NCBI GenBank assembly: GCA_947573135.1
Contig: CANPDU010000001.1
Span: 124,001-188,000, forward strand
Source: an uncultured Bacteroidales bacterium
GTDB lineage: Bacteria; Bacteroidota; Bacteroidia; Bacteroidales; Muribaculaceae
DNA: 64,000 nucleotides
Direction: 5' to 3'
The notes under the pieces were generated by a model. It was not told the origin of the DNA. It did no database searches and saw only the letters and a list, made by a program, of their open reading frames with translations. Every line of letters begins with the position of its first letter. Positions within the stretch are counted from its first letter, which is position 1. The translations under genes were made by a program, and so were the position numbers. Positions 1-64,000 of this stretch are shown here, one piece after another.

Positions 1-739
1 GTTGAATGGCTTCGGCCGCTTTGCCGGGATCCGCGCCCGGTGTAAGCGCAATTTCTATGGCGCTTGCCTCTGTATCATAGTCGAGCATGCGCCTTGCATC
101 GTCGAGCGGTATGATTATACGGTCATTGTCGACATCCGACTGGTCGACCTGAAGCACACCGCTGACTATCAGGTTCGAATGCCTCAGCGAGCTCTCCGGG
201 TTAGCCGGATTGATCCGGCCCTTGCGGCGCGGCACGTACAGTTCGGCCGTCGTCGCCACCCCGGGTCTGAGCCCTGTCCGGTTGGCCACACCTACCGACA
301 GCTGCATGCAGCCTGTGGAATCGAATGAATTCACATAGGCGCCGTCGATGACCACTTCGCTGAGGTCGACCACGCTGTCATAACCGTCTCCGACAGCTTT
401 AAACTCGACCGGTATCTGGGCATAGTCGCTGATAAGCATTCCACGTTCTTCGATCACAGGCACCGCAGCGGCGACCATGGTGACATCTCTCAGCCGTGCT
501 GCCAGCGAATCCGCGCCGGCAAAGCTCTTGCCTGTCGCAGCAATGATTCTGATGTCGGGGTCGGTCTTCGACAGATGATCCTCCGACAGACGTCCGAAGC
601 CGTTGAACACCGACAGCACGACGACTATCGCCGTCGTCGCTACTGCGACACCGGCGATAGCAATCGATGATATTATATTGACGGCCCGATGCGATTTTTT
701 CGAAAAAAGATAGCGCAGGGCTATGCGTAGACTTAGCAA
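1..739 (-). CDS. LolC/LolE/FtsX-type ABC transporter permease (partial, runs off the window start)
   Basis: Minus-strand translation from a TTG start at 739: MLSLRIALRYLFSKKSHRAVNIISSIAIAGVAVATTAIVVVLSVFNGFG..., a typical lipoprotein-releasing permease N-terminus. Not in the ORF track because it is open at the window edge. Confidence 0.8.
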   Translation of the reverse strand, partial: MLSLRIALRYLFSKKSHRAVNIISSIAIAGVAVATTAIVVVLSVFNGFGRLSEDHLSKTDPDIRIIAATGKSFAGADSLAARLRDVTMVAAAVPVIEERGMLISDYAQIPVEFKAVGDGYDSVVDLSEVVIDGAYVNSFDSTGCMQLSVGVANRTGLRPGVATTAELYVPRRKGRINPANPESSLRHSNLIVSGVLQVDQSDVDNDRIIIPLDDARRMLDYDTEASAIEIALTPGADPGKAAEAIQ

Positions 740-776
740 GACTGTTGCGGATAAATGGTTGGCGGTCCGGGACCGA

Positions 777-1112
777 TTATTTTTCGAGCAGTTTGTCGAT
801 ATTTTCTATATAATCGAGCGAATCATCGAGATAGAACTGCAGTGCCGGCGTTTTGCGCAGCTGATAGCGCACACGCTGGGCGAGCTCGTAGCGTATCGTC
901 TGAGCGCTTTTATTGATGCTGTCGATCATTTCCTGACCTTTGTCCGACGGGAATACAGACAGATATGCGCGCGCGATCGAAAGATCGGGTGACACACGCA
1001 CGGCGCTGACCGATACCAGTACTCCGTGAGTCTTGGCGGTCTGCTGGCGGAAGATTTCGCTTAATTCTTTCTGTATGAGACGGGCTATTTTTGCTTGGCG
1101 GTTTGATTCCAT
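777..1112 (-). CDS. rbfA: Ribosome-binding factor A
   Basis: MESNRQAKIARLIQKELSEIFRQQ...VRVSPDLSIARAYLSVFPS...RYELAQRVRYQLRKTPALQFYLDDSLDYIENIDKLL. Confidence 0.92.
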   Translation of the reverse strand: MESNRQAKIARLIQKELSEIFRQQTAKTHGVLVSVSAVRVSPDLSIARAYLSVFPSDKGQEMIDSINKSAQTIRYELAQRVRYQLRKTPALQFYLDDSLDYIENIDKLLEK

Positions 1113-1213
1113 TTTATTTACGGGTTTTATGTATTATGATATATTGTAAGATATATGTATAACACCGTTGCTGATGCAAAGTTAGCAATTTGGGAGGTGA
1201 ATTCGGTTGTTAT

Positions 1214-1264
1214 AAGGTTAAAAAAAAATTACTCGTCATCACGACGAATAATCTTTTTAACCTT
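1214..1264. other. Long imperfect inverted repeat in the rbfA/aminotransferase intergenic region
   Basis: AAGGTTAAAAAAAAATTACTCGTC-atcac-GACGAATAATCTTTTTAACCTT. Confidence 0.7.
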
Positions 1265-1473
1265 AAATCTAATACCATGAAAAACACGATGCAAAATTAT
1301 GAATTTTATGTTTTACAACATACATCTTGAACAAGAAATTTTCTTGATTTTGCATTATTTAACAGTGGTATATCCCGGCCTTTTTTTCAACTGTTCCCAA
1401 TAAAAGACTAATTCATACCGATTTTCTCGGATTTAATGCGTAATTTTGTGCGTATTTCAATTACAGATAAAAA

Positions 1474-2674
1474 AATGCCTAAAGTATCAAACCGCGGCGA
1501 AATAATGCCCGCATCTCCTATACGCCGCCTCGTGCCGCTTGCCAACGACGCCATTCGCCGTGGCATCAAGGTTCACCGCCTCAACATCGGTCAGCCTGAT
1601 GTGCCGACCCCTCCCGAGGCTTTCGAGGCCCTTACGCGTCTCGATCGCGATGTTCTCGAGTATAGTCCTTCCGAAGGTCTGCTGTCTTTGCGGCAGAAGC
1701 TTCAGCAATATTACAAGCGTTTTAACATCGACGTCAATGTCGAGGATATAATTGTCACTACCGGAGGCTCAGAGGCCGTGCTTTTTGCGTTTATGGCCTG
1801 CCTCGATCCCGGCGATGAGATTATTGTCCCGGAGCCGGCTTATGCCAACTACATGGCTTTTGCAATTTCGGCCGGAGCGAAGATTGTGACTATTCCCTCG
1901 AGCATCGACGACGGTTTCGAGTTGCCTTCTGTCGAAAAATTCGAGGAACTCATCACTCCGCGCACAAAAGGCATCCTCATCTGTAACCCCAATAACCCGA
2001 CGGGCTACCTTTATACGATGAAAGAGATGCTTCAGATCCGCGATCTCGTCCTCAAATACGATCTCTTCCTCTTCTCCGACGAGGTTTATCGCGAGTTCTG
2101 CTACACGGGCGCACCTTATATTTCGGCTTTCCATCTTCCCGGCATCGAAGACAAAGTCGTGCTGATCGACTCCGTGTCCAAGCGTTACAACGAGTGCGGC
2201 ATCCGCATCGGTGCGCTCATCACCAAGCATGCCGAACTCAAGGCCAATGTTATGAAATTCTGTCAGGCCCGTCTGAGTCCGCCTTTGCTCGGCCAGCTTG
2301 TCGCTGAAGCCAGCATCGACACTCCCCAGGAATATATGCTTGCCACATATAACGAATATGTCGAACGTCGTAAATTTTTGATTGACAAGCTCAACAAGAT
2401 CCCCGGCTGCTACTCTCCTATCCCTATGGGAGCGTTCTACACTGTCGCCCGCCTGCCGGTCGACGATGCCGACCGCTTCTGTCAGTGGTGTCTGAAGGAA
2501 TTCCAGTTTGAGGGTGAGACCATCTTCATGGCTCCGGCTTCAGGTTTCTACACTACTCCCGGCATGGGGCGTGACGAAGTGCGCCTCGCCTACGTTCTCA
2601 AGCGTGAGGATCTTGCCCGCGCCATGGTTGTTCTCGAAAAGGCCCTCGAAGCCTATCCCGGACGCACGATCTAA
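1474..2674 (+). CDS. Pyridoxal phosphate-dependent aminotransferase (class I/II, aspartate aminotransferase-like)
   Basis: LNIGQPDVPTPPEA, YSPSEGLLSLR, VTTGGSEAVLFAF, NPNNPTGYLYT, SVSKRYNECGIRIGAL (PLP lysine). The ORF opens at 1436; 1474 is the preferred start. Confidence 0.9.
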
Positions 2675-3597
2675 AGTTTTATACCATACTGCGCAATCCT
2701 GCGGTTCAGCATACCCTCCGGCATAAATCGCCGGAGGGTATCTGTTATTGTATTGAGCATATTCTGACGTATGCAGTCGTCCTTTATATAGAGTGACACA
2801 CGTCGTTCCGACAGGTAGTCGCCCTCGATGCGTCTTACGTTTTTGCGCTGGCGTTCGTTGAGCAGCGCCACATGCATCTCCGGTATGATTGTGTATCCGC
2901 CGTTGCGGTCTACTATTCTGATGAGAGTGTCTATGTTGCCGGCTTCATAGATCTGTTTCCCTTTGGCCCTGGCCTTGCAGAAACTGAACGCGCTTTCTCT
3001 CAGACACTGGGCCTCTTTGACTATCCACATGTTCTCATGCTCGAGATCTTCGGGTCTGAATTCATTTTGATCTCTTTTACAGTCTTCCGACAGGTAGACT
3101 AAGAATTTTTCAGTGTAGAGCGGTATTTCGAAAATTCCGTCGCGTACATTTCCGCTTATCGTAATTCCGGCGTCAAGTTTGCCGTTCGCTATTTCGTTGA
3201 GCATATTTTCTGTCCTCATTTCCTCGACTGTGAGCGACACCTGCGGATAGCTTTTCAGATATTGTCTGATAAACTCCGGCAGGATATAAGGCGCTATGCT
3301 CGGGCTTGCCGCCAGCCTGAGCGGTCCGCTGACACTCCCTTTTTCCTCGGCGACTATTTCGCTGATGCGCGACGCCTCTCTTACTGCCCGTTCGGCCTGG
3401 ACGATGATTTTTGCTCCGGTCGTTGTCGGTGTTACTTTCTTGTTGCTTCGGTCGAATATTCTGACATCGAGTTCGTCTTCAAGTTTGGCAAGCATTGCGC
3501 TGAGTGTAGGCTGGGTTATTCCGCAGGCTTCGGCAGCGAGCGCAAAATTGCGGCAGCGGTTGAGTTCGATGACGTATGTGAGCTGTTGAAGTGTCAT
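2671..3597 (-). CDS. LysR-family transcriptional regulator, OxyR-like
   Basis: N-terminal HTH MTLQQLTYVIELNRCRNFALAAEACGITQPTLSAMLAKLEDELDVRIFDRSNKKVTPTTTG. Confidence 0.88.
   Translation of the reverse strand: MTLQQLTYVIELNRCRNFALAAEACGITQPTLSAMLAKLEDELDVRIFDRSNKKVTPTTTGAKIIVQAERAVREASRISEIVAEEKGSVSGPLRLAASPSIAPYILPEFIRQYLKSYPQVSLTVEEMRTENMLNEIANGKLDAGITISGNVRDGIFEIPLYTEKFLVYLSEDCKRDQNEFRPEDLEHENMWIVKEAQCLRESAFSFCKARAKGKQIYEAGNIDTLIRIVDRNGGYTIIPEMHVALLNERQRKNVRRIEGDYLSERRVSLYIKDDCIRQNMLNTITDTLRRFMPEGMLNRRIAQYGIKL
2711..2741 (+). terminator. Perfect 12-bp-stem hairpin inside the 3' coding end of the LysR gene, positioned as terminator of the convergent aminotransferase
   Basis: ATACCCTCCGGC-ataaatc-GCCGGAGGGTAT. 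Confidence 0.6.
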
Positions 3598-3696
3598 TAT
3601 GATAGATTTTATCTATGCAAAGATAGTGATAATCGTTAGATAGTCTATCTTTAATATCTTATTTTTGCACCGTAATTCTTTTCTATTATTAATTCT

Positions 3697-4392
3697 ATGG
3701 CAAAAAAACAATTCCATCGTCATCTTGAAGTAAAAGGGCTGTCGCTCTACTGGATCCTGCTGATATATCTTGTCGTCGGCTTCTTTTATCCCGTAATTGG
3801 CCTTCTGGCGCTGATATGTATGATTGCGCCAGTGGCGTTTGCTGTGCGCAGGGGTCGTTGGTGGTGCGGCAATGCTTGTCCGCGCGGCAACCTTTATGAC
3901 CGGTTGCTTTCGAAATATTCGCCTCATAAGCCTATCCCTGCTTTTGTCCGCACATTTGGTTTCCGTCTGTTCATGGTGCTGTTTATTTTCACCATGTTCG
4001 GTGTGCAGATGTATTTCGCATGGGGCGACTGGGTGGCCATGGGCCGCGTGTTCTGGATGATAATACTGATCACGACAGTCGTCGGCGTAACGCTTTCGTT
4101 TATTTTCGCTCCGCGCACATGGTGCTCGTTCTGCCCTATGGGTACTCTTTCAAACTGGGTCACTCCGCGCAGCGGACGGCTGCCTGAAAAATACCGCCGC
4201 GTTTTTGTTAAATCGACCTGCCAGATGAAATGTAAGAGCTGTTCGCGTGTCTGCCCCATGCAGCTCACGCCTTATGACTCCCGCGGCAACACGGAGGGTT
4301 TTCTCGATCCCGATTGCATAAAGTGTGGCAGATGTACTGTTGCGTGCCCCATACAGATCATGACTCTGACGCGCACTCCTCCCGAGTTGTAA
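3697..4392 (+). CDS. 4Fe-4S membrane protein (NapH/YccM-like ferredoxin-type)
   Basis: Several TM segments, CGNACPRG and CSFCPMG motifs, and C-terminal CKSCSRVCP and CIKCGRCTVACP ferredoxin clusters; divergent from the LysR gene. Confidence 0.85.
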   Translation: MAKKQFHRHLEVKGLSLYWILLIYLVVGFFYPVIGLLALICMIAPVAFAVRRGRWWCGNACPRGNLYDRLLSKYSPHKPIPAFVRTFGFRLFMVLFIFTMFGVQMYFAWGDWVAMGRVFWMIILITTVVGVTLSFIFAPRTWCSFCPMGTLSNWVTPRSGRLPEKYRRVFVKSTCQMKCKSCSRVCPMQLTPYDSRGNTEGFLDPDCIKCGRCTVACPIQIMTLTRTPPEL

Positions 4393-4416
4393 CGATTGGA
4401 TTAATATAAAACAGAA

Positions 4417-4444
4417 GTCGCCGGATCCGCACGGACCCGGCGAC
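4417..4444 (+). terminator. Hairpin downstream of the 4Fe-4S gene
   Basis: GTCGCCGGATCCG-cac-GGACCCGGCGAC, one internal mismatch. Confidence 0.5.
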
Positions 4445-4527
4445 GATGTGTTTAAACTTGAATCCTGGTTATGAGTGTTGGGATAAACGATAAAATTTTC
4501 TTTTGTCTCTGCGCTTTTTTGCTAAAG

Positions 4528-5031
4528 TTATCTGTAGTCGGAGAAACGCTCCTGAAGTTTCTTTCTGGCGAAGAAGATGCGGCTTTTGACGGTGCCCAGG
4601 GGCAGATTCATCTTTTCGGCGATCTCGTTGTACTTGTAACCGGCGACATGCATCGAGAAGGGTATTCGGTATTCGTCGGCGAACTCGTTTATTGCGTCTG
4701 TAATCTCCGAAGCACCGAACGAACCTTCGGGCGTCTCGAGTCCGGAGTCCTGCGAGAGGTTCAGGTGATACAGGTTTTCGGTAGTGTCGACCACAGTAGC
4801 CGCCCGCCCGGCGCGGCGGTAGTTGTTGATGAAGATGTTCCGCATGATAGTGAACACCCATCCTTTGAAATTTGTGTTGTCGGCAAACTTGTCCTCGTTG
4901 TCGAGAGCTTTTAGAGTAGTGTCCTGGAGCAGATCGTAAGCGTCGTCGCGGTTCGAAGTGAGCATGTAGGCGAAGTTGAGGAGGTTGCTCTGGAGATCCA
5001 TCAGATTGTTTTGAAATTTAACGCTTGCCAT
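4528..5031 (-). CDS. RNA polymerase sigma factor, ECF subfamily
   Basis: MTSNRDDAYDLLQDTTLKAL...FKGWVFTIMRNIFINNYRR...GYKYNEIAEKMNLPLGTVKSRIFFARKKLQE. Confidence 0.93.
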   Translation of the reverse strand: MASVKFQNNLMDLQSNLLNFAYMLTSNRDDAYDLLQDTTLKALDNEDKFADNTNFKGWVFTIMRNIFINNYRRAGRAATVVDTTENLYHLNLSQDSGLETPEGSFGASEITDAINEFADEYRIPFSMHVAGYKYNEIAEKMNLPLGTVKSRIFFARKKLQERFSDYR

Positions 5032-5429
5032 AATGTGAAATTTTTATCGTTAGAAAAATGAATTGTCGAGTTGGTTTTAAAACATGTGATTTATGTTACA
5101 AATCGATTACGATGCAAATCTACGACTGAAAACTGATTTGTCAAGAGTTTTAAGGTTAAAATATGTGAAAACAGCAGAATATACCGTTTGGAGCGATTAA
5201 ACATGTAATAATCAATGCAATAAACTGTTTCAAAAATAATACAAAATTGTTACAATGGCCTGAGAATGTATTTCGATCCGTTATTTCTTCTCCTTGACGT
5301 TCCTTGCGCCTTCGCGCGATTTAAAACTCGCTTGATCTCAAAAAAATTTAAATTTACATCAATATTGTTGCTCTTTTGCAAATTTGATTGTATCTTTGCT
5401 AATCGTTAAACAATTAATAATCTATTATT

Positions 5430-6152
5430 ATGGAGTATCCTGATCTCATCAACAATCTCGCGGAGCCTTCGACAACCGCGACTGAAGTCGAACGTATTAA
5501 ATACCTCATAAAACTGATCCGCAAGAATCAGGCTCAGTTTGCCGAAATGATCGGCATCAATCCTTCTAATATTTCAAAAGTCCTTTCAGGTAAAATTCCC
5601 GTCAGCGACTCTCTGATCAATCGTATTGTGGTCAATCTCGGAGTTTCGAAACAGTGGCTTGTCCACGGCACTGATGTGCCGTTCCCTCGTTATCAGGGAC
5701 CGGCTACTCTCGAGGGGTCGGGAAATTGTGTGCAGCCTCTCGGGCGCTCAGGCGGCGCGCCGGTCTACGACATCGATGTGACTGCAGGAAGCGCTAACCT
5801 CAGCCGTATGCTGACTTCTGAGCACGTCATCGGACGCCTGATGATACCCGGCCTAAATCCTGAGCTTCCCATCGTAAAAGTCTCGGGCAACTCTATGTCG
5901 CCGCGCATCAATAACGGTGCCTATATCTCGATTCGCTATGTCAACAACGACGATCCAATTCTCTGGGGCCAGATCTATGTCGTCATGCTTGAGGACTACC
6001 GCATGGTGAAATATGTCCGCCGCCACAACGATGCTGACAAGGTCATCCTTCACAGCGAGAACCCCAATTTCGACGACATAGTCATAAAGCGAGATCAGAT
6101 TGTCGGCATGTTCCTTGTCGAGTCGATCCTTAATTATGAGATCGTCGGCTGA
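5430..6152 (+). CDS. XRE-HTH / S24 peptidase-like transcriptional regulator
   Basis: N-terminal HTH ([22 protein letters not shown]) and C-terminal S24-like domain ([21 protein letters not shown]...[20 protein letters not shown]). Confidence 0.87.
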
Positions 6153-6756
6153 GCATAATCCTCTTCCGCCGTGTAGCCTTACCGGTGTAAATGAGGCCGG
6201 ATGCGACGAGGCCGGACGCGGTTGTCTTGCCGGACCGGTATTTGCGGCAGCCGTCATTCTCCCCGACGGTTTCAGCAATCCCCTGCTCAATGATTCAAAG
6301 CAGTTGAGCGAAAAGCGCCGCTATGAGTTGCGCGATGTGATCATTCGCGAGGCCGTGGCCTGGAGTGTCGCTTCGGTTGACGCTGCTGAAATCGACCGCA
6401 TCAACATTCTCAACGCCTCTATTCTGGCTATGCATCGCGCCCTCGACGGTCTTTCGGTTCGTCCCGGAGCTGTGATTGTCGACGGTAACCGTTTCAAGCC
6501 TTACGGTGACATTCCCTGGATTACGTTTGTCAAGGGTGACGGCCGCTTTGCCAACATTGCGGCTGCCTCGGTCCTTGCAAAGACTTTCCGCGACGATTTC
6601 ATGATAGCCGCTCACAATGACTGGCCCGTATATGACTGGGCGGTCAACAAGGGCTATCCCACCAAGGCGCATCGTGCGGCGATTGCCGCCCACGGCCCGT
6701 CGCCGATCCATCGCATGACTTTCCGCCTGCTTGATCCTCAGCTCGAACTGTTTTAA
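6136..6756 (+). CDS. rnhB: Ribonuclease HII
   Basis: [22 protein letters not shown]...[10 protein letters not shown]...VDGNRFKPY...[22 protein letters not shown]...[26 protein letters not shown]. Confidence 0.93.
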
Positions 6757-6766
6757 CTGATAAAAA

Positions 6767-7543
6767 ATGGGAAAAAACAAACTGAAAAAATTTGCCGATA
6801 TGGAGACGATCGATTTCGTCTTCCAATATCCTTTTTCTCGTCTGCAGCAGGAGGGTTTTCCGCTGAAAGGACGATGGCGCAGCGATTTTTTCCACAACGA
6901 TAATCCTCTTGTGCTCGAACTTGGCTGCGGCAAAGGTGAGTACACGGTCGGTCTTGCGCGCCGCTTCCCCGGTAAGAATTTCATCGGTGTCGACATCAAG
7001 GGTGCGCGCATGTGGACCGGGGCGTCCGAAGCGCGGACCGAAGGTCTGCCCAATGTTGCTTTCGTGCGTACCTCGATCGAGCTGATCGACTCATTTTTCG
7101 CGCCCGGCGAGGTCTCCGAGATATGGATAACTTTCCCCGATCCGCAGATGAAGAAGGTGCGCAAACGCTTGACTTCTACTCGTTTCATGGAGCTCTACCG
7201 CAAAGTGCTGCACGATGGCGGCACTATCCATCTGAAGACCGACAGCCCATTTCTCTACCGCTATACAAAACTCATGACCGCTCTCAATTCTCTCCCTGTC
7301 AGTGCCGACACCGATGATCTCTATTCTTCGGGTATTGCCGGCGACATACGCGATATCAAGACGCATTATGAGCGTCAGTGGCTTGCCCGCGGGCTCACTA
7401 TCAAATACATTCGCTTCGCGCTCCCGGCCGGCGGTGCTTTGGCCGAACCCGACGACGACATCGAGCCTGACACTTACCGCAGCTATTCACGGGGCTATAT
7501 TCAGATGCCTCAGCTCTTCGAAAACTCAAATCAAAATGACTGA
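6767..7543 (+). CDS. trmB: tRNA (guanine-N7-)-methyltransferase
   Basis: [34 protein letters not shown]...[28 protein letters not shown]...LKTDSPFLY. Confidence 0.93.
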
Positions 7544-8654
7544 TATGACTGACAACAATCCATTATATCCCAAACTTATCCTCGATGCCCTCGCTACTGT
7601 CCGCTACCCCGGAACCGGCAAAAATCTTATCGAGGCCGGTATGGTCGAGGACGATCTCCGCATCGACGGACGCAAAGTAAGCTTCTCGCTGATCTTCGAT
7701 CGCCCGACCGATCCGTTTTTGAAATCTGTAGTTAAAGCAGCCGAAACGGCTGTCCATACTTTTGCGGCAGCCGACGCCGAGGTGACCGTCAATGTGAAGA
7801 CGCGTGCCGCCGCTCCCGCGCCTAAGTCTGATCCTCTCCCGGGGGTTAAGAATATTATAGGTATTTCTTCCGGTAAGGGCGGCGTCGGCAAGTCTACCGT
7901 TGCGGCCAACCTTGCCGTGGCTCTTGCACGCGAAGGTTATAAGGTAGGACTGCTCGATGCCGATATTTTCGGGCCGTCTATCCCGAAGATGTTCGGAGTC
8001 GAGGACGAGCAGCTCTACATGCATGAGGTCGACGGAGTCAACAAGATCATTCCCGTCGAGCGCTACGGTGTCCGCATACTTTCGATCGGCTTCCTTGTCG
8101 ACCGCAACAGTCCTGTCGTTTGGCGCGGTTCGATGGCATCTAATGCTCTGAAGCAGCTCATCGAGCAGGGCGACTGGGGCGATCTCGACTATTTCCTCAT
8201 CGACATGCCTCCGGGCACGAGCGACATCCACCTCACTCTTGTCCAGACTCTCGGCATAACCGGTGTAGTCATTGTCTCTACTCCACAGCAGGTCGCGCTG
8301 GCCGATGCCCGCAAAGGCATAGCCATGTTCACTGACTCCAAGATCAATGTTCCCGTTCTCGGCATCGTCGAGAATATGGCCTGGTTCACTCCCGAGGCTC
8401 ATCCCGACGAACGTTACTATATTTTCGGCAACGGCGGCGCTACGGAGCTCGCCCGCGAACTTGATGTGCCATTGCTGGCATGCATTCCGCTTGTGGCGGC
8501 TGTCGGACGCCATAGTGACGACGGCGAGCCTGTCGCTGTCGGCGACAGCCTGTCGGCTCAGGCGTTTATACATTTGGCTCATGAGGTTGTTGACGCTGTC
8601 GGCCGACGCAACCGCGACCTTCCGCCGACGCAAAATGTCAAAGTGAAAAAATGA
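7536..8654 (+). CDS. mrp: Mrp/NBP35-type P-loop ATPase (iron-sulfur carrier)
   Basis: [49 protein letters not shown]; in-frame ATG at 7536 (ORF track opens earlier at 7302); overlaps trmB by 8 bp. Confidence 0.92.
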
Positions 8655-9076
8655 AACAGAAAGTTTTGATCCTCAACGGCCCGAACCTCAATCTTCTCGG
8701 CCGCAGACATCCCGAAATATACGGTCACGCCACACTCGATGATATAATCGCCGGTCTGTGCATGACTTTCCCTGACCTCGTCATTGACCATTTTCAGTCA
8801 AATCACGAAGGCGAGCTGATCGACCGCATACATCAGGTCGGTTTCGATCCCGATTATGCAGGCATTGTCCTGAACGCCGGTGCCTATACCCACACTTCTC
8901 TCGCTCTCGCCGATGCGATAGCGGCTGTTCCGCTGCCGGTTGTCGAAGTGCATCTGTCAAATATTTTTGCCCGCGAGGAGATACGTCGTCGTTCACTCAT
9001 AGCCCCCGTCTGCCGTGGCTCTGTAAGCGGCTTCGGCTCTAAATCCTACGAGCTGGCTGTACGCGCGCTCTTATGA
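8651..9076 (+). CDS. aroQ: 3-dehydroquinate dehydratase, type II
   Basis: ILNGPNLNLLGRRHPEIYG...FQSNHEGELIDRIH...GIVLNAGAYTHTSLALADAI...PVVEVHLSNIFAREEIRRRS. Confidence 0.95.
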   Translation: MKQKVLILNGPNLNLLGRRHPEIYGHATLDDIIAGLCMTFPDLVIDHFQSNHEGELIDRIHQVGFDPDYAGIVLNAGAYTHTSLALADAIAAVPLPVVEVHLSNIFAREEIRRRSLIAPVCRGSVSGFGSKSYELAVRALL

Positions 9077-10590
9077 TCGATTTCACTTCTGTAGCAAGGC
9101 CTCTTTTTGCGCCGAGGGTTCGTGCGGCTGCTTCATGGACCGGACACGTTGCCGATGTTCAGCGGCGTCAGCTCCGCTGGCTTCTGTCACGTGCGTCTTC
9201 GACTTTGGTCGGAGAACGCTATAATGTGCGCTCAGTCAGCGACTATGACGCCTTTAGACGCAGTTTCCCGATTGTCTTCTATGAAGATATTCGGGCTGAT
9301 GTCATGCGCATGGTAGCCGGTGAGCGCGACATTCTCTGGCCCGGACGGTGCCGGCGTTTCGCCCAGTCCTCCGGCACCTCCGACGGCAAAAGCAAATATA
9401 TCCCCGTGACCGACGACTCTCTCCGGCGCAATCATTATGCCGGCGGACGTGATGTCGTCGCTCACTATCTCGGGCTCTATCCCGACAGCCGCATCTTCTC
9501 CGGAAAAAGTTTTATCCTCGGAGGCAGCTATGCCAACGAGGTCGAGAGTCTGCCGGCCGGCGTCAGGGTGGGTGATCTGTCGGCCAACCTGATCGACAAT
9601 ATCAACCCGGTGGCCAATCTGTTTCGCATTCCTTCAAAGAATATCGCTCTCATGAGCGACTGGCACGAAAAACTTCCGGCTCTTGTCCGTGCTTCTCTCC
9701 ACGAAAATGTGACTAATATTTCCGGTGTCCCCTCGTGGTTCATGACTGTCATCCGTGAAGTCATTGCTGCTGCCGGTGCGTCTACAATCCATGATGTCTG
9801 GCCTGATCTTGAAGTCTTTTTCCACGGCGGCATATCGTTCGAACCTTACCGCGGGCAGTATGCGCGGCTGACAGATCCGGCCCGTATGCGCTACCTTGAG
9901 ACCTACAATGCCTCTGAAGGCTTCTTTGCTGTGCAGTCCACTCTCGAACCCGGCTCGATGTTGCTTCTGCTCGATGTCGGGGTATTTTATGAATTCATCC
10001 CACTCGACGCGATTGACGATCCTAACCCCGAGGCTATTCCGGCCTGGGAGGTCACGCCGGGCGAGACCTATGCTCTGGCCATCACTGCCTGCAACGGCCT
10101 ATGGCGTTACATGATAGGCGACACTGTCAGAATTGTCTCTGCCGATCCGCTCAAAATCGCTATCGCCGGACGCACAAAGCATTTCATCAATGCTTTCGGC
10201 GAGGAAGTGATGGTCTATAACGCCGATGCCGCTATTGCCGAGGCTTGCCGTCAGACAGGCGCGTCTGTCGCCAATTATACCGCTGCCCCCGTCTATGACG
10301 ACGGCGGTCATCGCGGTCATCATCAGTGGCTGATAGAGTGGACTGTTCCGCCGCCCGACATAGCCGATTTTGCCTCCCGCCTCGACCGCGCACTCCAGGC
10401 TGTCAATTCCGATTATCAGGCAAAACGCTCGGGAAATATTTTTCTCGACTGTCTGACTATTGACACAGCTCCTGCCGGACTCTTTGACCGCTGGCTGGAA
10501 TCAACCGGCAAACTTGGCGGCCAGCGTAAGATACCCCGCCTCGCCAACGACCGCCGCATAATCGATCAGCTCCTCAAAAAAATCCCCTAA
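9073..10590 (+). CDS. GH3 auxin-responsive promoter family protein (acyl-adenylating family)
   Basis: FAQSSGTSDGKSKYIPVT, YNASEGFFAVQ, GLWRYMIGDTVRI, GRTKHFINAFGEEVMV, typical of bacterial GH3 proteins. Confidence 0.85.
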   Translation: MIDFTSVARPLFAPRVRAAASWTGHVADVQRRQLRWLLSRASSTLVGERYNVRSVSDYDAFRRSFPIVFYEDIRADVMRMVAGERDILWPGRCRRFAQSSGTSDGKSKYIPVTDDSLRRNHYAGGRDVVAHYLGLYPDSRIFSGKSFILGGSYANEVESLPAGVRVGDLSANLIDNINPVANLFRIPSKNIALMSDWHEKLPALVRASLHENVTNISGVPSWFMTVIREVIAAAGASTIHDVWPDLEVFFHGGISFEPYRGQYARLTDPARMRYLETYNASEGFFAVQSTLEPGSMLLLLDVGVFYEFIPLDAIDDPNPEAIPAWEVTPGETYALAITACNGLWRYMIGDTVRIVSADPLKIAIAGRTKHFINAFGEEVMVYNADAAIAEACRQTGASVANYTAAPVYDDGGHRGHHQWLIEWTVPPPDIADFASRLDRALQAVNSDYQAKRSGNIFLDCLTIDTAPAGLFDRWLESTGKLGGQRKIPRLANDRRIIDQLLKKIP

Positions 10591-10633
10591 AGACCTTAAA
10601 GACCTTAAAGACCCTATAGACCCTAAGGTCCTT
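10589..10633. repeat. Five tandem 9-bp units, AAAGACCTT family
   Basis: AAAGACCTT AAAGACCTT AAAGACCCT ATAGACCCT AAGGTCCTT, starting inside the GH3 stop codon. Confidence 0.95.
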
Positions 10634-10716
10634 ATTAGCCCCCTTCAACTCCCCCCTAAAAAACCGGCCTTTTTCTTTTGCCGTTTTTTAATATTTTTTT
10701 AACTTTGTAATCCGTT

Positions 10717-12180
10717 ATGAAATACGGATTCGACAACGAGAAATATCTCAAAATTCAGTCCGAACACATCAAAGAGCGCATCGCTCAGTTCGGCAACAAA
10801 CTCTACCTCGAGCTCGGAGGTAAACTTTTCGACGATTATCATGCCAGTCGCGTTCTGCCGGGTTTCAAGCCCGACAGCAAATTGCGTATGCTCTCACAGC
10901 TGGCCGACCACGCCGAGATTGTCATTGTGATCAGCGCCGTCGACATTGAGAAAAACAAAGTCCGCAACGACCTCGGCATCACCTACGACATGGACGTTCT
11001 GCGTCTCCGCGACGAATTTCAGAAGCGCGGCTTCCTTGTCAGCTCCGTTGTCGTGACCCACTACAACGGCCAGAGCAGCGCCGACGCTTTCCGTCAGCGG
11101 CTCGACCGCCTCGGCATACGCACATATTGCCACTACACCATCGACGGCTATCCCACCAACGTCGACCTCATCGACTCCGACGAAGGCTTCGGACGCAACG
11201 ACTACGTCGAGACCACCCGGCCCCTCGTCATCGTCACCGCTCCCGGTCCCGGCAGCGGCAAGATGGCAGTCTGCCTAAGCCAGCTCTACAACGAGCACAA
11301 GCGCGGCATCGAGGCCGGTTATGCCAAATTCGAGACCTTCCCCGTCTGGAGCCTTCCCCTCAAGCATCCAGTCAACATCGCATATGAGGCAGCCACTGCC
11401 GACCTCAACGACGTCAACATGATCGACCCCTTCCACCTCGAAGCCTACGGCAAGACCGCCATCAACTATAACCGCGACATCGAGATCTTCCCCGTCCTCA
11501 ACGCCCTCTTCGAAGGCATCTACGGCGAAAATCCCTATAAATCACCCACCGACATGGGTGTCAACATGGTCGGATTCTGCATCAACGACGACGAAGTCTG
11601 CTGCGAGGCATCCAAAAACGAGATCATCCGCCGCTACTACACCGCCCTTAACTCACTTGCCAACGGCAATGGTAACGACAACGAAGTCAATAAGATAGCT
11701 CTCCTCTTCAAGCAGGCTAAGATCGACACATCATACCGCCGCACGACCACGGCCGCCAAAGAGCGAGCCGACGCATGCGGGCGTCCCTGTTCAGCTATCG
11801 AACTCGACGACGGTACCATCATCACCGCCGAGACCAGCGATCTGCTCGGTCCGAGCGCGGCCCTGCTGCTCAACGCCCTCAAGCATCTTGCCGGCATCGA
11901 CCACTCGATAAAGCTCATTCCCCAGCACATGATCGAACCGATCCAGCACACCAAGACCTCCTACCTCAGCAGCCATAACCCCCGGCTCCACACCGACGAA
12001 GTCCTCGTCGCCCTATCCGTGCTCAGCACCCACGACGAAAACTGCCGCCGCGCCCTTGCCATGCTGCCCGCTCTCAAAGGCTGCCAGGTCCATTCCACAG
12101 TGATGCTCGGCGAAGTCGACCGCAAGATCTTCAACAAACTCGGCGTCGGCCTCACCTGCGACCCCAAAAAGAAAAAATAA
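10717..12180 (+). CDS. DUF1846 domain-containing protein
   Basis: MKYGFDNEKYLKIQSEHIKERIAQFGNKLYLELGGKLFDDYHASRVLPGFKPDSKLRML...VTAPGPGSGKMAVCLSQLYNEHKRGI. Confidence 0.88.
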   Translation: MKYGFDNEKYLKIQSEHIKERIAQFGNKLYLELGGKLFDDYHASRVLPGFKPDSKLRMLSQLADHAEIVIVISAVDIEKNKVRNDLGITYDMDVLRLRDEFQKRGFLVSSVVVTHYNGQSSADAFRQRLDRLGIRTYCHYTIDGYPTNVDLIDSDEGFGRNDYVETTRPLVIVTAPGPGSGKMAVCLSQLYNEHKRGIEAGYAKFETFPVWSLPLKHPVNIAYEAATADLNDVNMIDPFHLEAYGKTAINYNRDIEIFPVLNALFEGIYGENPYKSPTDMGVNMVGFCINDDEVCCEASKNEIIRRYYTALNSLANGNGNDNEVNKIALLFKQAKIDTSYRRTTTAAKERADACGRPCSAIELDDGTIITAETSDLLGPSAALLLNALKHLAGIDHSIKLIPQHMIEPIQHTKTSYLSSHNPRLHTDEVLVALSVLSTHDENCRRALAMLPALKGCQVHSTVMLGEVDRKIFNKLGVGLTCDPKKKK

Positions 12181-12192
12181 TCCCTCATCCCC

Positions 12193-12237
12193 TCCGACCC
12201 GTCCGACCTCTCCGACTGGTCTGACCTGTCCGACATG
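12193..12237. repeat. Five tandem 9-bp units, TCCGACCTG family
   Basis: TCCGACCCG TCCGACCTC TCCGACTGG TCTGACCTG TCCGACATG, between DUF1846 and RND operon ends. Confidence 0.92.
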
Positions 12238-12258
12238 TCTCCCATAGCCCCCTGACTC

Positions 12259-13608
12259 TCACCGCTCGCCGCCGCCGAGGGCGTGGTAGAGACTGATGAC
12301 GGCCTGGATCGCGGCGTAGCGGTCATTGGCTTCCGACAGCTCCGCGTCAAGCAGTCGCTGCTGTGCCGTCAGCACTTCGAGATAGTTGGTCGGAGAGTTG
12401 CGCATCAGCAGGCGCGTATTATGCACCGCTCCCTTCAGTGCCACGATCTGTTTTTTGTCAAGGATGAGACGCTCTACAGCCGTCTGCCACGACGACAGTG
12501 CGTCGTTGACCTCGATGCCGGCGTCGAGCAGCTTCTGGCTGAACGTCAGCGAGGCGATCTCGAACTCGGCCTTTGCCGTGCGCAGATTGGCCTCGTTGGT
12601 GCCACGGCTGAAAAGCGGCGCCGACAGCGAGCCCAGCGCATTGGCTATCCATTGCGAAGGATTGGCCACGCCGCTGCCCGACGTCGTTGTCCAGCCGAGG
12701 TTGCCCGACAGCCTGAGACTCGGATAGAATGCCGCACGGGCGACGTTGATGTCATAGAATGATTTCTGCAGATCATATTCGGCGGCTCTCACATCGGGGC
12801 GGTTGGACAGCATTGCGAGCGTGATTCCCGAAAACAGCGTGTCGGGAAACGACTGTCCGGCGAGCGACCCGCGGCTCAGATCGGCCTCCGGGTCGAGCAG
12901 CAGCGACCTGACGGCGTTCTCCTGAAGCATAATACGGTTGCGGAGTGTCAGCGCCGAATTCTCGACGTTCATACGGTTAGCCCGGGCCTGGAGCACGGCC
13001 GCCTCGTTTGACCGGCCGGCTCGCTTCAGCGCCTGCAGCACACGTATGTTCTCGTCCCACGTCTTGAGTGTCCGCTCGCTGATCGACAGCTGCTCGTCGA
13101 GCATCAGCAGCGTATAGTAACCGTTGGCAATCTCGGCCACCACCGACGTTCTGACGGCCTGAGCGTAAGCCTCCGCGCCATAGAACGACGCCTCGGCGCC
13201 GAGCCTGAGATTACGCTGACGCCCGAAGATATCGATCTCCCACGACGCCGACGGACCGATCGTAAACCGGCTTGCCGACTTGTGACCCGTGCTTCCCTCG
13301 GCGGCGATGCTCGCCGACGGCAGAAAAGCGAGCTGCGACGCCCGCAGGGTCGCGGCAGCCTCCTCGGTCCGCAGTTGTGCGACACGGAGATCCGTGTTGC
13401 GCTCCAGTCCGCGGTCGATCCATGACTGCAGACAAGAATCGGCAAACATCTCGCGCCACGACAGTGCGGCGAGCGGCGACAGTGTCGAGTCGTTGCGCCC
13501 CAGATCACTCACGTCATATTCGAGCGCCGGGCGCTCATATTTACTGTATAGACCGCATGAACTCAGCGCGGCGAGCGACAGCGCGGCGATGCAATATATT
13601 GATTTCAT
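12259..13608 (-). CDS. RND efflux outer-membrane lipoprotein (TolC/NodT family)
   Basis: LSSCGLYSKYERPALEYDV (lipobox), GPSASWEIDIFGRQRNLRLGAEASFYGAEAYAQAVRTSVVAEIANGYYTLL. Confidence 0.9.
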   Translation of the reverse strand: MKSIYCIAALSLAALSSCGLYSKYERPALEYDVSDLGRNDSTLSPLAALSWREMFADSCLQSWIDRGLERNTDLRVAQLRTEEAAATLRASQLAFLPSASIAAEGSTGHKSASRFTIGPSASWEIDIFGRQRNLRLGAEASFYGAEAYAQAVRTSVVAEIANGYYTLLMLDEQLSISERTLKTWDENIRVLQALKRAGRSNEAAVLQARANRMNVENSALTLRNRIMLQENAVRSLLLDPEADLSRGSLAGQSFPDTLFSGITLAMLSNRPDVRAAEYDLQKSFYDINVARAAFYPSLRLSGNLGWTTTSGSGVANPSQWIANALGSLSAPLFSRGTNEANLRTAKAEFEIASLTFSQKLLDAGIEVNDALSSWQTAVERLILDKKQIVALKGAVHNTRLLMRNSPTNYLEVLTAQQRLLDAELSEANDRYAAIQAVISLYHALGGGER

Positions 13609-16600
13609 TTTCTTTTCTTATTTGGCATTACACGTTCTTCAATTGTCTGGAACACAATAAACAGCACCGGCACCACAAACAGCAGGGCGACCGTGCCGAC
13701 AAGCATGCCGCCGACCGTGCCCACGCCGATAGAGATATTGCCGTTGGCGCCGACGCCGCTGGCAAACGCAAGCGGTATCATGCCGAAGATCATCGTCATC
13801 GAAGTCATCACGATTGGTCTCAGACGCGCGCGGGCAGCCGAAGTGACCGCGTCGACTATCGACATGCCGCCCTTGCGGCGCTCTGAAGCGTACTCCGTCA
13901 TCAGGATGGCCGTCTTGGCCAGCAGGCCTATAAGCATCAGCAGGCCGATCTGGAGATAGATATTGTTCTCCAGGCCGAACATACGGGCAAACAGAAAGCT
14001 GCCCGCCAGACCGAAAGGCACCGACAGAAGCACGGCCCACGGTATGAACAGACTCTCATACAGCCCGCAGAGTATCAGATAGATGAACACGACGCAGACA
14101 ATAAAGATAAACACCGTCGAGCTTCCCGACGAAGCCTCTTCGCGACTCATGCCGCCGAATTCATATCCGTAGCCGGCCGGCAGATTGGCTGCGCACACCT
14201 CGCGCACAGCCTCGATAGCCTCACCCGAACTGTAGCCCGACGCCGGAGTGCCGTTGACCTGGATCGACGAGAAAAGATTGAAGCGCGACAGACTCTGCGA
14301 GCCGTAGATCCTCTTCAGTTTCAGATACTGGCTTATCGGAGTCATGTCGCCCGACGAATTGCGCACGAAGATATTGGCCAGCGACTGAGTGTCGAGACGG
14401 AATTCGGGCGATGCCTGCACCATCACCCTGTAGAGCTTCGAGAAGCGGTTGATGTTGGACGCATACGATCCGCCGATATAACCCGAAAGCGCACTGAGCA
14501 CGTCGCCCGGCTGCACACCGTTGCGCAGCGCCCGGGCGGCGTCGACTTCGACAAGATACTGCGGATATTTGGTGTCGAACGATGTCGTCGCCCTCGCTAT
14601 CTCAGGCCTTTGATTGAGGTCGGCGATAATATTGTTGGTGATGCGCTGCAGATCTTCGATCGTGCCGCCTTTCTGATCCTGGACATGGATCTCGAAGCCG
14701 TTGCTCATGCCGTAGCCCGGAATCATGCCGCGGGTGAAAACAATGATGCGCGCGCCGGTGATGTCGGCCGTGCGGCGGTATATCTCGTCGATCACTGACT
14801 GTATGTCGTCGCCCTTTCCGGTGCGTTCGCTCCAGTCTTTAAGACGGATGTCGAACATTCCGCTCGACGATCCTACACCGCTCATCATGCCCCAGCCCGT
14901 TGTGCGTGAATAGATCTTGATCTGGGGTATATCGGAGATACGGCGGTCGATCTCTTCCATCACTTTGGTGGTCTCGACGAGGTTGGTGCCCGGAGGCGTC
15001 ATCACGTCGATGTTGATCGACCCCATGTCTTCCTGAGGCACAAGGCCGGTCTTGGTGTTGATCATCAGATAATATAGACTGCCCCCGGCCGCAAGCAGCA
15101 AAATAGCCACAAGCCATTTGCGCGCGATCATAAATCTGACGCCCGACGTGTATTTTGTAACCAGCCGTCCGAAACCGGCCTCAAATGCCGTGTGAAAGCG
15201 CGACGAGAAGCTCTTGCGGCCCTCTGTCGCGTGGGGCGTCATGATCAGCGCGCACAGCGCCGGACTGAGTGTCATGGCGTTGAGCAGCGATATGCCGACG
15301 GCTACGGCCATCGTCAGGCCGAACTGCGTGTAGAACGTTCCCGTCGTGCCGCCCATAAAGCTGACCGGAATAAACACGGCCATGAACACGATAGTCGTCG
15401 TCAGCAGAGCGGCCGTAATGCCGTGCATACCTTCTACGGTCGCCTCGTAGGGTGATCTGACACCCTCGTCGAACTTCGCCTGGACGGCCTCGACTACGAC
15501 TATCGCGTCGTCGACAACCGTGCCGATCACCAGCACCAGTGCGAAGAGGGTGATCAGATTGAGGCTGAAGCCTGCGAGATTGAGGAAGATAAACGTTCCG
15601 ATAAGCGACACGACGATCGACAGCGTCGGGATGACTGTCGCTTTGAAACTCTGCAGAAAGATATAGACCACAAGCACCACAAGCAGCACAGCCTCGATGA
15701 GCGTGCGTATCACCTTGCTGATCGAGGCGTCGAGAAAGTCTTTGGTACTCATCAGGTCGACCAGCTCCATGCCTTTGGGAAGCGTCTCGCGTATGCGCTC
15801 CACTTCTTTGTCGACCGCCTTGATGATTTCGTTGGCGTTGGATCCCGATGTCTGCGAGATCATGCACGTTGTGCCCGGTTTGCCGTTGACCGAACCGATA
15901 TATTCGTAGGACCGCGCGCCGAGTTCGACACGCGCCACATCCTTGAGTTTCAGCACCGATCCGTCGGGCAGCGCTCTGACGACAAGGTTTTCGAAATCGC
16001 TTTCGTTCTCATAGCGGCCGCGATATTTGAGCGTATAGCGGAACGTGTTGTCCGACTCGGCTCCGAGAGTGCCGGTCGGCGACTCGAGGTTCTGCTCGTC
16101 AAGCACCTTGCGGATGTCGGACGGCATCAGACGGTACTGTGCCATTTTTGCCGGGTCGAGCCATATGCGCAGTGAGTAGTCGGCGCCGCGGATGTCGACC
16201 TCGCCCACTCCGGCGATACGCGACAGCCGCGGCTCGATGTTGATTTTCATGTAATTGGACAGGAACGTGCGGTCAAACGTTTCGTCGGGGCTGTAGAGAG
16301 CCAGCGTCTTGATGCGCGAAGTCTGACGCTTGCGCACATTGATGCCGCTGCGCGTCACCTCGCCCGGCAGAAGCCCCTGGGCCGAGGCCAGACGATTCTG
16401 AACGTTGACCATGGCCATGTCGCCGTCTGTGCCCTGGCGGAAATAGACCTGAATGTTACCTGAGCCGTTGTTTGACGCCGACGACACCATGTAGATCATA
16501 TCCTCGACACCGTTGATGGCCTCCTCGATCGGCACTATCACACTCTTCTGGACAGTCTCGGCGTTGGCGCCGGCATAACTGGCGCTCACGCTGACCGTCG

Positions 16601-16724
16601 GCGGCGCGATCTCCGGAAACTGTTCGACCGGCAGCCCGGCCAGCGAAATCAGTCCGAGCAGAACGATTGCGACCGATATCACACACGACAGTATCGGACG
16701 GTCGATAAAAGTTCTGATCGTCAT
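13605..16724 (-). CDS. RND efflux transporter permease (AcrB/HAE1 family)
   Basis: 1039 aa; MTIRTFIDRPILSCVISVAIVLLGLISLAGLPVEQFPEIAPPTVSVSASYAGANAETVQKSV; repeated 12-TM RND architecture. Confidence 0.95.
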   Translation of the reverse strand: MTIRTFIDRPILSCVISVAIVLLGLISLAGLPVEQFPEIAPPTVSVSASYAGANAETVQKSVIVPIEEAINGVEDMIYMVSSASNNGSGNIQVYFRQGTDGDMAMVNVQNRLASAQGLLPGEVTRSGINVRKRQTSRIKTLALYSPDETFDRTFLSNYMKINIEPRLSRIAGVGEVDIRGADYSLRIWLDPAKMAQYRLMPSDIRKVLDEQNLESPTGTLGAESDNTFRYTLKYRGRYENESDFENLVVRALPDGSVLKLKDVARVELGARSYEYIGSVNGKPGTTCMISQTSGSNANEIIKAVDKEVERIRETLPKGMELVDLMSTKDFLDASISKVIRTLIEAVLLVVLVVYIFLQSFKATVIPTLSIVVSLIGTFIFLNLAGFSLNLITLFALVLVIGTVVDDAIVVVEAVQAKFDEGVRSPYEATVEGMHGITAALLTTTIVFMAVFIPVSFMGGTTGTFYTQFGLTMAVAVGISLLNAMTLSPALCALIMTPHATEGRKSFSSRFHTAFEAGFGRLVTKYTSGVRFMIARKWLVAILLLAAGGSLYYLMINTKTGLVPQEDMGSINIDVMTPPGTNLVETTKVMEEIDRRISDIPQIKIYSRTTGWGMMSGVGSSSGMFDIRLKDWSERTGKGDDIQSVIDEIYRRTADITGARIIVFTRGMIPGYGMSNGFEIHVQDQKGGTIEDLQRITNNIIADLNQRPEIARATTSFDTKYPQYLVEVDAARALRNGVQPGDVLSALSGYIGGSYASNINRFSKLYRVMVQASPEFRLDTQSLANIFVRNSSGDMTPISQYLKLKRIYGSQSLSRFNLFSSIQVNGTPASGYSSGEAIEAVREVCAANLPAGYGYEFGGMSREEASSGSSTVFIFIVCVVFIYLILCGLYESLFIPWAVLLSVPFGLAGSFLFARMFGLENNIYLQIGLLMLIGLLAKTAILMTEYASERRKGGMSIVDAVTSAARARLRPIVMTSMTMIFGMIPLAFASGVGANGNISIGVGTVGGMLVGTVALLFVVPVLFIVFQTIEERVMPNKKRK

Positions 16725-17830
16725 TGCGCTGCGCTTTTAGCGTTGATAACAGTCCCTTCCTTGATCAGGCCCGCGCCTTCCGACACAATCGTGTCGCCGA
16801 CCTGCAGGCCGCCGGTGACGACATACTCCCGGCCGTTGCTCTCGGGGAGCACCTTAATCTCGGTCGACACGGCGCGGTCGTCGACCACGCGGTAGACAAA
16901 CACCTTGTCCTGAAGCTCGTAGGTCGCGCCCTGCGGTATCACGATACAGTCATTGTAGACCGACGGTATGATGACCGAACCCGTTCCGCCGTCGCGGAGC
17001 AGACGGTCGGGATTGGCAAAGACGGCGCGGTAGCTTATCGCGCCGGTCGAATTGTTGATCGTGCCGCTGACGGCGTCGATGCGGCCTTTGACCGGATAAA
17101 GCTCGCCGTTGCTCATCACAAATTCCACCTCGGGCATCTCGTCGAGAGCCTGCTTCATCGAACCGTAGCGGCGCACCATCTCGAGCATCTGGTTCTCGGC
17201 CATCGAAAAGTAGGCATAGATCTCGCCGTTGTCGCTCACGGTGACAAGCGGTTCCGTATTGCCCGACTTCAGGAGCGTGCCGACACGGTAAGGAATCATG
17301 CTCGCCACGCCGTTGACCGGCGATTTGACCTTAGTGTACGACAGATCGGTCGCCGCCTTGTCGAGTTCGGCCTTTGCCAGACGCAGCTTGGCGTTAGCCT
17401 CGGCGAGCTCGTTTTTGGCAGTGTTCAGTTCAAACTCAGAAATGACTTTCTCCTGATAAAGCTCCTTGTTGCTCTCCAGCACCAGCTCGGCCGTCGAAAC
17501 CGACGCCTCGGCACTGTTGACATTGGCTCTGGCTATGTCGTAGGCAGCCTGAAATTTGGCCGAGTCTATCTCGAAAAGCACCTGTCCCTTGCGCACCTCG
17601 TCGCCTTCGCGTATGCGTATATGCGTCAGTATGCCGTCGACCTGCGGCCTGATCTCTACGGTCTGGCAGCCGGTGACTGTGGCCGGATAACTTGAGTTGA
17701 GAGTACGGTCGGCAGTCTCTATGACGAGTGTCGGATATGTGACGGGAGCCTTCTCTTCAGTTGACTTGCCGCCGCACGAGCAGAGCGAAAGCAGAAAAAC
17801 GCCCGATGCAAAAACTGTGATTTTATTCAT
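16721..17830 (-). CDS. RND efflux periplasmic adaptor subunit
   Basis: VEIRPQVDGILTHIRIREGDEVRKGQVLFEID...LSYTKVKSPVNGVASMI; lipobox LLSLCSC. Confidence 0.93.
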   Translation of the reverse strand: MNKITVFASGVFLLSLCSCGGKSTEEKAPVTYPTLVIETADRTLNSSYPATVTGCQTVEIRPQVDGILTHIRIREGDEVRKGQVLFEIDSAKFQAAYDIARANVNSAEASVSTAELVLESNKELYQEKVISEFELNTAKNELAEANAKLRLAKAELDKAATDLSYTKVKSPVNGVASMIPYRVGTLLKSGNTEPLVTVSDNGEIYAYFSMAENQMLEMVRRYGSMKQALDEMPEVEFVMSNGELYPVKGRIDAVSGTINNSTGAISYRAVFANPDRLLRDGGTGSVIIPSVYNDCIVIPQGATYELQDKVFVYRVVDDRAVSTEIKVLPESNGREYVVTGGLQVGDTIVSEGAGLIKEGTVINAKSAAQ

Positions 17831-17881
17831 TAGGTCTATGATATGGAGTAAAGGATATTAATGATTGGTCTATAAGAGGTT

Positions 17882-19321
17882 CTATTTGCGCGAGCGTCCG
17901 ACGGTCACCGTCTTGCCAGGCTTTACCTCGATCTCGGCTGTAACGATATGATTGCCTGCGTTATCGCTGCCCGTCACTGTCGGGAGCGCTTTTTTACCCT
18001 GATAGAGAGCATCGCCGTCGCCGACAAACGACGCGCGCCACGTCAGCGTCTGCGGTGTGTTGTTGGTAAACTCGGTCCGGTCATGGCCGACGTGTCTGAC
18101 AGTCACCGATCCGCCGAGCATCGGCACATCGCGGGCCGTCGACTCGGTCGACTCGCCGCCGCGGTAGCATGTAGCGACCGACATTTCAGACGCCGACGGC
18201 TGTATGCCCATCAGGCCGCAGAAGATGCCTTCGATCACCCCGTATGACACCTCGGGATAGTCGTTGCGCTTAATCGTCGTTAGCCCGGTAAGTATCTCAC
18301 GGGCAGCGTCGGCATAGCCCAGACGGTAAAGGAAAACCGGGAAGGCCGAAAGATTTTCGACGTTCCACGGCCGCGACATCACGTCGGCGACCGAAGCCTT
18401 CACCCTTTCGGGACGGTCGAGAGCGCCGATAAGCAGCAGGTAGGGAATGCCCTCGCCGCGGTGAAACTCCTTGTCCTGAGTGTAGTATGTGTTGTAACGG
18501 TTATTCTCTTCGTCCCACCACACGCTTTCGATCAGGTCGCCGTAACGGGCGGCTGTGCGTGCGGCAAAAGCGGCCTCGGATTCATTGCCGTTGCGCGCGG
18601 CAATTTTAGCATATGAATCATATGCGCATTTTGCTGCGCCGACAAGGTCGATGGCCACGGTGATGCCCGAGAAGTTCTCAGCATAAGACGGCAGCCCACG
18701 GCATGTGTGAAAGCCTTTCTTGCGGTCGAAAGGCTCGGGAGTGTTCATGAAGCGGCGGCGACCCATGATACTGTCGGGAGTGAGCGCCCAGCGGTCGGCA
18801 TAGTCATGGGCCGTGCGCTCATAGAAACCGACAAACGGAGGCGCCGACAGATACAGCTCGTTGCCGGTCCACTCGTAGACACCGTAACAAGCACGCATCA
18901 CGTCGAAATTGGCCGGAAGATTATACCAGAATTCCTTGTCGTTGCCGAAGTCGCACGGAGCCGGACGGTCGAACTTATCGATCTCCCAGTAGGAACACCA
19001 GTCCTTGCTCTCGCTTATGTTGGCGGCAATCTTGCCGAGCATATTGGCGTTGTGGCTGTCGAGACCGAGCAGACAGGCCCCGATAACCTGATGAGAAACG
19101 TCGCGCATACAGAAAGCGTCGCGTCCGGGCAAAGCGGCCTCATACCATATGCCGACCGGATCATCGGCGTCGTGGACATAACTGAGCGCCATGTCGCGCG
19201 CCCAGCGGTAAGTGTTTTCGAGCGTACTGTCGCTCGACTCAAAACCGGCCGGCGCCCCCGCGGCCGTCATGACAACTGCTCCGAGTGCCATCGCCCCAAA
19301 TATCAATCGTAAGTTATTCAT
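17882..19321 (-). CDS. Secreted six-hairpin glycosidase-like protein
   Basis: Signal peptide MNNLRLIFGAMALGAVVMTAAGA; TYRWARDMALSYVHDADDPVGIWYEAALPGRDAFCMRDVSHQ; ORF opens at 19345. Confidence 0.6.
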   Translation of the reverse strand: MNNLRLIFGAMALGAVVMTAAGAPAGFESSDSTLENTYRWARDMALSYVHDADDPVGIWYEAALPGRDAFCMRDVSHQVIGACLLGLDSHNANMLGKIAANISESKDWCSYWEIDKFDRPAPCDFGNDKEFWYNLPANFDVMRACYGVYEWTGNELYLSAPPFVGFYERTAHDYADRWALTPDSIMGRRRFMNTPEPFDRKKGFHTCRGLPSYAENFSGITVAIDLVGAAKCAYDSYAKIAARNGNESEAAFAARTAARYGDLIESVWWDEENNRYNTYYTQDKEFHRGEGIPYLLLIGALDRPERVKASVADVMSRPWNVENLSAFPVFLYRLGYADAAREILTGLTTIKRNDYPEVSYGVIEGIFCGLMGIQPSASEMSVATCYRGGESTESTARDVPMLGGSVTVRHVGHDRTEFTNNTPQTLTWRASFVGDGDALYQGKKALPTVTGSDNAGNHIVTAEIEVKPGKTVTVGRSRK

Positions 19322-19357
19322 TTTTAATTGACTACATTTTTTCACTTCTACAAAATT

Positions 19358-19441
19358 ACAAAAATCTGCACGAATATTTCAGCAAATTGGACAAAAATCT
19401 GCACGAATATCGGGGCGAATCACACAAAAATCTGCACGAAT
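19358..19441. repeat. Three direct copies of ACAAAAATCTGCACGAAT(AT) at exactly 33-bp period
   Basis: Copies start at 19358, 19391 and 19424; 13-bp non-identical spacers ttcagcaaattgg and cggggcgaatcac. Confidence 0.95.
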
Positions 19442-19457
19442 CGGACTTGGCGACTTT

Positions 19458-21332
19458 TTACCAGGCATATCGGTTGAGGTCGGAGAGGCGGGGGACGCCC
19501 GACAGCGCCGGGATCTCGTAGATGACTTGCAGGGCGAGCGCACGGGTCATCAGCATGTCGTCGTGATAGCCCCGCCGGGCGCCGAAAGCGCCTCTCTCGT
19601 CCTGACGGTAGACAGCGAGCTCATAGCATGCTCCAGCCGAATTCTCGACATACTCGTGCTCGCGCACGGCGCGGACGAGACCGTTGATCAGAGCGGCCTT
19701 TGTCGCGCGGTTGGTGTGAAAACCTATGCGCCACGAGGTCACAGGCGAACCGTCGTCGGATCTTGAGCGCCGGTAGAGATTATGATAGCTGTCGGCAAGC
19801 CGCTGAAGGACATAACCGTTCGATCCGCCGCCGTTGCCCGACTCCGACTCGAGGGAGTTGCTCTCGATGACGAGGAGAGCCTCGTTGTAGCGGACCGCCA
19901 CGACACGGGCTATGTCGACCAAAATGTCGTGATCGACGTGTCCGCGCCACTGTGCGACGACCTCGTGACGGTCAGAGAAGGCGTCGCAGCGCCTCACCAC
20001 TGCAATGACCGACCAGTCGGCCGAGGCGGTGCGTCCGCCGACATCGACGGCCACAACATATTCGGCTCCTGGGCGCGGCTCCTCCCAGATCTCCAGCTCG
20101 CCGCCGGGACGGTCATATAAAGCGTCACCTACAACGGCGCAACGTCGCTCCGGCTCGCGGCAGTCCTTGAGCAGGCGGTCGATATCAGCCTGGTCGAACA
20201 CTCCGGCGTTTGTGGCGCCGAAGGCCTCAGTGTCGGTTGAAGGATATTCGGCGTAGAGTTTCTGAATGTCTTTGTCGGCACGGGCTTTCTCGCGGTACCA
20301 GTTGATCTGTTCGAGAGTGCATCCGAGTCGCCACAGATTGAGCTCGCGGTCAGACAGCGACGCGACAAAGTCTGCCGGGGGCACCGAAAGCGGCAGGGTG
20401 TTGGTCTCGACCTCAAACCAGGCGACAAACACCGGTCGCTTGTCGCTCTCGCCGTTTTTGGCGCGCTGCCACTCCTCGTAGAAGTAGTTGCCCATGCCGT
20501 TGGCGGTCGACTCCATGGCCACGAGCGAGTAAGGAATGAGAGCTACCGATCCGCAGACACTGCGTATCAGATCGTTGGGCGACTGCGAGGGGGTGTCGCG
20601 CCAGAAAGCGGTCTCCGACAGATGAGCCATCGCTATGTCGTAGCCGCGGATCGCATCCTGAGCCTCGCTCGACGTGACGGCCACGCGGCAGCCGCGTCCG
20701 GCAATCTCGCGGACGTTGGACGACCCTTCGAAAGGCTTGAAAAGCAGTTTTGTCTCACCGTCGTCGCCGCCGTCCCACATGTCGGCCGGATAGTCGCGCA
20801 CAAGCTCGGTGTACATGCGCCGGATATTGACCGCGCTGTCTTTGTTATGGCAGCATATGAGCGAACTCCAGTTGGGGAGCAGACACATCTGGATCCATGC
20901 CATATAGTTCTGTATCAGCGTCGAGCATCCCCACTGGCGCGCCTTGAGCACGATGATGCGTATCGGACGGCCGGCGAGGCGGTCGGCCTCGAGGACGGCG
21001 AGCACCTTGCGCTGCCCCCGGTTGAGCACCAAGGGTGTCAGGCGCCAGCCTGTCTTGGGCTTGATCTTCACGCAGGTGACACACCAGTATTCGAAATCGT
21101 AGCGGCAGCGCAGTATGCGCCACTGTTTCTCGCCCGAAGCGACGGCATAGAGCGGATCGTCGAGCATGGCGCGCGGCACACGCGCCCTTGACAGCCCCCT
21201 GACCGGCGTATCGACCTCAACGCGGTCGCCGAAGCACGATATGCCCGCTACGGGGTCATAATCGTCGGTCCGGGCGGCCTTGCGCCTTTCATTTTCGGCG
21301 ATAAAAGCCGGAATGTCTATTCTCTTTTCCAT
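19458..21332 (-). CDS. Phage terminase large subunit-like protein
   Basis: ATPase-like VLKARQWGCSTLIQNY (Walker A-like), IAMAHLSETAFW (Walker B-like), nuclease-like VAVDVGGRTASADWSVIAVV, LLVIESNSLE, HDDMLMTRALA. Confidence 0.82.
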   Translation of the reverse strand: MEKRIDIPAFIAENERRKAARTDDYDPVAGISCFGDRVEVDTPVRGLSRARVPRAMLDDPLYAVASGEKQWRILRCRYDFEYWCVTCVKIKPKTGWRLTPLVLNRGQRKVLAVLEADRLAGRPIRIIVLKARQWGCSTLIQNYMAWIQMCLLPNWSSLICCHNKDSAVNIRRMYTELVRDYPADMWDGGDDGETKLLFKPFEGSSNVREIAGRGCRVAVTSSEAQDAIRGYDIAMAHLSETAFWRDTPSQSPNDLIRSVCGSVALIPYSLVAMESTANGMGNYFYEEWQRAKNGESDKRPVFVAWFEVETNTLPLSVPPADFVASLSDRELNLWRLGCTLEQINWYREKARADKDIQKLYAEYPSTDTEAFGATNAGVFDQADIDRLLKDCREPERRCAVVGDALYDRPGGELEIWEEPRPGAEYVVAVDVGGRTASADWSVIAVVRRCDAFSDRHEVVAQWRGHVDHDILVDIARVVAVRYNEALLVIESNSLESESGNGGGSNGYVLQRLADSYHNLYRRSRSDDGSPVTSWRIGFHTNRATKAALINGLVRAVREHEYVENSAGACYELAVYRQDERGAFGARRGYHDDMLMTRALALQVIYEIPALSGVPRLSDLNRYAW

Positions 21333-21336
21333 GGCA

Positions 21337-23832
21337 TCAGTCTTTTATATAGCTTAAAGTTACAGCTGAGATCACCGTGTCGGGCGATACACGCCCCTGG
21401 AACGAGACCGCCGCGCGGCGCAGCGGCAGAGCCGGCAGGGCAACTTTCAGCGGCGAAGCCTGACGGCCGTCGAGGCTCAGTCTCAGCGACGGCGAGGGCT
21501 CTTCGTCGGCTGTGCTGACGCGCCTAACGGCGAGCGATCCGTAGGCGACCGACCGCGAGCGCATGTCGAAAGTCAGTCCGACCGGCCTGACAAAGTCGTC
21601 CGAAACGCTGATCGCGCAGTCCCAGCGGACATAGACCGAGCCGGCGGCGGGCGTCTCGGCTCCGAGACGGCAGAGACTGCCGCCGACGACAGCATAAGCG
21701 TCGAGCGACGGAGACCGGACCGCATCGTCGCGCGTGGCCGACTGCAGCGTCGAAAGATCGACCACAGCCGTGAGGCCGTCAGCGGCCGCAGAGCCCCAGA
21801 GCTCGTCTCTGACAGGATCATAGGCCAGCACATCGGCATCGAAATCAGACAGCAGAGTCACCGCGCGCGAAGCCCCGACTTCGACCAGGTTCCCCGACGC
21901 AACGGCAAGCAGGCGCCCGGCGGCATCGGCGGCCGCATGCCGCCCGACCACTCCGCGACTGTCGACAAGGCTGACACTCAGCGAGGCGCCTGAAAGGGTC
22001 ACCGCATATATGCCCCGGCTTGTGAGCGCCGAGAAACGCACACGCGAGAAATCCCAGCTCGACTGTGAGCGCGACGCCGGAAAGAGAGCGCTGACCTCGC
22101 CGTCGCCTACGGGAGCAAGAGACACTGCCGCCGTCGGAGCGTCGGCACGCGCAGCGGCGACAAAGCCCGGCAAAGGCTTTCTGACCCGGCGTTCGGCCGG
22201 AATGACGAAGGTCTGCGCCTCGCCTTCGGGCACAAAGGGTGCGAACCCGGGACTGACATAGACCGACATGTCGCCCGAGGGCAAAGGCGTGAGCGGCACA
22301 GTGGTACGGCGGACCTTACCTCCCGCACTGACAATCAGCGTCATCGCCACGGCGTCGGCCGACGGATAGCTCAGCACGGGGTTGAGTTCGGCAGGCGCGC
22401 CTTCAGTGCCCTGCGCCACGGCCACAAGCTGCTCGTCGCCCGAGGCAAAAGTTACGGCGACAGCCGATCTCCACGCTCCGGCCCCGGCACGGCTACCGGC
22501 AAAAAAGTCGGCCGACCAGCCCCTGAAACGCAAGGCTTCGAGCGAACCCCAGAGCACATTCCCGGCCGCCGACGCACAGCAGGCGGCAGCAAAAGCATGA
22601 GGCGGAGAGATACGCGACTGTGAGTCGGAGACGGTCTCGGGGCGCCGCGCCAGAGCTGCGGCCACCGCGCGGCACTCGTCGTCGACGCCCGAATAAGGCA
22701 GCGTCAGCCGAGGCTCGCAGTCGATCACAGAGCCCTCGGCAAACGGGCCTCTGATCACAGCGACAACCTGCTCTGCGTCGGCCTGCACGGCAAGCATCCG
22801 GCGCAGACGCGACTCTCCGGCAGCGGCATTACCCGAGCTCACCGACAACCCGGCGCCCGGCATCGTCAGACGCAGCATCGTTCTGTCGGCCGGATCGTTG
22901 ACGAGCACGGCCACAGCCTCGCCCGAGGGATCGAAGGGATGGAACTGCGGACAGGCGAGTATCTCTATACGGCTGACCGCCGCAGCCATAGCCTTGCTGA
23001 CGGGGCGGCTCGACACGACGGCCGGACGCCAGCCGCGCGCCGCTATCTCATAGCCGTCGAGCGTACGGCGGTCGTCGCTCGTAACAGCCACGGGAGCCGT
23101 GAGTCTGCCGCTGTCGCGAGGTCCGAGCAGCAGAGGCGGCGAAATGCAGAGCGTCGAACCGTCGTGACTCACAAGCCGGTAACGCACAATCGCCGGAGCG
23201 CAGCAGACGCCTGCGGCAGCCGCCTGTGAGACCACTTCAGTATAAGCCCGGCGCAGATCGCCGGTGACGGCGCGGCGGTCACTGTCGTTGAGCGGCTCCG
23301 AGGCCGAAGAATAGTCGCCCGACAGACGGCGCGGAGCGACCGTCGCCGTGCAGTCGGCAGTCTCATGTGCGGTCAGCGACAGGGCTGTCCATTCCGAGGG
23401 ATCGATAAGCAGCCATGCGCTTTCGCCGGCGTCGTAGGCCATGCGGCGCGGCCCGTCGGCGGTCATGACGGTCAGCATGTCGCCGAATGACACGGCGCAG
23501 CTGATCTCCGAGTCGGTGACGGCGATAAGGCTGACGCTCTCGGTCGACACGACGCCGGCGCCGCAGTCGGCTCCGACGAGGTCAATAGCTCCGAGGCGGC
23601 ATCCGTCGGCGACAATAAGCATCTCGACGCCAGGAGCCGGCGACATCTTGGTGAGCGGCCACCAGGCTCCTTCGGCGACGGGCTCGGGACGGCCTACGGG
23701 ACGCAGCACGGTCTCGCCGGTCGGCAGGATTTCGGTTCGCAGATTATGACATCTCATTGTGGCGCTTTTTGCTGACGGGGCCACTTTCGCCATGATGCCG
23801 CGCGCGGCGGCTCTAATTTTTGAAGGTCTCAT
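21337..23832 (-). CDS. Large hypothetical protein co-oriented with the terminase; possible phage tail/packaged-DNA-stabilisation-like protein
   Basis: N-terminus after the start: MRCHNLRTEILPTGETVLRPVGRPEPV; repetitive beta-rich sequence; 4-bp gap to terminase. The ORF-track start (23898) precedes the inferred -7 box, so ATG 23832 is preferred. The functional label is inference only. Confidence 0.4.
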   Translation of the reverse strand: MRPSKIRAAARGIMAKVAPSAKSATMRCHNLRTEILPTGETVLRPVGRPEPVAEGAWWPLTKMSPAPGVEMLIVADGCRLGAIDLVGADCGAGVVSTESVSLIAVTDSEISCAVSFGDMLTVMTADGPRRMAYDAGESAWLLIDPSEWTALSLTAHETADCTATVAPRRLSGDYSSASEPLNDSDRRAVTGDLRRAYTEVVSQAAAAGVCCAPAIVRYRLVSHDGSTLCISPPLLLGPRDSGRLTAPVAVTSDDRRTLDGYEIAARGWRPAVVSSRPVSKAMAAAVSRIEILACPQFHPFDPSGEAVAVLVNDPADRTMLRLTMPGAGLSVSSGNAAAGESRLRRMLAVQADAEQVVAVIRGPFAEGSVIDCEPRLTLPYSGVDDECRAVAAALARRPETVSDSQSRISPPHAFAAACCASAAGNVLWGSLEALRFRGWSADFFAGSRAGAGAWRSAVAVTFASGDEQLVAVAQGTEGAPAELNPVLSYPSADAVAMTLIVSAGGKVRRTTVPLTPLPSGDMSVYVSPGFAPFVPEGEAQTFVIPAERRVRKPLPGFVAAARADAPTAAVSLAPVGDGEVSALFPASRSQSSWDFSRVRFSALTSRGIYAVTLSGASLSVSLVDSRGVVGRHAAADAAGRLLAVASGNLVEVGASRAVTLLSDFDADVLAYDPVRDELWGSAAADGLTAVVDLSTLQSATRDDAVRSPSLDAYAVVGGSLCRLGAETPAAGSVYVRWDCAISVSDDFVRPVGLTFDMRSRSVAYGSLAVRRVSTADEEPSPSLRLSLDGRQASPLKVALPALPLRRAAVSFQGRVSPDTVISAVTLSYIKD

Positions 23833-23876
23833 AGGTTGATGAAGTGTATGATTTAGGTTAATAAATTTTTCTGCTG

Positions 23877-23884
23877 CAAAGTTA
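23877..23884 (-). promoter_or_regulatory. Bacteroidetes-type -7 box TAACTTTG for phage block 1
   Basis: CAAAGTTA on + = TAACTTTG on -, 44 bp upstream of ATG 23832. Confidence 0.65.
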
Positions 23885-23911
23885 CGGCGCAAAAACACCG
23901 TATTGACAGCA

Positions 23912-23933
23912 AAATCGGACGACTGTCCGATTT
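23912..23933 (-). promoter_or_regulatory. 22-bp operator-like perfect palindrome AAATCGGAC-N4-GTCCGATTT
   Basis: + strand AAATCGGAC GACT GTCCGATTT; 27 bp from the -7 box; nearly identical copy at 28396-28417. Confidence 0.8.
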
Positions 23934-24014
23934 AACACGCACTTTTTGAGTAAAAAAGTGATAACCCGGGCTTTAGAGCCTGAAAATTTTTCAGACAAGT
24001 CTGCTGAAATGACA

Positions 24015-24047
24015 GAGGGCGCTCCGTCAGTAATGACGGGCGCCCTC
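24015..24047 (-). terminator. Hairpin downstream of the 24078-25235 gene
   Basis: gagggcgctccgtca-gtaa-tgacgggcgccctc, long GC-rich stem with one bulge. Confidence 0.55.
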
Positions 24048-24077
24048 ACGGTTATAGCGGATTGTTGATCCTGATTA

Positions 24078-25235
24078 TCAGCGGATCACCTGTTTGGTGA
24101 CTTTGTCGCCGCGGCAAACGATGAAGATACCGTTTTCGGGGTTGTCAACGCGCACACCCTGGAGGTTGTAGTAGACAGCCTCAGCTTCGGCAGCCTCGAT
24201 ATCCTCGATGCCGCTCGACTGTGCGGGAGCGTAGCTTACAACGTAAAGCGACGGAGCATTGTTGTAGACTGTAACAACGATAGTAACATCATATGTGCCG
24301 GCTTCGACCGATGCCTGTTCATAGTTGTTGCGGAATGAGAGCTCAACATCGCCGACTTTGCCGGTGAAATTAGACTTGGTTGCAGGAGTAGCCTCAGCAA
24401 AGACAACGTCTTTTACAACGACAACGCTGTTGACGAGATCGGTTGTGATGTCGGCGGCTGCGACGGCCTTAGCAGTGAAAGTGCCGGCGGTTGTAGCGGG
24501 AAGAGCGTCAAATTCGATTTCGGGAGTTGCACCGTTATAGAGTTTGTAAGTGCCTTCCCAACCTGCGGGAATAACATCGCCTACAGAGAGTGTGTTAGAT
24601 CCGTAAAGCTGGATGAAATCGCCGGCTTCGTCACAAGCAAATACATTGCTGTTTCTAACAAAACCGACAGTCAGAGCATAGTCAACAGCGATTTTAGTTC
24701 CTGTTGCAAGAGCCTTTGTGGCAGCTACAGACGCAACTTTAGTCGCTTCGGGTTCGGGTTCCGGTGCGACTTCAGTATCACTGACAACAATGCCTGTCAC
24801 ACGGAACTGGTTGGCCGATGCAGTCATAGTCACAGTCTTGGCGGCAGTAGTGCTTGAGATAGTGAGAGTCTTGGCTGTAGCATCATACTTCTGAGTCCAG
24901 CCTTCGCTGACTGTCTGCTCACCGCCGTAGTTGCCACCCTGGGAAGAGAGTATGACATTTTTGAAATCGAAATCAGCGCTGCTGATCACAATTTGAGCTT
25001 TCTTGTAAACACGAATCTGATCACCGGGTTTAATCAAAGCTGTAGACGATTCATGTTTGATTGTTTTGATAGTGAAAGTTTTTTCGCCTGCTTTGACTGT
25101 TGTTTCAAAACCATTAGCATCGCCTGTCCATTCAAGAGAAGCATAATTGTCTGCTCCGAAGATAGTGTACTGCTCAGCGTTGGCACCCATTACACCAACA
25201 GCCGCAACTGCAATTGAAAGTAAAAGTTTTTTCAT
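24078..25235 (-). CDS. Secreted protein with C-terminal 'YNLQGVRV' sorting-type tail
   Basis: Signal peptide MKKLLLSIAVAAVGVMGANA; C-terminus VYYNLQGVRVDNPENGIFIVCRGDKVTKQVIR. Confidence 0.65.
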   Translation of the reverse strand: MKKLLLSIAVAAVGVMGANAEQYTIFGADNYASLEWTGDANGFETTVKAGEKTFTIKTIKHESSTALIKPGDQIRVYKKAQIVISSADFDFKNVILSSQGGNYGGEQTVSEGWTQKYDATAKTLTISSTTAAKTVTMTASANQFRVTGIVVSDTEVAPEPEPEATKVASVAATKALATGTKIAVDYALTVGFVRNSNVFACDEAGDFIQLYGSNTLSVGDVIPAGWEGTYKLYNGATPEIEFDALPATTAGTFTAKAVAAADITTDLVNSVVVVKDVVFAEATPATKSNFTGKVGDVELSFRNNYEQASVEAGTYDVTIVVTVYNNAPSLYVVSYAPAQSSGIEDIEAAEAEAVYYNLQGVRVDNPENGIFIVCRGDKVTKQVIR

Positions 25236-25271
25236 AAAAAAATAGATGTTAGTTAACAGTTAATTATTTGG

Positions 25272-26330
25272 TTATTTTGATTTTGGTTTCATGTAGCGGA
25301 TGAGGAGGATTTCGGTCGGGAAGTGGTCGGAGTAGCCGTTGAGATATGATCCCGACGCGAATGTGCGCCGCGGATAGCCCTGACGGTTGCCTTCGGTGTC
25401 CTTGAGAAAATCTTTGTTGAGCACATCGGCGCGGTAGAAGTGCCAGCGGTCTTCGGGAGCGTTGGCAATGTTGCCCGATATGATTATCTGGTCGAAGAGG
25501 TTCCACTGGCTCTTGTAGGCGAGAGTGCCGATGCCGGAGTCGAGTTTGCGCCAGAATGGGTTATAGAACTCATGGTCACCTACGCCGTCGGCGTCACGCT
25601 TGGCGCCGAGCACTTTGGCACACGATTTGTCCATGGGGTCGTCATTGAGGTCACCCATGATGATCACGCCGATGTTGGGATCGACGCGCCAAAGCGAGTC
25701 GGCGATCTGCTTCGACAGGGCCGCGGCAGCCTCACGGTTGGGCGACGATTGTTCCTGGCCGCCGAGACGCGAAGGCCAGTGGTTGACAATCACGGCGATG
25801 CGTTCGCCGCCGATGGTTCCGACGACACACATCTGGTCGCGTGTGCGGAAGGGTATGGTCGTGAGGCGGTGGTTGGTGACGCGCTCAAATTTGAACATTC
25901 GCGGATTATAGAGCAACCCGACATCGACGCCGCGCGCATCGGGCGAGTCGTGATGGACGATCTGAAGGTTCCACGGTTTCAGTTCGGGCTGTGCGACAAG
26001 ATCCTCAAGCACCGTGCGGTTTTCGATCTCGCTCACGCCGACAATGGCCGGACCCATAGGTGTGCCGGGCGTGGTGAACTGCGAGATGGCATATGCGAGA
26101 TTGTGGAGCTTGGCGTTGTATTTCCGCGAATCCCACTGTTTCTGTCCGCCGGGAGTGTATTCGAGGTCACGGTTTTCGGGATTGTTGGGTATGGTGTCAA
26201 ACAGGTTTTCAAGGTTATAGAAAGCGATACCGACCATCTGGCGGCGGCCTTCAGTATTGTTTTTCCGGGCTGTCGCAACAGAGAGAACGGCGATCAGCAC
26301 AATGGCAAAGGTAAAAAATCGTTTCATCAA
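25272..26330 (-). CDS. Endonuclease/exonuclease/phosphatase family protein
   Basis: GIAFYNLENLFDTI...VGVSEIENRTVLEDL...IVHHDSPDARGVDVGLLY...IVNHWPSRLGGQ...IIMGDLNDDP...GYSDHFP. Confidence 0.9.
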   Translation of the reverse strand: MMKRFFTFAIVLIAVLSVATARKNNTEGRRQMVGIAFYNLENLFDTIPNNPENRDLEYTPGGQKQWDSRKYNAKLHNLAYAISQFTTPGTPMGPAIVGVSEIENRTVLEDLVAQPELKPWNLQIVHHDSPDARGVDVGLLYNPRMFKFERVTNHRLTTIPFRTRDQMCVVGTIGGERIAVIVNHWPSRLGGQEQSSPNREAAAALSKQIADSLWRVDPNIGVIIMGDLNDDPMDKSCAKVLGAKRDADGVGDHEFYNPFWRKLDSGIGTLAYKSQWNLFDQIIISGNIANAPEDRWHFYRADVLNKDFLKDTEGNRQGYPRRTFASGSYLNGYSDHFPTEILLIRYMKPKSK

Positions 26331-26413
26331 TCTACGGCTTGGTTTTGAGACCGTAAAGATAAAAATTTTTTATTTCAACAGCAAAAAAAATTTACAGGCC
26401 TAAATCAGACAGG

Positions 26414-26455
26414 TCTGACTTGTCCGACCCGTCCGCCTTGCCCGACTTGCCGGCC
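26414..26455. repeat. 9-bp-period tandem repeat, TCCGACTTG family
   Basis: TCTGACTTG TCCGACCCG TCCGCCTTG CCCGACTTG, ending at the stop codon of the DUF1573 gene. Confidence 0.8.
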
Positions 26456-27523
26456 TCAAAAGATTTCGCCGACGGCGCGGATGGTGCGGACCGGGTCGGC
26501 CGGGTCGTTGGTGATGACTGATATGCGGGCGTTGAGTATATCGCCGCTGATCGCCGACGGATCGGCTGTGACAGTGATCACGGCCGATTTGCCGGGCTTG
26601 ACGGTCGTGCGGCCGATCGTGACACCGACGCCTCGGTCGACAGTATAGACGCGGCGCACTTCGAGCGGCGAGCGCCCGTCGTTAGTGAGGGTCACTTCGC
26701 GGCTGACACGGCCGCCCGAGCGGTCGATGCGCCCGAAATCCACAGCTCCGGCCGACAGCGAGGCTGCTGGAGCATCGGCGCGGTCGTCGTCGCTGAGCGA
26801 ACTGAAATCTTCCTGTATTATAGCGGTGAAAGGCACGGTAAACTCACGGCTGCCATCGGATACACGCAGCGAGTCTTCGAGCAGTCCCCACTCCTCGGTC
26901 TCGCCTGTACGCAGAAAGCAGATCATGGTCAGCTGCTCACCGGGCCCGACGGTCTTAGGCTCGAAACTGACGTCGACATAGCGCGGCTTGGCCATGACTC
27001 GCGGAGTGATGCTGTCGGCGCTGCGATTGTAGGCCTCGGAGTAGACGGTCTTGAGATGAGGACGGTCGACGCGGCCGAACATCACGGCTCCGTCGCGGAA
27101 CTTCAGCGCGCCCTTGTCGACGGGATAGCGGCCGGCGACGCTCGTCTGCGCTCCGATCACCACGCCTCGGATCGTCAGCCGGGTCTTAGGCGCGTTGGAG
27201 GCCGTGGTCTCGACGCTGACCGTCTTGCGGAAGCGGCCGGGACGTCCCTCGGGATTGTAGGCGACGGTGATCGAGGCGGTGTCGCCCGGAGCGACGGCCT
27301 CAGACGGATAAAGCGGACGCGTGCAGCCGCACGACGCACGGGCAGCGATGACGGTCACCGGCGTGTCGCCGGTGTTGACAAAACGGAAGTCACAGCTGAC
27401 GGCGCCATGGTCTTCGTCGAAGGCTCCGAAATTGTGGTCGACGCCGAGCCATGTTATTTCAGATTCTGCCGAGGCGGCAAACGAGACACATGCAGCGCAT
27501 GCCAGACTCAATATCTTTTTCAT
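26456..27523 (-). CDS. DUF1573 domain-containing secreted protein
   Basis: ASAESEITWLGVDHNFGAFDEDHGAVSCDFRFVNTGDTPVTVIAARASCGCTRPLYPSEAVAPGDTASITVAYNPEGRPGRFRKTV. Confidence 0.85.
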   Translation of the reverse strand: MKKILSLACAACVSFAASAESEITWLGVDHNFGAFDEDHGAVSCDFRFVNTGDTPVTVIAARASCGCTRPLYPSEAVAPGDTASITVAYNPEGRPGRFRKTVSVETTASNAPKTRLTIRGVVIGAQTSVAGRYPVDKGALKFRDGAVMFGRVDRPHLKTVYSEAYNRSADSITPRVMAKPRYVDVSFEPKTVGPGEQLTMICFLRTGETEEWGLLEDSLRVSDGSREFTVPFTAIIQEDFSSLSDDDRADAPAASLSAGAVDFGRIDRSGGRVSREVTLTNDGRSPLEVRRVYTVDRGVGVTIGRTTVKPGKSAVITVTADPSAISGDILNARISVITNDPADPVRTIRAVGEIF

Positions 27524-27601
27524 CTTCTACTTATATATATATGAGCTTGTATATATGAGCTTGTTTAATATGTGCAAAGATACGCATTTTTCACATTCCG
27601 G

Positions 27602-28303
27602 TCACGCACGGCCGATTTCTTCGCGTTCTCGCCGGCGCCGCTGCAGATATTTGGTGACGATGTCGCCGAGATAGACCGTGAAAAGCGGAAACATTATCAC
27701 ACCCATGCCCGAAAGTACGGCGGCGAGTATCTTGCCGGCCACTGTGACCGGATTGACGGGAGCGCCGATGGTCGTGGCTTCGAGACTGCACCACCACAGC
27801 GACGACCAGTAGTCGGTGATGTCGGGATTGACGGGCTGCTCCTGCTCGAAGAAGATCAGCGAGGCGAAGTAGACCATCAGAAACACTATGCTGACATATG
27901 ACCAGAAGATGCCGACAATCTTCGACGTCGACACGTAGCTGATAACCAGCGCCATGGCATAGGCCGCCCGGACCAGGGGAATGAAGCGCACGAAATAGAT
28001 CTGCTGCTCGTCGAGCTGCACGTGACAGTAGGTGATGATGTTGAGATAGGGTATCGAGACGAGCAGAAAGAATATATTGTGCCAGAAAAAACGGCGTCTG
28101 TTGTCGGAGAGCGCCATCTGGGCGAAAAATTCGATGATGAAGATAATACACACCCATAGCTGGAAACGCATGTAGACCGGGTTGGTCAGAAACGGTTTCT
28201 GAAGAAAGGTATCTATCGAAATAAACAGTATCAGAGCCACCGACAGACCGAGAACGATCCACCGCAACATGTTGCTGATATCACGCTTGACATTTTTTTT
28301 CAT
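27602..28303 (-). CDS. Ion-transport / potassium-channel-like membrane protein with non-canonical pore motif
   Basis: Multiple TM segments and pore region SSLWWCSLEATTIGAPVNPVTVAGKILAAVLSGMGVIMFPLFTVYLGDIV. Confidence 0.75.
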   Translation of the reverse strand: MKKNVKRDISNMLRWIVLGLSVALILFISIDTFLQKPFLTNPVYMRFQLWVCIIFIIEFFAQMALSDNRRRFFWHNIFFLLVSIPYLNIITYCHVQLDEQQIYFVRFIPLVRAAYAMALVISYVSTSKIVGIFWSYVSIVFLMVYFASLIFFEQEQPVNPDITDYWSSLWWCSLEATTIGAPVNPVTVAGKILAAVLSGMGVIMFPLFTVYLGDIVTKYLQRRRREREEIGRA

Positions 28304-28395
28304 TTTCGACGCACTTTTTTATCGTTGTTGAAACGCTGCATAACTAACACACCGTCACACGATAATGTTCGCTCCGGCGGCTTTTTCGATGTGTT

Positions 28396-28417
28396 AAATC
28401 GGACAAACGTCCTATTT
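28396..28417 (+). promoter_or_regulatory. 22-bp operator-like palindrome AAATCGGAC-N4-GTCCTATTT (one mismatch)
   Basis: AAATCGGAC AAAC GTCCTATTT; flanks GTGTT and TGCT shared with the 23912-23933 site on the opposite strand; 27 bp to the -7 box. Confidence 0.8.
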
Positions 28418-28444
28418 TGCTAAAAATCATGAAGAATTGCATTA

Positions 28445-28452
28445 TAACTTTG
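28445..28452 (+). promoter_or_regulatory. Bacteroidetes-type -7 box TAACTTTG for phage block 2
   Basis: attaTAACTTTGcagatg; identical octamer and identical palindrome spacing to block 1. Confidence 0.65.
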
Positions 28453-28519
28453 CAGATGTAAATCAAACCTAATTAAAATCACTTTTGACAACCCAATTAT
28501 TAACCTCAACATTTTTATT

Positions 28520-28804
28520 ATGGAAACTTCTGAAACCATCAGCAACACCGAAGAACTTCAGCCGGAAACCACGGCCGAAAACAATGCCGGCGCCGGTCAG
28601 GACACTGCCGGACTGGAACGCCTTCTCGAAGAGGCCGAGCAGCGCGGATATCTCCGCGGTCGCAACGAGCGCATCGAGCAGGAGGTGATGAACCCTCTGG
28701 CCGCCACAGCTCCGGCCGATGACAGCGGCGACGGCGACGACGACGAAACCTGCCCGAGCTTCCTCGCCCATCTCCGCCCCGGCTTCTGGGACTCAGTCAA
28801 ATAA
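28520..28804 (+). CDS. Small acidic protein, possible phage scaffold-like
   Basis: 94 aa, acidic, LERLLEEAEQRGYLRGRNERIEQEV helix; immediately upstream of a capsid-like gene. Confidence 0.45.
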   Translation: METSETISNTEELQPETTAENNAGAGQDTAGLERLLEEAEQRGYLRGRNERIEQEVMNPLAATAPADDSGDGDDDETCPSFLAHLRPGFWDSVK

Positions 28805-28882
28805 AAATGCGTCGGAGACGCAAAACAATTCAGAAACAACTCACAAATCAATCATTAACTCACTAAAAAATTTATTTACATT

Positions 28883-30163
28883 ATGTCTACACAAATTCTC
28901 AACGGCGAAAATTCAGGTCGCCACATCGTCGACGGTCCGCTTACCGTCGCAGTCAGCAACGAAGCCGCTCCCGGCCTTATCCGCAACGCAATCGACCAGC
29001 GCATAGTCAAAGTGCGCCCGATGTCGACGCCCATCGATCAGCTCTCACGCTGCGCCGGCGCAAGACCGGCCCGGTCGATGACCGTAGAGTACTACTCGGT
29101 CGATCCCAAGAAAACACAGTCGAAGGTCGAGGCCGACGTGGCCGCAGGCATCGGCAAACGCCGCTCCGACGGCATCTATACCCACAACATCATGACCGAA
29201 GACGACAACCTCTTCGAACCCTCCGAGACTCTCATGCTGCCGACGGTCATGGTCCACAAGACAGCCCGTTCGGCAGGCGAGCCGCTTGTAGTCTACGTCA
29301 CGGCGCGCAATGCCGACACCGGCCTCGAAGTCATTGCCGTCAACGCCGACATCGCCGAGACCGGCAAGCCTGCCATACCGGCCATCGCCAAAGGTTCGCC
29401 TGTCGTAAGGATGGGACGCGCTGCCAGCGAACTCGACGTGCAGACGCCTCAGTTCCAGGCGCTCCCTACCAAGACAGACAATAATTGTCAGATATTCAAA
29501 ATGCAGGTCGAGGAAAGCACGTTCCACAAGATAGCCAACAAGGAAGTGGGCTGGACCTTCTCCGACCAGGAAGAGGCGGCAATCATCGACATGCGCCTCG
29601 GCATGGAGAAAAACTTTCTCTTCGGAGCAAAGTCGAAGATCATCGACCCCAACAAGCACGAAGAGATATATCTCACCGGCGGCATCTGGCAGCAGGCCGG
29701 ACGCGAGATCGACGTGACGCTCGACGACTTCACCGAGAAAACTCTGATCGATATCGCCCAGGCGGCCTTCACCGGCAACTGCGGCTCAAAACGCAAGATA
29801 CTGCTCTGCGGCTCCGAACTTATGAGTATCATCTCGAAGATCGACTGCCAGCGCATACGCCGCGCCTCTGACTCGACCGTCATCTGGGGGCTTGAGTTCA
29901 GCCAGATCGTCACCAACTTCGGCAACATCTTCGTCGTCCACTCGGAGATCTTCGACCAGTGCGGCCACGCCTGCGACGCCATGGTCATCGATCCCGACTA
30001 TCTGACAAAGTATGTCCACATACCGTTCCACACCGAGAAACTCGACCTGCGCCGATCCGGCACACGCAACACCTCGGCCGTGGTGATCACCGAGGCTTCG
30101 TGTGTCGTGCTCCGCTATCCCGACGCCCACCTGCGTGTCAACGGTGTTAAAGTCGCCGACTGA
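28883..30163 (+). CDS. Putative phage major capsid protein (SU10/DUF5309-like)
   Basis: 426 aa; MSTPIDQLSRCAGARPARSMTVEYYSVDPKKTQSKVE...EDDNLFEPSETLMLP...TEKTLIDIAQAAFTGNCGSKRKILLCGSELMSII...LEFSQIVTNFGNIFVVHSEIFDQCG; position between scaffold-like and portal-like genes. Confidence 0.65.
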   Translation: MSTQILNGENSGRHIVDGPLTVAVSNEAAPGLIRNAIDQRIVKVRPMSTPIDQLSRCAGARPARSMTVEYYSVDPKKTQSKVEADVAAGIGKRRSDGIYTHNIMTEDDNLFEPSETLMLPTVMVHKTARSAGEPLVVYVTARNADTGLEVIAVNADIAETGKPAIPAIAKGSPVVRMGRAASELDVQTPQFQALPTKTDNNCQIFKMQVEESTFHKIANKEVGWTFSDQEEAAIIDMRLGMEKNFLFGAKSKIIDPNKHEEIYLTGGIWQQAGREIDVTLDDFTEKTLIDIAQAAFTGNCGSKRKILLCGSELMSIISKIDCQRIRRASDSTVIWGLEFSQIVTNFGNIFVVHSEIFDQCGHACDAMVIDPDYLTKYVHIPFHTEKLDLRRSGTRNTSAVVITEASCVVLRYPDAHLRVNGVKVAD

Positions 30164-30165
30164 CC

Positions 30166-30744
30166 ATGATCACCGAATACTCTCATCTTCAGATGCTCCA
30201 GACCTGGCGCCGGTGCGCCGGGCTGGAGTCTTCGGCGAGCGACTGCTCGGTCGGGCGCTTTGACGGCACCGATGTCGACCCCCGGCTGTCGGCGATGATG
30301 CGGCAGTGGTATCTCGGACTTCTCGACAGCGGCGATCCCTGCCTCACCGGACCGCCGGCCGACGCCACTGATCTCGTATCTCCGGTCATGACCGACGACA
30401 GCGACAGGCAGGCCGTGATTGCGGCCGATCCTTCGGTCAGGCGCCTCACTGCCGTCAGGCTCTCGGGCTGGAAACGCCCGGCCGTGATCGCCGATGCCGA
30501 CAGCATCAGAGCCACACTGGCGCTGCAGCACAACCGGTTCTCGCGTGCAGGCACGACGTCGCCGCTGGCGTGGCGCAACGCCGACGGAACGGTATGCGTC
30601 TGCCCGGCCGACAAAGATTCGACCGTGACCGCCGCCACGGCGTTTGTCGACACCGGCAGCGAAATCTACCGCCTCGACGAGCGGGCACTCGCGACCATTC
30701 CTATTTATATCAGCAACCATCAGACAACAAGCATACTCCTATGA
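30166..30744 (+). CDS. Hypothetical protein in phage block 2 (possible head-tail connector)
   Basis: 192 aa, lies between capsid-like and portal-like genes, overlaps the portal start (ATGA). Confidence 0.5.
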   Translation: MITEYSHLQMLQTWRRCAGLESSASDCSVGRFDGTDVDPRLSAMMRQWYLGLLDSGDPCLTGPPADATDLVSPVMTDDSDRQAVIAADPSVRRLTAVRLSGWKRPAVIADADSIRATLALQHNRFSRAGTTSPLAWRNADGTVCVCPADKDSTVTAATAFVDTGSEIYRLDERALATIPIYISNHQTTSILL

Positions 30745-32168
30745 TGACCCCCGACACCAACCTCCAAGTGCTCACCGCCGCACGCGACGCGTGGCTCGCA
30801 GCCTCTTCGTTCCGTCAGCGGCGCGACCGCTACAAACGCTACACCTACGGCGATCAGTGGAGCGATCCGGCCGTCGACCACCGCGGGCACCCGGTAGCCG
30901 AAGCCGAACTGCTCAGCCGCGACGGCCGGAAGCCGCTGACCAACAATCTGATCCGCCAGATCGTTAAAATCGTGATCGGTCGCTACCGCACGGCCAGCCG
31001 CGACGACGGACGCTACTCTGACGACAGCCGCGCGTTTGTGAGCGACAACCAGCTGCTCGAACTCGACTGCCGCATGCTCGAGGAATTCCTGATCTCGGGC
31101 TGCGCCGTGCAGCGCGTCAGCCGCGAGACCCGCCGCGGCCGCAACAGGCTGTGGATCGACAATGTCGACCCGCGCGCATTTTTTGTCAACGCCTACCGCG
31201 ATCCGCGCGGCAACGATATCGAACTCATCGGCATGCTCCACGATCTGCCGTTTCCCGAAATCGTGAGCCGTTTCGGCCGTGGCAGCCGTCAGCGCGCCGC
31301 AGCTTTGGCCCGGTCCTACGCCGTGACGTCGGCCGACCTTGCCTTTGCCTCGCCGCGGATGCTCGGCGAGCCTGACGGCGATACTTCCGACTTCTTCAAT
31401 GCTCCGGCCGGACGATGCCGTGCGATAGAGGTCTGGACTCTCGACTGCCGCAACACCATAGTCTGTCACGACCGCCGCGACGCCCGGGCATTCAAGGTCG
31501 GCAACTCGGCGGCCGCCAGAGCCTCGATCAGAGACACCAACGACCGCCGCAGACTCAAGGGCGAGCTGGCCGTCGACTCGCGGCAGTCGCTCGACTTCGT
31601 ATGGCACTGCCGCTGGTTTGCTCCCGACGGCTCGCTGCTCGCGTCCTACGACTCGCCCTTCGCCCACGGCTCACATCCCTTTGCCGTAAAACTCTATCCT
31701 CTGACCGACGGCGAGATCCACTCCTTTGTAGAGGATGTCATCGACCAGCAGCGGTCGATCAACCGCATGATCGTGATGATCGACCATATCATCGGATCGT
31801 CGGCCAAAGGCGTGCTGCTCTTTCCCGTCGAACAGAAACTGCCCGACTACTCCTGGGAAGACATCTCCGACGCCTGGGCCAGATCCAACTCCATCATCCC
31901 TGTCACAGGTCGCAGCGCCAACATGCCTCATCAGGTGGTCAGTTCGGGCGCCGACTGCGGCGCATATCAGCTGCTCGCCCTCCAGATGAAGCTCTTCGAC
32001 AACATTTCGGGCATCGGCGACGTCGTGGCCGGACGCAATGTCTCGCCTTCGACCGGCAACGCCGTCTACGAAAACCAGTTGCGCAACTCCATCATCGGCC
32101 TGACCGACCTGCTCGACTCATTTGCTGCCTTCAAACGAGAACGTGATAAAAAGGCAGAAAAATTATAA
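30741..32168 (+). CDS. Phage portal-like protein
   Basis: RYKRYTYGDQWSDPAVDHRGHPVAEAELLSRDGRKPLTNNLIRQIVKIVIGRYRT...FVEDVIDQQRSINRMIVMIDHIIGSSAKGVLLFP...NISGIGDVVAGRN; in-frame ATG at 30741. Confidence 0.75.
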   Translation: MMTPDTNLQVLTAARDAWLAASSFRQRRDRYKRYTYGDQWSDPAVDHRGHPVAEAELLSRDGRKPLTNNLIRQIVKIVIGRYRTASRDDGRYSDDSRAFVSDNQLLELDCRMLEEFLISGCAVQRVSRETRRGRNRLWIDNVDPRAFFVNAYRDPRGNDIELIGMLHDLPFPEIVSRFGRGSRQRAAALARSYAVTSADLAFASPRMLGEPDGDTSDFFNAPAGRCRAIEVWTLDCRNTIVCHDRRDARAFKVGNSAAARASIRDTNDRRRLKGELAVDSRQSLDFVWHCRWFAPDGSLLASYDSPFAHGSHPFAVKLYPLTDGEIHSFVEDVIDQQRSINRMIVMIDHIIGSSAKGVLLFPVEQKLPDYSWEDISDAWARSNSIIPVTGRSANMPHQVVSSGADCGAYQLLALQMKLFDNISGIGDVVAGRNVSPSTGNAVYENQLRNSIIGLTDLLDSFAAFKRERDKKAEKL

Positions 32169-32253
32169 TCACACAATTTTTATTTGCTTTATATCTTGCT
32201 TTATTGAAATTATTGTTATAAATTTGCACGCAATCTAACCATAACTCACGACT

Positions 32254-32682
32254 ATGAACCGTAAAACTCTAATCCAGCTACGCGACGAAGACTTCACAGA
32301 ATGTCTGCGTTCGACAATCCTGCGGCACCAGCGCGAACGCCGCGACACAGCCGCGGCCGCCATCATCTCGGAGGCTCTCGCCTCGCGTCCGCGCCGCTAC
32401 TATCTCTCCTACTCGACCGTCTCGACCCAACTGTCGCGTCTGCGCGGCAAAGGCCACCTCAAGACGGCCGCCAACCGCAAAAGCACCCTTGCGCGCAGCC
32501 AGTGGGCCGACATCAGCTCGGCCGTCGACCGCTATCTCTGCCGCAACAAACGCGCCACGATCGGCGAAGCCATCACCCACGTCGTCAACTTCGAGCGGCC
32601 CAAGCGCTTCTACATCTCCGACAAGCGCGCCCGCGAACTCTTCCGCTGCGTCAGCCGCCGCACCTACAGCCTCGTCGGCTGA
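32254..32682 (+). CDS. Hypothetical basic protein downstream of portal
   Basis: 142 aa open frame, very Arg-rich; own upstream TAAATTTG -7-like box near 32219. Confidence 0.5.
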   Translation: MNRKTLIQLRDEDFTECLRSTILRHQRERRDTAAAAIISEALASRPRRYYLSYSTVSTQLSRLRGKGHLKTAANRKSTLARSQWADISSAVDRYLCRNKRATIGEAITHVVNFERPKRFYISDKRARELFRCVSRRTYSLVG

Positions 32683-32752
32683 CCGCATCTCTGACCCCGA
32701 TTCACCCCCTTGTCATTCACTTATTCAATTCATCTCTGACCGTTCACTTGCA

Positions 32753-33190
32753 ATGAAAATCTCAATTTCAATCACCTCTGTCATCGACGACATCTGTGCC
32801 GACTCTGCCATCAGAGCCATCTTTAACCGCCGCGACACCGTTCCGCCGCTGCTCACCGGCGACCACTGCGAGGCCCTGGGCCGGGTAGTGGTCACGGCCG
32901 CGGCCATGACTGCCGGACGGCTCGCCGCGCGCCTGACGAAATTCGCCGTCAGTGAAGCCGACGGCACCATCGGCTTTGAGGTCGCCGACACCACGCGCGT
33001 CCGTCCCGAAGCGCTGCGCCACTACCTTGAGACCGCGGTGAAATTCGCCGCGATGTATCTCGTCGCAGTCCCGGCCGGCGACACCGCCGCGGCCGACAAC
33101 TACCTCCGCTGCCACAACCTCACCCTCGACAGCGCCGCCACAGCCCTCGACTCCCGCCCCGCCCTCACCCTCCGCCCCCACTACTGCTGA
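32753..33190 (+). CDS. Hypothetical protein
   Basis: MKISISITSVIDDICADSAIRAIFNRRDTVPPLLTGDHCEALGRVV...; ATG at 32753. Confidence 0.5.
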   Translation: MKISISITSVIDDICADSAIRAIFNRRDTVPPLLTGDHCEALGRVVVTAAAMTAGRLAARLTKFAVSEADGTIGFEVADTTRVRPEALRHYLETAVKFAAMYLVAVPAGDTAAADNYLRCHNLTLDSAATALDSRPALTLRPHYC

Positions 33191-33245
33191 AGCCCATCCC
33201 CCGAAAAAATCAGCAAAAATAATTGTCTGATCATATGATTGTCGC

Positions 33246-33253
33246 TATCTTTG
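33246..33253 (+). promoter_or_regulatory. -7 box TATCTTTG
   Basis: TAnnTTTG consensus 27 bp upstream of ATG 33281. Confidence 0.55.
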
Positions 33254-33280
33254 CTTAACAATACTAATACCGATTATGAG

Positions 33281-33829
33281 ATGAGCGAACTGATACCGGC
33301 CGGCCACGGCAATTACAAGCAGTTGTTGAGCTATCAGAAGACTGATGTTATCTACCGGATTACATATTTCTTTTGTCACAGCTTTCTGCAACGCGGCGAC
33401 AGGACTATCGACCAGATGGTGCAGGCTGCCCGCAGCGGGAAGCAAAACATAATCGAGGGTTGCGCCGCTTCTTCGACATCAGCCAAAACCGAGATCAAGC
33501 TGGTCAACGTCGCAAAGGCAAGTCTGAAAGAGCTGCTGGAAGATTTTGAGGATTACCTGAAGACCCGCAACGCCCGGCAATGGGAAAAAGGAAGCGCTGA
33601 GTATGAGACCATGCGGCGGCTTGGCAGAGACCACAATGACGCCGAATTCTTCATGAAAATCGTCGAAACCCGGCCGCCGGAGACCATCGCCAATATGGCG
33701 ATAATACTGATCAATCAGGCTGATTATCTGCTTTACCGCCAGCTTGAACGGCTATCGGCTGACTTTGTTGAAAACGGCGGTTTCTCGGAGCGCATGACGG
33801 CCCTCCGCCGCAACAAGAGAAAATATTAA
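33281..33829 (+). CDS. Four helix bundle suffix domain-containing protein (S23/IVP-like)
   Basis: LLSYQKTDVIYRITYFFCHSFLQRGDRTIDQMVQAARSGKQNIIEGCAASSTSAKTEIKLVNVAKASLKELLEDFEDYL. Confidence 0.85.
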   Translation: MSELIPAGHGNYKQLLSYQKTDVIYRITYFFCHSFLQRGDRTIDQMVQAARSGKQNIIEGCAASSTSAKTEIKLVNVAKASLKELLEDFEDYLKTRNARQWEKGSAEYETMRRLGRDHNDAEFFMKIVETRPPETIANMAIILINQADYLLYRQLERLSADFVENGGFSERMTALRRNKRKY

Positions 33830-33831
33830 CG

Positions 33832-33894
33832 CTGACCTTAAGGTCCTTAGAGTCCTTAATGTCCTTAGAGACCTTAAAGTCCTTAAGGACCTTA
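33832..33894. repeat. Seven tandem 9-bp units, GWCCTTANN family
   Basis: CTGACCTTA AGGTCCTTA GAGTCCTTA ATGTCCTTA GAGACCTTA AAGTCCTTA AGGACCTTA. Confidence 0.95.
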
Positions 33895-33921
33895 TAAAAA
33901 CTAAAACTAAAAATAAAAACG

Positions 33922-34890
33922 ATGAAAAAGCTTACAAGTCTGTTTCTGGCAGCGGCGGCGATCGCCCTGCCGATGATTGCCCGGGCCGCTGACCGCAGCG
34001 CAATGGTAAAGGAGACCTACGATTATGCCGTCAAGGACGGCGACACTCTCCGTCTCGATGTCTACTACAATCCGACAGTTCCCTACGAAGGCAAAAGACC
34101 GATTATCATATTCTCGTTCGGCGGAGGCTGGGAAGCCGGCACACGCGCCGACGGCGGAGGTAGCTACACACCGTTTCTCAACACTATGACCGACTACGGC
34201 TATGTGACCGTCGGCATCGACTACCGTCTCGGATATCTCAAGTCACGCAAGACGGGCAAGGTCGAAGATATATCGATCTGCCAGAGCCTCATCACACGGC
34301 AGATGGACCACAATATCTATAAAAACGTCTACGACGCCATAGCCCAGGGAGTCGAGGATCTCTACGACGCCACAAGCTATATGGTCGAGAACGCCGACCG
34401 CTGGTGTGCCGATCCCGAGTGTATTGTAATCGGAGGCATAAGTGCCGGCGGCGTCAACTCCATCACCGCCGAAAATCTCAGTGCCAACGGCGACCCGATG
34501 GCAAAAAAACATCTGCCCGAAGGCTTCAGATATGCCGGCGTACTGTCGGGATGCGGCGCCATATGGCATGATCTCGACAAACCGGTGAGCTGGAAACGCA
34601 TGCCCTGTCCGACAATGTTTATCCACGGCGACAGTGACCGCATCGTGCCCTACGACCAGTGGACATGGGCCGAGCACGGTTTCAGAATCGACGGCGGCAG
34701 CAGTCTGGCATCGTTCTATCGCGACAACAATCTGCCCTATATGCTGGTCAGCGGCACAGGCGGCGACCACGACTTCGGCGGCATAGCCTTCGCGCGCAAT
34801 CAGGATCTCATCAACCTGTTCATCGACAACTTCGTAGTCAACAAGCGACAGGCAGCCATCGAAATGGTCGAAACCCCGCTGAAAAAATAA
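33922..34890 (+). CDS. Secreted alpha/beta hydrolase (esterase/lipase-like)
   Basis: Signal peptide; IIIFSFGGGWEAGTRADGGGSYTPFLN...VIGGISAGGVNS (GxSxG)...DHDFGG. Confidence 0.75.
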   Translation: MKKLTSLFLAAAAIALPMIARAADRSAMVKETYDYAVKDGDTLRLDVYYNPTVPYEGKRPIIIFSFGGGWEAGTRADGGGSYTPFLNTMTDYGYVTVGIDYRLGYLKSRKTGKVEDISICQSLITRQMDHNIYKNVYDAIAQGVEDLYDATSYMVENADRWCADPECIVIGGISAGGVNSITAENLSANGDPMAKKHLPEGFRYAGVLSGCGAIWHDLDKPVSWKRMPCPTMFIHGDSDRIVPYDQWTWAEHGFRIDGGSSLASFYRDNNLPYMLVSGTGGDHDFGGIAFARNQDLINLFIDNFVVNKRQAAIEMVETPLKK

Positions 34891-34978
34891 AAGGCGGTTG
34901 CGAAAGTGATTTTGGTGATTTCGGCGAAGTTTTGTAATTTTGCATGTTATTGTAAATTTATCTGTCATACAATAGAAA

Positions 34979-35431
34979 ATGGATCTGTTTGAAACTATCA
35001 ATGCCGCCATCAAAAGCGCGATGCTCGCACGCGAAACTGTGCGTCTGCAGGCTCTCCGCGGCATAAAGAAAGAATTCCTGGAAGCAAAGACCGCTCCGGG
35101 CAGCGACGGCACCCTCAGCGACGAGACCGCAACCAAAATACTCGTCAAAATGGCCAAGCAGCGCCGCGAAAGCGCCAAGATATATCAGGAACAAAACCGT
35201 CCGGAACTCGCCGAGACCGAACTCGCCGAAATGGCTGTCATCGAAGAGTATCTGCCCAAAGCCCTCACCGACGAGGAGCTGACAGCCGAACTCGAGAAGA
35301 TCATCGCACAGGTCGGAGCCACAGGTCCTCAGGACATGGGCAAGGTGATGGGCACAGCCACAAAGGCTCTCGCAGGCCGCGCCGACGGCCGCGCCATCTC
35401 AGCCAAGGTGAAAGAACTACTCCAGAAATAA
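34979..35431 (+). CDS. GatB/YqeY domain-containing protein
   Basis: INAAIKSAMLARETVRLQALRGIKKEFLEAKT...KMAKQRRESAKIYQEQNRPELAETELAEMAVIEEYLPKALTDEEL. Confidence 0.92.
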   Translation: MDLFETINAAIKSAMLARETVRLQALRGIKKEFLEAKTAPGSDGTLSDETATKILVKMAKQRRESAKIYQEQNRPELAETELAEMAVIEEYLPKALTDEELTAELEKIIAQVGATGPQDMGKVMGTATKALAGRADGRAISAKVKELLQK

Positions 35432-35455
35432 TCCCAACTCAAAGGCACAAACATA

Positions 35456-36727
35456 ATGCTTACTCTACAGCAAATCAAAGAAAATCCCGAGCAGATAGTA
35501 GCGCGTCTGGCAGTCAAAGGTTTTGACGGCAAAGACGCCATCGCCCGCATCATCGCTCTCGACGAGACCCGCCGTCAGCTTCAGCTTAAGAACGACAATG
35601 CAGCCGCCGAGCTTAAAAAACTCGCAGCATCGATAGGCTCGCTGATGAAATCAGGTCAGAAAGAAGAGGCCGAAAAAGCCAAAGAAACCGTCGCCTCACT
35701 TAAGGAAAGCCAGAAGACAATAGCCGACCAGCTCGCCGAAGCCGAACACTCGATCACCGAAATCCTGCTGTCGGTGCCCAACGTTCCCTGCGCCATGGTT
35801 CCCGAAGGACGCACGGCCGAGGACAACGTCGTCGAGAAGACCGGCGGCCCGATGCCCGATCTGCCCGAGGACGCGCTGCCTCACTGGGAACTTGCAAAGA
35901 AATACAAGCTCATCGACTTTGATCTCGGCGTGAAGATCACCGGCGCCGGATTTCCCGTCTACACCGGCAAAGGCGCCAAACTTCAGCGCGCGCTGATACA
36001 GTTCTTCCTCGACGAAGCGTCGAAAGCCGGTTATCTCGAAGTGCAGCCGCCCTATGTCGTCAACGAGGCATCGGGCTACGGCACAGGCCAGCTTCCCGAC
36101 AAAGAAGGTCAGATGTATCACTGCAACCTCGACAACCTCTACCTGATCCCGACCGCCGAAGTGCCGGTGACCAACCTCTATCGCGACGTGATCCTCACCG
36201 ACGACCAGCTGCCGGTGAAGAACTGCGCCTACTCGGCCTGCTTCCGCCGCGAAGCCGGCAGCTACGGCAAGGATGTGCGCGGCCTCAACCGCCTGCACCA
36301 GTTCGACAAGGTCGAGATCGTCCGCATCGAAAAGCCCGAGAACTCGTATGCCGCACTCGAAGATATGAAAGACCACGTGCAGGGTCTTCTCGAAAAACTC
36401 GGGCTGCCCTGGCACATACTGCGTCTCTGCGGCGGCGACATGAGCTTCACCTCAGCGATCACCTTCGACTTCGAAGTTTGGTCCGGCGCACAGAAACGCT
36501 GGCTTGAGGTTTCGTCAGTGTCAAACTTCGAGACCTATCAGGCCAACCGCCTCAAATGCCGCTATCGCGCCGAAGACAAAAAGACACGTCTGTGTCACAC
36601 CCTCAACGGCTCGGCTCTCGCGCTGCCGCGCATCGTAGCAGCCATGCTCGAGAACAATCAGACACCCGAAGGCATCATTGTGCCCGAATGTCTGCGCAAA
36701 TACACAGGCTTTGACATTATAAACTGA
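35456..36727 (+). CDS. serS: Seryl-tRNA synthetase
   Basis: MLTLQQIKENPEQIVARLAVKGFDGKDAI...YLIPTAEVPVTNLYRD...CFRREAGSYGKDVRGLNRLHQFDKVEI...NGSALALPRIVAAMLENNQ. Confidence 0.96.
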   Translation: MLTLQQIKENPEQIVARLAVKGFDGKDAIARIIALDETRRQLQLKNDNAAAELKKLAASIGSLMKSGQKEEAEKAKETVASLKESQKTIADQLAEAEHSITEILLSVPNVPCAMVPEGRTAEDNVVEKTGGPMPDLPEDALPHWELAKKYKLIDFDLGVKITGAGFPVYTGKGAKLQRALIQFFLDEASKAGYLEVQPPYVVNEASGYGTGQLPDKEGQMYHCNLDNLYLIPTAEVPVTNLYRDVILTDDQLPVKNCAYSACFRREAGSYGKDVRGLNRLHQFDKVEIVRIEKPENSYAALEDMKDHVQGLLEKLGLPWHILRLCGGDMSFTSAITFDFEVWSGAQKRWLEVSSVSNFETYQANRLKCRYRAEDKKTRLCHTLNGSALALPRIVAAMLENNQTPEGIIVPECLRKYTGFDIIN

Positions 36728-36790
36728 AGCAAACAGAACAACAGACAGAAATAGATTGAATCAACCTTTATCAAAGAATTGTTTTCCATT

Positions 36791-36824
36791 AAGACACGTG
36801 CTTTTGTAAGTACGTGTCTTTTTT
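36791..36824 (+). terminator. Rho-independent terminator downstream of serS
   Basis: AAGACACGTGCTT-ttgt-AAGTACGTGTCTT followed by TTTT; 13-bp stem. Confidence 0.9.
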
Positions 36825-36897
36825 ATGCCGTGAACCTTTTACGGGGAAGAGATTGTTATACTACAAGCTATAGTTTATATCAAAAAGAAAAAAGTTT

Positions 36898-37425
36898 ATG
36901 AAAAAGATTTTACTCCCGGCAGCTATTGCTGCAGTCATAATTTTCGGATCGTGCTCCGGAAATTCTACTTCGAAACAAGAGTCGGATCTCAAAACAAAAA
37001 TTGAAAACTGTACCAACACCGACAGTATCGCCGCTTATGTAAACGATGCAAAAGCCTATGTCCAGAAACTGGTAGACGAAGGCAAAGTAGACGAAGCCAA
37101 GAAATATCTTGCAGAGATCGAACCTGTGGTACAGAAAAAAGCGCCCAAACTCGCCGGAGCTTTTGAAGCCGTCAAGAGCGTAGTCGACAAAGTACCGTCG
37201 GCAGCCTCCGACGCAGTAGATAAAGTCAAAGACGCAGCTTCGGCAGCAGGCGACAGCATCAGTTCGGCAGCCCAGACCGCCAAAGACGCAGCAGCCGACA
37301 AATACAATGACGTCAAGGATGCAGTAGGCGAAAAAGCCACTGAAGTAAAAGAGGCCGTAGTCGACAAAGCTGTCGAAGTGAAAGACGCAGCCAAAGACAA
37401 AGTCGACGACCTGCTCAAAAAGTAA
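36898..37425 (+). CDS. Lipoprotein with 11-residue amphipathic (LEA/apolipoprotein-like) repeats
   Basis: Lipobox IIFGSC; C-terminal DAVGEKATEVK EAVVDKAVEVK DAAKDKVDDLLK repeats. Confidence 0.7.
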   Translation: MKKILLPAAIAAVIIFGSCSGNSTSKQESDLKTKIENCTNTDSIAAYVNDAKAYVQKLVDEGKVDEAKKYLAEIEPVVQKKAPKLAGAFEAVKSVVDKVPSAASDAVDKVKDAASAAGDSISSAAQTAKDAAADKYNDVKDAVGEKATEVKEAVVDKAVEVKDAAKDKVDDLLKK

Positions 37426-37484
37426 TTATCACAAAAATCACCATCGCCCCAGCCATAACAAATATTGGGGGACGGGGTCATATT

Positions 37485-37520
37485 ACGACGGAGATCCGGG
37501 GTAACCCGGGTCTCCGTCGT
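37485..37520 (+). terminator. Strong hairpin downstream of the 36898-37425 lipoprotein gene
   Basis: ACGACGGAGATCCGG-ggtaac-CCGGGTCTCCGTCGT, 15-bp stem with one wobble; T-tract weak. Confidence 0.6.
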
Positions 37521-37663
37521 CGATTATAAAAAATTTGTTACAGACCGATATTTTACGACCGAGCTTCCCGATTATTGAATTAAAGTTCATATCTTTGCAA
37601 CAAATTGTAAACAATGTTACAAAAATGATAAGAGCGTGCCAAACGCCACTCAAATCTTGACCA

Positions 37664-39484
37664 ATGGACTATAGCTTACTCAAATTCCTTGGCCTTCTTG
37701 GCGCCGTGGGTCTGTTCCTTTACGGCATGAAGGTGATGAGCGAAGGTTTGCAGAAAGCGGCAGGCGACCGTCTGCGCGGCATACTTTCGGCAATGACAAA
37801 AAACAGATTTACGGGCACACTGACCGGCTGCGCCATCACGGCTCTGATCCAGAGTTCGTCGGCATCGACCGTCATGGTTGTCAGCTTTGTCAACGCAGGC
37901 CTGATGACGCTGGCCCAATCGATGGCCGTGATCATGGGCGCAAACGTCGGCACGACGTTCACCGCGTGGATCATCGCCCTCTTCGGCTTCAAGATGGACA
38001 TAGCGGCCGTCACGCTTCCGCTGATAGGGCTGGCGGTAGTGCTTCTCTTCACAAATAAAAGCAAAGCGAAATCGATGGGAGAATTCCTGATCGGCTTCGC
38101 TTTTCTGTTTATGGGCCTTAACCTGATCAGCGACAATGTGCCCGACCTGCAGAGCAACCCCGAAATGTTTGCCGTGCTTAAAAACTATGCCTCGATGGGC
38201 ATAGGATCGATACTGATCTTTCTTCTTGTCGGCATCATAGTCACAATGGTGATCCAGTCGTCGGCCGCGACATTCGCCATCACGCTTATCATGTGCAGCA
38301 AGGGCTGGATCACGTTTGATCTGGCGTGCGCGCTTGTGCTCGGCAGCAATATCGGCACTACGATCACCCCTATCCTCGCGTCGCTCAGCGGCAACACTGC
38401 GGCCAAGCGCACCGCTATGGGACACCTGCTGTTCAACTTTCTGGGCACACTGTGGTGTCTGTGCATCTTCGTACCGTTCGCCGACTTCAATGCGTGGCTG
38501 ACCGAAGTCATCGGTCAGGGCGACCCGACCCAGCTCTACCGCTACGTGACTAATCTCGAAGCCACTAATCCGGAGATTTACAACCACCTCTTCGACAATT
38601 CACTTCCGCAGGGCCACGACGTACTGGCCAACATCGCGAGAATGCAGATGAGCGTGTCGTTCGGCCTGTCGATCTTCCATACGACATTCAATCTTGTCAA
38701 CCTTTCGATCATGATCTGGTTTACAAAGCTCTATGTCAAGATCGTAGAGCGTCTCGTTCCGGCAAAACACGGCGAAGACGAGGAATTCACCCTCAAATTC
38801 ATCTCGCGCGGTCTTCTCAACGCATCCGAGCTCAATATCGCCCAGGCAGAAAAGGAAATGGCGCTCTACGCCGAACGCGTCGGCCGGATGATGGATATCG
38901 CGCAGAATCTCGTTCATACCAAAGAGCGGAGCGAAGAGTTCACCAAACTCTATTCGCGTCTTGAAAAATATGAAGACATCTCCGACCGCATGGAAATCGA
39001 GATCGCCCAGTATCTTAACCGCTGCGCCGAAGGCCGTCTGTCGAACGAGGGCAAACTTCACATAGCCGCGATGCTCAACATCATCAGCGAGATCGAAAGT
39101 ATCGCCGACTGCTGTATGGGGGTCGGAAAGATACTGGAGCGCAAGCAGCAGAGCAACGCAACGTTTACGGACGAGATCTATCACAATATCGACGCTATGT
39201 ATGTCTATGTCAAAGACGCCATGAAGATGATGGTGGCACAGCTTCAGGACATAGAGAACGTCGGCGAACGCAAACTGATCGGATCATACAACAAGGAACG
39301 CGAGATCAACAACATGCGCAACGTTCTCCGAAGCACCAATATCGAGAACATCAACAACAAGCATTACGAGTATCAGGCCGGCATCTACTATATGGATATC
39401 ATCGGCGATCTCGAGAAAACGGGCGACTATATCATCAATGTCGTCGATACGATACGCGATCAATTCCGCCACGCCAAGGACTGA
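37664..39484 (+). CDS. Na/Pi cotransporter family protein with PhoU-like C-terminus
   Basis: FLYGMKVMSEGLQKAAGDRLRGILSAMTKNRFTGTLTGCAITALIQSSSASTVMVVSFVNAGLM...GANVGTTFTAW...VIQSSAATFAITL. Confidence 0.93.
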   Translation: MDYSLLKFLGLLGAVGLFLYGMKVMSEGLQKAAGDRLRGILSAMTKNRFTGTLTGCAITALIQSSSASTVMVVSFVNAGLMTLAQSMAVIMGANVGTTFTAWIIALFGFKMDIAAVTLPLIGLAVVLLFTNKSKAKSMGEFLIGFAFLFMGLNLISDNVPDLQSNPEMFAVLKNYASMGIGSILIFLLVGIIVTMVIQSSAATFAITLIMCSKGWITFDLACALVLGSNIGTTITPILASLSGNTAAKRTAMGHLLFNFLGTLWCLCIFVPFADFNAWLTEVIGQGDPTQLYRYVTNLEATNPEIYNHLFDNSLPQGHDVLANIARMQMSVSFGLSIFHTTFNLVNLSIMIWFTKLYVKIVERLVPAKHGEDEEFTLKFISRGLLNASELNIAQAEKEMALYAERVGRMMDIAQNLVHTKERSEEFTKLYSRLEKYEDISDRMEIEIAQYLNRCAEGRLSNEGKLHIAAMLNIISEIESIADCCMGVGKILERKQQSNATFTDEIYHNIDAMYVYVKDAMKMMVAQLQDIENVGERKLIGSYNKEREINNMRNVLRSTNIENINNKHYEYQAGIYYMDIIGDLEKTGDYIINVVDTIRDQFRHAKD

Positions 39485-39607
39485 AGCGCATTTTTTTTGC
39501 CAAAAAAAGTATAAATTTCAAAAACAAATCTGCAACAAATCGGTTACTGAGGCCGCATGAAAAGTCGTTTTTCTTTATTTTTGCAATAGGTAATAAACCG
39601 ACAAAAA

Positions 39608-40306
39608 ATGCCAGTAACCCCGCTTGGAAAAATAATCATAGTCGACGACGACGAGAATATATCCTCGCTATTGAGCATAAATCTCAGCAGCGAAGGCTAT
39701 GATATCGTGGTCTACCCCAATGCAAATGACGCGGCGACATCAGATTTCAGCGGAGTAAGGCTCGTACTGGCTGACGCAATGGACAAGGAATACACCGGCA
39801 TCAGCCTCCTCAAAGATCTGAAAAGCAATCCACTCACAGTCCATATCGGATTTATCATCTGCTCGACGAGCGACAGCGAGCGTCTGATCATCGAGGCTCT
39901 TGACGCAGGCGCCGACGACTATATCGTCAAACCCTTCTCTCTGCGCGAACTTGTCGCACGCTCGAAGGCAGTGATCAGGCGACACGCGCGCAACGCCGAA
40001 CCGGCTCAGGGCACGACCATAGAGTTTCACTCGCTGAAACTGGACCTGATGACCAGACGAGTGACCGACGGCGACAAAGTGCTGACTCTCACCAAGACCG
40101 AATATGCTATACTCGAGCTGCTGCTTAAACAGGTCAATAATTATGTGACGCGAGCCGAGATATATAAAAATGTGTGGAAAGACGACATAGAGAAGTCAAA
40201 CGACCGCATCGTCGACACCAACATCTCGCGTCTGCGCAGGAAATTAGGCGACCTGGGAGGGAATCTTATCAACCGCTCGGGGCTGGGGTATATGATGAAG
40301 CTGTAA
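39608..40306 (+). CDS. Response regulator, OmpR/PhoB family
   Basis: KIIIVDDDENISSLLSINLSSEGYD...ALDAGADDYIVKPFSLRELVARSKAVIRR...DTNISRLRRKLGDLGGNLINRSGLGYMM. Confidence 0.92.
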   Translation: MPVTPLGKIIIVDDDENISSLLSINLSSEGYDIVVYPNANDAATSDFSGVRLVLADAMDKEYTGISLLKDLKSNPLTVHIGFIICSTSDSERLIIEALDAGADDYIVKPFSLRELVARSKAVIRRHARNAEPAQGTTIEFHSLKLDLMTRRVTDGDKVLTLTKTEYAILELLLKQVNNYVTRAEIYKNVWKDDIEKSNDRIVDTNISRLRRKLGDLGGNLINRSGLGYMMKL

Positions 40307-40318
40307 TCCAGTCACTCC

Positions 40319-40385
40319 TGAGGAAAAGGCATCACGCAGAGATCGCTAAGAACGCAAAGGAGATGACTTTTCCTGATTTTGGTTG
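40319..40385 (-). repeat. Dispersed repeat copy related to the 56518-56839 duplication
   Basis: Reverse complement reads CCAAAATCAGGAAAAGTCATCTCCTTTGCGTTCTTAGCGATCTCTGCGTGA; shares AATCAGGAAAAGTCA and the following CTTTGCG/TCTGCG motifs. Confidence 0.65.
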
Positions 40386-40433
40386 ACTGTCACGCATGTT
40401 GATCTGTTGCGCATCGCCGATGCGCCAGCAGAA

Positions 40434-41813
40434 TCAGAGTCCTGCGGCATTGAGGATGAGGCCGGGGAGATTGCAGTTGTTGTTGAGACCCGTGAATTTT
40501 TCTGAACCTACTCCTACGGCAAATACGGGCACCGGATTGCCTGTATGACTCAGGGTAGTGAAACCTATGCCGGCGGCATCGTTGACGAGCCGGAATACCT
40601 CGACTGCAAAAGAATTGAAATTGGCGTAGAGCGTTTTCTGATCCTCGCTGTTGCGCATTACGATAGCAGCCTCAAAAAGACTTTTCAACTTGCTTTCTTC
40701 GGTTTCCGACACGGGAATATGATCAAAGAGGCCGAAATTATCAATCAGATATTCTTTCATGTCTTCCCAACGGTAGACGCGTCGGTCGCGAGCGATCGCC
40801 TTGCAGTAGTCGCTGAACACTTCTTTGGAGACGCGCTGATAGCTGAATTTGTCAAGTGGAGCTTCATATTTTACTTTGGCGTTGCCCATTGCCATGCCGC
40901 CGGTATCGTGGTCTGCCGTCACGACAATCAGAGTCTCGTCGGGATGCTCGAGATAAAAATCATAGGCAAGACGGAGAGCATCGTTGAAATTGATGATCTC
41001 TTTAATGACAGTGCCGCCGTCGTTGCCATGAAGGGCATGATCGATGTTGCCACCCTCGACCATCATGAAGAAGCGGCCCGGGGTATATTTTTCGAGGTGG
41101 CTCAGACAGGCCTCGGCCATCATCGGCAAGGTCAGACGTCCTTCGATCGAGTCGATGGTATAACCAATGTTCCACGGCGAACCGTCTTCGGGCCCCGTGA
41201 GCATAATGCGACGCGCGTTGATTTTGTCGATTTCATCAGGGCCTGCTACGACCTGAACATCGTTGTCATGCATGACCGTAGTAAAATCCTGCTGCGCTGT
41301 CTTGAGCGGATATGCTCCCGCAATGAATTCATAGTCAGACTCAGCCGCATGTGCAGCGATCTGCGGGAGCATCGAACGGTTAGCGACATGGGCATAGAAA
41401 GCACCCGGAGTTGCATCATACTGCGAAACAGAGGTGACGATGCCGACACCATAACCGAGATCATGTAACTTTTTGGCGACCGACTCTACGGGTACAGTGT
41501 CGGGGTTCATGCCGAGCATAGAGTTACGCGTCTTGGTGCCTGTGGACAGAGCCGTGCCCGCAGCGGCAGAGTCAGTGACAGGCGAATTGGCCGAATAGGT
41601 CATGCACCAGCTGACGGCAGGAAACTGCATCATGGTCAGGGGCTTGTCATTTTTCAGGACTTCGCGGTTATAAGTTTCGGCAGCCATGACGGGCCCCATG
41701 CCCATGCCGTCGCCAATGAAATAGAATATATATTTGGCATCGGCGGCCATAGAATTTAAGCCGCAGGCAATCATCATCGCGGCGGCGAATATTATTTTTA
41801 ATCTCATATTCAT
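40434..41813 (-). CDS. Alkaline phosphatase
   Basis: YIFYFIGDGMGMGPVMAAETYN...NSPVTDSAAAGTALSTGTKT (Ser nucleophile region)...FMMVEGGNIDHALHGND...IVVTADHDTGGMAMG. Confidence 0.93.
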   Translation of the reverse strand: MNMRLKIIFAAAMMIACGLNSMAADAKYIFYFIGDGMGMGPVMAAETYNREVLKNDKPLTMMQFPAVSWCMTYSANSPVTDSAAAGTALSTGTKTRNSMLGMNPDTVPVESVAKKLHDLGYGVGIVTSVSQYDATPGAFYAHVANRSMLPQIAAHAAESDYEFIAGAYPLKTAQQDFTTVMHDNDVQVVAGPDEIDKINARRIMLTGPEDGSPWNIGYTIDSIEGRLTLPMMAEACLSHLEKYTPGRFFMMVEGGNIDHALHGNDGGTVIKEIINFNDALRLAYDFYLEHPDETLIVVTADHDTGGMAMGNAKVKYEAPLDKFSYQRVSKEVFSDYCKAIARDRRVYRWEDMKEYLIDNFGLFDHIPVSETEESKLKSLFEAAIVMRNSEDQKTLYANFNSFAVEVFRLVNDAAGIGFTTLSHTGNPVPVFAVGVGSEKFTGLNNNCNLPGLILNAAGL

Positions 41814-41903
41814 TATTATTTACATGCAAATTTAATAAATTTGCGCCAATCAGGCAAGAAGGGGTTTAAGGTCTTTTAGGGTCTTTGGGGCGATTATATA
41901 TGA

Positions 41904-41929
41904 AAAGCCCGCCGGTGGGGGCGGGCTTT
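41904..41929. terminator. Bidirectional-looking intrinsic terminator between alkaline phosphatase gene and 504-aa gene
   Basis: AAAGCCCGCC-ggtggg-GGCGGGCTTT. Confidence 0.75.
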
Positions 41930-41951
41930 GTGATGATGAGATTATGGGGGA

Positions 41952-43466
41952 TCATTTGTAGATGTGGTCGATCTTGGGCTGTGTTTTTACGAAGGAGGGC
42001 ATACACATTCCGGAGCGTGATCCGATGAATGTCGGATCGGAGATGTAGAAGCGTGCGCCGTCGTAGTCGTAGCTTGTGCCTTTGATGTCTTCGTCGAGAC
42101 GGACCGCAGCACTCTCATGGCCGGGGTAGGCGATGAGGTGGTTTTCGACACCGAGAACGTTCCACAGCATATAGGTGTAGAAAATCGAGCGGTCTTCGCA
42201 GTCGCACTTGGGGTAGTAGAGTATCTCTTCGAGGAAGTAGGGTTTCTCGAAGCCGTGGAAGTCGCCGTCGGTGGCGTACTCGAATGCACTCTGAGTGAAC
42301 TGGAGGAGTTTGTCGACGGCCTCGCGGCGCGGCAGTCCCTCGAGCTGGGATTTCAGCTGAGCAACGAGGTCGGCGCGGAGGTCGGCGTTGACAGTTGACT
42401 CTGCGAAGTCGGTCATATCCATCTGGGGATAGCGGTAGAGGAAGGGGAAGATGTTCTCATTGACCTCGCCTTTAAGCTCTATGCCGTTGTAGGAGAGGGC
42501 AAATGGTTTCATCTTCACGGGTATGTTCAGACCAGATAGATGCAGGTCGACGGGTGCGCCGAGGTCAGCGTCGGAAGGGAGCTGACATGTGGCTATGCGA
42601 CAAGCCGGATCGAGAGTCATGCCTTCGGGCTGGAACACATAATATTTATGGTTGTCGAGCTTCAGGAAGGGGCGGGCATATACGTGCTGGCGGAACGGCA
42701 CCAGAAGGAGTGGAATGGTGTTGTCGCCGACAGCGATGCGGACGTCGTAGCCCATGTTGGCAAGGAGATAGTGCTGTAGGGCGACGCGCGCAGTAGGATC
42801 GGCCTTTGAATAGCGGCTGTTGACGTAGGCACGTACCATCTCGAAAGTGAGATAGTCGTTGAAGGAATGCTCTTCGGCGAGCTCTTTGAGGGCCGGGATC
42901 ACACTCTTGGCGTCGGCGTCGGCAAATTCGCGCCACTGACGGGCGTAGTCTTTAGTTGATTTGAGCTGACGGTCAAGCGTTAGCGGGCTGTCGGTGACAT
43001 TGAGCTCGATGCTGTAATAGGGGAAGGAGAAGCCGGGAGACTTAGCAGGAGGGAGACTAGTCGGGGCTTTAGCTTCAGGGGGACGAGTCGGACTTGTCGG
43101 ACTTGTCGGACTTGGCTGGGTTGGCTGACTTGGAGGAGTCGGGGCCGGGGGCTTTCTCCAGGGTTTTGGTTTGGCCGGTTTTTCCGGGGCCGGGACGGGC
43201 TGGTCGACAGGGGTGATGTCGACCGGTTTAACCGGTGCTGTCTTGGGTTTAGGAGTCGAATAACGGTCTTCACCCTTGAATTGCTCATAGTCTCGCCAGG
43301 CAGCTTCGAGGAAGCGGTCGTAGTCGTCAAGGACCGACTTGCGGAACTTGTTGTAGTCGTCAAGCATACCTTTTCTGAATTCGGAGAATGACGCGGGCGG
43401 CTCGGCGACCGCGTCATTTCCGAAGGTCAGAAATGATAAGGTGATCAAGAGCAGAGATTTTTTCAT
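41952..43466 (-). CDS. Secreted transglutaminase-like protein with Pro-rich linker
   Basis: Signal peptide; linker QPTQPSPTSPTSPTRPPEAKAP; YPKCDCEDRSIFYTYML...AYPGHESAAVRL...FYISDPTF (Cys-His-Asp-like triad). Confidence 0.65.
   Translation of the reverse strand: MKKSLLLITLSFLTFGNDAVAEPPASFSEFRKGMLDDYNKFRKSVLDDYDRFLEAAWRDYEQFKGEDRYSTPKPKTAPVKPVDITPVDQPVPAPEKPAKPKPWRKPPAPTPPSQPTQPSPTSPTSPTRPPEAKAPTSLPPAKSPGFSFPYYSIELNVTDSPLTLDRQLKSTKDYARQWREFADADAKSVIPALKELAEEHSFNDYLTFEMVRAYVNSRYSKADPTARVALQHYLLANMGYDVRIAVGDNTIPLLLVPFRQHVYARPFLKLDNHKYYVFQPEGMTLDPACRIATCQLPSDADLGAPVDLHLSGLNIPVKMKPFALSYNGIELKGEVNENIFPFLYRYPQMDMTDFAESTVNADLRADLVAQLKSQLEGLPRREAVDKLLQFTQSAFEYATDGDFHGFEKPYFLEEILYYPKCDCEDRSIFYTYMLWNVLGVENHLIAYPGHESAAVRLDEDIKGTSYDYDGARFYISDPTFIGSRSGMCMPSFVKTQPKIDHIYK
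43085..43130. repeat. In-frame 9-bp tandem repeat encoding (S-P-T)n within the 504-aa gene
   Basis: + strand GTCGGACTT GTCGGACTT GTCGGACTT GGCTGGGTT GGCTGACTT. Confidence 0.85.
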
Positions 43467-43475
43467 CGGAGGGTG

Positions 43476-44111
43476 TTATTCAGCGAAACCTTCGCGGACA
43501 AACTCAGAAACTTTATTGGCATAGCGCTGAGCGGCTTCGCTCTCTTTAGCGGCATTTTCCATCGCGCGGATATGTGCTTTTGATGCTGCGCCTTCGCTGA
43601 CGATGAAGAAAGTCTCGATCTCGTAAGTGCCGTCGGGGTTGTTGCGGATGAGTGAGAAGCTCTGGTCCATCTCGCCTTTGATTTCTTTTTCAACGAGACG
43701 TTCGTATGCGGCATAGAAGTGTTCGAACTCGGCGTCAGTGTCGATGCCGTCACCTGCGAGGTCAGAAACTACACGGCCTTTGAGAGATGAACCGGCCTGC
43801 TGTGCGTAAGTTGCGCAAGCGTTGTTTATGGCCATCTGCTGTCCGACGTTTTTAGATTTGCTCTTAGTCGAGATACCCATCACTTCGCGACCGTCTTCAC
43901 CGAGTTTGTCGAGTTTCTCCCAGTGAGAGAGGAGAGCGACTTCGAGGCTTCGTGTGCTGCCGAAGAGCTGCCAACCTTCTTTTTTATAGCGTTTCATCAC
44001 TTCTTTGCGTTCTTTGTTGCGAGCTTTCTGGAGCTGTTTTGAGTTGTCAGCAGCGATAGCTGCGGGCATCATCATAATGAGGGTGAGGAGGAAAACAATT
44101 ACCTTTTTCAT
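43476..44111 (-). CDS. Secreted hypothetical protein (LPP20-like)
   Basis: Signal peptide MKKVIVFLLTLIMMMPAAIA; GISTKSKSKNVGQQMAINNACATYAQQAGSSLKGRV. Confidence 0.55.
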   Translation of the reverse strand: MKKVIVFLLTLIMMMPAAIAADNSKQLQKARNKERKEVMKRYKKEGWQLFGSTRSLEVALLSHWEKLDKLGEDGREVMGISTKSKSKNVGQQMAINNACATYAQQAGSSLKGRVVSDLAGDGIDTDAEFEHFYAAYERLVEKEIKGEMDQSFSLIRNNPDGTYEIETFFIVSEGAASKAHIRAMENAAKESEAAQRYANKVSEFVREGFAE

Positions 44112-44166
44112 GATTTTGAAATTTAAAAAATTAATAATGAGGTTTTTTGATAAATTTAGTGAGAAA

Positions 44167-45039
44167 TTATTGTTTTGTGATCTCGAGGTGCATCACTTTC
44201 ATGGCCATTTTTGGGTCGCGTTTGCGGACTTTGGTGAGCCAATCGGTGAAGTCATCGTATGAGAGGGATCGTGGCGCAGAACCGGCGGCGCCATTGTCGA
44301 GGGCGCGACTGAACATTGTCGGCGAGAAGATTACATACATCTGGTTTCTCTCGACGTCGCCCTCGGCTGTAAGTATCATTTCGTCGGGTTCACCGAAAGC
44401 GCGGTCGGCTTTTTCGAGGTCGAAGAATACGTAGTCTTTATCGCGAGAAGTGCGAATTATGCCGTCGGAATTATTGGAGTACGGGAGCAGCGAGTAAACG
44501 TTGCGAGCATCGTCGACAAGATATACGGCAAGATATCCGGCTACGGGTGCTCGGAAGAATAGCTTCATGTCGTCGCCGTTTCGGAAACGAGTGTCGGCAA
44601 AGCGTTTTTCGTTGCCGTTGCGCAGTACTGCGGCGTCAAATTCGACGGCTTCGTTGGTGAGCCGGCGTGCGGTTCCACGGATGACGCATTTTACGACATA
44701 GTTGTCGTCGGCATCATGGGAGACAGTATATCGGGGCTCTCCTTCGTCGGCAATCCATTCGCCATTGACCTCGGTTCGGTTCAGCATCGAAAAGTAGTTG
44801 CTTTCGGTGTTGCCGGAGATCATGTCGCGCTGGTAAACGTCCTGAGATACAGTCGTTCCGAACTCCTTTGCCAGAGCAGCTATGCGGGCCTGCTCGAGGG
44901 CGAAACGCTTACAGTCGTTGAGCGAATGAGAGCTTTCGCCGTAGAAGGTGCTTTCGCCCTGAACGGTCTTGATGTCAGAGGCTCCGATTGAGAAAGCAAT
45001 AGCGCAAGCCGCAAAACATGTCATCAGTCTGCAAAGCAT
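44167..45039 (-). CDS. Secreted protein with DUF4384-like domain
   Basis: Signal peptide; LFFRAPVAGYLAVYLVDDARNVYSLLPYSNNSDGIIRTSRDKDYVFF. Confidence 0.65.
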   Translation of the reverse strand: MLCRLMTCFAACAIAFSIGASDIKTVQGESTFYGESSHSLNDCKRFALEQARIAALAKEFGTTVSQDVYQRDMISGNTESNYFSMLNRTEVNGEWIADEGEPRYTVSHDADDNYVVKCVIRGTARRLTNEAVEFDAAVLRNGNEKRFADTRFRNGDDMKLFFRAPVAGYLAVYLVDDARNVYSLLPYSNNSDGIIRTSRDKDYVFFDLEKADRAFGEPDEMILTAEGDVERNQMYVIFSPTMFSRALDNGAAGSAPRSLSYDDFTDWLTKVRKRDPKMAMKVMHLEITKQ

Positions 45040-45041
45040 GA

Positions 45042-47693
45042 TCAGCGAAGTTTATGAGACAGCCAGAGCGACGACATGTTGCCCGAGAGGGAAACCTGAG
45101 GGTTCTGAGGCTTTTTGTTGATGTTGTTTGACTGTTCCTTGACATTCTGAGTCACGAAGTCGCTCAGTTCCTTGAGAGTGACACTGCCTTTTGTCTCCTG
45201 GAGTTTTTTGAGGAGATAATAGGTGAAAAGGCCGTGGTTTTTCTCGCGGTAAGGCATAGCAGTTTCCTGGCCGGACGCCGCCGAGAGGACGAACATGTTG
45301 CCCTGAGGAGCCGCAGCCTTAGGCTTTATGGCAATGCCACGAGCAGCCACAAGCATTCCGTCGCCACGCTGTGCGCCGCTGAAGCAAGCGTCGAGGAAGA
45401 CAGATGTAGTGCGGGCGTTCATTTCCTGGAGCTCCTTATAGAACCGACTTAGCGCGAAGCAAGTCTCGGAAATTGTCGCATTCCCGTCGACGGGAATAAG
45501 GAACGCGTCTTTAGTAGCCTCGTCGGGCATGCCATGTCCGGCGTAATAGACAATCAGGTCGACATCTCCGTTGAGAGCGCTGACCGTGTTTTTAGCGTCA
45601 GCGAGCGCCTCGAGGAAAGTAGCGAGAGAAGCGTCTTTGTAGAGTTTTACGCGCTGAGCGGGAATGCCGAGCGTTTTTGTGCAGTATTCGGCAAAAATTT
45701 CGCCATCGTGAGATGCAGAAGCGACTTCGGCGACGTTGCGGTAGTTCTCGTTGGCAATAATCAGAGCCACAGCGTTTTCGTTAGGCTTGCGCACGACGGG
45801 GATGTTCTTGTCGACGTCAGACAGAAGGGTGATCTTCTTAGAAGATGAAGCCTGAATGTTGTCGGCCGTGAGGTTTGTTCCTTTTGTGTTGTCGATTATC
45901 GCGTTGAAGTCGACCGTCACGTCGGTGTAGGCATAAGTGGCCGCATCGTCGGCGTCGTATGTGTAGCTCTTGCCGGTGTTTGTGACGAAAGTTATTGAAG
46001 CCAGCTGAGTCTTGTCGTTTTTGATGTAGAACTTAGGCGCGCGCAGGGATATACTGTTCCAAGAAGAGTTGAAAAGCTCGGCTTCGTTGCCTTTCATCGG
46101 GACGTGGAGAGCGATATCGCCATAATCGGAAGTAATGAGGTAGGTCTCATTGTCGGGATCGTATTTGGCGAGTTTCAAGTCGTTGATACGCAGGTTGCGG
46201 CCGTACTTTTTGATATACTCCTGCTCAGCTTCCATACAAAGTCTCTGGTATTCGGCCTGAGCATTAACGTCGTTGACACGAGCGGTGTATGCGTCGATTT
46301 TCTCGAAAGTTCCGCGCTGAGCCCATTTAGCGAGGCCGTCGGTGACATAAGTGCGGCCGAATTCGCTGTAGGGAGGAACTTCGCCGAGGGCAACCGAGTT
46401 GCCGCCGGTGCTTGCAAAGTTAGCAGAGTTGTCTTCCTTGAAAGCAACCATAGATGGCATGACGGATTTTTCGGGTTCGTATCCGAGGGCGCGAATACGG
46501 TTGTTTATCTCGTCGAACTTTTCGGTTCGTCCGGTGCAGCCATAAGTCACTGCAAGGGCTTTCATATATTTCACAGAAAGAGGATCGTTGGCAAGAATTT
46601 CCTCAAATTTCGCTGCAGCCTCGTCGAAATAAGCGTTGCTCTGTCGTTTACTTCGCTTAGCGGCCTTTTCTTCTTCCTGCATAATGGCGTCGTTGTAATA
46701 GTAAACGCCGAGGTTGAAGAAATTGAGGGCCATATGCTTTACAATCGACATATTGTTGGGCTTCATTTCGTTGAGACGGCTGTAGACCTCCAGCGCACTT
46801 TTAAAGTCCTGATTGTCTTCGAAGAGCTGCCCCTGAATGTTCAGCAACTGTTCGTCGTCGGGCTTAAGGAGAATAGCTTTGTCGAGAAAATGCTGAATCA
46901 TCTCACCGTGGCCGCCTTCGATGCAGCACTGGAGTCCGAGAGTAATCATGTTATAGTTGGCAGGATATAGGATCATGCCTTCGGCCATTGATTTCATGCC
47001 ATGTTCGTACTGTTTGGCAAAAATACAGGCCTGGCCGAGATACATATAAATGTTTTCTCTCTGGTTTTCAGAACCGGTCGACAGGAATGTGTCGAAATAT
47101 CGAATAGCCCGGTTGAAATCCTTGCTGTTGTAAGCTCCAGATGCGGCATTGTAAGCGATGGTTGGCAACGATCGCATGTCGCGGAAGAAGTTCTCGCCCT
47201 GCATGCAATCGAGATCCATGACGTCGAGATATGCCTGAGCATATTTTGTCAGTTCGCGAGAGTTGCCAGCGGCGGAGTAGAAATAAGCACCGTCGAGAAG
47301 ATCCTTGTAAATGTCAATAAGGACAGCTTTGCTCGCAGGCATTCGCGGATTGTCGGGTATCGAGTCGATGACCTTCAGGTTAGCCTGATAGCAGTCGTAG
47401 ACAATGGGGTAGTAATCTTTCTCATCGAAACCGTCGAAACGCATGGTGCGCAGACGCTTGTAGGTTTCTTCGGCGGGCACGACAAAGCTTTCGATTCGCT
47501 GAGCCTCACGCAGAGAGTCGAGATTGATGCTGTCGCCGATCGCTTCGATGTCGTTGCCTTCGGCAGGCAATTCAAGCGGCATCATAGCGGCCGGCATAGC
47601 AGGCGCGTCTGTTTCGGAGTCGCCCCCGGTGGCTGCGATGCAGACACCGGCGAGCGAAGCGATAAATAAAATAATAAGTGATAATCTAAACAT
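45042..47693 (-). CDS. Secreted TPR plus caspase (C14-like) family protein
   Basis: Signal peptide MFRLSLIILFIASLAGVCIA; TPR-rich middle; caspase dyad in LIVYYAGHGMPD (His codon 45534-45536) and TSVFLDACFSGAQ (Cys codon 45384-45386). Confidence 0.9.
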   Translation of the reverse strand: MFRLSLIILFIASLAGVCIAATGGDSETDAPAMPAAMMPLELPAEGNDIEAIGDSINLDSLREAQRIESFVVPAEETYKRLRTMRFDGFDEKDYYPIVYDCYQANLKVIDSIPDNPRMPASKAVLIDIYKDLLDGAYFYSAAGNSRELTKYAQAYLDVMDLDCMQGENFFRDMRSLPTIAYNAASGAYNSKDFNRAIRYFDTFLSTGSENQRENIYMYLGQACIFAKQYEHGMKSMAEGMILYPANYNMITLGLQCCIEGGHGEMIQHFLDKAILLKPDDEQLLNIQGQLFEDNQDFKSALEVYSRLNEMKPNNMSIVKHMALNFFNLGVYYYNDAIMQEEEKAAKRSKRQSNAYFDEAAAKFEEILANDPLSVKYMKALAVTYGCTGRTEKFDEINNRIRALGYEPEKSVMPSMVAFKEDNSANFASTGGNSVALGEVPPYSEFGRTYVTDGLAKWAQRGTFEKIDAYTARVNDVNAQAEYQRLCMEAEQEYIKKYGRNLRINDLKLAKYDPDNETYLITSDYGDIALHVPMKGNEAELFNSSWNSISLRAPKFYIKNDKTQLASITFVTNTGKSYTYDADDAATYAYTDVTVDFNAIIDNTKGTNLTADNIQASSSKKITLLSDVDKNIPVVRKPNENAVALIIANENYRNVAEVASASHDGEIFAEYCTKTLGIPAQRVKLYKDASLATFLEALADAKNTVSALNGDVDLIVYYAGHGMPDEATKDAFLIPVDGNATISETCFALSRFYKELQEMNARTTSVFLDACFSGAQRGDGMLVAARGIAIKPKAAAPQGNMFVLSAASGQETAMPYREKNHGLFTYYLLKKLQETKGSVTLKELSDFVTQNVKEQSNNINKKPQNPQVSLSGNMSSLWLSHKLR

Positions 47694-47717
47694 TGTTTTA
47701 AAGTGAAACTTATAGGA

Positions 47718-49802
47718 TTAGTAAACGTCGACAAGAGTAAACTCAGTCGTAATACGGCGGAATTCGGCGCCCTTGCCTTCAGCGACGCTGATATGATACT
47801 GATAGTCTGTGTTCATGTCCTTGAGGTTAGCGACGTTTTTGGTGAGGAAGTCGCAGACGCCGTAAGCACGGAGGAAGGCAAGCTGTTCGTTCTGCTTGAT
47901 GAGATCCTTTGTGTTGACGGAAATACCGGTCATCTGACCGTCCTTATAGACGATCTCGTTGTCGAAGTCGCCGTAAACTCCGTCATAAGGAATTCCGTGA
48001 ACGATAGGAGTTCCGTCGGCAGTACCCGAAATTTTGATGTTGATCTTCTTACCTTCCTTAATGTACTGAGCGAAGTCACCTTCGAATGCGTCTTTTACGA
48101 TCTTGAGCATAGCTTTGGCAGCTCCTGATTCGTCGATATGGTATTTGCCGGGGCCGAAGTCTTCGTGAACAGAGAAACCGGGCTCGACTTCATATGTGAA
48201 GCTGATGATGTAGTTGAGAATCTTTTTGCCGTTTGCGTCGAAGGATGGTTCGTAGCGCGACTCGACGGAAATGTTGGTGTGGTCGGTAATGACGTTCTGA
48301 GATTTAGCTTCTTCGACAACCTGTCGGCTGAGTTCCTGAAGTTTCATCTCTTCCATCTGTTGCTGCTGCAGCATTTCGATAGAAACGACATTGTCCTCGT
48401 CGTTCAGGAAGCTCAGCGGCTTGCGGTCGATGTTGTCATAGATGTATGATTTGCCTGTGCCTTTGTGTCGTATCTTTGCGTAGATGAGCTCGAAGTTGTC
48501 GTCGGGCATGATGCCGTATTTAGCATCGGTGAATTCGAGATCGTCGGCAGAATTGAAGTCAACGACTTCGGATTCGGGGACGGGGAGGAAGATCGAAGGC
48601 ATGTTGTCGAAGTCGACTTCGAGCATCTGGTTGGCGCGGTCATATTTACCGAGTGAGACTTCCGACATTGAAAGAAGGTTGTCGGCAAACTGAGTTGAGA
48701 TCTCGCCTTCGAACAGACGCTGCTGGCGTGCGCGGCTTTCGTCGTTGACACGGGCCCGGTACTGTTCCATAGTTTCACCGGGAGCCATCTTCAACCATTC
48801 GTTCATTCGTCCGGCAACTTCGTCGGCAATGAGTTTTCCGTAGAACGGAGCCATCGAAGTGATGCGCTTAACGGCCAGAGCGTTTGTGGTGTTGTTGGCG
48901 AGGAGAGTGTTGCGGTTGCTGTCGGGGATGAACACGAGTTCGGACATATTTCCGCCGGGAACGTCGATGATCTCCCGGTCGTTGTTGCGCAGGATGTTGA
49001 CAATCTCTATGCGGTCGGGGGCAACGGCAACGGCAACGTATTTGCCGTCGAAGTTGAAGTCGAAGTCAAGACCCTGACCGAGATCTTCGATAGAGTGTTT
49101 GAGGCCATAGCTGCGAGTATCATATATATTAAGGAGGCCGTCGTCGGTCAGAATGCCGAATTCGGAGTTGTCTTCAGAGAAAGCCATAGCGTTGACGGTT
49201 TCTTCGAAAGACCATGATTTACGGGGTTTGCGTTCTTCGAAGTTGTAGACGGTCACGTTATGGTCATTGGCGCAGGCGAGATAGTAGTTGTCGGAGCTCA
49301 TTATCATCTCTGTCGGGATGAAATCGAGCGGGAGAGTCTGGAGCAGCTTGTGAGTCTTAGCGTCGATGATGTGCAGCCCCTGATCTGTAGCGAGCAGTAT
49401 CTGACGGGCGTCGGGCGTGTAAGCGACAGCAGATGGGTTGCCGTATTTCTTGGAAGCGAATTTTTCAAGCCGCACGTCAACGATTGCGGTAGAGTAGAGC
49501 GCAGCTTCGGCGCTTTTGGGGTCTTGTGCGATAACAATGAAGTCGATGCCGGCGGGATTGACGGCGAGCTTGCGCAGAGGTTTGTTAACTTCGCAGAATG
49601 ATGTGCCGAGGAGGTCAACCACATTTTTGCCCTGAAGCATGTAGAGAGAAGTGAAATAAGGCTTGATCTCAGTGGGCGTGACTTTACGTTTGAAAAGGTA
49701 GTCGTTTTTCTGTGCGACAGAAGCCGGAGCAAAAGCGACCGACGCGAGGACGACAGCTGCGGCAGCTTTTTTCAGACCGTTGAAAGAAATGTTAAGGTTC
49801 AT
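47718..49802 (-). CDS. Secreted WD40/beta-propeller-like protein
   Basis: Signal peptide; SAVAYTPDARQILLATDQGLHIIDAKTHKLLQTLPLDFIPTEMIMSSDNYYLACANDHNVTVYNFEERKPRKSWSFEETVNAMAFSEDNSEFGILTDDGLLNIYDTRS. Confidence 0.75.
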   Translation of the reverse strand: MNLNISFNGLKKAAAAVVLASVAFAPASVAQKNDYLFKRKVTPTEIKPYFTSLYMLQGKNVVDLLGTSFCEVNKPLRKLAVNPAGIDFIVIAQDPKSAEAALYSTAIVDVRLEKFASKKYGNPSAVAYTPDARQILLATDQGLHIIDAKTHKLLQTLPLDFIPTEMIMSSDNYYLACANDHNVTVYNFEERKPRKSWSFEETVNAMAFSEDNSEFGILTDDGLLNIYDTRSYGLKHSIEDLGQGLDFDFNFDGKYVAVAVAPDRIEIVNILRNNDREIIDVPGGNMSELVFIPDSNRNTLLANNTTNALAVKRITSMAPFYGKLIADEVAGRMNEWLKMAPGETMEQYRARVNDESRARQQRLFEGEISTQFADNLLSMSEVSLGKYDRANQMLEVDFDNMPSIFLPVPESEVVDFNSADDLEFTDAKYGIMPDDNFELIYAKIRHKGTGKSYIYDNIDRKPLSFLNDEDNVVSIEMLQQQQMEEMKLQELSRQVVEEAKSQNVITDHTNISVESRYEPSFDANGKKILNYIISFTYEVEPGFSVHEDFGPGKYHIDESGAAKAMLKIVKDAFEGDFAQYIKEGKKINIKISGTADGTPIVHGIPYDGVYGDFDNEIVYKDGQMTGISVNTKDLIKQNEQLAFLRAYGVCDFLTKNVANLKDMNTDYQYHISVAEGKGAEFRRITTEFTLVDVY

Positions 49803-49846
49803 AAAGATTGAGTTATTGTGTTATAAATATATTAAGCGTTGTATTG

Positions 49847-50679
49847 TCAGAGCCTCAGCAGATAGACCGGGAGGTTGGTGTCGGGCTTTTCGTCTGACGG
49901 GGCTGCGATGAGTTGATTGATCTGCTCGATCAGTTCGTCAATGTCGAATCGGCAGTTTGTCATGATCATTATATGGCTTTCATCGGGCTTGAGTCCGGAG
50001 AAGTGTTCGCGTGCGATTGCCTGCCCCGGGAGTACGACGTAGCATCCCATGGGCTGTCCGAGTTCCGATATGTCGACGTTTCCGAGATCAGTCTCTTTGA
50101 TTTTTATGACGTTGAGATAGACAGGGAAGGGGCGGTCGTTGACAAGGCGGAACTGTTTGCCGGAATCGCCGAGTCGTCCGTGGAAAATCGGAGCCGGAAA
50201 ATCGATTGTGTCGGAAGCATCGGGGGAAATGATGGTTTTTGCGACATGAAGGGCGAGTGCGCGGGGTTCGACGACGAGGCTTTCTGCGCCGGGATCGTAG
50301 ACCTGCATAGACCGTTTTACGAGACCTTCGGTGTAGAGGCGTGTGTCTGTTTCGCCGCCTGAGTTGCTGAAGCGCATGCGGTCGTTGATGGCCCCGGTCG
50401 TTTTGGATGCCTGGCGTCGAGCATAATGCCCATTACGGATTTTTTGCCGTCGCTGACTGAAGCGAATATTTCTTTTGTCTTTTCGTTATAGATTTCGACT
50501 TTTGCGCCGGGCGCTATTTCAATTTCGTCGGTAGGCATAACTTTCATGCCTTTTTCGGGCTTGATCTGCCGTCCGCCCTGGATCAAGACGACATGGCCGG
50601 TGAAGTCATAGATGGAGTAATTGGCTTTCACCGATATCGCAAGGGCGAGAATTGCTAATATCACAGCAATGCGTTTCAT
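49847..50679 (-). pseudogene. Frameshifted (or frameshift-decoded) secreted protein of the caspase operon, two ORFs (50317-50679 and 49847-50377)
   Basis: 5' ORF MKRIAVILAILALAISVKANYSIYDFTGHVVLIQGG...KSVMGIMLDAR then divergence; the -1 frame is open across the junction (...RQASKTTGAINDRMRFSNSGGETDTRLYTEGLVK...). Confidence 0.6.
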
Positions 50680-50696
50680 GAGATCTGTCAGATGGT

Positions 50697-51881
50697 TTAA
50701 TTGTTGTTTGTGCGTGTTATCAGTTTATAGGGAATTCGTAGTCGGGATGCTATCCATGAGCCGATTGCGGCGAGTCCGTTCCAGATGTCGCAGGCGAACA
50801 CTCCGAATGCGAGCATCAGCAGGGAGTAGGAGAAATCAATCACCAGATTGTGGCTGACGAAACACCAGTAGCCGATCTGAACGGCTATCCACAGGAAGGA
50901 GAGCTGCATTATGCGTATAAGCAGTCCTTTGATGCCGCTCGAAAGGCTGACGTGAGTGATTACGATTATAAAGCACAGCACACAACCGATCAGCATGTTG
51001 GCTGCCTTTGGCAGCGATGTCATGTAGGCGCCGTCGAGTATTGTCGCGAGGGCATGGGCGTGGATCATCACGCCGGGCATAGATGATCTGACGGGGGTCG
51101 GATGGAGGTCGCCGCGCTCGTTCATGGCACCGACCAGGACAACGCGTCCGGTCAGTTCGTCTGACCGGTCGATGAGATCTGCGGGCTCAATTATGCGGAA
51201 ACGCCTCGAGTGGTATGTGATCATTTCGAGGCTTTTGCCGCGTTTGTTGAGTCTGTCGACGGCTTCAGGTGACACTTTGCCGGCGAGAGCGACGGCAAAT
51301 GACTGTATGTCGCCGGCTTCGGCGGTATGGAATACGGTCTGCATTTCGCGGATCATGCCTTTTTCGTATTTCGACGGCAGATCGGCGCCTGCAAATGTCG
51401 AAGTCGAGTCGGTGTGTGCGGCATAGAAGTATGACGCGCTTCTGACAGCGAATGAGTCGGGACGGTTGTCGAGACACTTCATGCCGAGTGGCTGTACGAG
51501 GGCGTGACAGTGCTTTATTGCGTCGAGCAGCACTTCGTCGCCGTCGCGCGGGTCGTCGAACATTGCGTCGAGCCCTATAGCGGCAGCTCCGCTGAGAGAT
51601 GCGACAGTCAGAATGTCGGCGATCTCAGCACGGTCGCTGTTGTCGATGTTGACGATGACGATATTGTCGTCGAGCCTGCTCACGGCTCGAGAGTCGGCAA
51701 CAAGATTGTAAAAATCGGGTATTGTGAAGTCGTTTCGTTCGGGAGTTGCAAACATAGCCGAGGTAGATGATGAAAAAGGCTGCATCAGAATCAGCGACAG
51801 TCCGAAAGCGAGCAACGTTATGCCTACGCCTTTTGTGAGGCGCATCGTCAGGAGTTTTTTGCGGCTGCCGGGTGCATTCAT
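50697..51881 (-). CDS. CHASE2 domain-containing membrane protein
   Basis: RLDDNIVIVNIDNSDRAEIADILTVASLSGAAAIGLDAMFDDPRDGDEVLLDAI...GRVVLVGAMNERGDLHPTPVRSSMPGVMIHAHALATILDGAYMTSLP, then C-terminal TM segments. Confidence 0.85.
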   Translation of the reverse strand: MNAPGSRKKLLTMRLTKGVGITLLAFGLSLILMQPFSSSTSAMFATPERNDFTIPDFYNLVADSRAVSRLDDNIVIVNIDNSDRAEIADILTVASLSGAAAIGLDAMFDDPRDGDEVLLDAIKHCHALVQPLGMKCLDNRPDSFAVRSASYFYAAHTDSTSTFAGADLPSKYEKGMIREMQTVFHTAEAGDIQSFAVALAGKVSPEAVDRLNKRGKSLEMITYHSRRFRIIEPADLIDRSDELTGRVVLVGAMNERGDLHPTPVRSSMPGVMIHAHALATILDGAYMTSLPKAANMLIGCVLCFIIVITHVSLSSGIKGLLIRIMQLSFLWIAVQIGYWCFVSHNLVIDFSYSLLMLAFGVFACDIWNGLAAIGSWIASRLRIPYKLITRTNNN

Positions 51882-51921
51882 GATTATGGCTGTGTGTGCG
51901 TAGTCGCTTATATTTGCGACA

Positions 51922-51929
51922 CAAAGGTA
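51922..51929 (-). promoter_or_regulatory. -7 box TACCTTTG upstream of the CHASE2-caspase operon
   Basis: CAAAGGTA on + strand, 41 bp upstream of the 51881 start. Confidence 0.55.
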
Positions 51930-52123
51930 ATGATTTTCTTTAAATTATAAAAATAAATTATTAATGAGAATCGGAGCGGTGATAGTGTCGGGAACGTACA
52001 AACCAGCGCCGGCAGGTCAATCTGAGGCCGGTCAGCAACGGCAAAAAAGTTTTTCCGCGTCAAAAAGTTGTCAGTTATCAAGATATTGTATAACTTTGCG
52101 GAGTTTTTCAAAGAAACGGACCA

Positions 52124-52720
52124 ATGGGAAAGTTCACTGCATATAAATTGCCGCTGAAGAGCCTTGCCAAGGGCAGTCATGAATTTGACTATGACCTGGG
52201 TAAGCAGTTTTTTGCCGACATGGAGAGCCAGGATATCCGCGACGCGGATGTAAAGGTGAGGCTGACAGTCGGTTATAACGGTGATGTCTACGATCTCACA
52301 TTCGTGTTTACGGGTGAGGTCACTGTGCTGTGCGACCGGTGTCTCGATGATCTTCATCTGCCAATCGACACGACCTATCATATCATGGTCAAGTATGGCG
52401 AGGATTTCAACGACGACTCAGACGATCTGCTCGAGATACCCGAGAGCGACAACTATCTTAATGTGGCTTACATGATGTATGACACAGTCACTCTGGCTAT
52501 TCCGATCAAGCATGTTCATCCGTTGGGCAAATGTAACCGGGCGATGAGCGCGATACTGAAGAAGCATCGCGCGCGGGCCACAGGCGAAGATGCCGATCTT
52601 GAAAACGATCTGATCGACGAAATGGACCAGATGGACGGCGGAGACGACGGAGTGTCGCAGCCGACCGATCCTCGCTGGGACGCCCTTAAGGGGCTTTCGT
52701 CGGAAGATAACGACGATTGA
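52124..52720 (+). CDS. DUF177/YceD family protein
   Basis: MGKFTAYKLPLKSLAKGSHEFDYDLGKQFFADME...VLCDRCLDDLHLPIDTTYHIMVKYGE; directly upstream of rpmF. Confidence 0.85.
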   Translation: MGKFTAYKLPLKSLAKGSHEFDYDLGKQFFADMESQDIRDADVKVRLTVGYNGDVYDLTFVFTGEVTVLCDRCLDDLHLPIDTTYHIMVKYGEDFNDDSDDLLEIPESDNYLNVAYMMYDTVTLAIPIKHVHPLGKCNRAMSAILKKHRARATGEDADLENDLIDEMDQMDGGDDGVSQPTDPRWDALKGLSSEDNDD

Positions 52721-52809
52721 CAGGCAGTAATGACTCCTCCCGGGCGACCGTCCGCACCGTCAGAGGTCACGCTTATAAGAAACAATAAAAATAGAAAACT
52801 AAAATAACA

Positions 52810-52995
52810 ATGGCACATCCTAAACGCAAACAGTCAAAGACCCGTACAGCAAAACGTAGAACTCACGACAAGGCAGTAGCTCCCACGCTGGCCCTCTGCC
52901 CTAACTGCGGCGCATGGCATATCTATCACACAGTGTGCGGCGAATGCGGTTACTACCGCGGACATATCGCAATCCAAAAGGACGCTGCTGTCTAA
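52810..52995 (+). CDS. rpmF: 50S ribosomal protein L32
   Basis: MAHPKRKQSKTRTAKRRTHDKAVAPTLALCPNCGAWHIYHTVCGECGYYRGHIAIQ. Confidence 0.97.
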   Translation: MAHPKRKQSKTRTAKRRTHDKAVAPTLALCPNCGAWHIYHTVCGECGYYRGHIAIQKDAAV

Positions 52996-53154
52996 CGCAC
53001 TGCCTTTAAGGAGTTGATGCCGGTCGTAAGGCTAATGGCACAGCCAAGCAAACGCTTCTCTTAACCGCGCAGACTCCGCTTGTCGCAGACAAAGCGGAGC
53101 CACGGTCGAGAGAGCATTTTTCGTATCATTAAACAGACAAGCACATAATAATTT

Positions 53155-54141
53155 ATGCTTAATGCACGCATTTCGGGAATAGCATCTTATCTACCCGACG
53201 ACATACTCGACAACGAGATGCTTTCGAAGATGGTCGACACAAACGACGAATGGATCATGTCGCGTGTCGGCATCAAGCAGCGCCATATACTCAACATGGA
53301 CGGCGAAGGATCGTCGTATATGGGCATCAAGGCCGTCGAACGCCTTCTGGCGTCGACAGGCGACAAACCTGAAGATATCGAACTTATTATCTGCGCGACA
53401 TCCAATCCGGATTACCGTTTCCCGTCGACGGCCTCGGTGATCGCCTACGGAAGCAAGCTCGTCAATGCCTACGGCTATGACATTCAGGCTGCCTGCGCCG
53501 GATTTATCGTGGCAATGCAGGACGCGACGGCTTATATACGTTCGGGCATGTACAAGAAGATTTTGGTTGTCACCACTGAAAAAATGTCGTCGATGGTCAA
53601 TTATAACGACCGTGCCACCTGTCCGCTTTTCGGGGACGGTGCCGCCGCCGTGCTTGTCGAGCCCACGACCGAAGAAGGCGTAGGCGTGATCGATGCAGTG
53701 CTTCATGTCGACGGCGTCGGCCGTGACCATCTGCTGATGAAAGCCGGCGGATCTGTCAAGCCGACGACTCACGAGACAGTCGACGCGGGCGAGAATTTCC
53801 TCTATCAGGAAGGCCGTCAGGTCTACAAACACGCCGTGACCGACATGCTCACTTCGACTCTCGAAGTGATGAAGCGCAATAACCTGACAGTCGATGACAT
53901 CAGCTACCTGATCCCTCATCAGGCCAATCTCCGCATAATCGAGGCCGTGGCCGACCGCGCGGGTGTGCCTGCCGACAAGGTGCTTGTCAACATCGAGCAT
54001 ACCGGCAATACTTCGGCCGCTTCGATACCCATCTGTCTCGACGAGTACCGCAACAAGCTGAAGAAAGGCGACAAACTTGTGCTCACGGCATTCGGCGCCG
54101 GTTTCACCTGGGGCGCGATGTATCTCGTCTGGGGTCTTTAA
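53155..54141 (+). CDS. fabH: 3-oxoacyl-ACP synthase III
   Basis: ISGIASYLPDDILDNEMLSKMVDTNDEWIMSRVGIKQRHI...DIQAACAGFIVAM...IPHQANLRII...NIEHTGNTSAASIP. Confidence 0.94.
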   Translation: MLNARISGIASYLPDDILDNEMLSKMVDTNDEWIMSRVGIKQRHILNMDGEGSSYMGIKAVERLLASTGDKPEDIELIICATSNPDYRFPSTASVIAYGSKLVNAYGYDIQAACAGFIVAMQDATAYIRSGMYKKILVVTTEKMSSMVNYNDRATCPLFGDGAAAVLVEPTTEEGVGVIDAVLHVDGVGRDHLLMKAGGSVKPTTHETVDAGENFLYQEGRQVYKHAVTDMLTSTLEVMKRNNLTVDDISYLIPHQANLRIIEAVADRAGVPADKVLVNIEHTGNTSAASIPICLDEYRNKLKKGDKLVLTAFGAGFTWGAMYLVWGL

Positions 54142-54169
54142 ACCGGTTCCGCGCTATAAAATTTACAGG

Positions 54170-54196
54170 AATAGCATCTTTTGAGGTGCTATTTTT
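54170..54196 (+). terminator. Intrinsic terminator downstream of fabH
   Basis: AATAGCATCT-tttg-AGGTGCTATTttt, 10-bp stem with one wobble and T-tract. Confidence 0.8.
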
Positions 54197-54229
54197 GTTT
54201 ATATGTAGATAACAAAAACAATTACAGAT

Positions 54230-55120
54230 ATGACTAACGGACATAAATCGGGTTTTGTAAATATAGTAGGCAACCCCAACGTCGGCAAATCGACTCTGAT
54301 GAACGATCTTGTCGGCGAGCGCATCAGCATAATCACATCCAAGGCTCAGACCACGCGCCACCGCATCATGGGCATCGTCAACACGCCCGAATATCAGATC
54401 GTGTTCTCCGACACGCCCGGTGTGCTGCAGCCCAAGTACAAGCTGCAGGAGAGTATGCTCGGCTTCAGCGAAGGCGCTCTGACCGACGCCGACATACTGC
54501 TTTATGTCACTGATGTCGTCGAGGATCCGACAAAAAATGCCGAATTTCTTGCGCGTGTCGCCAAAGAGACTATCCCCGTACTGCTGGTGATCAACAAGAT
54601 CGACCTGCTCAAGGGCAATGACGAGCTCGAAAAGATCGTCGCCCGCTGGAAAGAGCTTCTGCCCAATGCCGAGGTGTTTCCGACGTCGGCGCTCGAGCAT
54701 TTCAATGTCGACGGTCTGATGCGCCGCATCGTCGAGCTGCTGCCCGAAGCCGAGCCTTACTTCGGCAAGGACGCCCTGACCGACAAGCCGGCGCGGTTCT
54801 TCGTCACCGAGATCATCCGCGAGAAGATATTGCTCAACTATGACAAGGAGGTGCCTTACAGCACCGAGGTCGTCGTCGAGAAATTTGAAGAAAAAGAGAA
54901 GTCGATCCATATTATGGCCGTCATCTATGTCGAGCGCGACAGTCAGAAGGGTATTCTGATCGGCCGCGGGGGCGCGCGACTCAAGAAGGTCGGCACAGAG
55001 GCCCGCAAGGATATCGAGACCTTCTTCGGCAAGAGTGTCTATCTCGAGCTCTTTGTCAAAGTCGAGCCTGACTGGCGCAATCGCGAGAACAAACTGCGTG
55101 CGTTTGGCTATATCGAATAA
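54230..55120 (+). CDS. era: GTPase Era
   Basis: [37 protein letters not shown]...DTPG...NKID...KH-like GGARLKKVGTEARKDIETFFGKSVYLELFVKVEPDWR. Confidence 0.96.
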   Translation: MTNGHKSGFVNIVGNPNVGKSTLMNDLVGERISIITSKAQTTRHRIMGIVNTPEYQIVFSDTPGVLQPKYKLQESMLGFSEGALTDADILLYVTDVVEDPTKNAEFLARVAKETIPVLLVINKIDLLKGNDELEKIVARWKELLPNAEVFPTSALEHFNVDGLMRRIVELLPEAEPYFGKDALTDKPARFFVTEIIREKILLNYDKEVPYSTEVVVEKFEEKEKSIHIMAVIYVERDSQKGILIGRGGARLKKVGTEARKDIETFFGKSVYLELFVKVEPDWRNRENKLRAFGYIE

Positions 55121-55156
55121 TTAAGTTAAATTTGCAAATAAATTTGTGAATAAAAT

Positions 55157-56473
55157 ATGAGCCAGCTCGTAGCAATTGTAGGCCGTCCGAATGTCGGCAA
55201 ATCAACCCTTTTCAACCGTCTGACGCGTTCGCGTACCGCGATTGTCGATCCGACGGCCGGCACGACGCGCGACCGCCAGTACGGCAAGGTCGACTGGAAC
55301 GGCCGCGACTTCTCGATCGTCGACACCGGCGGCTGGGTCGTGAACTCCGAGGATGTTTTCGAAGGTGAGATCAACAAGCAGGTCGAGCTTGCCATCGAGC
55401 AGGCTGATGTGATCCTCTTTGTGGTCGACGCCATGAACGGCGTTACGGACCTTGACGATCATGTTGCACGCATATTGCGCCGCTCGCGCAAACCTGTCAT
55501 ACTTGTCGCCAACAAGGTCGATTCGAATGACTGGCTATATAATGTGCCCGAATTTTATGCGCTCGGACTTGGCGAGCCGTATCCGGTGTCGGCTGTCAGC
55601 GGCTACGGCACGGGCGATCTGCTCGATGAGGTCGTGAAAGATCTCCCTGAGTCTGACGGATATGAAGAGGCGCTCGAGGAGATACCTAAATTCGCGATTG
55701 TAGGTCGTCCTAACGCCGGCAAATCATCGCTGATCAACGCCTTTATCGGCGAAGACCGCCATATCGTCACCGATATCGCGGGTACGACACGCGACTCGAT
55801 CTATACGCGTTACGATAAGTTCGGTTTCGATTTCTATCTTGTCGACACCGCCGGCATACGCAAGAAGAACAAGGTCAGCGAAGACATCGAATATTATTCG
55901 GTGATCCGCTCTATCCGCGCCATCGAGGCCTCGGATGTGTGTATTCTTGTGATCGATGCCACACGCGGCATCGAAGCTCAGGATGTCAGCATTTTCTCGC
56001 TCATTCAGCGCAATAAGAAAGGACTCGTGGTCGTGGTCAACAAGTGGGACATAGCTGAAGACAAGTCGCAGGCTGCGATCAAACATTTTGAAGAGGCTAT
56101 ACGCGCGCGTTTTGCGCCCTTCGTCGATTTTCCGATCATATTTTCGTCGGCTCTGACAAAGCAGCGTATATATAAGGTAGTGGAGACTGCGGTTCATGTC
56201 TATGAAAACCGCAGGCGTGTCGTCCCTACCTCTCAGCTCAACACCGTTCTTCAGGAAGACATAGCTGCTTATCCGCCGCCAAGCAACAAGGGTAAGTATG
56301 TGAAGATAAAATATATCACGATGCTCAAGGGCGCTCAGGTGCCGACGTTTATCTTCTTCTGCAATCTGCCTCAGTGGGTCAAGGAACCATACCGGCGATA
56401 TCTCGAGAACAAGATACGCGAGCACTGGGACTTCAACGGCACCCCCGTCAACGTCTTCATGCGGGATAAATAA
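55157..56473 (+). CDS. der: GTPase Der (EngA)
   Basis: Two G domains: [24 protein letters not shown] and [34 protein letters not shown]. Confidence 0.97.
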
Positions 56474-56517
56474 GCCAGTCAATGGCGCACAATTTTCCGG
56501 TCTAATACATCGCAAAG

Positions 56518-56839
56518 CTATGCCTATGTAATATCGCGCAAAGGCGCAAAGAGCGCAAAGTGAAATTATTGCTATTGGAATTTTGAATCAGGAAAAGTCA
56601 CAGGACACTAACAAAATGAATCTTTGTGACCTCAGCGACTTTGCGTGAAACACGCCTGCGTCTTCGCGTGTTTTTCTCCTATGCCTATGTAATATCGCGC
56701 AAAGGCGCAAAGAGGGCAAAGTGAAATTATTGCTATTGGGATTTTTAATCAGGAAAAGTCACAGGACACTAACAAAATGAATCTTTGCGACCTCTGCGAC
56801 TTTGCGTGAAACAGACCTGCGTCTTCGCGTGTAACAAAC
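56518..56839. repeat. Direct tandem duplication of a 161-bp intergenic unit
   Basis: ctatgcctatgtaatatcgcgcaaaggcgcaaagag.gcaaagtgaaattattgctattgg... begins at 56518 and again at 56679; high identity including aatcaggaaaagtcacaggacactaacaaaatgaatctttg.gacctc.gcgactttgcgtgaaaca. Confidence 0.92.
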
Positions 56840-57076
56840 CTGCGTCTTTGTGCGGTTTTTTTGTGCGAGACAGCCGTCTTTTTAAATTTTTTGCCCGGGA
56901 TTGTTGCCAAAATGTAAATTTTTAGTCGCACAGGTGTTAATTACGATTGGGTAAACATTTATTAACACTTGCATATGCCGATTTCACGAAAAAATCTTTA
57001 ATTTTGCCAAACGATATCAAAAAAAATCATCTAAAATCCAATCCAAATCACAATAAAACCAATCATTTTTAATTCC

Positions 57077-60000
57077 ATGAGAATGAAACTTGCAAAAACT
57101 TTGAGGCTATTTGCTATTTTGCTCTCTGCTCTGATCGCTTTCGATTCTGTCGCTCAGTCGTCAGTATCGGGTACAGTCAGAGACGCTTATGGCGAAACAA
57201 TTCCCGGTGCAAGCGTGCGCGTGAAAGGTCATGACAATTACGCCGCGGTTACCGACATCGACGGTAACTTCTTGCTGAAAGTTCCTAACTTAAATTCGAC
57301 GATTGAAGTCAGCTACGTTGGCTACAAGGCTCAGGAGGTGGCGCTGAAAGGCCGCACGATGGTCGAGGTGACCCTTCTGGAAGACTCGCAGATGCTCGAA
57401 GAGGTCGTGGCTATCGGTTACGGCACCGCCAAGAAGGTGTCACTGACCGGTTCTGTGTCAGCGATCACATCCAAAGAGCTCAACTCTGCTCCGCTCACCA
57501 ATCCGTCGAACTTGCTTACCGGTAAGATCGCCGGTCTTACTGCCGTTCAGTCGACAGGCCGACCGGGTTCCGACGGATCTTCGATCCATGTGCGCGGTCT
57601 TAACGACTTCGCCGGCAGCGGTCCTCTCTGCATCGTCGACGGTGTGCCCGCAAACATGGATAATGTCAACCCTAACGATATCGAAAGCGTGTCAGTCCTC
57701 AAGGACGCCGCCGCAGCTATCTACGGTGTGCAGGGTGCCAACGGCGTTATTCTCGTCACCACCAAGCGCGGTAGCGAAAGCAAGGCCAAGATCAGTTATT
57801 CAGGCGTTATGTCGCTCGTTCACAACACTGCGATGCCCGAGCTGATGAACGCCAGCGAATATATGTACTGGCATAACCGCGCCAGCGAGATGGACGGTTA
57901 CACTCCGCGTTACACCGCCGACATCCAGCAGCAGGTGTTTGAGAACGCTCCCGGCACTGTCTACGGCGAAACCGACTGGCAGAAACAGCTCTGGCGCACG
58001 GCTCTCACCCAGCGTCACACTATCAGCGCCACAGGCGGTACGAAAAATGCCAAATATTTCGTCAGCCTCGGTATCCTCGACCAGGAAGGTACGATGAAGA
58101 AGACCGACTTCCGTCGCTACAATCTGCGCACAAACCTTGATGTTACCGTTGCCAAGGGTCTCACTTTCTCGGCTCAGGTTTCAGGTTACAAGGCCGAACG
58201 TTATAACGCAGGTTTCGATCTCGGCAACACTTACGCGTGGAACCCCGCTTTCGAGGCTACTCACGCTCTTCCTATCTTCAAGTCTACTTACAATGGTTTG
58301 CCTCTCGCGCAGACTTCGGGCGGCGACGGCCATTTCAACCCCGGAGCATCAATCGAGAATTCCGGATGGCAGCGTAACTACGACAATCAGGTTATGACCA
58401 ACATGAAGCTCGAGTATGACTTTGCTGAACTCGTGCCTATTCTCAAAGGTCTTAAGATCAGCGTATGGGGTAACTACTACTATGGTCAGACCAAGATCCG
58501 CAACTTTATGAACTCTTACGAGCAGATGGTTGTCAACAACACCGCTCCCGGCGAACCCGTGCTTATGCGTAAGCCCGGTACTACCGAAGGCGGCAGCTTC
58601 ACCAAATTCATGCAGGCAAGCGACGGATGGATCTTCCGTCCGCAGATCGACTATAGCAACACGTTCGGCAAGCACAGCGTAACGGCTCTCTATGTATATG
58701 AGGCGCAGAAAAACAGCAGCGACTCGATGCAGGCTACAGCCAATCAGTTTGCTGCTACCGATCCTATCGATATAAGCCTCGGCGTCTATTTCCCCAATAG
58801 CCTTGTAGGTGGCCATAGTTATACTTCAATTGTTTCTCACATCGGACGTCTCAGCTATGATTTTGATCAGAAATATCTCGTCGATTTCTCATTCCGTTAC
58901 GACGGTTCCTACAAGTTCGCTCCCGAAAACCGCTGGGGTTTCTTCCCCTCGGTGTCTGCAGGTTGGATACTCAGCTCTGAGTCTTTCATCAAAGACAATC
59001 TGCCCTGGCTCGACTTCCTGAAACTCCGCGCAAGCTGGGGTAAGTCAGGTAAGGACAATATCACTCCCTATCTTTTCAATGCCACTTTCCACACCGCCCC
59101 CAACAGCATCGTTTTCGGCGATACTGTCTACAAAAACTATTACACCAACACTTATCTGCAGCGTAATCTCAAGTGGAGCGTTACCGAGACTTATAACGTC
59201 GGTCTTGACTTCGACATCCTTGACCGTAAGTTCGGTGCCGAAATCGACGTCTTCTATCAGTACACCAGCAACCTCCTCGAAGGCGTTGCCGGTGACTATG
59301 CTCCCTCGCTCGGCGGTACCCATCCCAAGCAGGCCAACACTGGCGCAATGGACAACCGAGGCTTCGACTTCACCCTCAAACATCAGCTCTCTGTCGGACG
59401 TGATTTCAGCTATCGTCTGCGCGGAACGTTCGGATTTGCACGCAACAAAGTACTGAACCGCATCCTGACTCCGAGCTATCCGACTTCACTCCAGCCCCGC
59501 ATCGGCGAGTCGCTCGGTGTGCGCTACGGTCTTAAGTCTGCCGGTCTCTATCAGACTCAGGAGCAGCTTGACAACGCACCCCGTCTCGACGGCACATCAT
59601 GGCACGCAAGCTCTCAGGGTCCGCGTCTCGGTGATATCCGCTATGTCGATATCAACGGCGACGGCCGCATCAACTTCGTCGACAACAACAACGAAGTGCT
59701 CGATATGGTCCGCATCGGTTACGGCACGCTCCCCGAGATCACATTCTCGCTTAACGCCGACTTCAACTACAAGGACTTCTACCTCAACATGCTCTGGCAG
59801 GGCGTTACCCACTGCGACTATATGCTCGGCGGTAATGACCAGTATCAGTGGGTTGTCGGCACAATGCTCAATACCGCATTCGACCAGAACGGCAACGGTG
59901 TGAAATATATCGCCGAAAACAGCTGGACTCCCGAACATACAGATGCAAAATATCCGCGTCTGACAACATCTTCCGGCGGTAACAACATTCTTATCTCCGA

Positions 60001-60235
60001 CTTCTGGATGGTCAACGGCGAGTATCTCCGTCTCAAGAACCTCACTTTCGGTTACAATGTGCCCTCGAAGGTTCTCAGCCGTACTCCTTTCACCGGTGTC
60101 AATGTTTACGTTTCAGGTACAAACGTTCTGACATTCAGCCACTGCAAGTATGTCGATCCCGAAACTCCGTCTGCTACATTCAACCTTTACCCGCAGCAGG
60201 CAACATGGAGTCTTGGTCTTAACGTATCATTCTAA
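57077..60235 (+). CDS. SusC/RagA-family TonB-dependent outer-membrane protein
   Basis: SVSGTVRDAYGETIPGASVRVKG...VAIGYGTAKKVSLTGSVSAITSKEL...SSIHVRGLNDFAGSGPLCIVDGVP. Confidence 0.96.
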   Translation: MRMKLAKTLRLFAILLSALIAFDSVAQSSVSGTVRDAYGETIPGASVRVKGHDNYAAVTDIDGNFLLKVPNLNSTIEVSYVGYKAQEVALKGRTMVEVTLLEDSQMLEEVVAIGYGTAKKVSLTGSVSAITSKELNSAPLTNPSNLLTGKIAGLTAVQSTGRPGSDGSSIHVRGLNDFAGSGPLCIVDGVPANMDNVNPNDIESVSVLKDAAAAIYGVQGANGVILVTTKRGSESKAKISYSGVMSLVHNTAMPELMNASEYMYWHNRASEMDGYTPRYTADIQQQVFENAPGTVYGETDWQKQLWRTALTQRHTISATGGTKNAKYFVSLGILDQEGTMKKTDFRRYNLRTNLDVTVAKGLTFSAQVSGYKAERYNAGFDLGNTYAWNPAFEATHALPIFKSTYNGLPLAQTSGGDGHFNPGASIENSGWQRNYDNQVMTNMKLEYDFAELVPILKGLKISVWGNYYYGQTKIRNFMNSYEQMVVNNTAPGEPVLMRKPGTTEGGSFTKFMQASDGWIFRPQIDYSNTFGKHSVTALYVYEAQKNSSDSMQATANQFAATDPIDISLGVYFPNSLVGGHSYTSIVSHIGRLSYDFDQKYLVDFSFRYDGSYKFAPENRWGFFPSVSAGWILSSESFIKDNLPWLDFLKLRASWGKSGKDNITPYLFNATFHTAPNSIVFGDTVYKNYYTNTYLQRNLKWSVTETYNVGLDFDILDRKFGAEIDVFYQYTSNLLEGVAGDYAPSLGGTHPKQANTGAMDNRGFDFTLKHQLSVGRDFSYRLRGTFGFARNKVLNRILTPSYPTSLQPRIGESLGVRYGLKSAGLYQTQEQLDNAPRLDGTSWHASSQGPRLGDIRYVDINGDGRINFVDNNNEVLDMVRIGYGTLPEITFSLNADFNYKDFYLNMLWQGVTHCDYMLGGNDQYQWVVGTMLNTAFDQNGNGVKYIAENSWTPEHTDAKYPRLTTSSGGNNILISDFWMVNGEYLRLKNLTFGYNVPSKVLSRTPFTGVNVYVSGTNVLTFSHCKYVDPETPSATFNLYPQQATWSLGLNVSF

Positions 60236-60253
60236 CAAAAGAATTTTATCAAC

Positions 60254-61927
60254 ATGAACAAGATATATAAAAATATAGCTTTTGCGGCAGCGCTTCTTGT
60301 GTCGGCAAGTTCTTGCAATGATGTGCTCGACCTCAACGACACTTCTACTTTCGGAGACATTTCTGTCTGGAGCAGCGAGGCAAATGCCGACGCCTATGTG
60401 ACCGCAGCCTACAAGACTTTCAGCGATCAGTCAAATGTTTTTGTCAAGAGCAGATTTTATGACAGCTACAGTGATCTGATAAAGTCAAATATGTGGTGGG
60501 TCGAGCCGTTCAATCAGGCACTCCTCGATCAGTCGGCGTTCAGTAGCGGCAATGCAGGTCTTTTTGACTGCTGGAGCGCGGCATACGGCCGCATCAAGCG
60601 TACCAACAGCATGCTCAATGACCTCGAGCGTTACGGTCAGAAATGGGGCGAAGAGTGGTATAATATCCGCCGCGCCGAAGGCCGTTTCTGTAACGCAATC
60701 AACTACTTCTTCCTCGCCCGCGTCTACGGAGGCGTTGTGCTCCGCACCGACCACTCCGGCGGCGGCGGCTGGCTCGATGACGGAGCTTACGAGCAGGATA
60801 AGCATCGTGCCCGCATCAGCGAAGCTGATACTTATAAGTATATTCTCGACGAACTTCAGTGGTGTGCCGAAAATCTTCCCGAATCATGGCCTGATGCATG
60901 GGAAGGCCGTGCTACAAAAGGCACCGCTTACGCGTTTATATCGCGTATCGCTCTCTATGCGCAGGAATGGGAAACTGCCGCCAAAGCCGCCGAGGAATGT
61001 GCAAAATATTATGATCTTGTGCCCGACTATGCCAAGCTATTTGACGTAGGTTCCGGTCAGGACAACAGCAAGGAGATCATCTTCAGCATCAAGGGCGCTA
61101 AAGGCGTGATCAGGAATGGCTTTGACGGTGAAAACCGTCCCTACGGTGACCGCTCCGTTTATAACACCCAGACTCAGGGTTACAACAACCCGACCGCTGA
61201 ACTTGTCGACATGTATGAGTTTAAGGACGGAACTGCTTTTGACTGGAACACTTATAGCGCAACTCACGCTGACCCGTACACTGACCGCGAACCGCGTTTC
61301 CACGCAACTGTTATGTACAATGGCGCGCCGTGGGAAGGCCGTAAAATCCAGACTTATGTCGGCGGCACTGACGAGTATCGCGACTTCAGCATTGAAAATG
61401 CAGCCGACGGCCATACTGTGACAGGTTATTATCTCCGCAAATATCTGCAGGAAGGCAACACATCGTTCCCGACTGACGGCAGCTACAACACCGATATCGT
61501 GATCCGTTACGGTGAAGTGCTCCTTAACAAGGCTGAGGCTCTCGCCCAGAGCGGCAACATCCCTGACGCGCTTACCGCCCTCAATAAGGTTCGCGGCCGC
61601 GTGGGTCTTCCAGCTAAGACTATGGCTGATGCTTCGACACTCGACAGATTTATGGAACTTCTCCGCCACGAGCGCTGCGTAGAGCTCGCGGGTGAAGGTC
61701 TCCGCATCTGGGATCTCCGCCGCTGGCGTCTCGCCGAGAACGTGATCAACGGCAAGAATGCCCACGGTCACAAGATCACACGTCAGTCAGACGGCACTTA
61801 TAAGTATGAAGTAGTAGATGTCGATGCCGGCCGCAAACGCATCTTCCTGCCTCACTACTATTATCTGTCACTGCCTACGGGTGAACTGTCGCAGAACAAT
61901 CTCTGCGAAAACAATCCGGTTTGGTAA
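60254..61927 (+). CDS. RagB/SusD-family nutrient uptake outer-membrane lipoprotein
   Basis: SASSCNDVLDLNDTSTF...RIKRTNSMLNDLERYGQKWGEEWYNIRRAEGRFCNAINYFFLARVYGGVVL...LRHERCVELAGEGLRIWDLRRW. Confidence 0.95.
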   Translation: MNKIYKNIAFAAALLVSASSCNDVLDLNDTSTFGDISVWSSEANADAYVTAAYKTFSDQSNVFVKSRFYDSYSDLIKSNMWWVEPFNQALLDQSAFSSGNAGLFDCWSAAYGRIKRTNSMLNDLERYGQKWGEEWYNIRRAEGRFCNAINYFFLARVYGGVVLRTDHSGGGGWLDDGAYEQDKHRARISEADTYKYILDELQWCAENLPESWPDAWEGRATKGTAYAFISRIALYAQEWETAAKAAEECAKYYDLVPDYAKLFDVGSGQDNSKEIIFSIKGAKGVIRNGFDGENRPYGDRSVYNTQTQGYNNPTAELVDMYEFKDGTAFDWNTYSATHADPYTDREPRFHATVMYNGAPWEGRKIQTYVGGTDEYRDFSIENAADGHTVTGYYLRKYLQEGNTSFPTDGSYNTDIVIRYGEVLLNKAEALAQSGNIPDALTALNKVRGRVGLPAKTMADASTLDRFMELLRHERCVELAGEGLRIWDLRRWRLAENVINGKNAHGHKITRQSDGTYKYEVVDVDAGRKRIFLPHYYYLSLPTGELSQNNLCENNPVW

Positions 61928-61963
61928 CCAATCTTATTTTCAGTATTAACATTGACAATGACA

Positions 61964-62407
61964 ATGAAAAAGATAATTAAAAGCACTTTGATCGCTCTTT
62001 TCGCCTGCGTGATGGCGAGTGCATTCTCAGGTTGCAAGGAAGCCGATCCGGAATTTGTGCACACTGATAATCTCATCAATCAGCTGTTCCTGAGCACCAC
62101 GCTTCAGGGCACACAGCATGCATTTACCATCGACGAATATGATGCCGACGGCAACAAAGTGGAAGGCAGCGTGACCGCAGAAATGGTCGATGGCGGATAC
62201 GGCATCGCTCACATCGAGTTTCCCCTTGCTCAGTTCGACGAAATTGACCTTACAAAAGTCTTTCTGGTCGCTCATGTAAGCTATGACGTGATCATCACTC
62301 CCGGTCTTCAGGGTGTGCATGACATCACCGGCGACGGCATCGTCATCGACGTCAGAGGCGGCAACGGCAAGGTGCGTAAATATCGTATCTACGGTACTTT
62401 TGAATAA
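61964..62407 (+). CDS. SusCD-associated lipoprotein, hypothetical
   Basis: MKKIIKSTLIALFACVMASAFSGCKEADPEFVHTDNLINQLFL; lipobox. Confidence 0.7.
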   Translation: MKKIIKSTLIALFACVMASAFSGCKEADPEFVHTDNLINQLFLSTTLQGTQHAFTIDEYDADGNKVEGSVTAEMVDGGYGIAHIEFPLAQFDEIDLTKVFLVAHVSYDVIITPGLQGVHDITGDGIVIDVRGGNGKVRKYRIYGTFE

Positions 62408-62426
62408 CTGATAAGCCTTTAACGGT

Positions 62427-63896
62427 ATGAAATTTACCAATTTGATCATATCAGCGGCGATTTGCCTGGGCGGCGCGTGCGGACTGGTTTCGTGCAGCGA
62501 TTTTGACTACGACGAGCAGCTCGAACGCACTGACATAAGCGAATTTTCGGTAAAGAGCGTCGGCGGCACTGTCTACAAGTCGACGATCGATGGCGATGTG
62601 ATCACAATCAAGGTCAATCCCATGGCCGACGTAGAGACTGAGCTGAAGGGTGCTATGCCATACTTCTATCTGCCGATGGGCGCTACTTGTGCGCCATCGC
62701 CGGTCGACCCTCAGGACTTCACTAAGGATGTCACTTATACCGTCACTTCAGGCAACGGAAAGAATCAACGTGTCTACACCGTCAAGTGGGGACCGAGTGA
62801 TCCGTTGCCCGACGGGGCCGGTTTCTCGATGGCCCGTCAGTTGTGCGAAGCGTTCTTCCCCGATCTCGGCTATCCGGGTGAGAAAGACAACTTCAACTTT
62901 GCTGACTCGCGTCTCTATGGCGACCTGAACGGTTATGTGGCCTTTTGCGGTAACGATCATATCGTACTCATGGCCCGTCAGTATTCAGATCCCGCATTCT
63001 CTGATCCGGCTCTGAACGTCCAGAATGTTGATCTTGCTTTTAAGGTGTTCGACGCTGACGATCTCAGTCAGGCCGGCAACCTTAACACAGGTTCGCTCGA
63101 CATCCGGCAGATCAAGGCTATTACCTCCGACTGGCAGGGAACGACCGTCGCTGTCGTCAAAAACGGCAACAAGGGTGAGTTCTACTACTGGGAGCGCTAT
63201 ACCGACGCTCCGACGCTCCTTGCCTCGACCGACGAAGATGTGGCTCCGGCGACCGATGGATCCAACTATATTCAGGTGGCCGGCGACATCACAGGCATTG
63301 CCAATATTACAGTCAATGCTCCGCGTGACATCGACGGGTCACAGTATATGATCCACGTTGAAAACGGTGTGATAACTGACACCCAGCTTATTAAGACCGG
63401 TTATCGCAGCGACGACGGAAATGGTTTCCAGATGATATCGCCGCTTAAACCCGATCTCAGATGCAGTTATCTCATCGGTGACACCGAAGGCAACGCTGCA
63501 AGCTCTATCAGAGTCTATGCCAACACTAACCGAGGCAACACTAAAGTCACTATGCCCGCAGTTCTTCAGAACATGTGGGAGGCTTGGTGGGTCGGTACAG
63601 GCGTGGCTCTTGCGCGCGGAGGCGCCCGTCGTCCATATGTATCGTCGATGTATATCAACGGCAAATACTATGGAGCTGTCATGCTCGGAACCGGTTGGTG
63701 GTGGCACAATGATATCGCCGATATCGATGACCTCACCACTCGCGTCGAGGGAACGGCTCAGTCATATGTCGTCAACTGCACGTGGAGCTTCGGCGGAACT
63801 TGCGACTGGTATTATGATCCGGAGACAAAGGAAGCCCGTTGGGTGACTTATACCGACCGTCATGGTATCAATACTGCAGCCATAACCTGCTACTAA
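62427..63896 (+). CDS. SusCD-associated lipoprotein, DUF5018-like
   Basis: CGLVSCSDFDYDEQLERTDISEFSVKSVGGTVYKSTIDGDVITIKVNPMADVETELKGAMPYFYLPMGATCAPS. Confidence 0.65.
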   Translation: MKFTNLIISAAICLGGACGLVSCSDFDYDEQLERTDISEFSVKSVGGTVYKSTIDGDVITIKVNPMADVETELKGAMPYFYLPMGATCAPSPVDPQDFTKDVTYTVTSGNGKNQRVYTVKWGPSDPLPDGAGFSMARQLCEAFFPDLGYPGEKDNFNFADSRLYGDLNGYVAFCGNDHIVLMARQYSDPAFSDPALNVQNVDLAFKVFDADDLSQAGNLNTGSLDIRQIKAITSDWQGTTVAVVKNGNKGEFYYWERYTDAPTLLASTDEDVAPATDGSNYIQVAGDITGIANITVNAPRDIDGSQYMIHVENGVITDTQLIKTGYRSDDGNGFQMISPLKPDLRCSYLIGDTEGNAASSIRVYANTNRGNTKVTMPAVLQNMWEAWWVGTGVALARGGARRPYVSSMYINGKYYGAVMLGTGWWWHNDIADIDDLTTRVEGTAQSYVVNCTWSFGGTCDWYYDPETKEARWVTYTDRHGINTAAITCY

Positions 63897-63909
63897 TGTA
63901 ACTTAGCGT

Positions 63910-64000
63910 ATGATAACGATCATGAATATCAGAAATCATATCATCGGTGCAGCAGCGATCGCAATCGCGTTATCGGCGTGCAGCGACAATGCGTTGGACC
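63910..64000 (+). CDS. Lipoprotein, partial (runs off window end)
   Basis: MITIMNIRNHIIGAAAIAIALSACSDNALD; lipobox. Confidence 0.6.
   Translation, partial: MITIMNIRNHIIGAAAIAIALSACSDNALD

Follow-up and report, generated by a model that had tools for sequence, protein, structure and literature searches.

The locus and its genes

Two groups of phage-related genes, read from opposite strands, lie in the window, a 64,000-nucleotide stretch of a Bacteroidales genome from the Muribaculaceae group (2.85 Mb over 56 contigs). ARAGORN finds no tRNA in the window. A sequence-only reading of this DNA had described a minimal phage-head gene set with apparently cellular genes between its halves, and the open frames of all the genes that it named were verified at their coordinates. 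The head and packaging kit stands, but the set is larger, as it also comprises an identified tail nozzle, the proteins p142 and p145, and dispersed lysis genes. Among the intervening genes, Pfam bears out the EEP nuclease and the channel-like protein, whereas the secreted protein matches nothing significantly. Overlooked until now were p142 and p145, downstream of the portal gene, and an operator/promoter shared by both operons.

The plus-strand operon begins with a small protein of 94 aa (28520..28804) that matches nothing in Pfam or PHROG; its homologs lie directly 5′ of the capsid gene in relatives, with profile matches in 76 of 80 IMG/VR loci, and it is probably scaffold-like. The gene that follows (28883..30163, 426 aa), earlier described as capsid-like, encodes a major capsid protein of the SU10 family (PF17236, SU10_MCP, 1e-52). 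Between capsid and portal sits p192 (30166..30744, 192 aa), whose position is conserved in relatives and which is present in 66 of the 80 IMG/VR loci; its AlphaFold2 model has a pLDDT of 62 and no PDB match, so that a role as head-to-tail adaptor is assigned by position only. The portal itself (30741..32168) is of the P22 type (PF16510, P22_portal, 6e-16; phrog_156, 9e-36) and is 475 aa long from its ATG at 30741, which overlaps the 3′ end of the 192-aa gene, and not 532 aa. Further downstream on the same strand, p142 (32254..32682) has homologs in 75 of the 80 IMG/VR loci and adjoins TerL in the phage layouts listed; it is a candidate small terminase subunit (TerS) from this position, or else a winged-helix DNA-binding protein, for which the match to PF03965 (wHTH) is weak (6e-4) and under the cut-off. 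The phage-related p145 (32753..33190) comes next; its homologs follow p142 in relatives, and its distant phage relatives adjoin the nozzle gene in BS-TP4 and BF1-TP2.

On the minus strand, the terminase-like gene (19458..21332) encodes TerL, the large terminase subunit, of 624 aa (phrog_2, 8e-22), which was missed in the genome search with Pfam Terminase_6N and detected by PHROG profiles. Its motor and nuclease residues (KARQ-x-G-x-S, D430-x-G-G, E490 and H590-D591-D592) are invariant in 14 relatives. The companion gene (21337..23832), directly upstream of TerL at most TerL loci, does encode a phage protein, of 831 rather than 853 aa, counted from an ATG at 23832 that falls within the transcript of the gene's own promoter; the longer version starts at an upstream GTG. 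The protein belongs to no sequence family, and its relatives in profile searches include phage proteins. The AlphaFold2 model (pLDDT 87.8, pTM 0.85) has as top Foldseek matches in the PDB the tail proteins of SU10, Pa223, cyanophage A4, T7 gp12, P22 gp10 and Sf6 gp8; as the TM-scores are only 0.2-0.33 on the query, and as propeller proteins of unrelated origin appear further down the list, these matches indicate a fold class and not close kinship. In BFVD, a podovirus protein, itself a prediction, covers most of the length with a TM-score of 0.65. The model thus predicts a podovirus tail nozzle fold of the P22 gp10/T7 gp12 type. Phage identity is accordingly borne out by sequence for capsid, portal and TerL and by predicted fold for the nozzle, while the 192-aa protein lacks a fold match.

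A shared operator and dispersed lysis genes

The two operons start alike. An inverted repeat, the operator AATCGGAC-N4-GTCCGATT, together with a -33/-7 promoter, precedes the nozzle-TerL operon (23877..23933, minus strand), and the same operator and promoter with equal spacing precede the capsid operon (28396..28452, plus strand). The pattern common to both halves, AATCGGAC-N4-GTCC(G/T)ATTTTGCT, keeps a constant spacing to a TAnnTTTG element of the Bacteroides type. Genome-wide, the composite pattern with up to three mismatches occurs at 12 sites, two of which are the motif's own source, versus 0 in a reversed control. The pattern was widened once, after an amidase gene had surfaced at three mismatches, and the amidase site is therefore independent of the first pattern though not of the final one. 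The targets are the capsid and nozzle-TerL operons, an Amidase_2 endolysin, a holin relative, a DUF6291 gene, a 148-aa protein without a phage match, and six RecA-like paralogs, which take up six of the 12 sites. The idea that these paralogs belong to the conserved core of the system was rejected, as they are nearly absent elsewhere in the family.

Lysis genes had been reported as absent. This is true of the locus but not of the genome, where lysis genes with the same promoter are found elsewhere, and the 'missing' genes are therefore simply located at a distance. The endolysin matches phrog_822 (7e-59) and PF01510, and amidases of its family are also common elsewhere in these genomes. The gene behind it encodes a spanin-like lipoprotein, in which a lipobox and a hydrophobic C-terminal segment give the predicted topology of a unimolecular spanin. 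The holin relative matches annotated phage holins at 2e-4 directly and at 3e-7 via a homolog, which itself matches PF05105 at 0.0037, under the cut-off; its distribution is patchy (12 of 99 genomes).

Conservation, selection and inheritance

Sampling of 198 genomes of the family shows that capsid (185 genomes) and TerL (181 genomes) are each present in 29 of 30 genera; counted from both lists, 174 genomes have the two together and six have neither. Muribaculum, Paramuribaculum and Heminiphilus are among the named relatives matched in the TerL scan. Several of the genomes without capsid or TerL are incomplete assemblies. The homologs within the family share about 50% identity, are mostly single-copy and have open frames with few stops. 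In about ten genomes the capsid match is weak (E 1e-8 to 1e-16), and these may carry a divergent capsid variant. Members of six more families in the order also have the capsid, with 46-50% identity. Most neighbourhoods repeat the scaffold-capsid-p192-portal block and the nozzle-TerL pair, and capsid and TerL are separated by anything from a few to hundreds of kb, and by nearly 1 Mb in one single-contig genome.

Near-neutral evolution of these genes would have counted against a maintained system, and dN/dS in the close pairs tested is far below 1: the closest informative pairs give 0.024, 0.026, 0.077 and 0.081 for the capsid and 0.067-0.109 for TerL, with 0.03-0.05 for SerS. The pair G012-G056 is an exception with higher values (0.23 and 0.18). 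Only close pairs were used, distant pairs near saturation having been left out, and in the close pairs the head and packaging genes are under purifying selection. Inheritance follows the host genera: genus labels on the TerL tree, taken together, require the minimum number of changes, phages form one separate clade with a support of 100, and the distances correlate between capsid and TerL (rho 0.58), capsid and SerS (0.47), and TerL and SerS (0.64; Mantel p <= 0.001).

An intact integrating prophage at this place in related genomes would likewise have spoken for simple decay; none was recognised around capsid or TerL in 40 clustered neighbourhoods of relatives, nor was a recurrent integrase or replication gene recognised among the conserved neighbours of the 40 loci. 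The locus is very unlikely to be a decaying prophage. Loss of the system is seen in some lineages; in G032, for example, the portal is split over two frames and a TerL match was not found.

Regulation in related genomes

A single family-wide operator was considered and rejected, as the operator of the source genome is not seen in the relatives fetched; the regions upstream of capsid and nozzle/TerL were therefore compared both inside single genomes and across genomes. For 11 of the 26 genomes, the two regions of one genome match better than any of the 50 between-genome controls, where about 0.5 would be expected. About eight are strong cases with differing motifs (G000, G071, G053, G007, G057, G140, G013 and G128); the shared segments of G003, G094 and G102 are weak and were left out of these. 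For six strong cases, promoter-like windows from their own genome could serve as a control, and five (G000, G071, G007, G057 and G013) are unequalled, G053 being the exception with two windows that scored equally high. The operator sequence differs between lineages, and in over half of the tested genome pairs a shared motif was not detected.

G057, from another genus, offers a second view of such a regulon. Its shared motif occurs at 20 sites versus 0 in the reversed control, and the targets include the capsid operon, nozzle-TerL, an M15 endolysin (phrog_894, 4e-26), an RlmH-like gene and a spanin-like gene, whose product likewise combines a lipobox with a hydrophobic C-terminal segment; no holin was found in this regulon. 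Most of the sites belong to a family of paralogs with a basic tail, of which one member falls just under the DUF6291 cut-off. Two sites, L453 and L462, lie upstream of broken frames. Two genera with different motifs and different types of endolysin thus both have head, packaging and lysis genes under shared promoters.

Relationship to phages and gene transfer agents

The Bacteroides phages BF1-TP2 and BS-TP4 and their relatives in IMG/VR have homologs of TerL, capsid, portal, p192, p142, p145 and the nozzle. They differ from the Muribaculaceae system in being free phages, with genomes of >60 kb in GenBank records and a separate TerL clade; BF1-TP2 and BS-TP4 also have very large extra ORFs. 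Three short contigs (L189-L191), in which the genes run contiguously, suggest the ancestral arrangement. SU10-, P22- and T7-like podophages share the SU10 capsid, the P22 portal and the nozzle fold, but the Muribaculaceae loci are split and chromosomally fixed, and replication, integration and fibre genes are not recognised in them.

In RcGTA, phage-derived head and packaging genes occupy more than one chromosomal locus and are inherited with the host, and the lysis genes lie in separate loci. The Muribaculaceae system resembles RcGTA and other Rhodogtaviriformidae of the Alphaproteobacteria in all these respects; it differs in its Bacteroidales host, in an SU10-type capsid, a P22-type portal and a podovirus-type nozzle in place of a long tail, in an operator that varies between lineages, and in the lineage-specific paralog families under that operator. 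The closest functional parallel, by analogy, is FpGTA of Faecalibacterium prausnitzii, which is podovirus-like, has head genes and holin/endolysin genes in two separated operons, and has a putative RBP and particles shown experimentally (PMC12946183). Both belong to gut bacteria and share podovirus-like character and separated operons; FpGTA, whose particles have been seen, comes from a different phylum, whereas the Muribaculaceae system is known here from its genes.

Gene transfer agents (GTAs) are defined by tailed-phage particle proteins, full endogenisation, often over multiple loci, vertical inheritance with host co-diversification, packaging of mostly random host DNA, a particle too small for the whole gene set, and DNA delivery (PMC9662315). 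Three of these six features are found in the sequence data: the particle proteins (capsid, portal, TerL and nozzle) have caudoviricete counterparts in sequence or fold; the system spreads over two head/packaging loci and dispersed lysis loci; and vertical inheritance is seen in the presence in 29 of 30 genera, the genus-concordant TerL tree and the Mantel correlations with SerS. Random packaging of host DNA and its delivery are putative features, so that the label 'GTA-like' is preferred here to 'GTA'.

Interpretation

The locus appears to hold what a domesticated short-tailed phage has contributed in head, packaging and tail genes, retained as a GTA-like system, a reading to which we give a probability of roughly 0.7. 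The sequence and fold matches, the lack of a recognised intact prophage and the low dN/dS all support the earlier suggestion of a maintained particle. The best-supported reading of the system is a GTA-like particle of the short-tailed, SU10/P22-like kind, inherited vertically and released by lysis, which would package DNA at random and deliver it. One regulator would activate the scattered units in a subset of cells; heads would assemble and TerL would load them with chromosomal DNA; the holin-endolysin-spanin set would burst the cell; and the short-tailed particles, once released, would carry DNA to kin.

A phage-derived particle could also be kept for a purpose other than transfer, such as lytic release of DNA, killing, or some other co-option of the capsid. 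Such a role would fit with the fact that neither a receptor-binding protein nor recipient-side genes were found, and the lysis genes that share promoters with the head genes would be needed by a pure release function as well; but the TerL motor and nuclease residues, the portal and the nozzle are all conserved, which is best explained by DNA that is packaged and then exported through the tail, and we regard a non-transfer role as improbable, if the strongest of the competing explanations. The shared motif might instead be a general host operator, for instance of a stress regulon, which the phage genes have joined, in which case co-regulation would not mark one dedicated system. The RecA-like paralogs behind half of the sites in the source genome point that way, as do the roughly 13 of 20 sites in G057 on DUF6291-type paralogs and the one on the RlmH-like gene. 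Against this, the sites single out genes for heads, packaging and lysis in both genera despite differing motifs, and no known stress gene is recognised among the targets, which makes a host operator decidedly unlikely. Least probable of all is a prophage remnant, or a satellite dependent on a helper phage. Nearly all sampled genomes of the family carry the genes, as a rule in one copy, with low dN/dS and in agreement with the host genera; the loci lie apart and share an operator, and integrase or replication genes are not recognised among conserved neighbours. These findings leave very little room for a remnant or satellite, even with the decay seen in G032 and with homologs of TerL, capsid, p192, portal, p142, p145 and nozzle in BF1-TP2/BS-TP4 or IMG/VR contigs.

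Within the GTA-like reading, a broader and more tentative proposal, which we consider doubtful as a whole, is that of a family-wide Bacteroidales GTA in which every lineage rewrites the regulator-operator code and still keeps the two operons co-regulated, and in which the gene family recruited by the operator, dispersed and amplified, differs from lineage to lineage (RecA-like proteins whose Walker A is altered, or DUF6291-type ones). The scattered paralog units might ready the chromosome for packaging or define the points at which packaging begins.

Outlook

No GTA in Bacteroidales or Muribaculaceae was found in the open-access papers searched, most subscription papers and preprints lying outside this scope. 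A gut study has reported GTA-like packaging mainly in Gram-positive anaerobes and credited Bacteroidales with lateral transduction only (PMC12946183). The present findings suggest a previously unreported gene transfer agent in a widespread family of gut bacteria, in a system that is open to testing in already cultured strains. Cultured carriers of these genes include Heminiphilus faecis AM35, Muribaculaceae Isolate-002 and Isolate-110, and Barnesiella sp. WM24. Its fast-changing operator with constant targets makes it a case for studying how a host rewires a domesticated virus. If active, it would give the family a near-universal, built-in and lysis-released particle for DNA transfer, with an apparently independent origin.

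Relatives and database labels

In the Bacteroides phages BF1-TP2 and BS-TP4, the genes annotated as 'tail spike protein' (L062:15975-18002 and L063:15856-17952) encode homologs of TerL (7e-110 and 3e-109). Genes similar to the chromosomal cluster also occur on three short IMG/VR contigs that are filed as viral (L189-L191); the TerL of one of these, L190, groups within Muribaculaceae, and L190 may thus be a chromosomal fragment. Contig L302 is titled 'Pseudoflavonifractor sp.', a label that looks mistaken, since its TerL and nozzle gene are of the Muribaculaceae type. The 10.1 kb contig L192 carries two mutually inverted copies of the capsid-to-p142 block, a duplication that is probably an assembly artefact.

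Within the window, the protein encoded at 33278-33829 shows a weak similarity that does not reach the cut-off (2e-5) to the 23S rRNA intervening-sequence family, and the DNA upstream of the window encodes a 37% relative. It is not part of the GTA-like system.

Promoter-linked gene families

About 15 RecA/KaiC-like ATPase paralogs are encoded in G000, the genome of the window (L037, L038, L039, L122, L129, L130 and L391-L399), and the rest of the family is nearly devoid of them. Their GxxxxGK[ST] motif takes a G/A-x-x-x-x-D-K-[TS]-like form, e.g. GPRNVDKT. The operator is present at six paralogs and missing from eight divergent copies; one copy is truncated by a contig end. In the same genome, the operator also precedes a 148-aa protein (G000:C4:107794; L128:4874-5320) without a match in Pfam, PHROGs, NCBIfam or phages. 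In the relative G057, the expanded family consists of DUF6291-type proteins with basic tails, which are dispersed along the chromosome (L451-L470), each preceded by the phage-gene promoter; downstream of two promoter sites in this set the frames are broken.

Operators and their putative regulator

The inverted-repeat operators of the relative G128 (L443, L444) and of G000 differ in their half-sites, TTTGGTC..GACCAAA and TCGGAC..GTCCGA, respectively. Inverted repeats with such unlike half-sites suggest a dimeric regulator whose specificity changes.
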